Of a stretch of 64,000 nucleotides of DNA, positions 1-64,000 are shown one piece after another (positions within the stretch are counted from its first letter, which is position 1; each line of letters starts with the position of its first letter). The DNA comes from Brachybacterium aquaticum (GTDB lineage Bacteria; Actinomycetota; Actinomycetes; Actinomycetales; Dermabacteraceae): assembly GCF_014204755.1 (NCBI RefSeq), contig NZ_JACHLZ010000001.1, positions 992,001 through 1,056,000 on the forward strand, in the 5' to 3' direction. The position numbers were made by a program, and so were the translations under genes. The notes beneath the pieces are model-generated. The model did no database searches. It saw nothing but the letters and a program-made list of their open reading frames with translations, and was not told where the DNA came from.

Positions 1-642
1 GATGCGGTCACCACCGGTGAGGTCATCTCGATCGATCCCCGCGCTGACGGGACGGTCGAGGTGCGCAGCGTCAACGACCGGGCTGTCTACTCCAAGGTGG
101 TCGTGTGCGCCGGCCGCGAAACCGCCCGCCTGGCACGCAGCGTCGGCCTGTCGCTGCCGGTTCGCCTCGCCGCACACGTCAGGCTGACCTTCGACGTGAA
201 AGCCGCCGCCCCGGCACGAGTCGCGTGCCTGCAGGACAGCAGCGGCGTGTTCGGCGAAGTAGGCGTCTACGCGACGCCGCTACCGGGAAACAGCAGCTAT
301 TCGGTCGGACTCAGCGACACCGTCGGCGTCCGCGACGACGGAACTTTCATCGACCCGGCGGCGATTCGATCGCTGGACGAACGCGCCCGCGAATACGTGA
401 CCCGGGCGCTGCCCGGTCTCCACCCAGAGCCGCGCGACTTCCTTCACTGCTGGGTGACCGACCTCCCGTGGAGTGAGGACGGCGTGGCCGTGTGGGAGGC
501 AGGCTCTGTGCTTTTTGTGGCCGGTCACAATTTGTTCAAGCAGGCACCGGCGCTGGGTCGCGCTCTTGCCCGGGCTGCGACCGGCGGCGGTCTCCGCGCC
601 GAGCTCACGCCCGAAGCGCGCCTCGGCGAGGCCCAGAGCTAG
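1..642 (+). CDS. FAD-dependent amine oxidoreductase (DAO family), 3' part
   Basis: The reading frame is open from base 1, so the N-terminal FAD-binding part lies outside the window; about 213 C-terminal residues remain. The segment VVVCAGRETARLARSVG and the C-terminal GHNLFKQAPALGRALA match the DAO fold of glycine/sarcosine oxidase and D-amino acid dehydrogenase proteins, where the last motif lies near the flavin. It probably oxidises an amine or amino acid in the cytoplasm; the substrate is unknown. Codons such as GAA, GTA, CTA and GGA are commoner here than in the genes downstream, which hints at a different origin. The gene ends about 50 bases before a strong hairpin. Confidence 0.75.
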   Translation, partial: DAVTTGEVISIDPRADGTVEVRSVNDRAVYSKVVVCAGRETARLARSVGLSLPVRLAAHVRLTFDVKAAAPARVACLQDSSGVFGEVGVYATPLPGNSSYSVGLSDTVGVRDDGTFIDPAAIRSLDERAREYVTRALPGLHPEPRDFLHCWVTDLPWSEDGVAVWEAGSVLFVAGHNLFKQAPALGRALARAATGGGLRAELTPEARLGEAQS

Positions 643-693
643 GGCGTGTCCCCCGATCGCGGGGGGGACCGGCGATTCTGGCCGGCAAACTGT

Positions 694-739
694 CGAGTGT
701 GTCGCTGTGCGAAGTTCAGATCGCACAGCGACACACTCG
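694..739. terminator. Perfect 19-bp hairpin, likely bidirectional terminator
   Basis: Bases 694-712 and 721-739 form a perfect 19-bp inverted repeat with an 8-base loop and no T-run. It lies between the end of the plus-strand oxidoreductase (642) and the stop codon of a minus-strand remnant (740), the expected place for a shared terminator. Two weaker GC hairpins precede it at about 649-685. A mobile-element end is a less likely alternative. Confidence 0.65.
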
Positions 740-1005
740 TCACATTGGGGTCACGTTGGTGGCTGCTTGCGGTGCGGCGGCGAGGTAGCCCGCGGAGGCA
801 CCGACGCCCTCGTCCGCCACGTAGGCGGGCGTACCCGCTGCAACAACGGTCCCGCCGGCATCGCCCGCTCCGGGTTCACGATCGATCACGTGATCGGCCA
901 CCGCGACAACGCGCATGTCCAGCTCTGCGGCGACGACCGTGTTGCCCGCATCGAGCAGCGGTTCGTCCTGGCTAGGGTTCCTCGCAGCGGCGGTCGAACG
1001 ACGAC
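740..1005 (-). pseudogene. 5'-truncated gene remnant, family not recognised
   Basis: A minus-strand frame ends with TGA at 742-740, directly beside the hairpin at 694-739. From about base 1000 it reads as a plausible protein C-terminus of about 85 residues, including DEPLLDAGNTVVAAELDMR and GTPAYVADEGVGASAGYLA. Codon choice looks protein-like (GCG/GCC, GTC/GTG, GAC), unlike the other frames. Upstream of about 1005 the frame degenerates into the complement of the thiamine-binding remnant, so the 5' part is missing. I do not recognise the family. It could be a chance open frame, but its fit with the terminator argues for a real gene end. Confidence 0.4.
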
Positions 1006-1007
1006 CA

Positions 1008-1198
1008 CCGACACCGAGATCGAGGGGGAGTGGGACGAGGTGATGGCGGTGGTCAAGGACGCCACCGCAGCGGCCGGCCGCTACGGCTCCCGCGTCTCCC
1101 TCGTGCTGAAGGCGGACATCCGCCCCGGCCATGACGGGGAGCTGGACGGGAAGATCCAGCGCATGGAAGCGGCGGTGGAGCGCCTCGAGGGGCGCTGA
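1008..1198 (+). pseudogene. Truncated thiamine-binding (MTH1187/YkoF-like) protein remnant
   Basis: The last 60 or so codons read TEIEGEWDEVMAVVKDA, then SRVSLVLKADIRPG and a final helix. This matches the C-terminal two thirds of the MTH1187 family of small thiamine-binding proteins, which normally have about 100 residues. The N-terminal strand that opens the family is absent in every upstream frame, and the frame runs into unrelated sequence near base 1008. No start codon with a ribosome binding site precedes the conserved part. I read it as a 5'-deleted pseudogene joined head to head with the minus-strand remnant next to it. Confidence 0.7.
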
Positions 1199-1250
1199 CC
1201 ACCGCCGCTTTCGATCGCCGCTGTCTCTCGGCGGCCGCTGACCAGTAGCC

Positions 1251-3188
1251 TCAGAGGTCACTGTCCAGCAGGCCGTCGCGCAGCGCGGCGGACAGCGCCG
1301 GCGTCACGGGCAGGCGCGGGATCAACGTCGCCTGCACGGCGTGGTAGATGTCCGGCTTGCCCGGCCAGGTCTCGCCCTGGGGCTCGTTGTCCGCGTCGAG
1401 CTCGTGGAACCACGAGCCGTCCTCAGCATCCAGCAGGTAGGTGGAGATGTACTCCCACCACTGCTCGTACCGCTCGGCCCAGATCCGCTCCCCGGTCACC
1501 TGGTGCATGACGGCGGCGGCGCCCACGGCCTCGGCCGCGACCCAGTGCATCCGCTCGGCGGAGACGGGGGTGCCGTCCCAGTCCACGGTGTACACCCAGC
1601 CCGGCGCCCCGTCGGCCCCGAAGGCCGCGGCGGACTTCTCCATGAGCGCGGTCGCGGCCTCGAGCATCCACTCTGGCGCCTCGCCGTCCCGGGCGATCAG
1701 CGCGGCGCGGGCCTGGAGCACCAGGCGCGACCACTCGATCCAGTGCCCGATCGTCGCGCCGTAGGGGCGGAACGGGTGGGCGGGCTGGTCCTTGTTGTAG
1801 TCCAGCAGCGGCGACCAGTCCGTGTCGAAGTGCTCCGGCAGCGCCCAGTCGTTGGCGCGGGCGAACTCGTCGATCGCGCGGGTGGCGATGGTGACGGCGC
1901 GGTCCAGCCAACGGCGCTCGCCGGTGACGTCGGCCGCGGCGAGCAGCGACTCGACGGTGTGCATGTTCGCGTTGATCCCGCGGTACTCCTCGAGCTCGCT
2001 GAAGGTGCGGTCGTAGGTGTCGACGCTCATCTGCGCGGTCTCGTCGAAGAACTTCTCATCGAGCACCGCGAGCGCCTCGTCCAGCAGCTGCTTCGCGCCG
2101 GGGCGGCCGGCCGCGGTCGCGGAGGATGCGGCCAGGACCACGAAGGCGTGGGCGTAGGCCTGCTTGGAGTCGTCGACCGGGCGGCCGTCCGCGACGGAGG
2201 CGAACCAGCCGCCGTGCTCGTCGTCGTGCAAGACGCCGCGCAGCGAGGCGATGCCGTGGTCGGCGAAGCGGCCGAAGTCGGGCCGGCCCAGCAGGTGGCC
2301 GAGCGCGAAGGAATGCGTCATCCGGCAGGTGATCCACAGCTCCGAGGGGCGGGAGAGGTCCGGCGCGCCGGTCTCGTCCAGCCACGCGAAGCCGCCGTCC
2401 TCGCGCACGGACTCCGAGCCGAAGATCAGCAGCTCGTCGGTCTCGCCCTCGAGCCAGGCCCGGTGCGAGGCGCGCTCCAGCCACGGCACGGCCGGGCGCG
2501 GGGCCGACGGGGCCGCCCCCGCGGCGCCGCTGGCACCGGCGGCGTCGAGGTCGGCGGCGTCGGCGCTCTCGCGCAGCTCGTAGCGGCGCGCGGCCTCCTG
2601 GGCCTGGGCGGTGGTGGGCCCGGGCTCGGAGATCATCAGCACCTCGCGGTAGTACTTCAGCTCCTGGATCGACTCGCGGATGTCCGCGAGCGCCCGGTGG
2701 CCGCCGTGCTTGGCGGGGATGTTGTAGTAGACCCGCGGGAACCAGCGCTTGGCCAGCTCCTTCAGGCTCGAGACGTCGATGGTGCGGTAGGACAGCCAGT
2801 TCGCGAACTCGGGCACGTCGCGGTCCAGGAACACGCGGTCGGTGCCCACGCTGTTGCCGGCCAGCGGCGCCTTGCCGGGCTCGGGGCAGTACTCCTTGAC
2901 GTAGGCGAGGCACTGCGCCTCGGCTTCGGCGAGGGTCATGCCGCCGTCGAGCTCCTCGAGCAGGCCGGAGACGGTGTGCATGTTGACCACGAAGGGGTCC
3001 ATGCTCTTGAGCGACTCCGCCGGGGGCTTGATAACGACGTCGACACCGTCCCCGAGGATGTTCAGATCGGCGTCGGTCACGAGCACGGCGATCTCGACGA
3101 GCGCGTCGCGCTGCTTGTCGAGGCCGGTCATCTCGCAGTCGACCCAGATGATGCGATCGTTGATGGCGCGGGTGGAAGCGGAGGTCAC
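1251..3188 (-). CDS. orn: Oligoribonuclease fused to AGE-family sugar isomerase domain
   Basis: One uninterrupted 645-residue frame begins at GTG 3188. Residues 1-184 are a complete oligoribonuclease, the DEDDh 3'-5' exonuclease that degrades two- to five-base RNAs: Asp17 and Glu19 in WVDCEMTGLD, Asp117, His164 and Asp169 in HRALADIRESI. A linker of about 45 Ala/Pro-rich residues follows. Residues 232-645 are a whole N-acylglucosamine 2-epimerase fold of the YihS/mannose isomerase type, with RMTHSFALG, NMHTVESLL, IGHWIEWSRL and KPDIYHAVQ. His482 and His616 sit 134 residues apart, like the catalytic pair of YihS (248 and 383). No ribosome binding site is seen at the domain junction. Both domains look active; the fusion itself is the oddity. 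Confidence 0.9.
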   Translation of the reverse strand: MTSASTRAINDRIIWVDCEMTGLDKQRDALVEIAVLVTDADLNILGDGVDVVIKPPAESLKSMDPFVVNMHTVSGLLEELDGGMTLAEAEAQCLAYVKEYCPEPGKAPLAGNSVGTDRVFLDRDVPEFANWLSYRTIDVSSLKELAKRWFPRVYYNIPAKHGGHRALADIRESIQELKYYREVLMISEPGPTTAQAQEAARRYELRESADAADLDAAGASGAAGAAPSAPRPAVPWLERASHRAWLEGETDELLIFGSESVREDGGFAWLDETGAPDLSRPSELWITCRMTHSFALGHLLGRPDFGRFADHGIASLRGVLHDDEHGGWFASVADGRPVDDSKQAYAHAFVVLAASSATAAGRPGAKQLLDEALAVLDEKFFDETAQMSVDTYDRTFSELEEYRGINANMHTVESLLAAADVTGERRWLDRAVTIATRAIDEFARANDWALPEHFDTDWSPLLDYNKDQPAHPFRPYGATIGHWIEWSRLVLQARAALIARDGEAPEWMLEAATALMEKSAAAFGADGAPGWVYTVDWDGTPVSAERMHWVAAEAVGAAAVMHQVTGERIWAERYEQWWEYISTYLLDAEDGSWFHELDADNEPQGETWPGKPDIYHAVQATLIPRLPVTPALSAALRDGLLDSDL

Positions 3189-3360
3189 CGGTCCACAGTA
3201 GCGCGAGGCCCGCGGGACCCGGGTGCGTTGCGCGCGCGAGGAACGTTACCCTTCAGTCACCTGTGGTGGTCGCCGCATGCTGGGCAGGGTCCCGCGCCGT
3301 GCTCGATCCGCCGCCCGTCCCCGACGAGGAGCCGATGAGGGCTCCGGGAGGTCCCCGACC

Positions 3361-3888
3361 GTGAACATGTTCTTCCGCCTGGCGCTGTTCATGCTGCGGG
3401 TGCGCTTCAAGAGCCGCCTGAGCATCTGGGACACCTCCCACGCGAGCTTCCGCGTGAACCTCGCCGACCTCGACGTGCAGCGCCACATGAACAACGGCCG
3501 CTACCTGTCCCTGATGGACCTCGGCCGCATGGACCTCTTGCTCCGCTCCGGCTTCTGGAAGCGCGTGACCGAGCAGGGCTGGTACCCCGTCGTCGCCGGA
3601 CAGACCATCACCTACCGCCGCTCCCTCACCCTCGGGCAGAAATTCGACCTCGCTTCCCGCGTGATCGGGCACGACGAGCGCTGGATCTACATGGAGCAGA
3701 TCTTCCGCGTGGACGGGACGGTGTACGCCGACGCGATCGTGCGCGCCCGCTTCCTGCGCACGGAGGGCGGCTCCGTCGACATCGACGACGTGCTCGCGCT
3801 CACCGGCCCCGCCCCCGAGGGGCTGGAGCTGCCGGCCTGGGTGGCCGACTGGAACCGGGAGGCCTCCGCGCACAGCCGCGCACTGTGA
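3361..3888 (+). CDS. Hotdog-fold acyl-CoA thioesterase-like protein
   Basis: A protein of 175 residues starts at GTG 3361, chosen because GGGAGG lies 9 bases upstream; ATG 3367 is possible. The motif DLDVQRHMNNGRYLSLMDLG (Asp38, His42, Asn44) is the hallmark of 4HBT/THEM6-like thioesterases, which hydrolyse acyl-thioesters such as acyl-CoA. The short hydrophobic start (MFFRLALFMLRVRF) may act as a membrane-associated helix. It is transcribed divergently from the Orn-AGE gene. The substrate cannot be told from sequence. Confidence 0.8.
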   Translation: MNMFFRLALFMLRVRFKSRLSIWDTSHASFRVNLADLDVQRHMNNGRYLSLMDLGRMDLLLRSGFWKRVTEQGWYPVVAGQTITYRRSLTLGQKFDLASRVIGHDERWIYMEQIFRVDGTVYADAIVRARFLRTEGGSVDIDDVLALTGPAPEGLELPAWVADWNREASAHSRAL

Positions 3889-3929
3889 GGCACGGGCGGT
3901 GACGGCCGACGGGGCCGACCGGATCGGGC

Positions 3930-4190
3930 TCAGCGCGATGCGGACTCTCGGTGCGCGGCGCGGGCGCGCAGCTCCTCGACGAGGCTGACCACCAGCAGGA
4001 TCACCACGACGGCCAGCAGGATCCACTGCTCGAAGACGACCGCGAGGATCCCGGCGATCACGAGCGCGACGAGGTAGACGATCTCCAGCGCCCGCAGCGG
4101 CACGCCCAGCAGCTTCGCACCGACGCGGGTGCGGGCCAGGCGCAGCAGGATCAGCAGCGCGATTGCGCCGAAGGCCAGGTACCTCAGCAT
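3930..4190 (-). CDS. Small integral membrane protein
   Basis: An 86-residue protein from ATG 4190 has three hydrophobic stretches (residues 3-18, about 35-52 and 55-70) and a charged C-terminus rich in Arg, Glu and Ala. I recognise no family. It faces the thioesterase gene convergently and is divergent from the permease gene. No motif indicates function; it may be a generic actinobacterial membrane protein. Confidence 0.6.
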   Translation of the reverse strand: MLRYLAFGAIALLILLRLARTRVGAKLLGVPLRALEIVYLVALVIAGILAVVFEQWILLAVVVILLVVSLVEELRARAAHRESASR

Positions 4191-4308
4191 CGTGCTCCTC
4201 GGGATGGGGGTGGGTGCAACGGGGGCTGTGACGTCCTCCGCGTCACCCTAGCCGGGCGCGCTGGGCGCCCGGTCGGAGCGCGCCCGCCGTGGTGGCAGGA
4301 TCACGGAC

Positions 4309-5061
4309 ATGACCCCGGAGATGACCCAGATGGTGCTGCGCACCCTGCTCGGCGTGGTGGTGCTTCTGGCCGTGGCGCTGCTGGTCCTGCGTGCGGCCGG
4401 GGTGCCGCACCGGGCGGACACGGCGATCGCCGTGCTGCGCGGCGCCGTGCAGCTGGCAGTCATCAGCGTGGTGCTCACCGGGGTGATCGCCGACCTGCGC
4501 TGGGTGCTCGTCGCGCTCGCGGTGATGTTCACGGTCGCGGTCGTCACCAGCACCCGTCGGGTCTCCTGGACCGTGCAGCGCCTCGGCATCGTCGCCGCCT
4601 CCATGGCGGCGGGCGTCGCCGTCACGCTGAGCACCGTGTTCGCCACCGGCGCGCTCGACCTCACCCCGCGCTACGTCCTCGCCATCGGCGGGATCGTGAT
4701 CGGCGGTGCGATGTCGGTGGCGACCCTCGCCGGCCGACGCCTCGCCCAGGCCACGGCCGACCGCTGGGACGAGGTCGAGGCGTGGCTCGCCCTCGGGGCC
4801 ACGCCCCGGGAGGCGACCGCGGACATCGGCCGCTTCGCGATCCGCGAGGCGCTGATCCCGTCCACCGATCAGACCCGCACCACGGGCCTGGTGACCCTGC
4901 CCGGTGCGTTCGTCGGTGCGATCTTCGGCGGCATCGTCCCGATCGAAGCGGGACGCTTCCAGATCGTCGTGCTCGCCGGGATCATCGCCGCCGGCGCGGT
5001 GACCGCGACGCTGCTCGTGCACGTCCTCGCCCCGCGGATGGAGCGGCTGGGGACGGGATGA
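4309..5061 (+). CDS. FetB/UPF0014-type ABC transporter permease
   Basis: A 250-residue, strongly hydrophobic protein with about seven membrane segments. The conserved block LGATPREATADIGRFAIREALIPSTDQTRTTGLVTLPGAFVGAIFGG (about residues 163-210) is typical of the UPF0014/FetB family. In E. coli FetB pairs with the ATPase FetA and is linked to iron export and peroxide resistance. No ATPase gene is adjacent, so the partner must be encoded elsewhere or the permease acts alone. The gene ends 9 bases before the 3' end of the opposing tRNA-Arg gene. Confidence 0.85.
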   Translation: MTPEMTQMVLRTLLGVVVLLAVALLVLRAAGVPHRADTAIAVLRGAVQLAVISVVLTGVIADLRWVLVALAVMFTVAVVTSTRRVSWTVQRLGIVAASMAAGVAVTLSTVFATGALDLTPRYVLAIGGIVIGGAMSVATLAGRRLAQATADRWDEVEAWLALGATPREATADIGRFAIREALIPSTDQTRTTGLVTLPGAFVGAIFGGIVPIEAGRFQIVVLAGIIAAGAVTATLLVHVLAPRMERLGTG

Positions 5062-5070
5062 GCGGAGGAG

Positions 5071-5143
<73 letters not shown>

Positions 5144-5202
5144 TGACGGCGCACGAGTCTACCGACGCTGCGACGCCGCCACGGCCAGGAACGCAGTCCG
5201 TC

Positions 5203-6113
5203 TCAGCGACGTCGGCCACGCCGCTGGGCCGCCGACGGGGCCGGCGCGCCGGGCCCGGCCTGGCAGCGGGGGCAGAACCACAGCACCCGCGCCTCGGTGC
5301 CCTCGAGCCGCGGTTCGGCGAGCTCGCCGCGCTGGATCCGGGTGCGGCAGCGGCGGCACTGCTTCCCTCCGCGGCCGTAGACCCACAGGTCCCCGTCCCG
5401 GCCGAGCATCCCACCGGTGGTCACCCGCACCTCCCGGTCCCGGTTCAGCACGAGCAGGCGATGGGCGAGGTCGACGAGCGCGCCCGGGTCCTGCTCCGCG
5501 GAGACGGGCGCGGCGGGGTGGAGCCGGCGCAGGAAGCACAGCTCGCTGCGATAGATGTTCCCGATCCCCGCCAGGACGTGCTGGTCCAGCATCGCCAGGC
5601 CGATCGGCCGCTCCGGCTCGGAGGCGAGGTTCGCGAGCGCCCGCTCCCGCAGGGTCGGGTCCTCGTCCCACGCGGGATCGAGCAGGTCCGGGCCGAGGCT
5701 CCCGAGCAGCTGCTCCTCGTCGGCCGTGCGCAGCAGCTTCACCTGCTTCACGTCGTAGGCGATCGCCCGCACCTCACGCCCGTCCCAGTGTCGGGCCTCG
5801 AGCACGATCCGGATCGTGTCGCGGGTGCGCGGCCCGGCGCTGGTGTCGCTGGAGCGCAGCGCCTTCCCCTCCACGTGCCAGATCCCGTCCATCATCAGGT
5901 GGCTGTGCAGCGTCATCGGCGCAGTCCCGGGCGCGGGCGGGACGAGCCGGATCAGCAGGTGCTTGCCGCGCGGGCGCACCTCGTGGACTCTCCAGCCGGT
6001 GAGGTCCGCGGTCGCCGCACGCGGGACCCGGAGGTCGCAGACGGTGAGCACGGCGCCGGCGAGCGCGTCGTGGAGGATCCGGCACTGGCGCGCGACGGTG
6101 TCGCCCTCGGGCA

Positions 6114-6114
<1 letters not shown>
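5203..6114 (-). CDS. nei2: Endonuclease VIII-type DNA glycosylase Nei2
   Basis: A 303-residue Fpg/Nei-family base-excision enzyme that removes oxidised bases and nicks the abasic site. It starts MPEGDTVARQ, with the catalytic Pro2 and Glu3 of the family. It carries the helix-two-turn-helix region ([16 protein letters not shown]) and a C-terminal zinc finger (CRRC and CPRC). A basic Ala/Arg tail follows. Its start overlaps the stop of lhr by one base (TGATG), so the two are co-translated. Lhr-Nei2 pairing is known from other actinobacteria and suggests joint work in DNA repair. Confidence 0.93.
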
Positions 6115-10793
<4,679 letters not shown>

Positions 10794-10957
10794 CGCACCA
10801 TTGTGGACCGCCGTCCCGACACCTGGGCCCGATGGCCGACCAGGGGACCGATTCCCGGCCGCCCCCTGCCCCTGCCCAGAGCCTCGTGGCAGGATGGATC
10901 ACACGGCGGGGCCCGCACCGGCTGGTCCCGCGCAGAACTGACGAAGGGATGATCCAT

Positions 10958-11587
10958 ATGGCGGAGTACACGCTTCCCGATCTCGATTACGACTACGGCG
11001 CGCTGGATCCCTCGATCTCGGGGAAGATCATGGAGCTGCACCACTCCAAGCACCACGCGACCTACGTCAAGGGCGCGAACACGGCGCTGGAGAAGCTCGC
11101 CGCGGCCCGTGAGGCGGGGGACTTCGGGTCGATCAACCAGCTCTCGAAGGACCTCGCGTTCAACCTGGGCGGACACACCAACCACTCGATCTTCTGGAAG
11201 AACCTCTCCCCGGAGGGCGGCGACAAGCCGACCGGCGAGCTGGCGGCCGCGATCGATGAGTACTTCGGCTCGTTCGACGCGTTCCGTGCGCACTTCACCG
11301 CGGCGGCGCTGGGCATCCAGGGCTCCGGCTGGGCCGTGCTCGCCTACGAGCCGGCCGGTGGGAACCTGGTGATCGAGCAGTTCTACGATCAGCAGAACGG
11401 TGTGCCGGTCGCGACGATCCCGCTGTTCCAGCTGGACATGTGGGAGCACGCCTTCTACCTGGACTACCAGAACGTGAAGGCCGATTACGTCAAGGCGATC
11501 TGGGACATCGTGAACTGGGCGGATGTCCAGGCGCGGTTCGAGAACGCCCGCTCGAACGCGTCCGGGATCGTCGTCCCCGGCGCCTGA
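10958..11587 (+). CDS. sodA: Superoxide dismutase (Mn/Fe type)
   Basis: A 209-residue cytoplasmic enzyme converting superoxide to peroxide and oxygen. ATG 10958 ([16 protein letters not shown]) is preferred over the in-frame ATG 10949, because GAAGGG at 10943-10948 is correctly spaced only for the former. Metal ligands are seen in MELHHSKHH (His28), [10 protein letters not shown], and the Asp/His pair of DMWEHAFYL. The residues around the active site suit the Mn/Fe family, but the metal cannot be fixed from sequence. A strong terminator follows at 11634. Confidence 0.97.
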
Positions 11588-11633
11588 GCCCCACTCCGCT
11601 CGCTCCCTTCCCGTCATCGCGGGGGAGTGACGT

Positions 11634-11675
11634 GACAGCGGCCGGTCCCTCCACGAGGAGGGGCCGGCCGCTGTC
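11634..11675 (+). terminator. Rho-independent-type hairpin after sodA
   Basis: A 12-bp perfect stem (GACAGCGGCCGG with its complement), extended by wobble pairs around the loop CCACGAGGA. It lacks a T-tract, as is common in this window. Confidence 0.8.
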
Positions 11676-11694
11676 ATGTCCGGGCCCGGACTGA

Positions 11695-11720
11695 CCCCGT
11701 CGGCTGCCCCCGTCGGCTGC
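11695..11720. repeat. 13-base tandem duplication upstream of ssb
   Basis: CCCCGTCGGCTGC occurs twice in direct succession between the sodA terminator and the ssb gene. The unit contains the CCCGTCGGC motif that recurs across the window. Confidence 0.8.
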
Positions 11721-11863
11721 CCCTCGCGACCGTTCCTCCACAGCGCCCCGCCGTCCACAGGATCGGCGCACCCCTGGAGCACGCGGCGCCGGCCCGCGAC
11801 GCTGGGGCCATCGGCAGGGAGCCGACGCCGGGGCCGACCCGGCGCCTGAGGAAGGACAGCGTC

Positions 11864-12358
11864 ATGAAGGACATCCACACCACGATCATGGGGAACGCGA
11901 CCGCGGATCCCACCAAGCGCATCCAGAGCGACGGCAGCACCACCGCGATCCTGCGCGTCGCCGTCAATGGCCGCTACTACAGCGCCGCCCAGGGCGGCTT
12001 CGCCGACCGCAAGACCGAGTACATCACCGTGTTCGTCAAGCGGCAGCTGGCCACGAACGTGCTCAACTCGGTGAAGAAGGGTCAGCCGCTGGTCGTCACC
12101 GGCCGGCTCAGCAGCTCCGAGTGGACGGGGGAGGACGACGCCCAGCGCCACTCCCTGAACATCCACGCCGAGGCGATCGGGCACGATCTGACCTACGGCA
12201 CCTCGACCTTCGTCCGTCCGATCCGCGCCACCGAGGTGCCCGATCCCGACGAGGAGACGATCGCCGCCTCACCGTCGTCCGCCGACGAGGTCGACGCGGA
12301 TCCCGTCACCGGCGTGATCGGGGGGTCTCCGAAGGGCTCCTACGAGCCGGCGTTCTGA
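11864..12358 (+). CDS. ssb: Single-stranded DNA-binding protein paralogue
   Basis: A 164-residue protein. Residues 1-115 form an SSB OB fold: TTIMGNATADPTKRI, RVAVNGRYYSA, YITVFVKRQLATNV, GQPLVVTGRL. The C-terminus is acidic but ends SYEPAF, not the DDDIPF-type tip that recruits repair and replication partners. It also stands alone, not between rpsF and rpsR where the main ssb usually lies. It is therefore probably an accessory SSB. No partner gene is adjacent. Confidence 0.88.
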   Translation: MKDIHTTIMGNATADPTKRIQSDGSTTAILRVAVNGRYYSAAQGGFADRKTEYITVFVKRQLATNVLNSVKKGQPLVVTGRLSSSEWTGEDDAQRHSLNIHAEAIGHDLTYGTSTFVRPIRATEVPDPDEETIAASPSSADEVDADPVTGVIGGSPKGSYEPAF

Positions 12359-12401
12359 GCCCCGCGTCCTGTCTGAGCTCCGCGTCATGGGGGTTCAGCG
12401 T

Positions 12402-12417
12402 GCGGGCCTCGGCCCGC
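12402..12417. terminator. Short GC hairpin between convergent genes
   Basis: GCGGGCC and GGCCCGC flank a two-base centre between the ends of ssb (12358) and the convergent PPA1309-family gene (12423). It is short, so the assignment is tentative. Confidence 0.45.
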
Positions 12418-12422
12418 GGGTC

Positions 12423-13028
12423 TCAGCCTGCCCCGTCGAGGGTCTGCAGGAGGGCGGCGGAGATGTCGGGCAGCAGCGCGGCGCCGAGGACGTAGCCGTC
12501 CTCGTCGCCGCGGTGCACCGCCGACCAGGTCGTCCCGTCGCGCAGCGCCGCGACCACCACGCGCAGCGGACGTCCGGAGGGCAGAGCCCCGTCCGCTGTG
12601 TCGCTCGGCGTGCCCTCGGTGTCCCCGTCGGCCGCGCCCGTGCGCACCGACCAGGCGCCCGGCGCGAGATCGCAGACGATCGCGCCGCCCGCGGCGAGAT
12701 CGGGCCAGTCCGCCGACTCGAGCGCCGCGAGCGGGTCCCCGCCCCGGGCAGCGGCATTCCCACCGGCCGAAGCGGCGTCGGCGGAGTCGTCCTCGTCCAG
12801 GTCGATCGGGGTCAGGTGCAGGGAGTCGTGGGCGTTCGCGCCCTCGCCCTCCGCGCCCAGCAGCGCGGCGAGCGCGGGAGAGGCGGCCATCAGCTCCGCG
12901 CTGCGCGCCAGCGCGTACAGCCGCGGCGCGGGCAGGGGAGCGCCCTCGAGGTGACGGGCGACCTCCAGCACGGCGGCGGCGAGAGCGGCGGTGGGGGCGT
13001 CCAGGGGGTCCTGGGAAGCAGTCGTCAT
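12423..13028 (-). CDS. PPA1309-family actinobacterial protein
   Basis: A 201-residue protein from ATG 13028 (MTTASQDPLDAPTAALAAAV). It resembles the conserved actinobacterial PPA1309 family, with an opening helix that carries EVARHLEG and PRLYALARSAELM and a C-terminal part resembling a type III secretion chaperone-like fold. The function is unknown. The family is typically found divergent from the UPF0182 gene, as here. The central acidic stretch (residues 100-120) is variable. Confidence 0.75.
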   Translation of the reverse strand: MTTASQDPLDAPTAALAAAVLEVARHLEGAPLPAPRLYALARSAELMAASPALAALLGAEGEGANAHDSLHLTPIDLDEDDSADAASAGGNAAARGGDPLAALESADWPDLAAGGAIVCDLAPGAWSVRTGAADGDTEGTPSDTADGALPSGRPLRVVVAALRDGTTWSAVHRGDEDGYVLGAALLPDISAALLQTLDGAG

Positions 13029-13183
13029 CGGATCGAGAGGTCCCTTACAGGTTCGGCCTGACAGAATGGGAGGGTCACCGCCCTGTGCGGCGGCATCACA
13101 CTGTACCCGGAGCCCCGTCCCCGGTCCCTGCGCAGGCGCAGGCACGGTCGCGGGCTCCGACACCGAGGCACCTGAGGTTTTCT

Positions 13184-16100
13184 GTGAGTTTCTCCGCCCC
13201 GTTCGGCGACATGCCCCGGCCGCGACCACGACCGGCCCCCGACGCTCGATCGAATGAGCCCTTGCGGATCTCCCCGCTGATGATCACCGTCGGCGTGCTC
13301 GCGCTGCTGATCGTGCTGCTGGTCATCGCCTCCGAAGTGTGGACCAAGTACCTGTGGATGGACCAGCTGGAGTTCACCGACGTCCTGGTGACGCGGTGGG
13401 TGACCCAGGCTCTGCTGTTCGTCGGCGGCTTCATCATCTTCGCGGTGCCGCTGTTCATCAGCCTGCGCCTGGCCTACGCCAAGCGCCCCGTCTATCCGCC
13501 GATCACCCGTGAGCAGGAGGCGCTGGAGCAGTTCCGCGCCGCGGTGGACCCTCTGCGCAAGGGCCTGACCTACGGCGCTCCCGTGGTCATCGGCGCCTTC
13601 GGCGGCCTCGCCCTCTCGCGCCGCTGGCAGGACGTGCAGCTGTTCCTACACCCCCAGGAGTTCGGGCAGACCGACCCGATCTTCGACAACGACATCTCCT
13701 TCTACGTCTTCACCCTGCCGGTGATCGACATCCTCGTCGCCTTCGGCCAGTTCGTGCTGCTCGTGTCGATCGTCGGCGCCCTCATCGGCCACTTCGTCTA
13801 CGGCGGCGTCAGCTGGGGCCAGGAGAACGGCCTCGAGGTCACCCGGTCCGCGCGCCGCCACCTCGGCGTGCTCGCCGCGATCTACGTGATCCTGCTCGGC
13901 GCCGGGCACTGGTTCCAGCGCTACGACCTGCTCACCGCCTCCCACACCCGCTTCGAGGGCGCGTCCTACGCGGACGTCCACGCGATCCTCCCGGCCCAGA
14001 CGATCCTCGCGATCGCCGCGATCGTGGTCGCGGCCCTGTTCGTGGTGTGGATCTTCCGCTCCGACTGGCGCATCCCCGCCATCGGCGCGGGCCTGATGAT
14101 CCTGTCCACCCTGGCGGTCGGGAACCTCTACCCCTGGGCGATCCAGCAGTTCCAGGTCCAGCCCAACGAGCGTGCGCTCGAGCAGACCTACATCCAGCAC
14201 AACATCGATGCGACCCGCACCGCCTTCAACCTCGACCTCGTCAACGACGTGCCCTACACGGCCACGACCGACGCGAGCGCGGGCGCGCTGCGCGAGGACG
14301 CCTCGACCACCGCGCAGATCCGCCTCATGGATCCCAACGTCATCTCGCCCACCTTCGAGCAGCGTGAGGCGAACCGCCGCTACTGGGGCTTCGACGACGT
14401 CCTCAGCGTGGATCGCTACCAGATCGACGGCGAGCTGCAGGACACCGTCATCGGCGTGCGCGAGCTGCGCCCGGACAAGTTCGGCCTCGCCGACCGCTCC
14501 TGGGTCGACCAGCACATCATCTACACCCACGGCTACGGCACCGCCGCCGCCCACGGCAACCGCCGCAACTCCGACGGTGAGCCCAGCTTCCTGCAGTCCG
14601 GCGTGCCCGGACAGGGCGCCTTAGGCGAGTACGAGGAGCGGGTCTACTTCGGTCGGCACTCCCCGGACTACTCCATCGTCGGCGCCCCCGAGGGCGCGGA
14701 CCCCGAGGAGTTCGACTACCAGCGCGGCAGCACGGACGACGAGCAGGGCGGCGAGCAGGTCTACAACACCTTCCAGGGTGACGGCGGACCGTCCGTCGGC
14801 GGGTTCTTCAACCAGCTGCTGTACGCGATCAAGTTCCGCGACCCGAACATCGTGATCTCGGGCTACCTGAACGACGAGTCCCAGATCCTCTACGACCGCG
14901 ACCCGCAGCAGCGCGTCCGCGAGGTCGCGCCGTTCCTGTCGCTGGACTCGCAGATGTACCCGGCCGTGGTCGACGACCAGCTGGTGTGGGTCGTGGACGG
15001 CTACACCACCACCACCGAGTACCCGTACGCGCAGTCGGTGAACCTCGATCAGGCCGTCAACGACTCCCAGACCGATCCGAACGCCTCGGCCCCGAACCGG
15101 CAGCGCTCGGCCAACTACATGCGCAACTCCGTCAAGGCCACCGTCAGCGCCTTCGACGGCTCGGTGACGCTGTACACCTGGGACACCGAGGACCCGATCC
15201 TGAAGTCCTGGGCCGAGGTGTTCCCGGACGCGCTGCGCCCGGCCACGGAGATCAGCGGCGAGCTGATGTCGCACCTGCGCTACCCGGCCGACTACTTCAA
15301 GGCCCAGCGCCAGATCCTCTCGACGTACCACGTCACCGACGCGGACGACTTCTTCACCCAGCAGGACTTCTGGCAGGTGCCGCCGGACCCGACGGCCCCG
15401 GTGCCCACCAACCCCGACGGCTCCTCCGGCCAGCAGGCCCCGCAGCCGCCGATGTACCTGACCATGCAGATGCCCGAGGACGACTCGCCGCGGTTCATGC
15501 TCTCCTCGAGCTTCATCCCCTCCGAGGGCCAGAACGTGCTCACCGGCTTCCTCGCCGTGGACTCCGAGACCGGCGACGTCGCGGGCAATCCCGCCGACTC
15601 CTACGGCACGATGACCCTGCTGCGCCTGCCGACCTCCAACCCGGTCAACGGTCCCGGCCAGGTGCAGGCCACGTTCAACGCAGAGCCGAACGTCTCCCAG
15701 GCGCTGAACCTGCTCCAGCAGGGCGCCTCCGAGGTCATCAACGGCAACCTGCTCACCCTGCCCGTCGGTGGCGGTCTGCTCTACGTGCAGCCCGTGTACC
15801 TGCAGTCCTCCCAGACCGGCGGCGGCACCCAGTACCCGCTGCTGCAGATGGTGCTGGTCTCCTTCGGTGATCGCATCGGCTTCGCCCCGACCCTGGACGA
15901 GGCTCTCGACCTCGTCTTCGGCGGCGACTCCGGCGCCTCCGCGGGCGACGCCGAGGTCACCGACGGCTCCGCCCCCTCCGGCACGGCCGACGCCGAGACC
16001 GGCGAGGGCACCGTCCAGGAAGGGGCCGGCGAGGCCCCGGCCGAGGGCACCGACGGCGGCGAGCAGACCCCTGCCCCCGCTGCCGGCTCCGCCCAGGAGC

Positions 16101-16291
16101 GCCTGGACCAGGCCCTGACCGACATGGACACCGCCGTCACCGATGCCGAGGAGGCGATGGCGAACGGCGACTGGCAGGCCTACGGCGAGGCGCAGGACCG
16201 GCTCTCCGAGGCGCTGAACCGGGCCGTGGCCGCCAACGAGGAGCTCGGAGGCAGCGGCACGCCGGCAGCCTCCGACGGCGGAGAGGGCTGA
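13184..16291 (+). CDS. UPF0182 family large membrane protein
   Basis: A 1035-residue protein. GTG 13184 is chosen because GAGG lies 6 bases upstream; longer in-frame openings lack a ribosome binding site. The first 330 residues hold about seven membrane helices, including PLMITVGVLALLIVLLVIA. A large outside domain follows (ERALEQTYIQHNIDATRTAF, DDVPYT-like block, GQRYP-type segments). The tail after about residue 905 is low-complexity acidic and Ala/Gly-rich, ending in a short helical region. UPF0182 proteins are widespread in actinobacteria and of unknown function. A hairpin terminator follows. Confidence 0.9.
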   Translation: MSFSAPFGDMPRPRPRPAPDARSNEPLRISPLMITVGVLALLIVLLVIASEVWTKYLWMDQLEFTDVLVTRWVTQALLFVGGFIIFAVPLFISLRLAYAKRPVYPPITREQEALEQFRAAVDPLRKGLTYGAPVVIGAFGGLALSRRWQDVQLFLHPQEFGQTDPIFDNDISFYVFTLPVIDILVAFGQFVLLVSIVGALIGHFVYGGVSWGQENGLEVTRSARRHLGVLAAIYVILLGAGHWFQRYDLLTASHTRFEGASYADVHAILPAQTILAIAAIVVAALFVVWIFRSDWRIPAIGAGLMILSTLAVGNLYPWAIQQFQVQPNERALEQTYIQHNIDATRTAFNLDLVNDVPYTATTDASAGALREDASTTAQIRLMDPNVISPTFEQREANRRYWGFDDVLSVDRYQIDGELQDTVIGVRELRPDKFGLADRSWVDQHIIYTHGYGTAAAHGNRRNSDGEPSFLQSGVPGQGALGEYEERVYFGRHSPDYSIVGAPEGADPEEFDYQRGSTDDEQGGEQVYNTFQGDGGPSVGGFFNQLLYAIKFRDPNIVISGYLNDESQILYDRDPQQRVREVAPFLSLDSQMYPAVVDDQLVWVVDGYTTTTEYPYAQSVNLDQAVNDSQTDPNASAPNRQRSANYMRNSVKATVSAFDGSVTLYTWDTEDPILKSWAEVFPDALRPATEISGELMSHLRYPADYFKAQRQILSTYHVTDADDFFTQQDFWQVPPDPTAPVPTNPDGSSGQQAPQPPMYLTMQMPEDDSPRFMLSSSFIPSEGQNVLTGFLAVDSETGDVAGNPADSYGTMTLLRLPTSNPVNGPGQVQATFNAEPNVSQALNLLQQGASEVINGNLLTLPVGGGLLYVQPVYLQSSQTGGGTQYPLLQMVLVSFGDRIGFAPTLDEALDLVFGGDSGASAGDAEVTDGSAPSGTADAETGEGTVQEGAGEAPAEGTDGGEQTPAPAAGSAQERLDQALTDMDTAVTDAEEAMANGDWQAYGEAQDRLSEALNRAVAANEELGGSGTPAASDGGEG

Positions 16292-16333
16292 TCTCCTGCG
16301 GGACGCGCACCGCGCGCCCGCGAAACACTGAGG

Positions 16334-16377
16334 ACGCCCGTCGCGGCGCCGGCACCGACCGGCGCGGCGGCGGGCGT
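16334..16377 (+). terminator. Hairpin after the UPF0182 gene
   Basis: ACGCCCG (16334-16340) pairs with CGGGCGT (16371-16377), and an inner stem GCGCCGG/CCGGCGC surrounds the loop CACCGA. The two stems are separated by a five-base internal loop. Confidence 0.65.
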
Positions 16378-16462
16378 TCCGCATATAGAGGGAACCCCAG
16401 GCACGATCAGGCAGGTGAACGGCCCGTGAACGTGGCATGGCACACGTCCGGACGCTCCTGGC

Positions 16463-16491
16463 TGGACGTGGCGGACGGTCCGTCCTAGAGT
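16463..16491 (+). promoter_or_regulatory. Housekeeping-sigma promoter of initiator tRNA
   Basis: TGGACG (16463-16468) and TAGAGT (16486-16491) are separated by exactly 17 bases and end 12 bases before the tRNA 5' end, which fits a -35/-10 promoter for the dominant sigma factor. Confidence 0.7.
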
Positions 16492-16503
16492 TATCGATGT
16501 CGC

Positions 16504-16578
<75 letters not shown>

Positions 16579-16583
16579 GAAGA

Positions 16584-16619
16584 GAAGGCCCGGAAGATGG
16601 AAACATCTTCCGGGCCTTC
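16584..16619. terminator. Perfect 16-bp hairpin with GAAA loop
   Basis: Bases 16584-16599 pair perfectly with 16604-16619 around a GAAA tetraloop. It starts 6 bases after the tRNA and lies between it and the convergent calpain-like gene, so it can serve both directions. Confidence 0.9.
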
Positions 16620-16669
16620 GGTCATGTCCGGCTCGCGCGCCGTTGCCGGCCCCTGCTGCGGCCCTGGCC

Positions 16670-17593
16670 TCACCGCAGCGGCGCGGTCACGTCCACGCTG
16701 AGGAACCCTCGCCGGAAGCTGCGCGCATCCAGCACCAGCACCGGCCCGGGGTTCGTGGGATTGCGCAGGTGCACGTGCCCGCTGCGCGGATCGGCACCCA
16801 CCACCGCGAACACGTGACTCGGCGGCAGGGGACCGGCGGCGGTCATCACCCGCGGACTCAGCGGATGGGTGGAGACGGCGATCGCCCGTCCCTCGGCCCG
16901 CCAGGCGAGGACCTGCGCAGCCGACGGCAGGCGCAGGTCCGTGCGCACCCGCTCGCCGAGCAGCAGCTGGAAGCCGTAGCGGGCGAGTCCCCGCTGAATG
17001 AAGGTGTAGTCCCCGGCGACGTGCCCGGCGATCGCCTTCTCGAGCACGCCCACCCAGCCGGGGTTCGCCCCGTCACGGCGGGAGTACTGGAAGCGGCCCT
17101 GGTCGTCGGCCGCTAGGAAGCGGTCCACGCGGATCGGGGCGTCCAGTCCCGGCAGGTGCACCGCGACGATGCCGCAGTCCTCGGGCTGGAGGAGCGCCCG
17201 CAGCCGCTCCGGGGCCGTCTCGTGGATCGCGAGCATCGGCGCCATCACCCAGCAGTCCCCGAGCCGTCCCTGACGGGGGCGCAGCAGCACCTCGGGGGCG
17301 AGGGGGCCGCGGTCCTCCACGAGGTCCGTGGCGCGCGGCCCGGGCGGCAGGTGCAGGACGCCCTCCCGCCCGTCGGCCGCCCCCGATTCCGCACCGCGTG
17401 CCGGGAGCGTCGCCGCGACCCCGCCCGCAGTCGCACCGGCCCCGCCGCCCCCGGACATGGCGGCGCGCGCCCGCCCCGGAGGGGCGAGCGCGCGCAGAGC
17501 GCGGCGCCAGGTGCGCACGCGCGGGCGGGAGCGGTGGGTCGGTCCCGAGGGGCCGGACGTGCCAGGACCGGGGTCCTGCGGATGGGGAGCCAT
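16670..17593 (-). CDS. Calpain-like (C2 family) cysteine protease
   Basis: A 307-residue protein from ATG 17593, preceded by GGAAGG. RQGRLGDCWVMAP (Cys114), PSHVFAVVGAD (His260) and LRNPTNP (Asn278) reproduce the calpain catalytic triad in order; the spacing is close to animal mu-calpain (115, 272, 296). Residues 1-105 are Arg/Ala/Gly/Pro-rich and probably disordered. No signal peptide, membrane helix or calcium-binding domain is seen, so it is probably cytoplasmic. Substrate and trigger are unknown. It lies 31 bases after the PPi-phosphofructokinase gene on the same strand, so they may share a transcript. Confidence 0.75.
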   Translation of the reverse strand: MAPHPQDPGPGTSGPSGPTHRSRPRVRTWRRALRALAPPGRARAAMSGGGGAGATAGGVAATLPARGAESGAADGREGVLHLPPGPRATDLVEDRGPLAPEVLLRPRQGRLGDCWVMAPMLAIHETAPERLRALLQPEDCGIVAVHLPGLDAPIRVDRFLAADDQGRFQYSRRDGANPGWVGVLEKAIAGHVAGDYTFIQRGLARYGFQLLLGERVRTDLRLPSAAQVLAWRAEGRAIAVSTHPLSPRVMTAAGPLPPSHVFAVVGADPRSGHVHLRNPTNPGPVLVLDARSFRRGFLSVDVTAPLR

Positions 17594-17624
17594 CAGCGCC
17601 TTCCGCCCGTCACCGGTGCCGAGG

Positions 17625-18845
17625 TCAGTGGGCCTCGGCGGGGACGATCTGCTGGCCGGTGCGCTCCATGACCGCGTGGAACCAGGGCTGGGAGATGTCG
17701 AAGGCCTTGTGGCCGGCGACGCGCTCGAACTCGACGGCGCGCAGCACGTCACCGCGCTCCTCGTCGTGGCCGATCAGGCCCGAGCCGCCCTCGAGGGCGG
17801 TCTGCACGGCGAAGTCGGTCATCGACTTGATCAGGCGCAGGTCCTCGGGGTTGGCCTTGGCGGAGCGGGAGAAGTAGCCCGACTTCTGGACCATGACCTT
17901 CTCGGCGCCGAGCTTCTCGGCGAACTGCTTGGCGAACCACTGGCCGGGGTTGATCTTGTCGATCTTCACGTGGCCGAAGGGGTCCTTCTCGGGCTCCTGG
18001 CCGTTGGCCTGCATCTCGGCGATGATCTCGGGGATCCCGGCGCCCTCGGAGAGGAAGATGTTCACGCAGCCGGTCTCGTCCATGACCTTCTTGAGGCGCT
18101 CGGCCTCGGCCTCGATGTCCAGGGCCAGCTCGGGCAGGAACACGGCGTGCACGTCCCAGCGGTCGGCGCTGTGGCCGATGCCCGGCAGCCACTCCTGCTG
18201 GGAGTGCCAGGTCTGGTAGTACTCGGCCGCCTGCGCGGTGAGGTAGCCGCAGGCACGGCCCATGATCTCGTGGACGATGAGCATGCGCGGGTTCGAGCCG
18301 TGCTCGGCGATGATGTTCTGCGCGAAGATGCTCGTCTGCTCGGCGGCGGACTTCGCGCCGAGGGACTGGCGGATCGGCACGATGTCGTTGTCGATGGTCT
18401 TGGGCAGACCGACGACCTGCAGGTCGTAGTCGTTCTCGTGGAGGTACTTCGCGAGGTCCGCGGCGGTGGTGTTGGTGTCGTCGCCGCCGATGGTGTGGAG
18501 CACGTCCACACCGTCCTCCTTGAGCTTGTTCGCGGCGACCTCGAGGGCGTTCTCGCCCTCGGCGATGAGGCCGCGCTCGACCAGGTTCTTGGTGTTGGTG
18601 AGCTTCACGCGGGAGTTGCCGATGGGGGAGCCGCCGTAGTTGTGCAGCAGGCCCGCCTTGGCGCGCACCTCGTCGTCTACCACGATCTTCTCGCCGGAGA
18701 GGAGGCCCCAGTAGCCGTGCTTGTAGGCGATGATCTCGACGTCCGGCACCAGCTCGGTGTAGCGCTCGATGAGACCGCCCACGGCGGAGGAGAGGCACGG
18801 GGCATAGCCACCGGCGGTCAGGAGGGCGACGCGCTTGACGGTCAT
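17625..18845 (-). CDS. pfp: Pyrophosphate-dependent 6-phosphofructokinase
   Basis: A 406-residue enzyme converting fructose 6-phosphate to the 1,6-bisphosphate, reversibly, with pyrophosphate as donor. The donor call comes from GGDDT (residues 120-124) and PKTIDND (148-154): Asp123 and Lys149 replace the Gly residues found in ATP-using enzymes, and Asp152 is the catalytic base. The protein MGRACGYLTAQAA block is the substrate site. It is the glycolytic gene of a short minus-strand unit with the calpain-like gene behind it. The codon usage is highly biased, as expected for a well-expressed enzyme. Confidence 0.95.
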   Translation of the reverse strand: MTVKRVALLTAGGYAPCLSSAVGGLIERYTELVPDVEIIAYKHGYWGLLSGEKIVVDDEVRAKAGLLHNYGGSPIGNSRVKLTNTKNLVERGLIAEGENALEVAANKLKEDGVDVLHTIGGDDTNTTAADLAKYLHENDYDLQVVGLPKTIDNDIVPIRQSLGAKSAAEQTSIFAQNIIAEHGSNPRMLIVHEIMGRACGYLTAQAAEYYQTWHSQQEWLPGIGHSADRWDVHAVFLPELALDIEAEAERLKKVMDETGCVNIFLSEGAGIPEIIAEMQANGQEPEKDPFGHVKIDKINPGQWFAKQFAEKLGAEKVMVQKSGYFSRSAKANPEDLRLIKSMTDFAVQTALEGGSGLIGHDEERGDVLRAVEFERVAGHKAFDISQPWFHAVMERTGQQIVPAEAH

Positions 18846-19011
18846 GGGGAATGGTTCCCTTCACGGTTAGGGGTCACGACGGGCCGAGTCTACCGATCCG
18901 GGCCCCGCGGGCCGCGCCGAGGGTCCCTGGGCGGACGGCCGACGGGGACTTCTCACCCCGGCGCGCTCGCTGACCAGCCGTTGCGCGCGGGAGAGAGCCG
19001 GGAGAGCGAGC

Positions 19012-19803
19012 TCAGTCGCGGGCCGCGAGCGCCTCGAGGACCTCTTCGTGCAGCAGCGAGTTGGTCGCGACGGCGTTGCCGCCGAAGGGGCCGGGCTCAC
19101 CGTCCAGCGAGGTGAAGCGGCCGCCGGCCTCGGTGACGATGGGGACCAGCGCCACCATGTCGTGGAGGTTCAGGTCGGGCTCGCAGGCCACGTCCACCGC
19201 ACCCTCGGCCACCAGCATGTAGGACCAGAAGTCGCCGTAGGCGCGGGTGCGCCAGAAGCGCTGCATGAGGTTCAGCATCTGGGGGAGGCGGTCGCGCTCG
19301 GCCCAGCCGTGGAGCGAGGAGTAGGACAGCGACGCCTCCTCGATGGAGGAGACGGAGGAGACTTGCAGGCGGGTCGCGCTGCTGAGGCGCGAGCCGGTCC
19401 AGGCGCCCGCGTCCTCGCCGCCCCACCAGCGGCGGCCGAGGGAGGGGGCGGAGACGAGACCGACGACGGGACGGCCGTCCTCGATCAGGCCGATCAGGGT
19501 GCCCCACACGGGTACGCCGCGCACGAAGTTGCTGGTGCCGTCGATGGGGTCGATGACCCACTGGCGGGAGGCGGAGCCGGTGGTGCCGAACTCCTCGCCG
19601 ATCACCTGGTCGCGGGAGCGGGAGCGGGACAGCTGCGAGCGCACGAGCTGCTCGGCGGCCTTGTCCGCGTCGGTGACCTCGGTGAGGTCGGGCTTGGTGG
19701 AGACCTCGAGGTCCTGCGCCTTGAAGCGGGAGGTGGTCAGCTGGTCCACGGCATCGGCGAGCACGTGGGCCAGGCGCAGGTCATCGGCGAAGCGGCTGGA
19801 CAT
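19012..19803 (-). CDS. hisN: Histidinol-phosphatase, inositol monophosphatase family
   Basis: A 263-residue metal-dependent phosphatase that removes phosphate from histidinol phosphate in histidine synthesis. ATG 19803 (MSSRFADDLRLAHVLAD) is taken as start; GTG 19812 is also in frame. Metal-site motifs are visible: GEEFG, WVIDPIDGTSNFVRG and LNLHDMVALVPIVTEAGG. It lies downstream of rsgA and aroA on the same strand, an arrangement found in other actinobacteria. Inositol monophosphatase activity cannot be excluded from sequence alone. Confidence 0.88.
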   Translation of the reverse strand: MSSRFADDLRLAHVLADAVDQLTTSRFKAQDLEVSTKPDLTEVTDADKAAEQLVRSQLSRSRSRDQVIGEEFGTTGSASRQWVIDPIDGTSNFVRGVPVWGTLIGLIEDGRPVVGLVSAPSLGRRWWGGEDAGAWTGSRLSSATRLQVSSVSSIEEASLSYSSLHGWAERDRLPQMLNLMQRFWRTRAYGDFWSYMLVAEGAVDVACEPDLNLHDMVALVPIVTEAGGRFTSLDGEPGPFGGNAVATNSLLHEEVLEALAARD

Positions 19804-19880
19804 GGGTCCCACGATAGGGCCCGTCGGCCCTGCTCGAGCGGAGCGACGCGGGGATGGGACGGTCGAGCCGTCCCGGGGCC

Positions 19881-19914
19881 TCAGACGTCCCGGGGGCTCA
19901 GACGTCCCAGGGGT
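19881..19914. repeat. 17-base tandem duplication covering the rsgA stop
   Basis: TCAGACGTCCCGGGGGC is followed at once by TCAGACGTCCCAGGGGT. The second copy encodes the rsgA C-terminus and its stop (TCA is TGA on the minus strand); the first is a duplicated copy downstream of the stop. A degenerate third copy precedes it. Confidence 0.8.
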
Positions 19915-20965
19915 CGTTCTTGCGCAGCGCGGTGGCGAGGCGTCGGTAGGAGGCCAGGCGTGCGGGCCCGGCGGTGCCGGCGAGCCCCTCCTCGACCTGG
20001 GCGTCGAGCGCGCAGTCGGGGGAGTCCTCCAGATGGGTGCAGCCGCGGGGGCACTGCTCGGCGAGCTCGTCGAGGTCCTTGAAGGCGTCCAGCAGCTCGT
20101 CGGGATCTACGTGGCCGAGGCCGAAGGAGCGCACGCCCGGGGTGTCGATGACCCAGCCGTCGTCGTCCGGGAGCTGCATCGCCAGCGCCGAGGAGGAGGT
20201 GTGGCGGCCGCGGCCGGTGACGTCGTTGACCACGCCGGTGGCGCGGTCGGTGCCGGGCACGAGCGCGTTCAGCAGCGTCGACTTGCCCACGCCGGAGTGG
20301 CCGATGAGCACGCTGACCCGCCCCGAGAGCCGCTCGCGCAGCTCCTCGAGGCCCACGATCGCGGGCGCGCCCGGATCCTCCGCCTCGTCCGGGGACTCGC
20401 GGCGGGTGACCACGTGCTCCAGCCCGAGCGGCGCATAGGTCGTGAGGAAGTCCTCGGGCTCGCGCAGGTCGGACTTGGTCAGCACCAGCAGCGCATCGAT
20501 CCCGGCGACGTAGGCGGCGACCAGGCAGCGGTCGATCATGCCGCCGCGCGGCTCGGGATCGGCCAGGGCCGTCACCATGACCATGAGGTCGACGTTGGCG
20601 ACCAGGGGGCGCTCGGTGGAGTCGTCATCGTCGGCCGAGCGGCGCAGGAAGGAGCTGCGCTCCTGGATCCGCACGATGCGGGCGAGGGTGCCGTCGCGTC
20701 CGGAGGTGTCGCCGACGAGCCCCACGAGGTCCCCGGGCACGATGGGGGAGCGGCCCAGCTCGCGGGCACGCATGGCGGTGACGGCGCGCTCCTCGTCGGT
20801 GCCCTCGCCGACCAGGGTGCGCCACCGCCCGCGGTCCACGGAGACCACGCGGGCGGTGATCGCGTCCTCGTGCTTGGGGCGGTCCTTCGTGCGGGGGCGG
20901 GAGCCGCGCCGGTTCGGGCGGACCCGGACGTCGGACTCGTCGTAGTCGCGGGCAGACCTGCTCAC
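19898..20965 (-). CDS. rsgA: Ribosome small-subunit GTPase RsgA
   Basis: A 355-residue circularly permuted GTPase that helps mature the 30S subunit. The G motifs occur in permuted order: TKSDL (G4), GHSGVGKS (G1), then DTPGVRSFG (G3). An N-terminal OB domain (RVVSVDRGRWRTLVGEG) precedes them, and a zinc site lies in CPRGCTHLEDSPDC near residue 320. The start is GTG 20965, with GGGAGG upstream inside a duplicated unit. It follows aroA by 64 bases and precedes hisN. Confidence 0.95.
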   Translation of the reverse strand: MSRSARDYDESDVRVRPNRRGSRPRTKDRPKHEDAITARVVSVDRGRWRTLVGEGTDEERAVTAMRARELGRSPIVPGDLVGLVGDTSGRDGTLARIVRIQERSSFLRRSADDDDSTERPLVANVDLMVMVTALADPEPRGGMIDRCLVAAYVAGIDALLVLTKSDLREPEDFLTTYAPLGLEHVVTRRESPDEAEDPGAPAIVGLEELRERLSGRVSVLIGHSGVGKSTLLNALVPGTDRATGVVNDVTGRGRHTSSSALAMQLPDDDGWVIDTPGVRSFGLGHVDPDELLDAFKDLDELAEQCPRGCTHLEDSPDCALDAQVEEGLAGTAGPARLASYRRLATALRKNDPWDV

Positions 20966-20966
20966 A

Positions 20967-20999
20967 GCACGTCCTCCCTCACCGCACGTCCTCCCTCAC
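20967..20999. repeat. 17-base-period duplication of the rsgA ribosome binding site
   Basis: GCACGTCCTCCCTCAC occurs at 20967-20982 and 20984-20999. Read on the coding (minus) strand each copy is GTGAGGGAGGACGTGC, so the Shine-Dalgarno sequence GGGAGGA and a GTG are both present twice just upstream of the rsgA start. Confidence 0.85.
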
Positions 21000-21029
21000 T
21001 GCGCTGCCCGCCTCACGGGTGCTCCCGCC

Positions 21030-22358
21030 TCACTCCTCGTCCTCCGCGGGCTCGGGGTGCAGCATCGACAGCCACATCCCCACGAAGTCCGGCAGGGTCT
21101 TCTGGGTGGTGCCGATGTCGACCACCTGCACACCCGGCACCTGCAGGCCGATGATCGCGCCGGCGGTGGCCATGCGGTGGTCCTCGTAGCTCTCGAAGAC
21201 CGCGCCGTGCAGCTGCTCGGGGCGGATCTCGAGCCCGTCGGCCAGCTCCTCGGTCGGGGCGCCGATCTTCGTCAGCTCGGTCGCCAGCGCCTTCAGCCGG
21301 TCCGTCTCGTGGCCGCGCAGGTGCGCGACCCCGGTCAGGCGCGAGGGCGAGTCCGCGAGGGCGCACAGCGCCGCGATGGTGGGGACCAGCTCGCCGACCT
21401 CGGACATGTCCGCGTTGATCCCTCGGATCGTCCCGGTGCCGCGCACGCACACGGAGTCGTCCTCCCGCCACACCTCGGCACCCATCCGGGCGAGCAGGTC
21501 GCGGTAGGCGTCACCGGGCTGGGTGGTGGTCTCGGGCCAGTCGTCCACGGCGATGGTGCCGGAGGTGACCATGGCGGCGGCGAGGAACGGGCCGGCGTTG
21601 GACAGGTCCGGCTCGACGACGACCTCGAGCGGGCGGATGGGGCCGGCCTTCACCCGCCAGCTGTGCCGTCCCTGGTCATCGAGCTGGTGGGACGCCTCGA
21701 CGCCCGCCTGGCGGAGGGTCTCGAGGGTCATCTCGATGTGCGGCAGGGAGGGGAGGGTCTCCCCGACGTGCACGAGCTCCAGGTCCTGCTCGGCGCGCGG
21801 CGCGACCAGCAGGACGTTGGAGACGAACTGGCTGGAGGCCGAGGCGTCGATCTCGATCCGGCCCCCGGGCAGGCGCCCGGTGCCGTGCACCGTGAGCGGC
21901 AGCCTGCCCGGCTCGCCGTGCTCGGTGACCTCCACGCCCTGCTGGCGCAGCGCGTCGATGACCGCGTCCATCGGACGCAGCAGTGCGGCGTCATCGCCGG
22001 TGAAGTGCACGTCGCCGTGGTGGAGCGCGGCGAGGATCGGCACGAAGCGCATCACCGTGCCGGCCAGGCCCGTGTGGATCTCGACCGGCTCGGCGGGATG
22101 CTCGCAGGGCGGCGGCACGGGGGTCACGTGCAGCACCCCGTCGCGGGCCTCGAGCGCCGCGCCGAGCCGCTCGAGCGCGTCACGCATCAGGCGGGTGTCG
22201 CGGGAGACGAGCGCGCCGCGCAGAGAGGACGGCTCGGACGCGGCGGCGGCCAGCAGCATCCAGCGGGCGGTGAGGGACTTCGAGCCGGGAACGCGCACCA
22301 GGGCGTCGACCGGCTGGTCGGCGACCGGTGCGTTCCACAGCACCTCGGAGGACATCAC
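21030..22358 (-). CDS. aroA: 5-enolpyruvylshikimate-3-phosphate synthase
   Basis: A 442-residue EPSP synthase, the sixth shikimate-pathway step. PGSKSLTARWMLLAA near the N-terminus binds substrate, LAGTVMRFVPILAAL matches the LxGxxxR block, and the C-terminal ESYEDHRMATAGAIIGL is the conserved enzyme signature. It starts at GTG 22358 or ATG 22355, 2 to 5 bases after the stop of the DoxX gene, so the two are co-transcribed. The order DoxX-aroA-rsgA-hisN suggests one minus-strand operon. Confidence 0.96.
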   Translation of the reverse strand: MMSSEVLWNAPVADQPVDALVRVPGSKSLTARWMLLAAAASEPSSLRGALVSRDTRLMRDALERLGAALEARDGVLHVTPVPPPCEHPAEPVEIHTGLAGTVMRFVPILAALHHGDVHFTGDDAALLRPMDAVIDALRQQGVEVTEHGEPGRLPLTVHGTGRLPGGRIEIDASASSQFVSNVLLVAPRAEQDLELVHVGETLPSLPHIEMTLETLRQAGVEASHQLDDQGRHSWRVKAGPIRPLEVVVEPDLSNAGPFLAAAMVTSGTIAVDDWPETTTQPGDAYRDLLARMGAEVWREDDSVCVRGTGTIRGINADMSEVGELVPTIAALCALADSPSRLTGVAHLRGHETDRLKALATELTKIGAPTEELADGLEIRPEQLHGAVFESYEDHRMATAGAIIGLQVPGVQVVDIGTTQKTLPDFVGMWLSMLHPEPAEDEE

Positions 22359-22360
22359 GG

Positions 22361-22939
22361 TCAGGCGCGCTGGGCGTCGAGCTGCTTCTGGACCTGCTTC
22401 TGCGCGGAGTCGATCGAGTCCTTGGCCTTCTTCTCGAGCTTGCCGGCCTTCTTCTCCAGCTCGCGCTGCTTGGCGGCGGCGTTCTTCTGGCTGCGCTCGA
22501 TGAACTTGTTGGCGCGGTAGCCGAGCGAGGGGCGGCCGTCGTGGTCGACGACGGCCAGCAGCACGCCGCCGAGGAGGCCGGCGTCGGTGAGGATCGCCTG
22601 CGCCTCGTTCATCAGCTCCTCGCCGCGCAGCTCCCAGATCTTCTTGCGACCGGCCCAGCCGACGGAGGTGGTGGCGAGCAGCGCGACGGCCGCGGCGCGC
22701 GGCGCGCGGTTCGTGGCGTACAGGAACCCGGCGCCGGCGGCGGCGACGCCCGTGGCGCGGATCAGGGTGCGGGCGTCCACGAATCCGGGCGCGGAGGTCT
22801 TGGCCAGCGCGGCGTCGGCGGCATCGAAGGCCTGCGGGTAGACGTCGATCTCCCGCTCCGGGTGCAGTGCGGTGCGCACGCCCTCGAAGATGAAGGGGGC
22901 GGCGAGCAGGGGTCGTGCGATCCGACGGACCAGGGCCAT
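22361..22939 (-). CDS. DoxX-family membrane protein
   Basis: A 192-residue protein from ATG 22939, with GAGGA 9 bases before it. It opens MALVRRIARPLLAAPFIFEG, the DoxX family start, and has about four membrane helices, then a Lys/Glu/Gln-rich C-terminal tail (residues 150-190) predicted to be helical and cytoplasmic. DoxX proteins in actinobacteria have been tied to membrane oxidoreductase and thiol-stress complexes. Here the gene is divergent from the SigR-type sigma gene, consistent with a stress role but not proving it. Confidence 0.8.
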   Translation of the reverse strand: MALVRRIARPLLAAPFIFEGVRTALHPEREIDVYPQAFDAADAALAKTSAPGFVDARTLIRATGVAAAGAGFLYATNRAPRAAAVALLATTSVGWAGRKKIWELRGEELMNEAQAILTDAGLLGGVLLAVVDHDGRPSLGYRANKFIERSQKNAAAKQRELEKKAGKLEKKAKDSIDSAQKQVQKQLDAQRA

Positions 22940-23023
22940 GGTGTCCTCACGTTCTTGAGCGGGTGTCGACAGGTCCGGTGACGGCCGTGTCGGCCAGGTC
23001 ACCGGGGTCCAGACTACAGCCGG

Positions 23024-23050
23024 GGGAACAAGCTCCGTGCCGATCGCGTT
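23024..23050 (+). promoter_or_regulatory. SigR/SigH-type promoter upstream of the sigma gene
   Basis: GGGAAC (23024-23029), a spacer of exactly 18 bases and GTT (23048-23050) match the disulphide-stress sigma promoter (GGGAAT-N18-GTT). It lies about 170 bases before the sigma factor start, so the sigma factor probably activates its own gene, as in Streptomyces and mycobacteria. Confidence 0.65.
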
Positions 23051-23223
23051 GCACCGGGAGGCGCCACCTCTTCCCCAGGTGATCCCTGCGGGAGGACGGC
23101 GCCGAGGAACGATCCGACAAGACGCCGGCGGGAGCCGGAGAGGGAGCAGGCATGGCCGGTTGCACCACGGCGCCCGTGCTGGAGCGCGCTCCTGCGCACC
23201 CGCGTGGCGTAGGTTTGAGGGCG

Positions 23224-23925
23224 ATGACGCAGACAGATCCCACCCCCGGCCATGACAGCGGCCTGCCCGAGACCGGCCTGCCCGGCACCGGGCAGGGCGT
23301 CGACGCCGCGGACTTCGACTTCGAGGCCGAGGCGCTCTCGCACCTGGACTCCCTCTACGGCGGCGCGCTGCGGATGACCCGCAACCCGCACGACGCCGAG
23401 GACCTGGTGCAGGACACCTTCGTCAAGGCCTTCCGCGCCCAGGACCGCTTCACCCCCGGCACGAACATGCGGGCGTGGCTGTACCGCATCATGACCAACA
23501 GCTACATCTCGACCTATCGCAAGAAGCAGCGCCGCCCCAAGGAGTCCTGGACCGACACGGTCGAGGACTGGCAGCTCGCGGAGGTCTCCAGCCACTCCAG
23601 CACCGGCCTGCGCTCGGCGGAGACCGAGGCGCTGGACCACCTGCCCGATTCGGCCGTGAAGGACGCGCTCGGGGAGCTGCGCGAGGACTACCGCATGGCG
23701 GTGTACCTCGCGGACGTGGAGGGCTTCGCCTACAAGGAGATCGCGGAGATCATGGACACGCCGATCGGCACCGTGATGTCCCGCCTGCACCGGGGACGCC
23801 GGCAGCTGCGCGAGAAGCTCTCCGACTATGCCCACCGCACGGGCTACCTGCGTGCGGATCCCGCGGCGGAGGACCCCGCCGACACGACCAGCACCGGCCC
23901 CGAGGACCGGGAGGATGAACGATGA
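23224..23925 (+). CDS. sigR: SigR/SigH-family ECF sigma factor
   Basis: A 233-residue ECF sigma factor that directs RNA polymerase to oxidative and thiol-stress genes. ATG 23224 has GAGGG 4 bases upstream. Region 2 spans [30 protein letters not shown]; region 4 spans [39 protein letters not shown]. The [14 protein letters not shown] and SRLHRGR blocks are typical of the ECF12/SigR group. It overlaps the anti-sigma gene by 4 bases (ATGA). A matching promoter upstream predicts autoregulation. An N-terminal extension of about 35 residues precedes region 2. Confidence 0.9.
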
Positions 23926-24248
23926 CCAAGAACGACGACAGCGGACGCGATCTGCGCTACGGCCTCGAGGAGGCGGTGGACGGCGAGCTGCCGCGTGAGA
24001 TGGTGGAGCGGATGCGCCGCCACACCGACGACTGCCCCGAGTGCGCCCACGAGTGGGAGCTGGTGCAGCGGGTCAAGGAGCTGGTGCGCCGCAGCTGCGC
24101 GGATCGCGCCCCCTCGGACCTGCGCGAGCGCATCGCGGTCCAGTGCCGCACCGTGTCGGTGACGACCACGTCGACCACCACCTCGGCCGACGGGACCGTG
24201 CGCTACTCGCGCACCACGACCACGCGCCGCACCTTTCCCGGCGCCTGA
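23922..24248 (+). CDS. rsrA: RsrA-like ZAS anti-sigma factor lacking the N-terminal cysteine
   Basis: A 108-residue partner of the sigma factor, which it would hold inactive. The zinc-binding anti-sigma motif is present as His34-x3-Cys38-x2-Cys41, with Cys59 and a later cysteine behind it. RsrA and RshA also have a cysteine near residue 11 that takes part in the redox switch; here that stretch is [16 protein letters not shown], without cysteine. The Thr-rich C-terminus (TTTSTTTS) is unusual. A terminator hairpin follows. Whether redox sensing survives is uncertain. Confidence 0.85.
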
Positions 24249-24298
24249 GCCCGGACTCCCCGGCCCGGGCACCGTCCCGGCGCCGACGTCCGGACCCG

Positions 24299-24346
24299 GA
24301 CATGACGAAGGGCCGCTCCCGCGCGGGAGGGGCCCTTCGTCATGTC
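24299..24346. terminator. Long perfect-arm hairpin between rsrA and bL37
   Basis: GACATGACGAAGGGCC (24299-24314) pairs fully with its complement at 24331-24346; the inside can form a second stem (TCCCGCGCGGGA). It separates two convergent genes and can stop transcription both ways. Confidence 0.9.
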
Positions 24347-24365
24347 GCACTCGGCGACGTCACGG

Positions 24366-24440
24366 TCAGCTGTTGGGGCGCTTACCGTGATTCGCGCCGT
24401 TCTTGCGGCGGGACTTGCGCTTGCGTCCTCGCTTGCTCAT
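24366..24440 (-). CDS. rpmM: 50S ribosomal protein bL37
   Basis: A 24-codon gene that codes for MSKRGRKRKSRRKNGANHGK followed by RPNS and a TGA. This is the small basic protein bL37 of actinobacterial large ribosomal subunits, described in mycobacterial structures, so the call is based on a close match to that known sequence. AAGGAGAG lies 5-10 bases before ATG 24440. It sits opposite the SigR/RsrA pair and is too short for ordinary gene finders. The symbol is used in some annotations only. Confidence 0.9.
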   Translation of the reverse strand: MSKRGRKRKSRRKNGANHGKRPNS

Positions 24441-24590
24441 CACGCTCTCCTTCCTTCGCCCGGATGACCCATAGATCATGCCACATCCGCCGGGGCGCCC
24501 GGGACGCGCCGACGGGGGTCGCGGCCCGCTGAGGCCGAGGTCACCCTGCGAGGTGCCAGCGCGTGGTCACCCCGACTGGTCATCCTCCGC

Positions 24591-24614
24591 GGTGCCGGTG
24601 CCGGTGCCGGTGCC
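24591..24614. repeat. Hexanucleotide repeat (GGTGCC)4
   Basis: Four exact copies of GGTGCC lie in the 190-base stretch between the bL37 gene and the end of the SGNH hydrolase gene. No other feature is seen in that stretch. Confidence 0.85.
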
Positions 24615-24632
24615 CGGCTCCGCGCCGGACGC

Positions 24633-25277
24633 TCAGGAGGACGTGCCCAGCCAGCTGCCGAAGCCGCCGTGCAGCACCAGCCAGGCGATGAGGCCGTAGC
24701 CGGTCTGCCCCGGATGGTCGCCGGGGGAGTGCGCGATGTCGCTCTCCCACTGGTCGTGGCCGGTCAGGCCGCGCACCGTGTCGACATAGGGGATGCGGCG
24801 GCGGGCGCACACGTCCTCGAAGGCGCTGGACAGCTCGCGTACCGCGGCGGTGGTGCCGGGGTCACGGCTCGGCGCGGGGCCCACCACGAAGGCGGGGATG
24901 CGCAGGCGCTCGAGGCCGTCGAGGATCTTGGCGAGGTTCAGGCGCGAGCGGGCGAGCGACACCCCGGCCTCGATGTCGGCGCGGCCGAGTCCCAGGACCA
25001 CGCGGTGGTCGATGGAGCCGTCGGCCCGTCCCTCGTCGGAGAAGCGGCGCTTGACGTCCTCGTCCCACCGGTCGGCGAGCTCGGCGGAGGTCTCGCCCGG
25101 CAGGGCGGCGGAGAACACGTCGATGCGGGCGTCGGCCCCCTGCTCGCTGGCGACCGCGCGGCCGAGCCAGCCCAGCGCCCGGGCGTCGCCGACGCCGGCG
25201 AGGAGCTCGTCGCCGAGCGCGATGATCCGGATCCGGGCACCCGGATCGGGGACGGGCGAAGTGGGCACGGTCTGCAC
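24633..25277 (-). CDS. SGNH/GDSL-type hydrolase-like protein
   Basis: A 214-residue protein. GTG 25277 is chosen because AGGAGG lies 5 bases upstream. IIALGDELLAGVGDARALGW is a divergent block I in which the usual catalytic Ser after GD is Glu; GRADIEAGV is block III-like, and PGDHPGQTGYGLIA carries the Asp-x-x-His-like block V residues. With the nucleophile position changed it may be inactive or use another residue. No signal peptide is seen, so it is probably cytoplasmic. It lies downstream of kgd on the same strand, separated by a strong terminator. Confidence 0.7.
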   Translation of the reverse strand: MQTVPTSPVPDPGARIRIIALGDELLAGVGDARALGWLGRAVASEQGADARIDVFSAALPGETSAELADRWDEDVKRRFSDEGRADGSIDHRVVLGLGRADIEAGVSLARSRLNLAKILDGLERLRIPAFVVGPAPSRDPGTTAAVRELSSAFEDVCARRRIPYVDTVRGLTGHDQWESDIAHSPGDHPGQTGYGLIAWLVLHGGFGSWLGTSS

Positions 25278-25358
25278 CGGGACCTCCTGGAAGGGGACGG
25301 GGTCGGTCAACTCTAACGGGGGCGCGGCCCGCGGGCGAACCCGGGGCCGCGCACGCTG

Positions 25359-25388
25359 CCGCGGGCCGCGACGCATCGCGGCCCGCGG
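25359..25388 (-). terminator. Perfect 13-bp hairpin after kgd
   Basis: CCGCGGGCCGCGA (25359-25371) and its exact complement (25376-25388) flank CGCA. It lies 6 bases beyond the kgd stop. Confidence 0.88.
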
Positions 25389-25394
25389 CGCGGA

Positions 25395-28300
25395 TCAGGA
25401 CTCGAAGGCCCGCGCGAGCAGGTCCTCCTGCTCCTGCTTGTGGGTGGAGTTCGAGCCGGTGGCGGGGGAGGCGGAGGCCGGACGGGCGACCACGCGCAGC
25501 GTGCGACCCACCTCGACGGCGAAGTTCATCGCCATGTAGCTCCATGCGCCCTGGTTCTTCGGCTCCTCCTGGACCCAGGTGAGGGTCGCGTCGGGGTAGG
25601 AGTCCAGGACCGCGTGCAGCTGCTCGGCGGGCAGCGGGTACAGCTGCTCCACACGGACGATCGCGGTGTCGGTCGCACCGAGCTTCTCGCGCCGCGCCAC
25701 CAGGTCCCAGTACACCTTGCCGGAGGCCAGCAGCACGCGGCGCACGTTCCCGGGCTCGACGGTGGTGTCGGTCAGGACCGGCTCGAAGGTGCCGGAGGTG
25801 AAGTCCTCGACACCGCTGACGGCGGCCTTGTTGCGCAGCATCGACTTCGGGGTGAAGACGATCAGCGGCTTCTTCGGCTCGGTGAGCGCCTGCTTGCGCA
25901 GCAGGTGGAAATAGCTCGCCGGGGTCGACGGGGCCGCGACGCGCATGTTGTCCTCGGCGCACAGCTGGAGGAAGCGCTCGATGCGGGCGGAGGAGTGGTC
26001 CGGGCCCTGGCCCTCGTAGCCGTGCGGCAGCAGCAGCACCACACCGGAGTTCTGGCCCCACTTCTGCTCGGAGGCGGAGATGAACTCGTCGATGATCGTC
26101 TGGGCGCCGTTGACGAAGTCGCCGAACTGCGCCTCCCACAGCACCAGCGAGCGGGGGCTCTCCACGGAGTAGCCGTACTCGTAGCCGAGCGCGGCGAACT
26201 CCGAGAGGGAGGAGTCGTACACGTTGAAGCGCGCCTGGTCCTCGGTGAGGTAGGACAGCGGGGTCCAGGTGTCGCCGTTCTCGTGGTCGATGAGCACCGC
26301 GTGGCGCTGCACGAAGGTGCCGCGGCGCGAGTCCTGACCGGCCAGGCGCACGCGATGGCCCTGCATGAGCAGGGAGCCGAAGGCGAGCAGCTCGCCGTAG
26401 GCCCAGTCGATCCCGCCCTCGGAGGACATCCGGGTGCGCTTCTCCAGCAGGGCGCGCAGCTTCGGGTGCACGGTGAACGAGTCCGGGACCTCGGAGTGGG
26501 CCTCGCCGATGCGCGCGAGCACGGAGGCGTCCACCGCGGTCTCGGCGGTCGCGGGACCGGAGTCCCCGCGCTGCGAGGCGGGCAGCTCCAGGCCCTGCAC
26601 GCTGCGCGCGGAGTCCTCGGAGCCGGGGGTGTCATTGCGGGTGGAGGCGAAGGCCTGGTCCAGGTGCTCCTGGAAGTTGCGCACCAGGCCCTCGGTCTCC
26701 TCCTCGGTCAGGTCCCCGCGCTCGATGAGCGTCTCCATGTAGAGCTTGCGGGTGGAGGACTTCTCGCCGATGAGCTTGTACATCTCCGGCTGGGTCATCG
26801 AGGGGTCGTCGCCCTCGTTGTGGCCGCGGCGGCGGTAGCAGACCATGTCGATGACCACGTCGCGATGGAACTTCTGGCGGAACTCGAAGGCGATCTCCGC
26901 GACGCGCACGCACGCCTCGGGATCGTCGCCGTTGACGTGGAAGATCGGCAGCTGCGTGGACTTGGCGACGTCGGTCGAGTAGTACGACGAGCGCGAGGAG
27001 TCCGGCAGGGTCGTGAACCCGATCTGGTTGTTGATGATCACGTGGATCGTGCCGCCGGTGCGGTAGCCGCGCAGCTCGGAGAGGTTCAGGGTCTCGGTGA
27101 CCACGCCCTGGCCGGCGAAAGCCGCATCGCCGTGTACGAGCACGGGCAGCACCGGGAACTCCTCGGGCTGCTCGAGGCGGTCCTGCTTGGCGCGCACGAT
27201 GCCCTCGAGCACCGGGTTCACGGCCTCGAGATGGGAGGGGTTCGCGGCGAGGTAGACCTTGGTCGACTTCCCGTCGTGCGAGGTGTAGGTGCCCTCGGTG
27301 CCCAGGTGGTACTTCACGTCGCCCGAGCCGAGCTTCTGGCCGTAGTTGCCCTCGAACTCCTGGAAGATCTGGCCGTAGCTCTTGCCCGCGAGGTTGGAGA
27401 GCACGTTGAGGCGGCCGCGGTGCGACATGCCGATCGCGACCTCGTCCAGGCCCTGCTGCGCGGCGCCGTGCAGCACGGCGTCGAGCATCGGGATCACGGA
27501 CTCGCCGCCCTCGAGGGAGAAGCGCTTCTGGCCCACGAACTTGGTCTGAAGGAAGGTCTCGAACGCCTCGGCGGCGTTGAGGCGATCCATGATGTGGGTC
27601 AGTTCGGCCTTGTCGAAGGGACGGCGCGGCGTCTCCATCTTCTGCTGGATCCAGGCCCGCTCCTGCGGGTCGGTGATGTGCATGTACTCCACGCCGATGG
27701 TGCGGCAGTACGCCTCGCGCAGCACGCCGAGGATGTCGCGCAGGGTCGCCTGGTCCTTGCCGCCCAGCCCACGGGTGGGGAAGGTGCGGTCCAGGTCCCA
27801 CAGGGTCAGGCCGTAGGTCTCCACGTCCAGGTCCGGGTGGTTGCGCACCTTGTACTGCAGCGGATCGGTGTCCGCCATGAGGTGGCCGCGCACGCGGAAG
27901 GAGTGGATCAGGTCCATGACGCGCGCGAGGCGCTCGGACTTGGAGTGCTTGAAGGGGTTGTCCGCGACCCAGCGCACGGGCTGGTAGGGCAGGCGCAGCG
28001 AGGCGAAGACGCGGTCGTAGAACCCGTCGGTGCCCAGCAGCTTGTCCGCCATGCGCTTGAGGAACTCGCCCGAGGCGGCGCCCTGGATGATGCGGTGGTC
28101 GTAGGTCGAGGTCAGGGTCATGACCTTCGAGATCGCGAGTTCCGCGAGGGTGGCGGGGCTCGCGCCCTGGAACTGCGCGGGGTAGTCCATCGCGCCGACG
28201 CCCACGATCACGCCCTGGCCCTTCATGAGGCGGGGGATCGAGTGGACGGTGCCGATGCCGCCGGGGTTGGTCAGCGACACGGTGGTGCCGGTGAAGTCGT

Positions 28301-29348
28301 CCATCGTCAGCTTGCCGGCGCGGGCCTTCCTGACGACCTCCTCGTAGGCCTTCCAGAAGCCGCGGAAGTCGAAGCGCTGGGCCGCCTTGATGTTCGGCAC
28401 TACCAGGCCGCGCGAGCCGTCCGGGCGCGGCATGTCGATGGCGAGGCCGAAGTTCACGTCCTCGCGCTGGAGCAGGACGGGCTTGCCCTTCTCGTCGACG
28501 TCGAAGCCGTTGTTCATGTCGGTGATCTCGGTGATCGCCTCGATCATCGCCCAGCCGATGAGGTGGGTGAAGGACACCTTGCCTGCGCGGTGGCGCTTGA
28601 GGTGGTTGTTGATGACGATGCGGTTGTCGAAGAGCAGCTTGACCGGCACGTCGCGCACCGAGGTCGCGGTGGGCACCTCGAGGGACTCGCCCATGTTGCG
28701 CACAACGGCGGCGGCGGGGCCGCGCAGCTTGACGACCTCCGGCTCGCGCAGCTCGACCACGGGGATCTGCGCGGTGGTGGTGGGGACCTTCTCGGGGCGG
28801 TCCGACGTGGTGGAGACGGCCGGCTTCGAGGCCTTCTTCGCGGGGGCGTCGTTCACGACAGGGGATTCCTTCGGGGAGGAGGCGGGCGCCTTCGGCGCGC
28901 CCGCGGAGGAGGACGGGGAGGAGTTCGTGGGGGCCTCGGCCTTCGGGGCCTCGGTCGCGGCGGGCTCGGTCGTCGCGGGCTCGGCCGACGGGGCGTCGGC
29001 CGACGGGGACTTCGCAGGTGCGGCCGACGAGGCCGTCGCGGGGGAGGAGCCCTCTGCCGACGGCGCCGCCTCGTCGGCGGTCGCCGTGCTCGCGGTCGCG
29101 GCGTCGGCATCGTCGCCGTCGGTCGCGGCCGCGGGAGCGGCGGTGTCGGAGGAGCTGTCGGCGGGAGCGGGGTCCGCCCCCGTCCCGGCGGGGGTCCCGG
29201 AGGTCACCGAGCTCGTGGCGGCGAAGTGCTCCGCCCAGCTGGGGTCGACGCTCGAGGGATCCTGCCGCCACTGCTCGCGGAGCGCGTCCACGAGCCACTG
29301 GTTGGGGCCGAACTCCGCGGAATCGGAGTCCTGTGTCTGCTGTGACAC
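25395..29348 (-). CDS. kgd: Multifunctional 2-oxoglutarate dehydrogenase E1/E2 (Kgd)
   Basis: A 1317-residue actinobacterial fusion that feeds 2-oxoglutarate into the TCA cycle. It starts at GTG 29348. An N-terminal helix ([19 protein letters not shown]) is followed by an Ala/Ser/Pro/Glu-rich linker (about 45-190), longer than in mycobacteria. Next is an acyltransferase-like E2 domain with [12 protein letters not shown], then the thiamine diphosphate E1 domain with [11 protein letters not shown] and NNQIGFTT, ending [20 protein letters not shown]. In mycobacteria the protein is controlled by the GarA FHA protein; no GarA gene is nearby. A perfect terminator follows. Confidence 0.96.
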
Positions 29349-29471
29349 TCTGAGATCGCCAGCCTTCTCACAATCGAGAGATACGGATGGACCCAGCGTA
29401 ACGGCACGCGCCGCTCGGCGTGGACCGCGGCGCAGGTCGTGGCGCAGCGCACGGGAGCGTGGTGGGGGACA

Positions 29472-30614
29472 TCACGTCGTCGGCGGGGGGTCGGGCAGGA
29501 CCACCCGGATGAGCGAGGAGCGGCCCTCGCGGGCGGTGTCGTCGCGGGGGTCGTCGAGCACCTCGATGGTCCCGCCGTGCAGCCCCACCGCCCAGCGGGC
29601 GATCGCGAGGCCGAGGCCGGTGCCGCCGGACGAGTCCGCGGCCCCTCCGCGCTGGAAGCGCTCGAAGACCCGTGAGCGGTCCTCCCAGGCGATGCCGGGA
29701 CCCTCGTCGTGCACGTCCAGTCGCACGCCGTCGTCCCGGTCGGTGCGAGCGGCGGCGACGTGGATGCGGCCGCCGGCGGGGGAGTGGCGGGCGGCGTTCT
29801 GGAGCAGGTTGTGGATGACCTGGTGCAGTCGCGCGGCATCGGCGTCGACCACGAGGTCGGGCGGATCGACCTCGATGATCCAGCGCACGTCCCGGCCCCC
29901 GGAGGCCAGGGCCGCGGCGTCGACGACCTCGTGGAGGAAGGGGGTGAGCTCGACCTGCTCCAGGTCCAGCTCGACCACGCCGGCATCGAGTCGGGAGAGG
30001 TCCAGCAGATGGTCGACCAGTCGGGAGAGGCGCTCGGTCTCGTTCAGCGCCACCTCGAGCGCTGCGGGATCCGGCTCGGTGACCCCGTCCACGAGGTTCT
30101 CCAGCTGGGCGCGGAGCCCGGCGACCGGGGTGCGCAGCTCGTGGGACACGTTCGCGACGAGGTCGCGGCGCATCCGGTCGGTCTCCTCGAGCTCCGCGGC
30201 CATCACGGAGAACGCGGAGGCGAGCTGACCCACCTCGTCGCGGCTCGTGGCCCGCACCGGGGCGCTGTAGTCCCCGCGGGACATCGCCCGCGCGGCCGCG
30301 GTCATCTCCCGCAGCGGGGAGGTCATGCCGCGGGCCAGCAGCTGGGTGGAGAACAGCGCGGCGATCACGACCAGCGGCAGGGCGAGCAGCGGCTCGATCC
30401 CGGCGCGGATGCTCACCTGGGTGAGCAGCGCGGCGACGGTGACGCTGACGCCCACGAGGATCGCGAGCTTCACCTTGAAGGAGCGGAACCGGTCCAGCGG
30501 GCGCACGTCGAGCCGCTCGGGCACCCGGCGTCGCGCGCGGGGCGCCTCCTCGTCCCCCGAGCCCGCGCGCTGCGCGAGGTGCTCGGGGCCGCGATCTGCG
30601 ACGGGGGAGGTCAC
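29472..30614 (-). CDS. Two-component sensor histidine kinase
   Basis: A 380-residue kinase. GTG 30614 overlaps the regulator stop (GTGA) and is chosen for that reason. Two membrane helices lie close together (LAILVGVSVTVAALLT and ALPLVVIAALFSTQLLA) with almost no outside loop, then a HAMP domain (MTSPLREMTAAARAMSRGDY), the phospho-acceptor helix (NVSHELRTPVAGL) and an ATPase domain (NLLQNAARHS, GPGIAWEDRSRVFERF, GGTGLGLAI). The tiny sensing loop suggests it senses the membrane or internal state. It is co-translated with the OmpR-type regulator upstream. Confidence 0.92.
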   Translation of the reverse strand: MTSPVADRGPEHLAQRAGSGDEEAPRARRRVPERLDVRPLDRFRSFKVKLAILVGVSVTVAALLTQVSIRAGIEPLLALPLVVIAALFSTQLLARGMTSPLREMTAAARAMSRGDYSAPVRATSRDEVGQLASAFSVMAAELEETDRMRRDLVANVSHELRTPVAGLRAQLENLVDGVTEPDPAALEVALNETERLSRLVDHLLDLSRLDAGVVELDLEQVELTPFLHEVVDAAALASGGRDVRWIIEVDPPDLVVDADAARLHQVIHNLLQNAARHSPAGGRIHVAAARTDRDDGVRLDVHDEGPGIAWEDRSRVFERFQRGGAADSSGGTGLGLAIARWAVGLHGGTIEVLDDPRDDTAREGRSSLIRVVLPDPPPTT

Positions 30615-31474
30615 GAGCCGGTGGTGGGCTCGTTCGGCGTGGGCATGGTGCGGATGTCCACGCCCGAGAGGTCCACTGTGTCGTTCAGCGCGGCACCCTC
30701 CCCACCGGCCGGCGCGACGTTCCCCCCGTCGATTCCGTCCTCGGGGTCCGGCGGGATCTCGAGCGCATAGCCCACGCCGTGGACGGTGCGCACCAGGTCC
30801 GCGCCGAGCTTGCGGCGCAGCGCCTTGACGTGCGAGTCCACCGTGCGGGTGCCGGTCGCATCCACCCAGTCCCACACGTCGGCCAGCAGCTGCTCGCGGG
30901 TGAGGACCGTGCCCGGGGCGTTGGCCAGGCACAGCAGCAGGTCGAACTCGGTGGGGGTGAGGTGCGCGGGCACCCCGCCGCGCATGACCCGTCGGCCCGC
31001 CCGGTCGATGAGCAGGTCCCCGAACTGCAGGGCCTCCCGCTTCTCCGACTCGGTGGGCGCGGGCGCGCCGGTGCGCTGGACGCGCCGCAGGAGCGCCTTC
31101 AGCCGGGCCACGAGCTCGCGCATGGAGAAGGGCTTGGTCATGTAGTCGTCCGCACCGACCCCGAGGCCCACCAGCATGTCGGTCTCCTCGTCGCGGGCGG
31201 TGAGCATGAGGACGGGCACGGGGACGTCGGCCTGGATGCGCCGGCACACCTCCAGCCCGTCGAAGCCGGGGAGCATCACGTCCAGCACCACCACGTCCGG
31301 GCGCACCTCCTGGACGGTGCGCACTCCCGAGGGGCCGTCCAGTGCCGTGGAGACCTCCCAGCCCTCCGCGGCGAGGCGGTCGGCGATGGCGCGCGTGATC
31401 GTGGGCTCGTCCTCGATCACCACCACGCGCGCGGGTGCGGTGTCAGACGGTGCGGTCCGGTCCGGGGTCGACAT
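30611..31474 (-). CDS. OmpR-family response regulator
   Basis: A 287-residue regulator from ATG 31474 (MSTPDRTAPSDTAP). The receiver domain has the acidic pair (VVVIEDEPT), the phospho-acceptor Asp in VVVLDVMLPG, and MLTARDE and MTKPFS. The winged-helix DNA-binding domain includes LTPTEFDLLLCLANAPG and TRTVDSHVKALRRKLG. A C-terminal tail of about 40 residues is low-complexity. It is divergent from the LytM peptidase gene, with two tandem repeat arrays in the shared 478-base upstream region, so it may bind there; that is inference. Confidence 0.92.
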   Translation of the reverse strand: MSTPDRTAPSDTAPARVVVIEDEPTITRAIADRLAAEGWEVSTALDGPSGVRTVQEVRPDVVVLDVMLPGFDGLEVCRRIQADVPVPVLMLTARDEETDMLVGLGVGADDYMTKPFSMRELVARLKALLRRVQRTGAPAPTESEKREALQFGDLLIDRAGRRVMRGGVPAHLTPTEFDLLLCLANAPGTVLTREQLLADVWDWVDATGTRTVDSHVKALRRKLGADLVRTVHGVGYALEIPPDPEDGIDGGNVAPAGGEGAALNDTVDLSGVDIRTMPTPNEPTTGS

Positions 31475-31526
31475 GGGACTCACTGTAGACGCGCGCCCCT
31501 GAGGCGCTGCGGAGAAGCGCCCCACC

Positions 31527-31598
31527 GGTGTCACGGCTCCACCCGGTGTCACGGCTCCACCCGGTATCACTGCTCCACCCGGTGTCACTGCGCGCCCG
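31527..31598. repeat. 18-base tandem array, four copies
   Basis: Units GGTGTCACGGCTCCACCC (two exact copies, then two degenerate) follow one another without spacing in the 478-base region between the divergent regulator and LytM genes. Each carries GTCAC. The rest of the region up to 31952 has one AT-richer patch (31765-31795) that may hold the peptidase promoter. Confidence 0.9.
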
Positions 31599-31640
31599 CT
31601 GTCAGCGCCCCGCCCCGTGTCGCCGCCGTGCGTCGCCCCC

Positions 31641-31703
31641 GCGTCACAGCCCTGCGTCACAGCCCTGCGTCACAGCCCTGCGTCACAGCTCTGCGTCACA
31701 GCG
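31641..31703. repeat. 13-base tandem array, nearly five copies
   Basis: GCGTCACAGCCCT is repeated three times exactly, once with one change (GCTCT), and then as a partial copy. It lies 40 bases from the 18-base array and shares its GTCAC core. Confidence 0.92.
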
Positions 31704-31952
31704 GGAGCGCCCCCGGAGTGACGCACGCCCCCTGGAGGAGGCCCCCTCGTCAAGACCTCCTTACCTTTAGGCCATTCCGGCAAAAACTTGGCAATGAGCC
31801 CGCCGCAGGCCTCGTGCACCCGAATGACCTGCACCTACTGTGATCGACGTTGTTCCAGCGACGCGCCCTTCCCCTCCGACGTCGCACTCGTGCATCAGTG
31901 CGGGAACCCCGCACGGCCGAGCACTACGCAGATCCAGAGGAAGAGAGACGAC

Positions 31953-32842
31953 GTGGCGAACCATCGCGCTACCGGACGCCCCGAGGTGCGCAAGCACCGC
32001 ACCACCGGCGGCACCCACCGCGACGCGGCCCTGCCCGCGAGCGCCGTGAAGGTCGGTGTCCTCGGCGTCCTCGCGACCGCCACCATCGCCGCCCCGCTCG
32101 CCGCCGCCGCGGCCGGCGTGGACGAGAGCGCAGTCTCCTCCGAGACCGTCGCCCAGGCTGCCGCCCCCGCCGCCCCGATCGCTCAGCAGCAGGCCGCCGT
32201 TGCCATCGCGCCGGTCGCGATCCCCACCGCCAGCGAGGACTCCGCGGCCCCCGCCGCCGAGACCCGTGAGGCGAGCGCCGCGGCCGACCGCTCCGAGGAG
32301 CGCACCGCCCCGGCCGCCGAGGCGACCGCCACCGCCGACGAGAACACCGCCGACACCGGCATCGAGGTCTCGGTCCCCGAGCCCGAGCCCGTCGTCGCCG
32401 AGGCCGCGGCGACCGGCACCTCGTCGGCCGGCACCGCCGCCCCCGCCACCGCGAACGAGTCCGGGTACATCCGGCCCGTGGACGGGGTCATCACCTCCGG
32501 CTACGGCGGCCGCGTCCACCCCGTGCTCGGCTACTTCAAGGGCCATGACGGCGTGGACTTCGGCGCCGCCTGCGGCACCCCGGTCAAGGCCGTCAAGTCC
32601 GGCACCGTGGTCGCCGTCGAGTACCACAGCGCCTCCGGCAACCGCGTGAAGGTCGATCACGGCAACGGGGTCATCACCGGCTACTACCACCTCCAGGGCT
32701 TCAACACCTCGGTCGGCGCGACCGTCTCCCAGGGCGACGTGGTCGGCTACGTCGGCTCGACCGGCCGCTCCACCGGCTGCCACCTGCACTTCGCGACGAT
32801 GGACGAGGCGGGCAACTACTCCAACCCGATGTCGATCCTGCG

Positions 32843-32846
<4 letters not shown>
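31953..32846 (+). CDS. Secreted LytM (M23) peptidoglycan endopeptidase
   Basis: A 297-residue protein from GTG 31953. A basic N-terminus and hydrophobic segment ([20 protein letters not shown]) form a signal or anchor. About 110 Ala/Thr/Glu-rich residues follow, probably a cell-wall-spanning linker. The C-terminal LytM domain keeps the zinc ligands in [12 protein letters not shown] and GCHLHFA, so it should cleave peptide cross-links. Start choice: upstream frames have no credible ribosome binding site. Its stop overlaps the tsaD start, and it is divergent from the two-component system. Confidence 0.9.
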
Positions 32847-33961
<1,115 letters not shown>

Positions 33962-34000
33962 GGGACCCCTCACACCTCGGGGCGCGTCCTGCGCGCACGG

Positions 34001-34029
34001 CTCGACGCCGGGCGAGAGGTTGCTAGACT
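34001..34029 (+). promoter_or_regulatory. Promoter of tRNA-Arg(CCG)
   Basis: CTCGAC (34001-34006) and TAGACT (34024-34029) with a 17-base spacer, ending 10 bases before the tRNA. The same TAGACT box precedes tRNA-Arg(TCT). Confidence 0.65.
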
Positions 34030-34039
34030 TCCGAGGTCG

Positions 34040-34112
34040 GCCCGCGTAGCTCAGTGGATAGAGCGTCTGCCTCCGGAGCAGAAGGTCGTAGGTTCGAATC
34101 CTGTCGCGGGCA
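34040..34112 (+). tRNA. tRNA-Arg (anticodon CCG)
   Basis: A 73-base cloverleaf: acceptor GCCCGCG/CGCGGGC, anticodon stem TCTGC/GCAGA around CTCCGGA, T-loop TTCGAAT with two wobble pairs in its stem. CCA is not encoded. A 15-bp terminator hairpin follows 9 bases later. Confidence 0.96.
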
Positions 34113-34121
34113 CCGATGGCC

Positions 34122-34157
34122 GAAGGCGCGGCACCGCTTCCACGGTGCCGCGCCTTC
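34122..34157. terminator. Perfect 15-bp hairpin between tRNA-Arg and otsAB
   Basis: GAAGGCGCGGCACCG (34122-34136) pairs with its complement (34143-34157) around CTTCCA. It lies just after the tRNA and before the stop of the convergent otsAB gene. Confidence 0.9.
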
Positions 34158-34161
34158 TTCG

Positions 34162-36444
34162 TCATCCCCGCTGCTGCCGCAGGGCGAGGAGGCGCTGGAG
34201 CACCTCGCGCACCGCGTCGGTGTCGGCGATCCGCAGCCCGGCCGCGGTGTCCCCGCCGCCGACCTTCAGGGTCAGATCCCGCTCGCCGGCCTCGGCGAAC
34301 ACCGACTCGTCGGTGACGTCGTCGCCGAGGTACAGCCATGCATCCGCGGCGCTCGCCCGCGCCAGCGCGTCCACGGCCACACCCTTGGAGGTGTGCACCA
34401 CCGAGAACTCGACGACCTCCTTGCCCGGGGTGACGGTGACGTCCGGCAGGGTCACCGCGTACTCGAGCGCGGACTCGGTGGCGTTGATGCCGCCGCGGCC
34501 GCGGGCGTTGCGGGTGTGGAGCACGGCGGCGGTGGGCTTGGTCTCCACCTCGGTGCCCGGATGGGCGCGGGAGATGCGGCGCAGGGTCGTGGTGATCGAG
34601 GCCAGCAGCTCCTCCTTCTCCGGCGTCATCGCCAGTGCCGACTGGTCCAGCACCTCGGCCTGCATCCACGGCGGCAGCGCGCCGACCTCCGCGCCGTGGG
34701 AGCCGACCAGCACCACCGAGCTCGGCATCCTGGTGTGGGCGTCGAGGTTCGCCAGCGCCCGTCCGGAGACCAGGGCGACGGCGATGCCGGGCATCTCGGC
34801 GAGCTCGCGCAGTGCGCCGAGCGCCTTCGAGTCGGGGTGCACGGCGTCGCGCTCGGAGACGATCGGGGCGAGCACCCCGTCGAAGTCCGAGGCGATCAGC
34901 AGCCGCGGCAGCTCCGCGAACTCCTGCAGCGCGCGATCGACGTCGGCCGCCTGGCTGGGCGCGTCGCCGGTCAGACGCACGACGGGCGCGGAGGACCCCT
35001 CCAGCCGGCCCGTCTGCTCGAGGCGCTCGAGGAAGTCGTGGGCCCAGTTCTGCACGTCGTTCTCCATCACCTGGTGGCGCAGGGAGCGCATCGCCTCCTC
35101 CTGCTCCTCGGCCGGCATCGCCAGCGCCCGCAGGATCGCGGACTTCAGCTCGTCGATGTCGTGGGGGTTCACGAGCACGGCGGCGCGCAGCTCGTCGGCG
35201 GCGCCGGCGAACTCGGACAGCACGAGCACGCCGCGCAGGTCGGGACGGGAGGCGACGTACTCCTTGGCCACGAGGTTCATGCCGTCGCGCAGCGCGGTCA
35301 CGAGCACCACGTCCGCGGCCATGTACAGGGCGGTCATGTCGCGGCGGTCGAAGGAGTGGTGCTGGTAGGACACGGCCGGGCGGCCCAGCGGCGCGTGCTC
35401 GCCGTTGATGCGGCCGACGGTCAGCTCGACCTCGTCGCGCAGCTGCTTGTAGGCGTCCACGCGCTCGCGGGAGGGGGTGGCGACCTGGATCATCACCGTG
35501 TCGTGGGGGTCGATCAGCCCGTCGTCCAGCAGCTCGCCCCAGGCCTTCAGGCGGTGGCGGATCCCCTTGGTGTAGTCCAGGCGGTCCACGCCGAGCACGA
35601 CTTTCTCCGGATCGCCGAGGTCGTGGCGCAGCTGCACCGCGCGCTCGCGGATCTGCGGGTCCTCGGCGAGGGCCGAGACGGCGGCGGAGTCGATGGAGAT
35701 GGGGAAGGTGCGCACCTCGACCTCGCGCACCGGCGCGGCGCCGAGCCCCGGCACCGAGATCGTCATCCCCTCGACGTGGTAGCCGAGGAGCTTGCGCACC
35801 GCGGCGACGAAGTTCAGCGAGTCGCTCTCGCGCTGGAAGCCGAGCAGGTCCGCGCCCAGCAGTCCGCGCAGGATCGAGTTGCGCTTGGGCAGCTGGGAGA
35901 ACAGCTCGACCGACGGGAAGGGGATGTGGTTGAAGAACCCGATCCGCACGTCGGTGCGCTTCTCCCGGATCATCAGCGGCACCAGCTGCAGCTGGTAGTC
36001 GTGCACCCACACGGTCCCGCCCGGCGCGGTGACGGGGGCGGCGGCCTCGGCGAAGCGGCGGTTCGCCCCGAGGTAGGCGTCCCACCAGGTGCGGTGGAAC
36101 TCCGGGTCGACGATCACGTCGTGGTAGAGCGGCCACAGGGTCGCATTGGAGAAGCCCTCGTAGTAGCGCTCCACGTCCTGCTGGTCCAGGCGCACCGGGT
36201 ACAGGCTCATCCCGTCGGCCTCGAAGGGCGCGGGCGGCTCGCCGGGGGCACCGGCCCATCCCACCCAGGCACCCGAGTCGACGGTGCGCATCACGGACTC
36301 CATCGCGGTGACGAGACCGCCGGGGCTGGTCACCCACTCGGTGGCACCGTCGGGCAGGGTGTGCGAGTCGACGGGCAGTCGGTTCGCGACCACCACCAGC
36401 TCATGGGTGGGGGAGGACGGATCGGGGGCGGAGGTGCTGGACAC
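34162..36444 (-). CDS. otsAB: Fused trehalose-6-phosphate synthase/phosphatase
   Basis: A 760-residue bifunctional enzyme: OtsA makes trehalose 6-phosphate from UDP-glucose and glucose 6-phosphate, and OtsB removes the phosphate. GTG 36444 has AAGGAG 5 bases before it. The GT20 half (residues 1-490) shows VVANRLPVDS, WVHDYQLQLVP, GFFNHIPFPS, VDRLDYTKGI and RDGMNLVAKEY. The HAD phosphatase half (from about 515) shows SDFDGVLAP, SGRALANLD and YLGDDVTDESVF. All key residues are present. Trehalose protects against osmotic and heat stress. It is divergent from lysA. Confidence 0.95.
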   Translation of the reverse strand: MSSTSAPDPSSPTHELVVVANRLPVDSHTLPDGATEWVTSPGGLVTAMESVMRTVDSGAWVGWAGAPGEPPAPFEADGMSLYPVRLDQQDVERYYEGFSNATLWPLYHDVIVDPEFHRTWWDAYLGANRRFAEAAAPVTAPGGTVWVHDYQLQLVPLMIREKRTDVRIGFFNHIPFPSVELFSQLPKRNSILRGLLGADLLGFQRESDSLNFVAAVRKLLGYHVEGMTISVPGLGAAPVREVEVRTFPISIDSAAVSALAEDPQIRERAVQLRHDLGDPEKVVLGVDRLDYTKGIRHRLKAWGELLDDGLIDPHDTVMIQVATPSRERVDAYKQLRDEVELTVGRINGEHAPLGRPAVSYQHHSFDRRDMTALYMAADVVLVTALRDGMNLVAKEYVASRPDLRGVLVLSEFAGAADELRAAVLVNPHDIDELKSAILRALAMPAEEQEEAMRSLRHQVMENDVQNWAHDFLERLEQTGRLEGSSAPVVRLTGDAPSQAADVDRALQEFAELPRLLIASDFDGVLAPIVSERDAVHPDSKALGALRELAEMPGIAVALVSGRALANLDAHTRMPSSVVLVGSHGAEVGALPPWMQAEVLDQSALAMTPEKEELLASITTTLRRISRAHPGTEVETKPTAAVLHTRNARGRGGINATESALEYAVTLPDVTVTPGKEVVEFSVVHTSKGVAVDALARASAADAWLYLGDDVTDESVFAEAGERDLTLKVGGGDTAAGLRIADTDAVREVLQRLLALRQQRG

Positions 36445-36801
36445 CGGGACTCCTTCGCGGGGTCGGACGGAGAGGCGGCGGGCAGCGCACGTCGGGCGGC
36501 CGCGGACGGCACCGGGCGGCTCCCGCGCCGACACCCCCGACCCTATCAAGTGCGATGGCTCACCCGGAGGGTCGCCCGGCCCGTCGGCCGCCGCCCGTGC
36601 CCCCGCGCCGACCGGGCCGACCAGCGCGCCTGCGACCAGGGACGACATCGGCCGACCGGGCGGAAGGCCGGCCGGGCCCGGCTCGTCCGCCGGGCGGACC
36701 GCGGTGCGGTCCCGGAGCCCGCCCGCCTACCCTTTCAGGGCGCCGCCGGGACCGCCCCCGTCGGCCGACGGAGCCAGGACAGCGACCCACAGGAGATCCC
36801 C
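36445..36801. other. Divergent intergenic region otsAB-lysA
   Basis: This 357-base region holds no gene that I can support. It has very GC-rich runs, two CCCGTCGGC motifs (near 36580 and 36752) and the lysA ribosome binding site AGGAGA. No clear -10 box or hairpin stands out. Confidence 0.5.
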
Positions 36802-38214
36802 ATGCGCGCCCACGAAGCCGGAGCCCTCCACGGCAACGACGCGGCCCCCACCTGGCTGCCGTACCCCACCGACGTCAACGCCCTCATCCCGGGGCTGTGG
36901 TCGCGCACCACCGCCCGCGGCGCCGACGGCGCGCTCGAGGTGGGCGGCGTGAGCGTCACCCGCATCGCCGAGGAGGTCGGCACCCCGGCCTTCGTGCTGG
37001 ACGAGGACGACTTCCGCACCCGCGCGCGCTCCTTCCGCGACGCCTTCGCCGAGGCCTTCCGCCCCCTCTCCGGTGCGCAGGTCTACTACGCCGGCAAGGC
37101 CTTCCTGTGCGGGGCCGTCGCGCGCTGGGTCGCCGAGGACGGACTGGGCCTGGACGTCTGCACCGGCGGCGAGCTCGCCATCGCGCTGCGCGCCGGCTTC
37201 CCCGCCGAGCGCATCGCCCTGCACGGCAACAACAAGTCCCGCGCCGAGGTGACCCGCGCCCTGGAGAACGGCGTGGGCCGCATCGTCATCGACTCCCTCG
37301 ACGAGATCGGCCTGGTCGACGCGCTCGCCGGCGAGCTCGGACTGCGCGCCGCCGTGATGCTGCGCGTGACCACGGGCGTGGAGGCCCACACCCACGAGTT
37401 CATCGCCACCGCGCACGAGGACCAGAAGTTCGGCCTCTCCATCACCGGCGGCGCCGCCTTCGAGGCCGTGCGCCGCGTGCTCGAGGCCGACCACCTCGAC
37501 CTCGTGGGCCTGCACTCCCACATCGGCTCGCAGATCTTCGACACCGGCGGCTTCGAGGTCGCGGCCCGTCGCGTCCTCGACCTCGTCGCCCGGGTGCGCG
37601 ACGAGCTGGACCATCCGATCACCCAGCTCGACCTCGGCGGCGGCTTCGGCGTCATGTACAACACCCAGCACACCCCCGCGACGCCCGAGGCCCTGGCCAC
37701 CGGCATCGCCTCCATCGTCGAGAAGCAATGCCACGAGCTCGATCTCGAGGTCCCGCACCTCTCCTTCGAGCCCGGCCGCGCCATCGCCGGACCCTCCACC
37801 CAGACCCTGTACTCCGTCGGCACCGTCAAGGACGTGCGCCTGGGCGGCCCGCACCACCGCGTCTACGTCTCCGTGGACGGCGGCATGAGCGACAACGTCC
37901 GCACCGCCCTGTACGACGCCGACTACTCCTGCCTGCTCTCCTCCCGCGTCTCGGGCGAGATGCCCGAGGTGGTGCGCGTGGTGGGCAAGCACTGCGAGAG
38001 CGGCGACATCGTCGTGAAGGACGAGTACCTGCCCGGCGACGTGCATCGCGGGGACCTCGTCTCCGTCCCCGTCACCGGCGCCTACTGCTACTCGCTGGCC
38101 TCCAACTACAACCATGTCCCGCGCCCGCCGGTGGTGGCCGTGAAGGACGGCGAGATCCGCACGCTCGTGCGCCGCGAGACCGAGGAGGACCTGCTCGGCC
38201 TCGACGTGGGCTGA
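36802..38214 (+). CDS. lysA: Diaminopimelate decarboxylase
   Basis: A 470-residue PLP enzyme making L-lysine from meso-diaminopimelate, the last lysine step. ATG 36802 follows AGGAGA. Lys in YAGKAFLCGA binds PLP; HSHIGSQI, LDLGGGFG, FEPGRAI, CESGDIV and DADYSCLLSSR are the conserved blocks. It lies before the homoserine dehydrogenase gene, the order found in actinobacterial lysA-hom-thrC-thrB clusters, though argS, often just upstream, is missing. It has its own weak terminator, so hom may be transcribed separately. Confidence 0.96.
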   Translation: MRAHEAGALHGNDAAPTWLPYPTDVNALIPGLWSRTTARGADGALEVGGVSVTRIAEEVGTPAFVLDEDDFRTRARSFRDAFAEAFRPLSGAQVYYAGKAFLCGAVARWVAEDGLGLDVCTGGELAIALRAGFPAERIALHGNNKSRAEVTRALENGVGRIVIDSLDEIGLVDALAGELGLRAAVMLRVTTGVEAHTHEFIATAHEDQKFGLSITGGAAFEAVRRVLEADHLDLVGLHSHIGSQIFDTGGFEVAARRVLDLVARVRDELDHPITQLDLGGGFGVMYNTQHTPATPEALATGIASIVEKQCHELDLEVPHLSFEPGRAIAGPSTQTLYSVGTVKDVRLGGPHHRVYVSVDGGMSDNVRTALYDADYSCLLSSRVSGEMPEVVRVVGKHCESGDIVVKDEYLPGDVHRGDLVSVPVTGAYCYSLASNYNHVPRPPVVAVKDGEIRTLVRRETEEDLLGLDVG

Positions 38215-38218
38215 CCCC

Positions 38219-38249
38219 CGGGCCTCGCCTCACGGGTGGGTCAGGCCCG
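38219..38249 (+). terminator. Weak hairpin after lysA
   Basis: CGGGCCT (38219-38225) pairs with AGGCCCG (38243-38249); the 17-base loop can fold only partly. A partial terminator between lysA and hom. Confidence 0.4.
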
Positions 38250-38301
38250 CCCGCCCGTCGCACTCGTTCATCCGGTGTCACGAAGGGGCCGCCGCCTCGG
38301 C

Positions 38302-38307
38302 TACAGT
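38302..38307 (+). promoter_or_regulatory. Candidate -10 box upstream of hom
   Basis: TACAGT lies about 77 bases before the hom start and fits the TANNNT consensus. No convincing -35 element is at 17 bases, and I see no leader peptide or attenuator in the leader. Confidence 0.35.
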
Positions 38308-38383
38308 GCCAGAGCCTGCCCCGACAGACCCGTCTCCTCGTCACACCCTGTTCGTCGGACCCTGTGGAAGGACCGTCCCGCAC

Positions 38384-39739
38384 ATGTCTCAGACCGCTTC
38401 GCAGTCCCCGGCCGTGCCGGACCCCTCGACCCTGCCCGCGCTGCGCGTCGCCGTGCTCGGTGCCGGCACCGTCGGCGCCGAGGTGCTGCGACTGATCGCC
38501 CAGCAGGGCGACGACCTCGCCCACCGCATCGGCGGCCGGCTCGAGGTCATCGGGATCTCCGTGCGCGACCGCTCCAAGGACCGCGGCGAGCACGTGCCCG
38601 CCGCGCTGCTTACGGACGACCCCAGCGCCCTGGTCCGCGAGGCCGACCTCGTCATCGAGGTGATGGGCGGGATCGAGCCGGCGCGCAGCCTGCTGCTCGA
38701 GGCGATGGCGCACGGCGCCAGCGTCGTCACCGCCAACAAGGCCCTGCTCGCCCAGGACGGTGCCGCGCTCTACGAGGCGGCCGACGACCACGGCGTGGAC
38801 CTCTACTTCGAGGCCGCCGTGGCCGGGGCGATCCCGCTGGTCCGCCCCGTGCGCGAGTCCCTCGCCGGCGACCGCATCCAGCGCGTCCTCGGCATCGTCA
38901 ACGGCACCACCAACTACATCCTGGACGCCATGACCCGCACCGGCCTCGGCTTCCAGGAGGCGCTCACCAGCGCCCAGGAGCTCGGCTACGCCGAGGCGGA
39001 CCCCACCGCGGACATCGAGGGCCACGACGCCGCCGCGAAGGCCTCGATCCTCGCCTCCCTCGCCTTCCACAGCCGCGTGCGGCTCGCGGACGTGCACTGC
39101 GAGGGCATCACCGACGTGTCCGCGCAGGACATCGCCGCCGCCGCGCGCATGGGCCGCACCATCAAGCTGCTCTCCATCGTCGAGCGCATCGAGGAGGAGA
39201 ACGGCGAGCGGATCTCCGCCCGCGTCTACCCGGCGCTGATCCCTCACACCCACCCGCTCGCGTCGGTCTCGGAGGCCTACAACGCGGTGTTCATCGAGGC
39301 CGACGCCGCCGGCTCGCTGATGTTCTACGGCCAGGGCGCCGGCGGCGCCCCCACCGCCTCCGCGATCATGGGCGACGTGGTCTCCGCCGCCCGCGCCCGC
39401 GTGCGCGGGGGAGTGGGGCCGCGCGAGTCCCGCTACGCCGAGCTGGAGCTGATCCCGCTCGAGGAGCTGCGCAGCGCCTTCTACGTGTCCCTCACCGTGC
39501 AGGACCGACCCGGCGTGCTCGCCGAGATCGCCGGCACCCTCTCCGGTCACGGCATCTCCATCTCCACCATCCACCAGGAGCTCATCGACTCCGGGGCCGA
39601 CGGTCAGGAGGGGCGCGCGCACATCGGGATCGCCACCCATCGCGCGCTCGAGTCCGCGATGACTGCATCGCTGGACATGTTCTCCTCCACCGCGACCGTG
39701 CTGTCGATCGACTCCGTCCTCCGCATCGAAGGAGAATGA
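38384..39739 (+). CDS. hom: Homoserine dehydrogenase
   Basis: A 451-residue NAD(P)-dependent enzyme that reduces aspartate semialdehyde to homoserine. The Rossmann motif [17 protein letters not shown] is followed by [14 protein letters not shown] and [21 protein letters not shown] and [13 protein letters not shown] form the active site. A C-terminal ACT domain ([25 protein letters not shown]) suggests feedback control by threonine. ATG 38384 lies 11 bases after GGAAGGA. The gene heads the threonine operon and ends 5 bases before the thrC start. Confidence 0.96.
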
Positions 39740-39744
39740 CCCCC

Positions 39745-40803
39745 ATGGCCCACCAGTGGCGCGGCGTCCTCGCCGAGTACCGCGAGCACCTGCCCTTCGC
39801 CGACGGCGACACCCTCCTGACCCTCGGCGAGGGCGGCACGCCGCTGGTCGCGGCACCGGCCCTGTCCGAGCGCGTCGGCGCGGACGTGCACGTCAAGGTC
39901 GAGGGCATGAACCCCACCGGCTCCTTCAAGGACCGCGGCATGGTCTCGGCCATGACGAAGGCCACGAACGACGGCGCGACCGCCGTGGTGTGCGCCTCCA
40001 CCGGCAACACCTCCGCCTCCGCCGCCGCCTACGCCACCGCCGCGGGCCTGACCTGCGCGGTGCTGCTGCCGCAGGGAAAGATCGCCGCCGGCAAGCTCGC
40101 CCAGGCCGTGGTGCACGGCGCGAAGCTGATCCAGGTCGACGGCAACTTCGACGACTGCCTCGAGATCGCCCGCAAGCTCGACGCGGAGCATCCCATAGAG
40201 CTGGTCAACTCCGTGAACCCCTACCGCCTCCAGGGGCAGAAGACCGCCGCCTTCGAGGTGTGCGACGCGCTGGGGAAGGCCCCGGACATCCACATCCTGC
40301 CCGTCGGCAACGCGGGCAACATCTCCGCCTACTGGATGGGCTACCGCGAGTACCGCGAGGCCGGTGTCACCGGCGCCCTGCCGCAGATGTGGGGCTTCCA
40401 GGCTGCCGGTGCCGCGCCTTTCGTGGCCGGCCACCCCATCAAGGACCCCGAGACCGTCGCGACCGCGATCCGCATCGGCGCCCCCGCCTCCTGGAACCTG
40501 GCCGTCGAGGCCCGTGACGACTCCGGCGGCCTCATCGACGCCGTCAGCGACCAGCAGATCCTCGACGCCCAGAAGCTCCTGGCCGCCGAGGTGGGCATCT
40601 TCGTCGAGCCGGCCTCCGCCGCGGGCGTCGCCGGGCTGCTGCAGCAGGCCGAGCGCGGCCAGGTCCCCACCGGCGCCACCATCGCGATCACCGTGACCGG
40701 CAACGGTCTCAAGGACATCGACACCGCCCTCACCCAGCACGACCTCACCCCCACCGTCGTGCCCGTGGACATCGCCGCCGCCGCGGAGGCCATCGGCCTG
40801 TGA
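39745..40803 (+). CDS. thrC: Threonine synthase
   Basis: A 352-residue PLP enzyme that makes threonine from phosphohomoserine. [11 protein letters not shown] carries the PLP lysine; [15 protein letters not shown] and [16 protein letters not shown] are the conserved cofactor blocks. ATG 39745 is preferred to ATG 39736 because GAAGGAG is 10 bases before the former and only 1 before the latter. It overlaps the thrB start by 4 bases. The short form without the N-terminal domain of the E. coli enzyme is normal for actinobacteria. Confidence 0.96.
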
Positions 40804-41714
40804 GGATCCAGCACACGCGGGTGTCCGTGCGGGTCCCCGCCACCTCCGCGAACCTCGGCCCCGGATTCGACACGCTCGGCCTCGCCCTGGACCTGTGCGA
40901 CGACCTGAGCGTCGAGGCGACCACCGGCGGGATCGAGATCGAGGTCGAGGGGGAGGGCGCCGCGGACGTGCCCCGCGGGGAGGAGCACCTCGTGGTGCGG
41001 GCGCTGCGCCGCGGCCTCGACCACGCCGGTGCCCCCCAGAGCGGACTGCGACTGCGCACCGTGAACCGGATCCCGCACGGCCGCGGCCTCGGCTCGAGCG
41101 CCGCCGCCGCGGTCGCCGGGCTGCTGCTGGCCCGGGGGATGCTCTCCGAGCCCGACGCGCTGGACGACGAGGACGTCCTCCAGCTCGCCACCGAGCTCGA
41201 GGGGCATCCCGACAACGCCGCCCCCGCACTGCTGGGCGGTCCGGTGCTCTCCTGGATGCAGGGGGAGCGGGCCCGGGCCGTGCCGCTCGCCCATGGCGAG
41301 GGCGTGCTCGCCCCCGTGGTCCTGCTGCCGCGCGCGACCCTGTCCACCCATCGCGCCCGCGGCCTGCTGCCCGCCGAGGTGCCGCACGGCGATGCCGTGT
41401 TCAACGCCTCCCGTGCCGCGCTGCTCGTCCACGCCCTCGCCGGGGCGCCCGAGCTGCTCATGGAGGCCACCGAGGACCGTCTGCACCAGGAGCAGCGCGC
41501 TCCCGGCATGCCCGAGAGCGTGGAGCTCATGCGGGTGCTGCGCCAGGAGGGGCACCCCGCGGTGATCTCCGGCGCCGGCCCGTCGGTGCTGGTCCTCGCC
41601 GGCAGTCGCGGGGAGATCGCACCGCTCGTGCGGCGCTTCGTCGCCGACCCCTCGGCCTGGCGCATCGCCCAGGTGTCGCTGCGGGAGACGCCCACGGCGC
41701 CTGTGGTAGGTTGA
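40800..41714 (+). CDS. thrB: Homoserine kinase
   Basis: A 304-residue GHMP kinase that phosphorylates homoserine before ThrC acts. The N-terminus has the substrate block [23 protein letters not shown]; the ATP loop is [18 protein letters not shown]; the C-terminal [11 protein letters not shown] is motif 3. GTG 40800 overlaps the thrC stop. The gene closes the hom-thrC-thrB operon and is followed by a long leader for rho. Confidence 0.96.
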
Positions 41715-42055
41715 GCCTGCGTCCCGGCGACACCGCACGTCCATCGCACGACGCGAACCCCTGCACCATGATCCTTCGAGGATCCTCTGCGCAGTCCTCC
41801 GCGCCCCGATGAGCTCATCGAGCAGTGCCGCGCACGGACCGGGCGCCTCCCCGACGAGGCGCAGGCCGGTCCCGCACACCGCCATCGACGCACCCCGAAG
41901 CACACCGGCAGGCAGGCCCGCGGATCGCCCCGCATCATGGGACACCGCCCCTGCACGGCCCGCCATCGCAGCGCCCGGGCACCATCTCCCCGGCCCTGTG
42001 CGGCACCCAGACCAGGAATGAGCCGCTCCGAGCGGCTCGACAGGAAGGAACCCGG
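41715..42055 (+). other. Rho leader region with hairpin near the start codon
   Basis: This 341-base region has no gene that I can support. At 42020-42038 an 8-bp hairpin (GAGCCGCT, loop CCG, AGCGGCTC) lies 6 bases before the rho ribosome binding site, where it could affect translation. In E. coli rho is attenuated by Rho itself in a comparable leader. No leader peptide is recognisable. Confidence 0.5.
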
Positions 42056-44191
42056 GTGAACGACACCACCTCCGGCGCGGATCTCGCGGCGAAGAAGCTC
42101 CCCGAGCTGCAGGCCATGGCCGCGGAGCTCGGCATCAAGGGAGCCCGCCGCCTGCGCAAGGGCGAGCTGATCGACGCGATCCGCGGGGGAGGGGCCCCGT
42201 CGGCCTCCTCCGCGAGCACCCCTGCGGCGAGCGCTCCCTCCGAGAGCGCCCCCTCCCAGAGCGCCCCGGCCCGCGAGCGCACCGAGCGCCCTGCCCGCAG
42301 CGAGGCCCCGGCCCGCGCCGAGTCCTCGGCGGCGACCATCGACCTGCCCGACCGCAGCGCCGACGGCGAGCCCGCCGAGCGCCCCCGGTCCCGTTCGCGC
42401 TCGCGCAGCACCCGGCCCGCCGGCGAGCCCGCGCAGCAGTCCGAGCGCCCCGCCCCCGATCTCGACATCGAGCTGCCCGACCGCAGCGGCCGGGACGAGG
42501 GCGCGCCCCGCGAGGACCGCGGCTCCCGCGCAGACCGCGCGCAGCGCGGCGAGCAGCAGCGGGACCAGCAGGGCCGAGGCGAGCAGCGCGAGCAGCAGGG
42601 CCAGCGCGATCAGCAGGGCCAGCAGGGCCGCCGCGAGCAGCAGGGCCGTGACGGTCAGCAGGGCCGTGACGGTCAGCAGGGCCGTGACGGTCAGCAGAGC
42701 CGCGGCGACCAGCAGAACCGCGGCGACCAGAACCGCGACCAGCAGGACCGCGGCCCGCGCCGCCGCCTCGAGGACATCGAGCTGCCGGACCGCTCCGGCG
42801 AGGGCGGCGACGACCGTCAGGGCGACGGCTACGACGACGACCGTCGCGGCCGCTCCCGAAACCGCAACCGCTCGCGCGACCGCAAGCGCCGCGGCCGCGG
42901 CGGCCAGAACGAGCAGGGCGGCCAGAACCAGGGCGGCGGCCAGCAGGGTGGTCAGCAGGACGACACCGAGGTGCGCGAGGGCGACGAGCTGATGGCCATC
43001 GCGGGCATCCTCGACATCCGCGACAACAACGCCTACGTCCGCACCACCGGCTACCTCCCCGGCGCGAGCGACGTCTACGTGACCATGAACCAGGTCCGCA
43101 AGTACGGGCTGCGCAAGGGCGATGCCGTGACCGGGCAGGTCAAGGCGCCTCGTGACGGCGAGGAGCAGCACGTCGAGCAGCAGCACCAGGGCGGTGGCCG
43201 CAACCGCCGCGGCAAGGGCGGCGGCAACCAGGGCAAGTTCGCGGCGCTCGTGCAGGTCGACACGATCAACGGCATGCCCCCCGAGCGGGCCCGCCAGCGT
43301 GTGGACTTCACCAAGCTCACCCCGCTGTACCCGGACGAGCGCCTGCGCCTGGAGACCGCGCAGAACGCGGTCGCGCCGCGCATCATCGACCTCGTCTCGC
43401 CGATCGGCAAGGGCCAGCGCGGCCTCATCGTCGCGCCCCCGAAGGCCGGCAAGACGATCATCATGCAGCAGATCGCCAATGCGATCACCGCGAACAACCC
43501 CGAGGTCCACCTCATGGTCGTGCTCGTCGACGAGCGCCCCGAGGAGGTCACCGACATGCAGCGCACGGTGAAGGGCGAGGTCATCGCCTCGACCTTCGAC
43601 CGTCCCGCTTCGGACCACACCATCGTCGCCGAGCTCGCCATCGAGCGCGCCAAGCGCCTGGTGGAGATGGGCAAGGACGTGGTGGTGCTGCTGGACTCCC
43701 TCACCCGCCTCTCGCGCGCCTACAACCTCGCCGCCCCGGCCTCGGGCCGCATCCTCTCCGGCGGTGTGGACGCCTCGGCGCTGTACCCGCCCAAGCGGTT
43801 CTTCGGCGCGGCTCGCAACATCGAGCACGGCGGCTCGCTGACCATCCTCGCCTCCGCGCTGGTGGAGACCGGCTCCAAGATGGACGAGGTGATCTTCGAG
43901 GAGTTCAAGGGCACCGGCAACATGGAGCTGCGCCTGTCCCGCCACCTCGCGGACAAGCGCATCTTCCCGGCCGTGGACGTCAACGCCTCCGGCACCCGCC
44001 GCGAGGAGGTGCTCATGGGCAAGGAGGAGCTGGCCATCATGTGGAAGCTCCGCCGCGTGCTCGGGGCGCTCGAGCAGCAGCAGGCGCTCGAGCTGCTGCT
44101 GGAGCGGGTCAAGAAGACCCAGTCCAACACCGAGTTCCTCATGACGGTGCAGAAGAACACCCCGAGCGTCAACGGTCGCAGCGACGGCTGA
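42056..44191 (+). CDS. rho: Transcription termination factor Rho with long insertion
   Basis: A 711-residue hexameric RNA helicase that ends transcription. GTG 42056 has AAGGAA 6 bases upstream. Residues 1-45 form the N-terminal helical Rho_N domain ([22 protein letters not shown]). Residues 46-300 are an Arg/Gln/Gly/Asp-rich insertion, typical of high-GC actinobacteria, with a QQGRDG repeat. Then come the RNA-binding fold ([20 protein letters not shown]) and the motor with [18 protein letters not shown] and the Q/R-loop region. The core matches standard Rho. It is transcribed alone. Confidence 0.96.
42638..42691 (+). repeat. 18-base tandem repeat inside rho
   Basis: CAGCAGGGCCGTGACGGT occurs three times in succession, coding QQGRDG three times, then decays into QQSRGD and QQNRGD. 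It lies in the disordered insertion. Confidence 0.9.
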
Positions 44192-44249
44192 TCGCCACGA
44201 CGGCTGACCACCTGGGCGACGTCTGATCGTGTCGCCCGCATGGTCCCAC

Positions 44250-44291
44250 GACAGGCCGGGCCTTCCGCGCAGGCGGAGCGCCCGGCCCGTC
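44250..44291 (+). terminator. Two-stem hairpin after rho
   Basis: GGCCGGGC and GCCCGGCC (44254-44261 and 44280-44287) form the outer stem; TCCGC/GCGGA form an inner stem with loop GCAG. It lies about 60 bases after the rho stop. Confidence 0.75.
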
Positions 44292-44295
44292 GCGC

Positions 44296-44343
44296 TTGTG
44301 TGGGGCCGGGCACAGCCGATAGCGTGGGGCAGTGAACGTTCAC
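44296..44343 (+). promoter_or_regulatory. Promoter with LacI-type palindromic operator at +1
   Basis: TTGTGT (44296-44301) and TAGCGT (44320-44325) with an 18-base spacer form a plausible promoter. The perfect 12-bp palindrome GTGAACGTTCAC at 44332-44343 has the central CG of LacI-family operators and lies where transcription should begin. A LacI-type regulator is encoded in the same operon, so it is the likely repressor. Confidence 0.65.
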
Positions 44344-44377
44344 GAGTGAGCACGGGCGGCGTCGCCCCGCACCTGAG

Positions 44378-44405
44378 CGTCTCCCGAGCACCGTCTCCCG
44401 AGCAC
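44378..44405. repeat. 14-base tandem duplication in the fusion gene leader
   Basis: CGTCTCCCGAGCAC occurs twice without spacing in the leader between the operator and the start of the MocA-AKR fusion gene. Confidence 0.85.
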
Positions 44406-44430
44406 GGCCGACTCCGACGAAGGACCGCCC

Positions 44431-46443
44431 ATGAGCACCTCCCCCTCTCCGTTCCGCTGGGCCGTCCTCGGCCCCGGCTCGATCGCCCGCCGCTTCGCCT
44501 CGCAGCTGCCCGACTCGCAGGACGGCGTGCTCGTCGCCGTGGGCAGCAGCTCACCCGAGCGCGCCCGGGCGTTCGCCGACGAGTTCCCGCTCGCGGAGCC
44601 CGCGCTCGTCGGCACCTATGAGGAGGTCCTCGCCTCGGCCGACGTCGACGCCGTCTACGTCTCCACCGTCCACACCGGCCACGCCGCCCTCGCCGCCGCC
44701 GCCCTCGAGGCCGGCAAGCACGTGCTGGTCGAGAAGCCGCTGACCCCGAACGCCGGGACCACAATGGCGCTGCTGGACCTTGCGCGTCGCAGCGGCCGCG
44801 TGCTGCTCGAGGCGTACATGTACCGCTTCCACCCGCAGACCGTCCGCGTCCTCGAGCTCGTGGCCGACGGCACCCTCGGCGAGATCGCGCACGTGGACGC
44901 CTCCTTCTCCTTCGACACCGGCGCGCGCGAGGGGCGCCTGTTCGACCCGGCCACCGCCGGCGGCGGCATCCTCGACGTCGGCTGCTACCCGCTCTCGCTC
45001 GCCCGCTTCGTCGCCGGCGTCGCCCAGGGCCGGTCCTTCGCCGACCCGACCGCGCTCGTCGGCCGCGGGACGCTCGGGCCGACGGGGGTGGACGAGTGGG
45101 CGAGCGCCCAGGTCACCCTGCCCGGCGGGATCACCGCGAGCCTGCGCACCGGCGTGCGCCTCGCGGACCCGCAGTCCGCGACGATCACGGGCTCGAAGGG
45201 CGTGCTGCGGCTGTCCGACCCGTGGGGTCTCGGGGAGGAGCAGGTCATCGAGCTGGACCTCGTGGGGGAGGAGCCCCGCCGGATCGAGGTGCCCCGCGCC
45301 TCCGCCTACGCGCTGGAGGCCGATGCGCTCGCCCGCGCCGCCCGCGGCGACGGCATCGTCCCCGAGCTCACCGCCGAGAACTCCCTCGGCCAGGCCCGCG
45401 CCCTGGACGCCTGGCGCGCCCAGCTCGACCTGCGCTACCCCTTCGAGCGCGACGACGCCGACATCCCCACCCTCACCGGCCGTCCCCTCGCCCCCGGCTC
45501 CGTGCAGACGGGACCCGCGATGACCTACGGCACCGTGCCCGGCGTCGACAAGCCCATCTCCCGCCTCGTGATGGGCTGCGACAACCAGCTCGACCTCGCC
45601 CACGCCACCGCGATGTTCGACGCCTTCGTCGAGGCCGGCGGCACCGCCTTCGACACCGCCTGGCTCTACGGCGGCGGACTCATGGAGCGGCTGTTCGGGC
45701 AGTGGGTCCGCAACCGCGGCGTGCGCGCCCAGGTCGTCGTGATCACCAAGGGCGCCCACACCCCGCACTGCGACCCCGAGTCGCTGAGCCGTCAGCTCGA
45801 GGAGTCCCTCGAGCGGCAGGGCACCGAGTATGCGGACCTGTACATGATGCATCGCGACAACCTCGAGGTCCCGGTGGGAGAGTTCGTGGACGTGCTGGAC
45901 GAGCACCTGCGCGCCGGTCGGATCCGCGCCTACGGCGGCTCGAACTGGACTCCCGCGCGCGTGGACGAGGCCAATGCCTACGCCGAGGCGAACGGGCGCA
46001 CCGGCTTCACGATCCTGTCGAACCACTTCGGGCTCGCCGAGGCGCTGGACGTGCCGTGGGAGGGCTGCGTCCACGCCACCGACCAGGCCTCCAAGGACTG
46101 GCTCGCCCGCCGCGACATCGCCCTGCTGCCCTGGTCCTCCCAGGCGAGAGGCTTCTTCACCGGCCGCGCCCGCCCCGAGGACCGCTCCGACGCAGAGCTC
46201 GTGCGCTGCTACTACAGCGACGCGAACTTCGAGCGCCTGGCCCGGGCCGAGCAGTTCGGTGCCGAGCGCGGTGTCCCCGCCACCGCGATCGCGCTGGCCT
46301 TCGTGCTGCACCAGAGCTTCCCGACGTTCCCGCTGTTCGGGCCGCGCTCGATCGACGAGATGCGCTCCTCGATGCTCGGTCTCGGCGTGGAGCTGACCCC
46401 CGAGGAGCTGGACTGGCTGGACCTGCGGGCGGAGTCCCGATGA
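44431..46443 (+). CDS. Fusion: Gfo/Idh/MocA dehydrogenase + aldo/keto reductase
   Basis: One 670-residue frame with two complete oxidoreductases. Residues 1-335 are Gfo/Idh/MocA type: Rossmann motif [14 protein letters not shown], catalytic EKPLT and the [12 protein letters not shown] block. Residues 360-665 are an aldo/keto reductase: the Asp/Tyr pair in [11 protein letters not shown], Lys in VITKGAH and His in YMMHRDN make up the standard tetrad. Both halves use NAD(P)H on sugars or polyols. A fused two-step redox (epimerisation or ketone reduction in sequence) is plausible, but the substrate is unknown. It is followed, with a 4-base overlap, by a LacI-type regulator. Confidence 0.9.
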
Positions 46444-47420
46444 GCCGCCCGGGGCGGCGCGCGACGATCATCGACGTCGCTGCCCGCGCCGGGGTGTCCC
46501 GCCAGACAGTGTCCCGGGCGATGAACGACATGCCCGGCATCAGCGACGAGACCCGCGACCGGGTGATGGCGGCGGCCGAGGAGCTGAACTACCGCCCCTC
46601 CCGCTTCGGCCGGGGGCTGGTGGAGCAGGGGCCGACGACCCTCGGGCTCGTCGTCGGCACTCTCGCGAACCACTACTTCGCCGAGCTCGGCGCCGCGGTG
46701 GTGCGTGCCTGCGCCCCCCACGGCTGGAACGTGGTCCTCGCCGAGGGTGAGGACTCTGCCCATCCCGAGAAGGCCGCCGCGGACCTCTCCCGGCGCGTGG
46801 ACGCACTGGTCGGCTACGGGGTTGCGACCGCCGGGATCCGCGGCGGCGGCATGCCGGTCGTCCAGCTCGACGGCACCGCTGAGCACGTACCGGATGTGGG
46901 GGTGGTGGAGCTTCCTCGTGAGCAGGCGATGACGGACCTCGCCGCCCACCTCCGTGAGCGCGGGGCACGCCGGCCGGTCGTGCTGGACCTGGGGACCGAC
47001 GAGTCCGCCGGGCGCACGAGGGCGCTCGTCGCCGCCCTCGACGGGCTGGTCGAGGACGGGCAGGTGCCCGTCCGCGTCGTCGATGCCCGCACCGGCCACC
47101 CCGAGGCGCTGCGCGCGATCCTCGCCGAGGGCGCCGACACCCTCGTCGCCTTCAACGACGAGCTCGCGGTGCGTCTGCTGCGCGCACTGCGCCGCGACGG
47201 CGTCGCCGTCCCGGGGGACGTACGCGTCACCGGAGTGGACGGGCTGGAGATCTCCACCCTCGTCAGCCCCGAGCTGACGACGCTCGCGATCGACATCGAC
47301 GAGGTCGCGGCGGTGACCGTCGACCTCGTCGCCGGGATGCTCGCGGGGCGGGTGCCGCTGCGCGGCGAGGACGCGCATCGCACCGTCCCGTACCGCCTCG
47401 AGGTGCGCGAGTCCACGTGA
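46440..47420 (+). CDS. LacI-family transcriptional regulator
   Basis: A 326-residue repressor from ATG 46440, which overlaps the stop of the fusion gene (ATGA). The N-terminal helix-turn-helix is ATIIDVAARAGVSRQTVSRAMN and the hinge helix follows (RPSRFGRGLVE). The periplasmic-binding-like sugar domain includes TLGLVVGTLANHYFAELG and VTGVDGLEISTLVSPELT. It probably senses the sugar handled by the fused enzyme and binds the GTGAACGTTCAC palindrome in the operon promoter, so it would control its own synthesis. The effector is unknown. Confidence 0.92.
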   Translation: MSRPGRRATIIDVAARAGVSRQTVSRAMNDMPGISDETRDRVMAAAEELNYRPSRFGRGLVEQGPTTLGLVVGTLANHYFAELGAAVVRACAPHGWNVVLAEGEDSAHPEKAAADLSRRVDALVGYGVATAGIRGGGMPVVQLDGTAEHVPDVGVVELPREQAMTDLAAHLRERGARRPVVLDLGTDESAGRTRALVAALDGLVEDGQVPVRVVDARTGHPEALRAILAEGADTLVAFNDELAVRLLRALRRDGVAVPGDVRVTGVDGLEISTLVSPELTTLAIDIDEVAAVTVDLVAGMLAGRVPLRGEDAHRTVPYRLEVREST

Positions 47421-47587
47421 GGGCGGGGAGCGGATGAGGGCGGGGGCGCGTGCTGTCGGCGCGATGTTGCACACGCCGCATTCCGAGGCCTCGCCCCGGA
47501 CCGTCCGGTCATGGCAGACTGGGACGTCGGTTCTGGTTCACGGCGCCCGTCGGGCACCGACCCAGCGACCCCCGAGCAAGGAGAGAC

Positions 47588-47800
47588 ATGAAGGCTGACA
47601 TCCACCCCGCATACGTCGAGACCCAGGTGACCTGCACCTGCGGCAACTCGTTCACCACCCGCAGCACGAAGACCGACGGTGTCATCAGCACCGAGGTCTG
47701 CTCCGAGTGCCACCCCTTCTACACCGGCAAGCAGAAGATCCTGGACACCGGCGGTCGCGTCGCCCGCTTCCAGGCCCGCTACGGCAAGAAGAACGCCTGA
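47588..47800 (+). CDS. rpmE: 50S ribosomal protein bL31 (zinc form)
   Basis: A 70-residue large-subunit protein. Cys16, Cys18, Cys38 and Cys41 (TCTCGNSF and VCSECHPF) are the zinc ligands, so this is the C+ form rather than the zinc-independent paralogue. ATG 47588 has AAGGAGAG 4-9 bases upstream. It precedes prfA, the usual gene order in actinobacteria. A hairpin lies between them. Confidence 0.97.
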
Positions 47801-47881
47801 TCGACGTACTGCGAGGCACGAGCAGTAGGAGATCAGGCAGAAGGCAGAGCCTGACCTGCCGAAGGCAGCAGTGACCGTCTC

Positions 47882-47920
47882 CGACGCCGGTGCGCGCCCC
47901 CTGGGCGTGCACCGGCGTCG
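47882..47920 (+). terminator. Hairpin between rpmE and prfA
   Basis: CGACGCCGGTGC (47882-47893) pairs with GCACCGGCGTCG (47909-47920), and the inside can form a GC stem with wobble pairs. It may end rpmE transcription before the long prfA-atp gene chain. Confidence 0.78.
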
Positions 47921-47956
47921 TCGCATGAGGAGCCCGGCGAGGGCGGAGGAGCACGG

Positions 47957-49165
47957 ATGAGCGAGCAGGACGCGAGGGACCGCCTGGCCCCGCTGCGGGC
48001 GGAGCACGCCCGCCTCCAGGAGTCGTTGGCCGATCCGGCCCTCCACGACGACCCCGCCCGCGCCCGCCGCGTCGGCCGTCGCTACGCCGAGCTCGAGGGG
48101 ATCCTCTCCGCGGCCGACGCGGTCGCCTCGACCGCCGCCGACCTCGAGACCGCCGAGGAGCTCGCCGCGCTCGGCGAGGGGGACGAGGAGCTCGCCGCGG
48201 AGGCCGAGCAGCTCACCGCCCGCCTCGCCGAGGAGCGCGCGCACCTCGAGGATCTCCTCGCCCCGCGCGACCCCGACGACGCCCGCGACGTGATCCTCGA
48301 GATCAAGGCCGGCGCCGGCGGCGAGGAGTCCGCGCTGTTCGCCGCCGAGCTGCTGCGCATGTACCGCGCCTTCGCGGACACGAAGGGCTGGCGCACCGAG
48401 GTCCTCACCTCCTCACCCACCGAGCTGGGCGGGCTGAAGGACGTCACCGTCGCGATCGCTGCCCGCGACGCGGGCGGCCCGGGGGAGGGCGTCTACGCCC
48501 ACCTCAAGCACGAGGCGGGGGTGCACCGCGTCCAGCGCGTCCCGGTCACCGAGTCCCAGGGCCGCATCCACACCTCCGCCGTCGGCGTGCTCGTCCTCCC
48601 GGAGGCCGACGAGGCCGACGAGTCCGAGCTGCTCGCCGAGGCCATGGCGCCCGCGAACCTGCGCATCGACGTGTTCCGCTCGAGCGGCCCCGGCGGGCAG
48701 AGCGTGAACACCACCGACTCCGCCGTGCGCATCACGCACCTGCCCACGGGCCTGGTCGTCTCCTGCCAGGACCAGAAGAGCCAGCTGCAGAACCGTGAGC
48801 AGGCCCTGCGCATCCTGCGCACGCGGCTGCTGGACGCGCGCCGCGCCGAGCAGGAGGCGCAGTCCTCCGCCGCGCGCCGCTCCCAGGTGCGCACCGTGGA
48901 CCGCTCCGAGCGGATCCGCACCTACAACTTCCCCGAGTCGCGGGTCGCCGACCACCGCACCGGGTACAAGGCGAACAACCTCGCCCAGGTCCTCGCCGGC
49001 GACCTCGAGGACCTCATCGGCTCCTCCCGGAGCGCCGAGCGCGAGGCGCGCCTCGCCGCGGCCGGCTCCGGTGTCGAGGGACCGGGTGCGGCCGACGGGC
49101 CGGGCGCGGCCGACGGATCCGGCGCGGCCGGCGGTTCCGGCGCGGCCGACGGGGGCCGTGCATGA
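47957..49165 (+). CDS. prfA: Peptide chain release factor 1 with low-complexity tail
   Basis: A 402-residue RF1 that ends translation at UAA and UAG. Pro196-Val197-Thr198 is the codon-reading tripeptide in [17 protein letters not shown]; Gly246-Gly247-Gln248 in SGPGGQSVN triggers hydrolysis. The last 35 or so residues are a Gly/Ala/Asp repeat ([11 protein letters not shown]-type) beyond the normal RF1 end. ATG 47957 is 5 bases after GGAGGA. The stop overlaps the prmC start; PrmC methylates the GGQ glutamine. Confidence 0.96.
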
Positions 49166-50061
49166 GCGACGTGCGCACCCGCCTGCGCACCGCGCTCGCC
49201 ACCACCACCGAGCGGCTGGGTGCCGCGGGGGTCCCCTCGCCGAGCGTCGACGCGCGCGCCCTGCTCGCCCATGCCGCGGACACGGACCGTCATCTGCTCC
49301 TGCTCGACGCCCTGCCCGAGGACTTCGAGGACAGGCTGGAGGCCTCGACCGCCCGGCGCGAGCGCCGCGAGCCGCTGCAGCTGATCCTCGGCCGCGCCCC
49401 CTTCCGCCGCCTCGAGCTCGCGGTGCGACCGGGTGTGTTCATCCCGCGCCCGGAGACCGAGCTCGCCTTGGACCTCCTGCGCGAGCACACCCGCGGACCG
49501 CTCGCCGAGATCGTGGACCTGTGCGCCGGCTCCGGAGCGCTCGGCGCCTCGGTCCTCGACGAGCTCCCCGGCAGCCGCGTGCTCTCCGTCGAGATCGAGG
49601 AGAGCGCCGCGGAGCTCACCGCCGAGAACCTCGAGGCCGCCGGTCCCGGCCGCGGGCGGGTGCTGCGCGCCGATCTCCTCGGCGAGATCCCGGAGCTGGA
49701 CGCGGCAGCGCCCGTGGACGCCGTGCTCTCCAACCCTCCCTACATCCCCGCCGGCGCCGTCCCTCAGGATCCCGAGGTCGCCGCGCACGACCCTCACCGC
49801 GCCCTGTTCGGCGGCGGCGAGGACGGTCTCGAGGTGCCGCGCGCGGTCATCGACTGGGCCGGGCGCCTGCTGCGCCCGGGCGGGATGCTCGTCATGGAGC
49901 ACGCCGACGTGCAGGGCCCCGCCGCGCGCGAGCTCGTCCAGGCGCACGGCGGCTTCGAGGACGTCGCCACCGCCCGCGACCTCACCGGCCGTGACAGATT
50001 CCTGCTCGCCCGCCGTGCCGCCGCGGGGGCTCAGGCTGGACGTGGGAGACTGTCACGGTGA
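49162..50061 (+). CDS. prmC: Release factor glutamine methyltransferase PrmC
   Basis: A 299-residue SAM-dependent enzyme that methylates the glutamine of the GGQ motif of RF1 and RF2. The SAM motif [12 protein letters not shown] and the catalytic NPPY (in [10 protein letters not shown]) are visible, preceded by an N-terminal helical bundle for factor binding. ATG 49162 overlaps the prfA stop. It is followed by tsaC with a further 4-base overlap, an arrangement common in bacteria. Confidence 0.96.
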
Positions 50062-51158
50062 GCGTGCACGACACCCAGAACCCAGACACCCGCGAGGACG
50101 CCCTCGCCGCCGCCGTCGACGCCGTCCGCGCGGGTCAGCTGATCGTCCTGCCGACGGACACCGTCTACGGCATCGGGGCGGACGCGTTCACCCCGGACGC
50201 CGTCCAGGACCTGCTGGACGCCAAGGGCCGCGGCCGCGACACCCCGCCGCCCGTGCTGATCGGCGCCCACGCCGTCCTCCACGCCCTGGCCACCGACATC
50301 CCCGACTACGTCGAGGACCTCGTCGAGGAGCTGTGGCCCGGCGCGCTCACCCTCATCCTCACCGCCCAGCCGTCCCTGACCTGGGACCTGGGGGAGACCC
50401 GCGGCACCGTCGCCCTGCGCATGCCGGACGACGAGACCGCCCTCGAGCTGCTGCGCCGCACCGGCCCGCTGGCCGTCTCCAGTGCGAATCGCCACGGCAA
50501 GTCCGCGGCGCTGACCGTCCTGGACGCCGCCACCCAGCTCGGCGACTCCGTCGAGGTCTATCTCGACGGGGGAGTGGCCCGCCTCGGCTCCAGCTCGACC
50601 ATCCTCGACACCACGGTGACCCCTGCCGTGATCGTCCGCGAGGGTGAGATCACCAAGGAGCGGATCATCGAGGTGGTCGGCGACATCTTCACCGCCCCGG
50701 CTCCGGCCGCGTCGGAGGGGGACGACGCGAAGGACGACGCGGCGGAGCATGACGCTGCGGGGGACGGCACCGAGGCGACGGAAGGTGCCGGGGCCGACGG
50801 CGCCGACGCCGCGGCCGAGAACGCCCCGTCGGCCGCCGACGCGACCGACGCCGCGGCCGCCGACGCGGCCGACGCCGCGAGCGGCGCGGAGGCCCCGTCG
50901 GCCGGGACCGCCCAGGCAGCCGAGGCGACCGGGGCGACCGAGGCGGCCGACTCCTCCGAGACCCCTGCGGTCTCCGTCCTCGATCTGCCCTCCGAGCCCG
51001 ACCACGCGGCCGCCGGCGCGGAGCCGGTTCCCGCCGAGACCCCGCTCAGCGCGATCGGCGACGCCCCTGCGGCGGACGTCCCGGACGCCGCGGCGACCGG
51101 CACCGCGGACTCCTCCCAGGACGGGGACTCCGCCCGCTCGGGGCGCACGACCGGGTGA
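50058..51158 (+). CDS. tsaC: Threonylcarbamoyl-AMP synthase with long acidic tail
   Basis: A 366-residue TsaC/YwlC protein that makes threonylcarbamoyl-AMP from threonine, bicarbonate and ATP for t6A in tRNA. The catalytic domain (residues 1-212) has LPTDTVYGIGADAF, ELWPGALTLIL and SSANRHGKSA. Residues 213-366 are an Ala/Asp/Glu/Ser-rich tail that is absent from the usual 200-residue enzyme and contains PSA repeats. GTG 50058 overlaps prmC. Its partner TsaD is encoded at 32.8 kb. Confidence 0.95.
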   Translation: MSVHDTQNPDTREDALAAAVDAVRAGQLIVLPTDTVYGIGADAFTPDAVQDLLDAKGRGRDTPPPVLIGAHAVLHALATDIPDYVEDLVEELWPGALTLILTAQPSLTWDLGETRGTVALRMPDDETALELLRRTGPLAVSSANRHGKSAALTVLDAATQLGDSVEVYLDGGVARLGSSSTILDTTVTPAVIVREGEITKERIIEVVGDIFTAPAPAASEGDDAKDDAAEHDAAGDGTEATEGAGADGADAAAENAPSAADATDAAAADAADAASGAEAPSAGTAQAAEATGATEAADSSETPAVSVLDLPSEPDHAAAGAEPVPAETPLSAIGDAPAADVPDAAATGTADSSQDGDSARSGRTTG

Positions 51159-52279
51159 GGGTCTACCTGTTCCTGCTGCTGCTCTCCGCGGCGGTCGCCT
51201 ACCTGACCACGCCCGCGGTGCGGCTGCTGGCCAGGCGCGCCGGTGCGATGACAGCGGTGCGGGACCGGGACGTCCACGACGCCGTGACGCCGCGGCTCGG
51301 GGGAGTGGCGATGTTCGCGGGCGTCGCCTGCGCGATGTTCATCGCCAGCAACATCCCCTTCCTCGAGGGGCTGTTCCGCGACTCCCGCCAGCCCTGGGCG
51401 ATCCTCGCCGCCGCGGCGCTGGTGTGCGCGCTCGGCGCCGCGGACGACCGCTGGGACCTGGACTGGGTCACCAAGCTCGCCGGCCAGGTGCTCGCGGCGC
51501 TGCTGCTGGCCTGGCAGGGCGTGAGCCTGGTGACCCTGCCGATCAACGGGGTGACGGTCCTGTCCGGGCACTCCTCGCTGATCCTCACGGTGCTGGTCGT
51601 GGTGGTGTGCATGAACGCCGTGAACTTCGTGGACGGGCTCGACGGGCTCGCCGCCGGGGTGATGGCCATCGGCGGGACGGCCTTCTTCCTCTACGCCTAC
51701 ATCCTCACCCGCGGCGCCTCCGCGACCGACTACTCCTCCCTCGCCGCGCTGCTCACCGCCGCGATGATCGGCGCCTGCGTCGGCTTCCTTCCCCACAACC
51801 TCTACCGCGCCCGGATCTTCATGGGCGACTCCGGCTCGATGCTCCTGGGCCTGCTGCTGGCCGCGAGCACCATCGCCGTGACCGGACAGGTCGACCCCGC
51901 ACGCCTCTCCGGTGCCGACATCTTCGGCCAGTTCCTGCCGATCCTGCTGCCGATCGGCGTGATGGTGATCCCCTTCCTCGACTTCGCCCTCGCGGTGGTG
52001 CGGCGCATCGGCTCGGGCCGCTCTCCCTTCCATGCGGACAAGTCCCATCTCCACCACCGGCTGCTCTCCCTCGGCCACTCCAAGCGCACCGCCGTGCTGA
52101 TCATGTACACCTGGACGGTCGTGGTCTGCATCGGGCTGCTGCTGCCCCTCGTGCTCCCCACCCGCACCGTGGTCCTCTTCTGGGTGTGCGGGCTGCTGCT
52201 CGCCGTCCTGATGACCTTCGACCCGCTGAGGTGGCGCTCCGCCCGCCACCGGAAGGATCCTGATGTCCTCTCGCCCTGA
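51155..52279 (+). CDS. wecA: Undecaprenyl/decaprenyl-phosphate GlcNAc-1-P transferase (WecA type)
   Basis: A 374-residue integral membrane enzyme of the MraY/WecA family that puts GlcNAc-1-phosphate on a lipid carrier, the first step of arabinogalactan, teichoic acid or other wall glycans. Catalytic and family motifs: DVHDAVTPRLGGVAM, NFVDGLDGLAAG, FMGDSGSM and the cytoplasmic SHLHHRLL loop. About 11 membrane helices are visible. It overlaps tsaC (4 bases) and the AtpI gene (17 bases), so it is co-transcribed. Exact glycan product is not shown by sequence. Confidence 0.92.
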   Translation: MRVYLFLLLLSAAVAYLTTPAVRLLARRAGAMTAVRDRDVHDAVTPRLGGVAMFAGVACAMFIASNIPFLEGLFRDSRQPWAILAAAALVCALGAADDRWDLDWVTKLAGQVLAALLLAWQGVSLVTLPINGVTVLSGHSSLILTVLVVVVCMNAVNFVDGLDGLAAGVMAIGGTAFFLYAYILTRGASATDYSSLAALLTAAMIGACVGFLPHNLYRARIFMGDSGSMLLGLLLAASTIAVTGQVDPARLSGADIFGQFLPILLPIGVMVIPFLDFALAVVRRIGSGRSPFHADKSHLHHRLLSLGHSKRTAVLIMYTWTVVVCIGLLLPLVLPTRTVVLFWVCGLLLAVLMTFDPLRWRSARHRKDPDVLSP

Positions 52280-52757
52280 GACCGCCCCGACGCCGGCCCG
52301 TCGACCCCGACGCGCCGCGAGCGACGCCGCGATGCAGCGGGTGAGCCTGATCGCCCTCGCCGTCGGCGTCGTGCTCGATGCCGTGCTGATCATCGTCGCC
52401 GCCACCCGCGACGACTCGCCCGCGCTCCTGGGCGCCCTCATCGGCACGGCGCTGACGCTCGTGATCGTGCTGCCCACGGTCATCATCACCTTCCTCGGGA
52501 ACCGGCTGACCCCGGTGTCGATGGCCGCGACGGTGCTCGGCAGCTGGGCCGGGAAGATGCTGATTGTGATCCTCGTCCTGGTCGCCGTCGGAGACCTCGC
52601 GAGCGTCTCCACCCGCTGGATCGGCCTCGCACTGCTGGTCGGCGCGGTCTCCGCCGTTCTCGTCGAGGGCGTGTTGCTCGCCCGAGTGCGCCGACCGCTG
52701 GACGTGGAGGCCTTTGAGGACGCGGAAGAGGACGTCCGAGACCCGGCGGGCGACTGA
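52263..52757 (+). CDS. atpI: AtpI-like membrane protein before ATP synthase
   Basis: A 164-residue protein with about four membrane helices (residues 27-50, 55-80, 90-110 and 120-140) and charged ends. Its position just before atpB, and its length, mark it as the actinobacterial counterpart of AtpI, which helps to build the c-ring. Sequence similarity is too low for me to be sure. It overlaps the WecA-type gene by 17 bases. A possible ATP operon promoter begins just after its stop. Confidence 0.65.
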   Translation: MSSRPETAPTPARRPRRAASDAAMQRVSLIALAVGVVLDAVLIIVAATRDDSPALLGALIGTALTLVIVLPTVIITFLGNRLTPVSMAATVLGSWAGKMLIVILVLVAVGDLASVSTRWIGLALLVGAVSAVLVEGVLLARVRRPLDVEAFEDAEEDVRDPAGD

Positions 52758-52762
52758 GTCTC

Positions 52763-52771
52763 TGTTATGCT
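52763..52771 (+). promoter_or_regulatory. Extended -10 promoter candidate for the ATP operon
   Basis: TGTTATGCT combines a TG extension with TATGCT at 52766-52771. No -35 box is seen, as is usual for extended -10 promoters. It would give a leader of about 180 bases before atpB; a second TATAAC lies at 52802. Confidence 0.5.
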
Positions 52772-52954
52772 TCCCAAGGCGCTCGACCGCAGATCACGGG
52801 CTATAACCGTGGCCACAGGCAGCGCTGATCGACCACCCGGGAACGCCATGGCGTCGTCCATCGCCGTACGCACGGTGGCCGCACCGGGGGTGGGATCGAT
52901 CTGGCATGACCATCCAGGCCGTCACCGACGGTCGCACGCACCTGGGAGATCGAG

Positions 52955-53773
52955 CTGAACACCGCAGACCTCAGTCCGGCACTGTACGCAGAGGATGACT
53001 CGTTCTTCCACATCCCCACGCTGGGGGAATTCTTCCCCGACGCGATCTTCCTCGAAGGCACGATCCTCGAGTTCAACCGCGTGCAGCTGGTCCGGCTCAT
53101 CATCCTCTTCGCCGTCCTCGTGTTCATGTGCATCGTCGCCTCCCGGGCGAAGCTCGTCCCCGGTCGAGTGCAGAGCGTCGTCGAGATCCTCATCGACTTC
53201 GTCAAGAACAACATCATCGCGAACACGCTGGGCCTCAAGGACGGCGCGCGCTTCGCCCCGATGCTGACCACGATGTTCATCTTCATCCTCGCGATGAACC
53301 TCGCAGGCGTGATACCGGGACTCAACCTCGCCGGCACCTCCGTCATCGGCCTGCCCCTGCTGTTGGCGCTGTGGACCTTCGTCACCTACGTCGGCGCCGG
53401 CATCAAGAAGCACGGCTTCCTGGGGTATCTCAAGGCCGAGACCATGCCTCCTGGCATCCCGTGGCCGATCTACATCCTGCTGATCCCGATCGAGCTGCTT
53501 CAGGTCGTCGTGATCCGCTGGGCCTCGCTGACCATCCGACTCCTCGCGAACATGGTTGCCGGCCACATGATGATCGTCGTGTTCATCGGCATGACCCACG
53601 GACTGCTTCTCATGGCCCTCGACCTCAATCCCGCGGGTCTCATCGCCCCTTTCGCAGGCGTCATGGCCATCGGCATCTACGGCTTCGAGATCTTCGTGGC
53701 CGCCCTGCAGGCGTTCATCTTCACGATGCTCACCGCCGTCTACATCCAGCTCGCCACCTCCGACGAGCACTGA
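52955..53773 (+). CDS. atpB: ATP synthase subunit a, probable CTG start
   Basis: The a subunit of F1Fo ATP synthase, 272 residues, which with the c-ring carries protons. The conserved outer segment SFFHIPTLGEFFPDAIFLEG lies upstream of the first ATG/GTG in frame (GTG 53081). The frame is open upstream only to 52910 and holds no ATG, GTG or TTG, so translation most likely starts at CTG 52955, 6 bases after GGGAG. Helices follow, with the essential Arg in TIRLLANMVAGH. It leads atpBEFHAGDC. If 53081 were used, the outer segment would be lost. Confidence 0.8.
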   Translation: MNTADLSPALYAEDDSFFHIPTLGEFFPDAIFLEGTILEFNRVQLVRLIILFAVLVFMCIVASRAKLVPGRVQSVVEILIDFVKNNIIANTLGLKDGARFAPMLTTMFIFILAMNLAGVIPGLNLAGTSVIGLPLLLALWTFVTYVGAGIKKHGFLGYLKAETMPPGIPWPIYILLIPIELLQVVVIRWASLTIRLLANMVAGHMMIVVFIGMTHGLLLMALDLNPAGLIAPFAGVMAIGIYGFEIFVAALQAFIFTMLTAVYIQLATSDEH

Positions 53774-53834
53774 GTCCCCCGCGGCGGCGGCTCCCGGGCC
53801 ACGCCGTGCGGTCCCTGAACCATCCCGACCCTGA

Positions 53835-54104
<270 letters not shown>

Positions 54105-54114
54105 GGCAGAATCC

Positions 54115-54657
54115 ATGATTCTGGCAGAAGCAGACAGCGTCCCGGGCTGGCGGCTGCTCATACCGCTCCCCGAGGAGATCATCTGGTCGGCCATCTTCCT
54201 GCTGATCTTCGCAGGCGTCTTCATGAAGTACGTGCTCCCGCGCATGAATGCCGTGCTCGACGAGCGCAGCGAGAAGATCGAGGGCGGCATCCGCAACGCG
54301 GAGAAGGTCCAGGAGCAGGCCGACCAGCTGAAGAACGACCAGGAGCAGGAGCTCGCGGCGGCCCGCCAGGAGGCGGCGTCCATCCGCGAGAAGGCCCGCA
54401 ACGACGGTCAGAAGATCATCGACGAGGCCCGTACCCGGGCCGAGGCCGAGTCCGAGCGCGTGCTCGCCGCCGGCCGCCAGCAGCTGAGCGCGGAGCGGAT
54501 CGCCGCCTCGACCGAGCTGCGCGGTGAGGTCGGAACGCTCGCGAGCGATCTGGCCTCGAAGATCGTCGGCGAGTCCCTGACCGACGACGAGCGCTCCCGC
54601 CGTGTGATCGACCGGTTCCTGGACGACCTCGAGTCGAGCCAGACCTCCACCCGATAA
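54115..54657 (+). CDS. atpF: ATP synthase subunit b
   Basis: A 180-residue stator subunit: one membrane helix (residues 20-40, IIWSAIFLLIFAGVFMKYVLP) and a long charged coiled coil. It is separate from the delta gene, unlike the fused b-delta of mycobacteria. It follows atpE and is followed, 9 bases on, by atpH. Confidence 0.95.
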   Translation: MILAEADSVPGWRLLIPLPEEIIWSAIFLLIFAGVFMKYVLPRMNAVLDERSEKIEGGIRNAEKVQEQADQLKNDQEQELAAARQEAASIREKARNDGQKIIDEARTRAEAESERVLAAGRQQLSAERIAASTELRGEVGTLASDLASKIVGESLTDDERSRRVIDRFLDDLESSQTSTR

Positions 54658-54666
54658 GGACCCGTG

Positions 54667-55482
54667 ATGCGAGGAACCTCCTCCACCTCATTCGGTGAGG
54701 TGCTCCGGCAGGCCGAGTCCGCCTCCCAGGCGGACCGCGGCGCGCTGGAGCCCGGCGCCGAGGAGCTGTTCTCGGTGGCCGATGCCATCGATTCCAGCAA
54801 CCAGCTCGTCCGCACCCTCTCCGATCCCGGCCGCCCCGCCGAGGTCAAGGAGGCGGCGGTGCGCTCGCTGTTCGGCGACCGCGTGAGCCCGCAGACCCTC
54901 GGCAGCACTCTCGAGGTCGTGCGCCGCCGCTGGTCCCAGCAGGAGGACGTCCTGGACGCCCTCGAGCTGCTGGGCGTCGCGGCGCTGCTGGACCTCGCCG
55001 GTTCCGAGGGCGTGCTGGAGCAGGTCGAGGGGGAGCTCTTCGAGGTCTCCCGCCTGATCGACGGCAGCGGTGAGCTCACCGCCGCCCTCGACGACGCACG
55101 GGAGAACCCCTCGCAGCGCGCAGCTCTGCTGCGCAGGCTGCTGGACGGGCGCGTGCACCGCCTCACCGTGGCGCTCGCCGCCCGCGCCGTCGGGCGTCGC
55201 AGCGACATCAAGCCCGCCCGCCGGGTCGAGGAGTTCGCGCGCTTCGCCTCCGAGCGACGTCGGCGGGCCTTCGCCGAGGTCGCCAGCGCCGTCCCGCTGA
55301 ACGAGTCGCAGCAGGCCCGCCTCTCGGCGATCCTGGCCGGCATCTACGGCCGGGAGGTCCAGCTGAACCTCCAGGTCGACCCGGATGTCGTGGGCGGTCT
55401 CCGGATCCAGGTCGGCGACGACCTCTACGACGCCACCGTGCTGGCCCGGCTCTCGCGAGCCCGGGCGAAGCTCGTGGCCTGA
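54667..55482 (+). CDS. atpH: ATP synthase subunit delta
   Basis: A 271-residue stator subunit linking b to the F1 head. ATG 54667 is preferred to GTG 54664 because AAGGA is 6 bases before it. It is much longer than the 180-residue E. coli delta, as is normal for actinobacteria; the conserved C-terminal block is ILAGIYGREVQLNLQVDPDVVGGLRI. The N-terminal helical part (residues 1-105) binds the alpha subunit. Confidence 0.95.
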   Translation: MRGTSSTSFGEVLRQAESASQADRGALEPGAEELFSVADAIDSSNQLVRTLSDPGRPAEVKEAAVRSLFGDRVSPQTLGSTLEVVRRRWSQQEDVLDALELLGVAALLDLAGSEGVLEQVEGELFEVSRLIDGSGELTAALDDARENPSQRAALLRRLLDGRVHRLTVALAARAVGRRSDIKPARRVEEFARFASERRRRAFAEVASAVPLNESQQARLSAILAGIYGREVQLNLQVDPDVVGGLRIQVGDDLYDATVLARLSRARAKLVA

Positions 55483-55563
55483 CCCAGCCCTCGACGCCCC
55501 GGCGTCCCCAGCACCCACCAGACCATCCCCGCACGGGGAGACCGAGAGGAAGCGAAGCAGCAG

Positions 55564-57189
55564 ATGGCTGAGCTCACGATCAGCCCGGAGGAGATCCGGA
55601 ACGCCCTGGACACCGCGGTGTCCACCTACCAGGCAGGCGCCACGGAGCGCGAGGAGGTCGGCCGCGTCAGCGAGGCCGCCGACGGCATCGCTCGCGTCGA
55701 GGGCCTGCCCAACGTCATGGCCAACGAGCTCGTCCGCTTCGAGGACGGCACCCTCGGCCTCGCCCTGAACCTCGAGCTGCGCGAGATCGGCGTGGTCGTG
55801 CTCGGCGAGTTCGCCGGCATCGAGGAGGGCCAGCAGGTCCGCCGCACCGGCCAGGTGCTCTCCGTCCCGGTCGGCGACGGCTACCTCGGCCGCGTGGTCG
55901 ACCCGGTCGGCAACCCGATCGACGGCCTCGGCGAGATCGCCACCGTCGGCCGCCGCGCCCTCGAGCTCCAGGCCCCCACGGTCATGCAGCGCAAGGCCGT
56001 CAAGGAGCCGATGCAGACCGGTCTGAAGGCCATCGACGCGATGACCCCGATCGGCCGCGGCCAGCGCCAGCTGATCATCGGTGACCGCCAGACCGGCAAG
56101 ACCGCGATCGGCATCGACACCATCCTGAACCAGAAGGCCAACTGGGAGACCGGCGACCCCGAGAAGCAGGTCCGCTGCATCTACGTCGCCGTCGGCCAGA
56201 AGGGCTCGACGATCGCCTCCGTGCGCGCCACCCTCGAGGAGAACGGCGCGATGGAGTACACCACCATCGTCGCGGCCCCCGCCTCCGACCCCGCGGGCTT
56301 CAAGTACATCGCCCCCTACACCGGCTCGGCCATCGGCCAGCACTGGATGTACGAGGGCAAGCACGTCCTGATCATCTTCGACGACCTCTCCAAGCAGGCC
56401 GAGGCCTACCGCGCCGTGTCGCTGCTGCTGCGCCGCCCGCCGGGCCGCGAGGCGTACCCCGGTGACGTGTTCTACCTGCACTCCCGCCTTCTCGAGCGCT
56501 GCGCCAAGCTCAGCGACGAGATGGGCGGTGGCTCGATGACCGGCCTGCCGATCATCGAGACCAAGGCGAACGACGTCTCGGCGTACATCCCGACCAACGT
56601 CATCTCGATCACCGACGGCCAGTGCTTCCTGCAGTCGGACCTGTTCAACGCGAACCAGCGCCCGGCGGTCGACGTCGGCATCTCGGTCTCCCGCGTCGGC
56701 GGCTCCGCGCAGACCAAGGCCATGAAGTCGGTCTCGGGCACCCTGAAGATCGACCTCGCCCAGTACCGCGACCTCGAGGCCTTCGCCATGTTCGCCTCGG
56801 ACCTGGATGCCGCTTCCAAGCAGCAGCTCAGCCGCGGTGCGCGCCTCATGGAGCTGCTCAAGCAGTCCCAGTACTCGCCCTTCCCGATGGAGGAGCAGGT
56901 CGTCTCGATCTGGGCCGGCACCCGCGGCAAGTTCGACGACATCGAGGTGGAGGACGTCCGCGAGTTCGAGGGGCAGCTGCTCGAGCACCTGCGCCACAAC
57001 GGCGGCGTGCTCGAGGCCATCCGCACCTCCGGCAAGTTCGAGTCCTCCACCGAGGAGGAGCTCAGCTCCATCCTCGAGCAGGTCAAGAAGGACTTCCTTG
57101 CCGGCAAGAGCGAGGGCTCTGCCCGCAACGACGAGAGCGGCCGCCTCGCGTCCGACCAGATCGAGCAGGAGCAGATCGTCCGCGGCTGA
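55564..57189 (+). CDS. atpA: ATP synthase subunit alpha
   Basis: A 541-residue F1 subunit, regulatory nucleotide site. Walker A is GDRQTGKT; the signature [14 protein letters not shown] is present. ATG 55564 follows GAGAGGAAG. A Ser/Asp-rich tail ([13 protein letters not shown]) is the only extra part. Confidence 0.98.
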
Positions 57190-57264
57190 TGCGCTCGGCC
57201 GCCGCCCCCGCGGGGGGACGGCGGCCGCCCGCCCCGGACGCATCCACCGCTCACGAGGAGAGAC

Positions 57265-59982
<2,718 letters not shown>

Positions 59983-59997
59983 CCGGCCGCACCTGCC

Positions 59998-60441
59998 ATG
60001 AACGACTCGAGCATCCCGATTCTCCTCCTGGGGATCGGGATGCTCGTCGTCGTGCTGGCGGCGCTGCTACTGATCATCCGGCAGATCGCGATGTCCCGCA
60101 GCCGGGGCGTCTTCGAGTGCTCCCTGCAGCGTCGCGGACTCGTGGGCGGGGAGAAGTGGCAGCACGGCCTGATGCGCTTCGGCACGGACCGGCTGCGCTG
60201 GTTCCGCGCCTTCTCGCTGCGGCTCCGCCCCGAGGTGGTCATCCGCCGCGGGGAGATCCTCGAGGTGAACCGGCGACGGCTCGAGGCGCGCGTCGACGGC
60301 GACGCGGAGAGCTATCTGCTCGAGTTCACGCTCTCCGGGGGCCGGGAGATCCAGGCGATCGTGGACCTCGCATCCGGTGCGGCGATGAACTCCTGGCTCG
60401 AGGCCGCGCCGACCGGCATGGTGGTCGGCGACGCCGACTGA
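59998..60441 (+). CDS. DUF2550 family membrane protein
   Basis: A 147-residue protein: one N-terminal membrane helix (IPILLLGIGMLVVVLAALLLI) and a basic, cytoplasmic beta-rich domain (FECSLQRRG, GLMRFGTDRLRWFRAFSL, RGEILEVNRRR). DUF2550 genes follow atpC in many actinobacteria; no function is known. It is the last gene of the chain and starts 15 bases after atpC. Confidence 0.85.
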   Translation: MNDSSIPILLLGIGMLVVVLAALLLIIRQIAMSRSRGVFECSLQRRGLVGGEKWQHGLMRFGTDRLRWFRAFSLRLRPEVVIRRGEILEVNRRRLEARVDGDAESYLLEFTLSGGREIQAIVDLASGAAMNSWLEAAPTGMVVGDAD

Positions 60442-60474
60442 CGGGGCCTCAGCAGTTTCTTTCAGCCGACGCGC

Positions 60475-61698
60475 TCAGCCGACCTCGCGGCCCCCACGCA
60501 GCACCGTCACGGGCCGAAGCCCACGGTCCACCAGCACCGCATCGGCCCGTCGGCCGGTGGCGATCGCCCCGATCCGGTCCTGCATCCCGAGCACCGCAGC
60601 CGGCACCGCGGACGCGGCCCGGACGGCCCGCACCAGATCCACCCCGGCCTCGGTCACCGCGAAGCGCACCACGTCCAGCAGGTGCGCGGTGCCGCCCGCG
60701 ATCGCCCCTCCCTCGGTGAGGGTCGCGACCCCCGCCTCGACCGTGACGTCCAGGGCGCCGAGCCGGTACTGCCCGTCGGCCATCCCGGCCGCCGCCATCG
60801 CGTCGGTCACGAGCGCCACCCCGTCCTCGGCCGCGATCGCGAAGACGTGCGCGACGGTCCGGGCATCCAGGTGCACGCCGTCGGCGATGACCTCCACGAC
60901 CAGCGCGCCGCGCGCCGCGGCGTCGAGCGCCGCGAGCGCGGGCCCCGGGTCGCGGTGGTGGATCGGGCGCATCCCGTTGAACAGATGGGTGGCGGTGGGC
61001 AGGGGGGAGCGGCCCTGATGCCGCCGCAGCGCCTCCGCGGCGCGGCCGACGGCGCGGGTCATGTCGGCGCTCGAGCCGTCGGTGTGGCCGAGCGAGGGGA
61101 CGGCGCCGCCGGCGGCGAGGGCCTCGAGCACCTCGTCGGCCCGGTCGGCCTCGGGAGCGACGGTCATGGTGGCGAGCGCGCCGCCGGCGAGCCCGGCCAG
61201 CTCGGCCACGAGCTCCGGGTCCCCGCCCACGATGTGCTCCCGGTTCTGTGCGCCGCGGCGGGCGACGGAGACGAACGGGCCCTCGAGGTGGATCGCCGCG
61301 ATCTCCCCCCGCTCGTGCAGGAGCGCGAGCTGTCCCACGCGCCGGCGCAGGGTGTCCGCGTCGGCCGTGACGAGCGAGGCGACGAGTGAGGTCGTGCCGT
61401 GGCGGCGGTGCTCGCGGACGGCGGTCAGCATCTCCTCCGCGTCCTCCGCGTCGGGGAAGGAGGCGCCGCCGCCGCCGTGGCAGTGCAGGTCCACGAGGCC
61501 GGGCAGGATCAGCCCGTCGTGCTCGAGGGTGCGCGCGGCGGAGTGCACCGGGGCGTGGGCGGCGGGTCCGGCCCACAGGATCTCCTCGCCCGCGACGAGC
61601 ACGAGCGCCTCGGGGGCGAGCCCGCCCTCGAGCACCGCGGTGCCGCGCAGGGCGAGGTCGGCGGCGAGGGGGACGGGGCGCGGGGCGGCGGTGCTCAT
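60475..61698 (-). CDS. nagA: N-acetylglucosamine-6-phosphate deacetylase
   Basis: A 407-residue amidohydrolase that removes acetate from GlcNAc 6-phosphate in amino-sugar recycling or catabolism. Metal and substrate residues are visible in DLHCHGGGG, HLEGPFVS, GHTDGSS, THLFNGMRP and VTDAMAAAG. It lies 52 bases after nucS on the same strand. No nagB or transporter gene is adjacent. Confidence 0.95.
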   Translation of the reverse strand: MSTAAPRPVPLAADLALRGTAVLEGGLAPEALVLVAGEEILWAGPAAHAPVHSAARTLEHDGLILPGLVDLHCHGGGGASFPDAEDAEEMLTAVREHRRHGTTSLVASLVTADADTLRRRVGQLALLHERGEIAAIHLEGPFVSVARRGAQNREHIVGGDPELVAELAGLAGGALATMTVAPEADRADEVLEALAAGGAVPSLGHTDGSSADMTRAVGRAAEALRRHQGRSPLPTATHLFNGMRPIHHRDPGPALAALDAAARGALVVEVIADGVHLDARTVAHVFAIAAEDGVALVTDAMAAAGMADGQYRLGALDVTVEAGVATLTEGGAIAGGTAHLLDVVRFAVTEAGVDLVRAVRAASAVPAAVLGMQDRIGAIATGRRADAVLVDRGLRPVTVLRGGREVG

Positions 61699-61750
61699 GC
61701 GGTCTCCTGGCAGGTGGGGGAGCGGTGGCGGCTCCGAGGCCGGTGGGGCG

Positions 61751-62458
61751 TCAGAACAGGCGCGACTCCGCGTCGTCGATGCCGCGCAGGGCGTCGTAGT
61801 CCAGCGTCACGCAGTCGATGCCGCGGTCCCCGGCGAGGACCTTGGCCTGCGGCTTGATCGCCTGGGCGGCGAAGATACCGCGCACCGGCGCGAGCAGCGG
61901 GTCGCGGTTGAGCAGCTCGAGGTAGCGGGTGAGCTGCTCGACGCCGTCGATCTCCCCGCGGCGCTTGATCTCGATCGCGACGGTGCCGCCGTTCTCGTCG
62001 CGGGCGAGGATGTCCACCGGGCCGATGGCGGTGAAGTACTCCCGGCGCACCAGCGACCAGCCGTCGCCGAGGGTCTCGATGTTCTCGGCCAGCAGCGCCT
62101 GCAGATGCGCCTCGACGCCGTCCTTCTGGAGGCCGGGATCCACGCCGAGCTCGTGAGAGGAGTCCTCGAAGACCTCGTGCAGGCGCACCCGCAGGCGGTC
62201 GCCGGACTTCTCGTGCACCACGTCCCACTGCTCGATCCAGTCGCTCTCGGGATCGGCGGCGACCTCGTCGTCGTCGCGGCGCGAGACCGCCAGGGTGCAG
62301 GGCGGGCTCATCCAGTTCAGGGGCTTGTAGCTGCCTCCGTCGGAGTGCACCAGCACACTGCCGTCGGACTTGACGATCAGCAGGCGCGGGGCCTCGGGGA
62401 GGTGGGCGGTGAGTCGACCGGTGTAGTCGACGGAACAGCGGGCAACGACGAGACGCAC
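61751..62458 (-). CDS. nucS: Mismatch-specific endonuclease NucS
   Basis: A 235-residue actinobacterial and archaeal mismatch endonuclease (EndoMS) that replaces MutS-MutL by cutting both strands at mismatches. The N-terminal dimer domain begins [16 protein letters not shown]; the nuclease core is [22 protein letters not shown], with catalytic Asp, Glu and Lys. It ends ESRLF, which resembles a sliding-clamp binding tail (inference). The GTG start at 62458 has no ribosome binding site, but a TACCCT -10-like box lies 6 bases before it, so the transcript may be leaderless. Confidence 0.95.
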
Positions 62459-62464
62459 CCCGAA

Positions 62465-62470
62465 AGGGTA
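62465..62470 (-). promoter_or_regulatory. Candidate -10 box for leaderless nucS
   Basis: TACCCT on the minus strand ends 6 bases before the GTG start; transcription would begin at or next to the start codon. No clear -35 element is seen. Confidence 0.4.
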
Positions 62471-62629
62471 CGGCACCGGGCATGCCGTGCGACCGTGCGC
62501 CGTCCCGCAGCGGGGGCCGCGACCCGTGCCCATGCTCACGAAGCCCTGGTCGTGACCGCGCAGGGCTCGTATCGTGGACGGGTCCCCCGTCCGGGTCCGG
62601 CCCGGCACCGTCACAAGGAGCATCCCATC

Positions 62630-63424
62630 GTGCAACGACTCCTCGCCGTCCTCCTGGTCCTGGTCGGACTGCTCGGGCTCGTGCTCGGCCGTCTGGGCGA
62701 GACCACCTGGGCCCCCGAGACCGAGACCACCGCTTCGGTGACCCTGCAGGATCCGGGGCCGGCCGTGGTCATCGACCCGGGCGTGCTCTACGTGGGCGGT
62801 GAGCAGGGCCGTGTCGTCATCGAGGGCGCCTCCGACGTCTCGGTGATCACCGCGTCCAACAGCGACATCGACGCCTACCTCGAGGGCATCCACCACACCC
62901 GCATCACCGGGGCCAGCGACTGGACCACGCTGAGCACCGAGGACGTGTCCCCGGACGGCGCGGCCGAGATCGCCTCGCCCACCGAGTCGGATCTGTGGCG
63001 CACCGTGGACACCGGACCCAGCCCCTACACGATCGACGTGGCCGACTTCTTCGCCCAGGAGAACGGCGACAACGAGCAGGTCTATCGCGCGCTGCTCATC
63101 GTCACCGACGGCACCGCGCCCGGCGCGGAGAGCATCTCCATCACCTGGCCCGTGAACGCCGAGAACGAGTGGGTGCCCTTCGCCTACGCGGGCGGCGCCG
63201 CGATCGCCGTGATCGGCCTGGTGCTGCTGGTGGTCTCCCTCGGCCGCCGACGCGACGACGAGGAGGCGGAGGAGCTGCCCGTCGGCCCGTACCCCTCCTC
63301 CTGGGGCGCCGGCGCGGGCGCTGCGGCGACCGCCGACGAGCCCGCCACCGAGAGGCTCACCTCCACCGAGGACAGCGCCTGGGGCGATCCCGCCGAGGGC
63401 ACGGACCAGGAGCAGCAGCGATGA
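62630..63424 (+). CDS. Membrane protein with two anchors and an outer beta-rich domain
   Basis: A 264-residue protein from GTG 62630 with AAGGAG 10 bases before it. An N-terminal helix ([17 protein letters not shown]), about 160 residues that should lie outside the cell (including a stretch with [13 protein letters not shown]), a second helix ([21 protein letters not shown]), and an acidic tail. I do not recognise the family. It overlaps the following lipoprotein gene by 4 bases (ATGA), so the two probably work together at the cell surface. Confidence 0.75.
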
Positions 63425-64000
63425 CGACCCACCACGAGCCGCGCCGGGGAGCCGCCATGAAGGACGTCGCCATGAAGGACAGGAAAGCCGTGAAGACCGC
63501 CAGTGCCGTCCGTTCCGCCGCCTCGCCACTCCCCGTCGGCCGTCGCGGCCTGCTGCTCGGCACGGGCGGTCTGCTGGCGACCACGCTGCTGGCCGCCTGC
63601 GGCGCGGAGCCCGAGCCGCCTGCCGCCCCGCCCACCGGCAAGGAGCTCGCCGAGCCCACTCCGGCGCAGACCACCGAGCAGTTCGAGAAGATCATCCCCG
63701 CGGTGCACGCCGTCGTGGTCGAGGCGGACGAGGCCCGCGACGCCGCGAAGCTCGCCCCGCGCGTCTCCGGCTCCGCCGCCGAGTTCCGCACCGCCGTCTA
63801 CGCCCTGATTGCCAAGGCCGAGGAATGGGCCGAGGACCTCAAGGTCCCCGGCGAAGCGCTGATCGTGCCGCTCACCTCCACCAGCGCCGAGTTCCCCCGC
63901 ACTGCCATCGCACTCGTCGAGGACTCCGTCGACGGTGGCGTCCCTTATTTCATGGCGCTGCAGCAGGCGGATGCGAAGTCCCCCTACACCGCCTGGGGCT
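63421..64000 (+). CDS. Putative lipoprotein, 3' part missing
   Basis: The frame runs off the window end after about 193 codons. A signal with [25 protein letters not shown] has a twin-arginine pair, a hydrophobic core and a lipobox (LLAAC), so it is exported and lipid-anchored. The rest ([20 protein letters not shown]) looks helical; a later part reads [23 protein letters not shown]. The function is unknown. The start is uncertain because a 15-base near-repeat at 63454-63480 offers two further in-frame ATGs, each before AAGGA. Confidence 0.75.
63454..63480 (+). repeat. 15-base near-tandem duplication at the lipoprotein gene start
   Basis: GCCATGAAGGACGTC is followed by GCCATGAAGGACAGG. Each copy includes an in-frame ATG, giving MKD twice in the signal region. 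Confidence 0.85.

Follow-up and report, generated by a model that had tools for sequence, protein, structure and literature searches.

An in-frame fusion of oligoribonuclease with a YihS/mannose-isomerase-type domain, conserved in Brachybacterium

Whether dinucleotide clearance is linked to sugar metabolism when the two enzymes concerned share a single chain, or whether such a fusion is simply tolerated, is the question posed by a gene of Brachybacterium aquaticum that lies in the 64,000-nucleotide stretch of DNA analysed here (the window). On the minus strand, a frame at 1251-3188 opens with a GTG start and runs for 645 codons and a stop, without internal stops. An earlier note, based on the letters of the window, had claimed that this unbroken frame joins an oligoribonuclease (Orn) to a sugar-isomerase domain of the AGE family, and the claim is confirmed by Pfam and NCBIfam matches to both parts.

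1251..3188 (coding codons 1254-3188), minus strand: fused gene, as read from the ORF and as the sole whole-protein match in the complete genome
2574..3188, minus strand: oligoribonuclease domain, residues 1-205, with the DEDDh residues D17/E19/D117/H164/D169 (Pfam, NCBIfam and PDB matches, alignment)
1254..2489, minus strand: AGE-family domain of YihS/mannose-isomerase type, residues 234-645, with R289, H410, H482, E485 and H616 (Pfam, NCBIfam and PDB matches, alignment)

The whole protein matches the single 3,449,336-base contig of this genome once at E 0.001 or better, and the genome holds one AGE gene. Pfam places RNase_T at residues 14-176 (86.6 bits, cut-off 24) and GlcNAc_2-epim (PF07221) at residues 265-620 (379.6 bits, cut-off 23.4), the latter over profile positions 1-347 of 347, while each of the 41 PDB sequences listed as matches corresponds to the Orn half or to the AGE half and none covers both. 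The Brachybacterium protein is a real in-frame fusion of Orn with a YihS/mannose-isomerase-type AGE domain, and constitutes a new combination of two enzyme families already known.

The N-terminal half belongs to the NCBIfam oligoribonuclease equivalog NF003765, which it matches with 248.3 bits (cut-off 106). The five DEDDh residues are kept in 37/37 fused genes, our own included, and in all eight family genes in which the two halves are split; D17, E19, D117, H164 and D169, like the isomerase residues H482 and H616, stand exactly where they had been proposed. By sequence, the best solved-structure matches (E 1.3e-65 and 1.7e-64) are PDB 9f7m and 7wik, in an alignment that spans window residues 9-201. 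With the stand-alone actinobacterial Orn of these entries and of M. smegmatis (MSMEG_4724) the window protein has in common the DEDDh residues, the HRALADI motif and the PGP tail; however, the two solved chains comprise 219 and 210 residues, whereas the Orn tail of the window continues into another enzyme. The work on M. smegmatis Orn (PMC9676404) describes a C-terminal tail helix that stabilises the dimer by contact with the other protomer and may influence substrate selection. It also describes Orn as removing the dinucleotides left at the end of RNA decay and, in a number of bacteria, those from c-di-GMP breakdown. By analogy with that enzyme (PMC9676404), the N-terminal half would work as an ordinary dimeric Orn, hydrolysing dinucleotides and other very short RNAs. 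The same source reports slightly slower growth upon deletion of orn in M. smegmatis, and this mild effect means that essentiality of Orn should not be assumed. A DHHA1 search of the genome revealed no NrnA, since its sole match falls in a frame whose translation looks like alanyl-tRNA synthetase. On the other hand, an RNase D/NrnC-like gene is present and, according to PMC8492067, Actinobacteria often carry Orn and NrnC together, so that the fusion need not be the sole dinuclease. A second, distant Orn-like protein is encoded in two genomes of the family, at L123 (G020:C2:1706500-1708600) and L125 (G044:C13:382000-384000), with 36% and 33% identity, respectively, to the window Orn; the matched span of L123 holds a TGA, and both proteins might belong to the deoxydinuclease-like group of PMC11706625.

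The C-terminal half is identical to E. coli YihS at 192 of 408 aligned positions. Its His410, His482 and His616 correspond to what we take to be His176, His248 and His383 in YihS numbering, in agreement with the earlier suggestion that residues 482 and 616 are placed like the active-site histidines of that enzyme. Among the fused genes covering each position, these histidines are kept in 37/37, 36/36 and 35/35 cases, respectively. Three active-site histidines are the feature by which the YihS subfamily of AGE is recognised (PMC7762179), and the window domain carries them. Full-length matches extend both to E. coli and Salmonella YihS (2rgk, 2afa, 2zbl, 7ag4), with the active-site histidines in common, and to D-mannose isomerases (5x32, P. 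geniculata AGEase); these are separate proteins, whereas the window isomerase is fused to Orn. The difference from YihS lies at Gln362 and Gln379, presumably its sulfonate-binding glutamines, which are replaced by His595 (35/35 fused and 8/8 split genes) and Pro612 (35/35 fused and 7/8 split genes). The window domain thus lacks the glutamines expected of a sulfoquinovose isomerase at YihS positions 362 and 379 and, if their role is as we presume, sulfoquinovose, which had been put forward as a candidate substrate, becomes unlikely. The best-scoring equivalog is that of D-mannose isomerase, NF051846, with 472.4 bits against a cut-off of 600, a cut-off that is also missed by 6/6 relatives tested, three from split family genes and three from other families (379.3-522.9 bits). 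In sequence, the sugar half is closer to D-mannose isomerase than to sulfoquinovose isomerase, and it is probably a D-mannose isomerase interconverting mannose and fructose. A phosphomannose-isomerase-type gene is present elsewhere in the same genome, and one genome of the genus encodes a second AGE-family protein with 45-47% identity (L124, G015:C286:2500-5541).

A stop codon at the linker, or separate genes in close relatives, would speak against a fusion, and neither is seen in the genus. Among its 38 genomes, that of the window included, 37 match the fused protein, and the frame is kept through the junction in every one of them. The junction was read by script in 36 of them, where the stretch from the Orn tail to the start of AGE is free of stops, and the remaining one (G015) shows a stop-free match over residues 2-427. 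The conservation that the earlier note had proposed to look for is therefore found, and with it the proposal of two apparently intact enzymes in one frame, kept across the genus, gains support from the catalytic residues conserved in the fused relatives. The one genome with no match to the fused protein, G026, is 88% complete and in 750 contigs. G027 presents a TGA near residue 540, inside the AGE domain of an otherwise fused gene; this break (L122, G027:C1:2188500-2193500) occurs in an 85%-complete single-contig genome and is possibly a sequencing error. Within the same family, G043 (genus g4) is fused too. A search across the order returned matches in 243/248 genomes and, among the matches listed (down to E about 1e-94), spans over both halves appear only in the family itself. 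Of the 51 AGE loci retrieved (L058-L108), one is from Dermabacter; the flanks retrieved for the other 50, which lie outside the Dermabacteraceae and are in some cases short, contained no Orn.

The remaining eight genomes of the family (four of genus g2, G042, G044, G045 and G046) carry orn and the isomerase as separate but adjacent genes. In Dermabacter, the TAE3-ERU strains and genera g3 and g5 the pair shares order and strand with the fusion but, unlike in the fusion, the isomerase has its own start and a Shine-Dalgarno-like site. Measured by hand, 5/8 split junctions have the isomerase start overlapping the orn stop or at most 4 nt away from it: 4-nt overlaps are seen in L111 (ATGA) and L115 (GTGA), and near-touching arrangements in L113 (TGA followed by TATG) and in L116 and L117 (TAG-CARA-GTG). 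Spacers of 39, 44 and 39 nt separate the genes in L109, L110 and L112. All eight split isomerase starts are preceded by a Shine-Dalgarno-like site (-6.9 to -11.2 kcal/mol of anti-SD pairing), which in L111 is an AGGAGG at a distance from the ATG, about 13 nt, that exceeds the usual one. In the window, the corresponding region contains the following codon.

2487..2489, minus strand: GTG codon 234 (V of VPWL), near the isomerase start of the split relatives; a possible fossil start, without Shine-Dalgarno (junction alignment, anti-SD pairing)

In 34 fused genes, the codon equivalent to the split isomerase start is GTG in 15, GTC in six and another codon in 13, and pairing at the 15 GTGs ranges from -4.2 to +1.9 kcal/mol. 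Strong sites in the split genes together with weak pairing at the fused GTGs are what would be expected if a coupled pair had fused and its start signal had then decayed. We thus consider it likely that the gene is a two-enzyme fusion derived from a coupled orn-isomerase pair that lost the internal stop and start, with both enzymes now in one chain. The ancestral arrangement would have been a translationally coupled pair in which the gene immediately after orn encoded an aldose-ketose isomerase of YihS type (probably a D-mannose isomerase); loss of the orn stop and of the isomerase's own start signal would then have yielded a single chain, in which the Orn tail helix leads through a flexible linker to the isomerase domain. 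As such, the genus-wide fusion offers a clear example from nature of two neighbouring genes becoming one, while the split state persists in sister genera.

The number of such events is less straightforward. On a tree of Orn plus AGE, built with 43 of 45 rows after removal of two with a short AGE, two changes are required to account for the fused state. A single origin with one fused clade is rejected by the AU test (p 0.00125), in a quick tree with long branches for G043, G044 and G040. Two origins are nonetheless not established by this result, because one fusion followed by one later fission in Dermabacter also costs two steps, and the two scenarios fit the tree equally well. In a tree of AGE alone, comprising 26 of the 45 family rows and 15 from outside, the family isomerases form one side of a branch with an SH-aLRT of 96.

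The junction itself comprises the end of the Orn domain and a linker.

2574..2630, minus strand: Orn C-terminal tail, residues 187-205, with a predicted helix at 193-202 (PDB alignment, AlphaFold model, PMC9676404)
2490..2573, minus strand: Ala/Pro/Asp-rich linker, residues 206-233, predicted to be disordered, with pLDDT under 50 for 208-231 (junction alignment, AlphaFold model)

An AlphaFold2 model based on 44 aligned sequences (mean pLDDT 88.1, pTM 0.67) is confident for the Orn and AGE domains and falls under a pLDDT of 50 at residues 1-9 and 208-231. Its helix at 193-202 falls where the tail helix of M. smegmatis Orn sits (PMC9676404). The position of this helix and the disorder of the linker suggest that the isomerase probably hangs by a flexible tether from the Orn dimer. 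From the PGP of the Orn tail to the first Trp of AGE, the 37 fused genes present 13 different lengths (29 to 65 codons), all of them in frame. Across 14 disjoint close pairs (28 of 34 genes), residues differ at 144/390 positions in the linker and last ten Orn residues, against 170/2719 in Orn and 525/5770 in AGE; the protein sequence of the linker is loosely constrained and evolves fast. Third positions account for 141/321 substitutions (44%) in the linker and last ten Orn residues, 505/691 (73%) in Orn and 1198/1816 (66%) in AGE, where an untranslated stretch should show about one third, although base-composition bias could also raise the share. With third-position changes predominating in both halves and the catalytic residues invariant, the notion that either half is a pseudogene finds no support, the broken AGE frame of G027 being the one exception; judging from these sequence patterns, both enzyme activities are probably kept.

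Why the fusion is kept is a different matter from how it arose. The loss of a stop codon might have been harmless and become fixed, with the two enzymes working independently and the tether serving no function, a reading compatible with the two-enzyme fusion from a coupled pair and differing from it only on the reason for its persistence. The fast evolution of the linker and its predicted disorder are in line with such neutrality, and so is the surrounding gene content.

3364-3888, plus strand: 4HBT thioesterase
4309-5061, plus strand: UPF0014 membrane protein
5203-6114, minus strand: Fpg/Nei-type glycosylase
6114-10793, minus strand: Lhr-type helicase

No sugar gene occurs among the six window proteins scanned or among the neighbours listed for 3364-10793, nor among ten frames scanned at one Cellulomonas locus. 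Yet all 37 matching genus genomes have remained in frame despite the 13 junction lengths, the pair stays adjacent in nine family genomes outside the genus, and on the tree the fused state implies two changes; on balance, we regard a neutral fusion as a genuine contender that falls a little short of even chances. Should the two-enzyme fusion carry an advantage, it would presumably be the fixed 1:1 co-production of both enzymes. The earlier suggestion of a joined pair kept for dosage is upheld in part, by the adjacency of the genes in the split relatives and by the overlap or near contact in 5/8 of them. By contrast, its companion idea, that nanoRNA turnover is biochemically coupled to sugar metabolism, goes unsupported, given the lack of sugar genes among the scanned neighbours and of Orn near the 50 outside AGE loci. 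The tie between the halves is more likely to be one of co-production than of shared catalysis.

A further possibility is that the frame yields two products, the full-length fusion and an isomerase initiated within the last codons of Orn.

2634..2636, minus strand: ATG codon 185 after GAGGTG, a candidate internal start inside Orn (anti-SD pairing -9.6 kcal/mol)

The earlier note had found no internal ribosome binding site in the linker. This stands for the linker of the window and its end, where the sole start-type codon, GTG234, pairs weakly (-1.7 kcal/mol), but it does not extend to the end of Orn, where ATG185 follows GAGGTG; within AGE, GTG261 shows a pairing of -6.1 kcal/mol. Start codons inside Orn with pairing of -7 kcal/mol or better occur in 24/37 fused genes, as opposed to 3/8 split genes, and would be suited to a second product, but 13/37 fused genes have no such site, and common codons for the conserved YREVL motif suffice to create it, as they do in split genes too. 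A conserved start within the linker can be discarded, as the aligned codon is GTG in only 15/34 fused genes and pairing there is weak; three fused genes (L009, L025 and L126) have strong sites of their own before a GTG in the linker. Together with the ATG185-type sites, these leave room for an additional isomerase-only product, although we deem two products from initiation at Orn codon 185 unlikely.

Functional coupling, in which the isomerase would sense sugar and modulate Orn, or the reverse, and thereby tie nanoRNA or cyclic-dinucleotide breakdown to carbon supply, appears quite improbable. It draws on the placement of the isomerase after a tail that, in M. smegmatis Orn, lies against the other protomer and could have a bearing on substrate selection (PMC9676404), and on the fused state being found in two places on the tree; the linker, however, is flexible and poorly conserved, no pathway link was found, and Orn is missing from the fetched flanks of the 50 AGE loci outside the family. 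Very doubtful, too, is the bolder proposal that two fusions took place within one family through selected tethering, with isomerases on the dimer-stabilising tails of Orn making up a module that responds to sugar and regulates or scaffolds the clearance of dinucleotides. That an assembly or sequencing artefact removed the stop codon is so improbable as to be negligible, the same in-frame junction being present in 36 other genus genomes (35 by script and one from the span of its match), of which several are assembled as one contig; nothing speaks in its favour.

In the titles and abstract openings retrieved from the literature on Orn, on YihS and mannose isomerase, on Brachybacterium and on gene coupling and overlap we found no description of an Orn-isomerase fusion, most subscription journals lying outside our reach, and the search yielded no paper combining Brachybacterium with oligoribonuclease; the word "fusion" is absent from the main text of PMC9676404. 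An AGE match in another family of the order (L131, G180:C2:475500-481500) lies within a very long frame of 1465 codons, which could have stayed open by chance at high G+C or represent another fusion.
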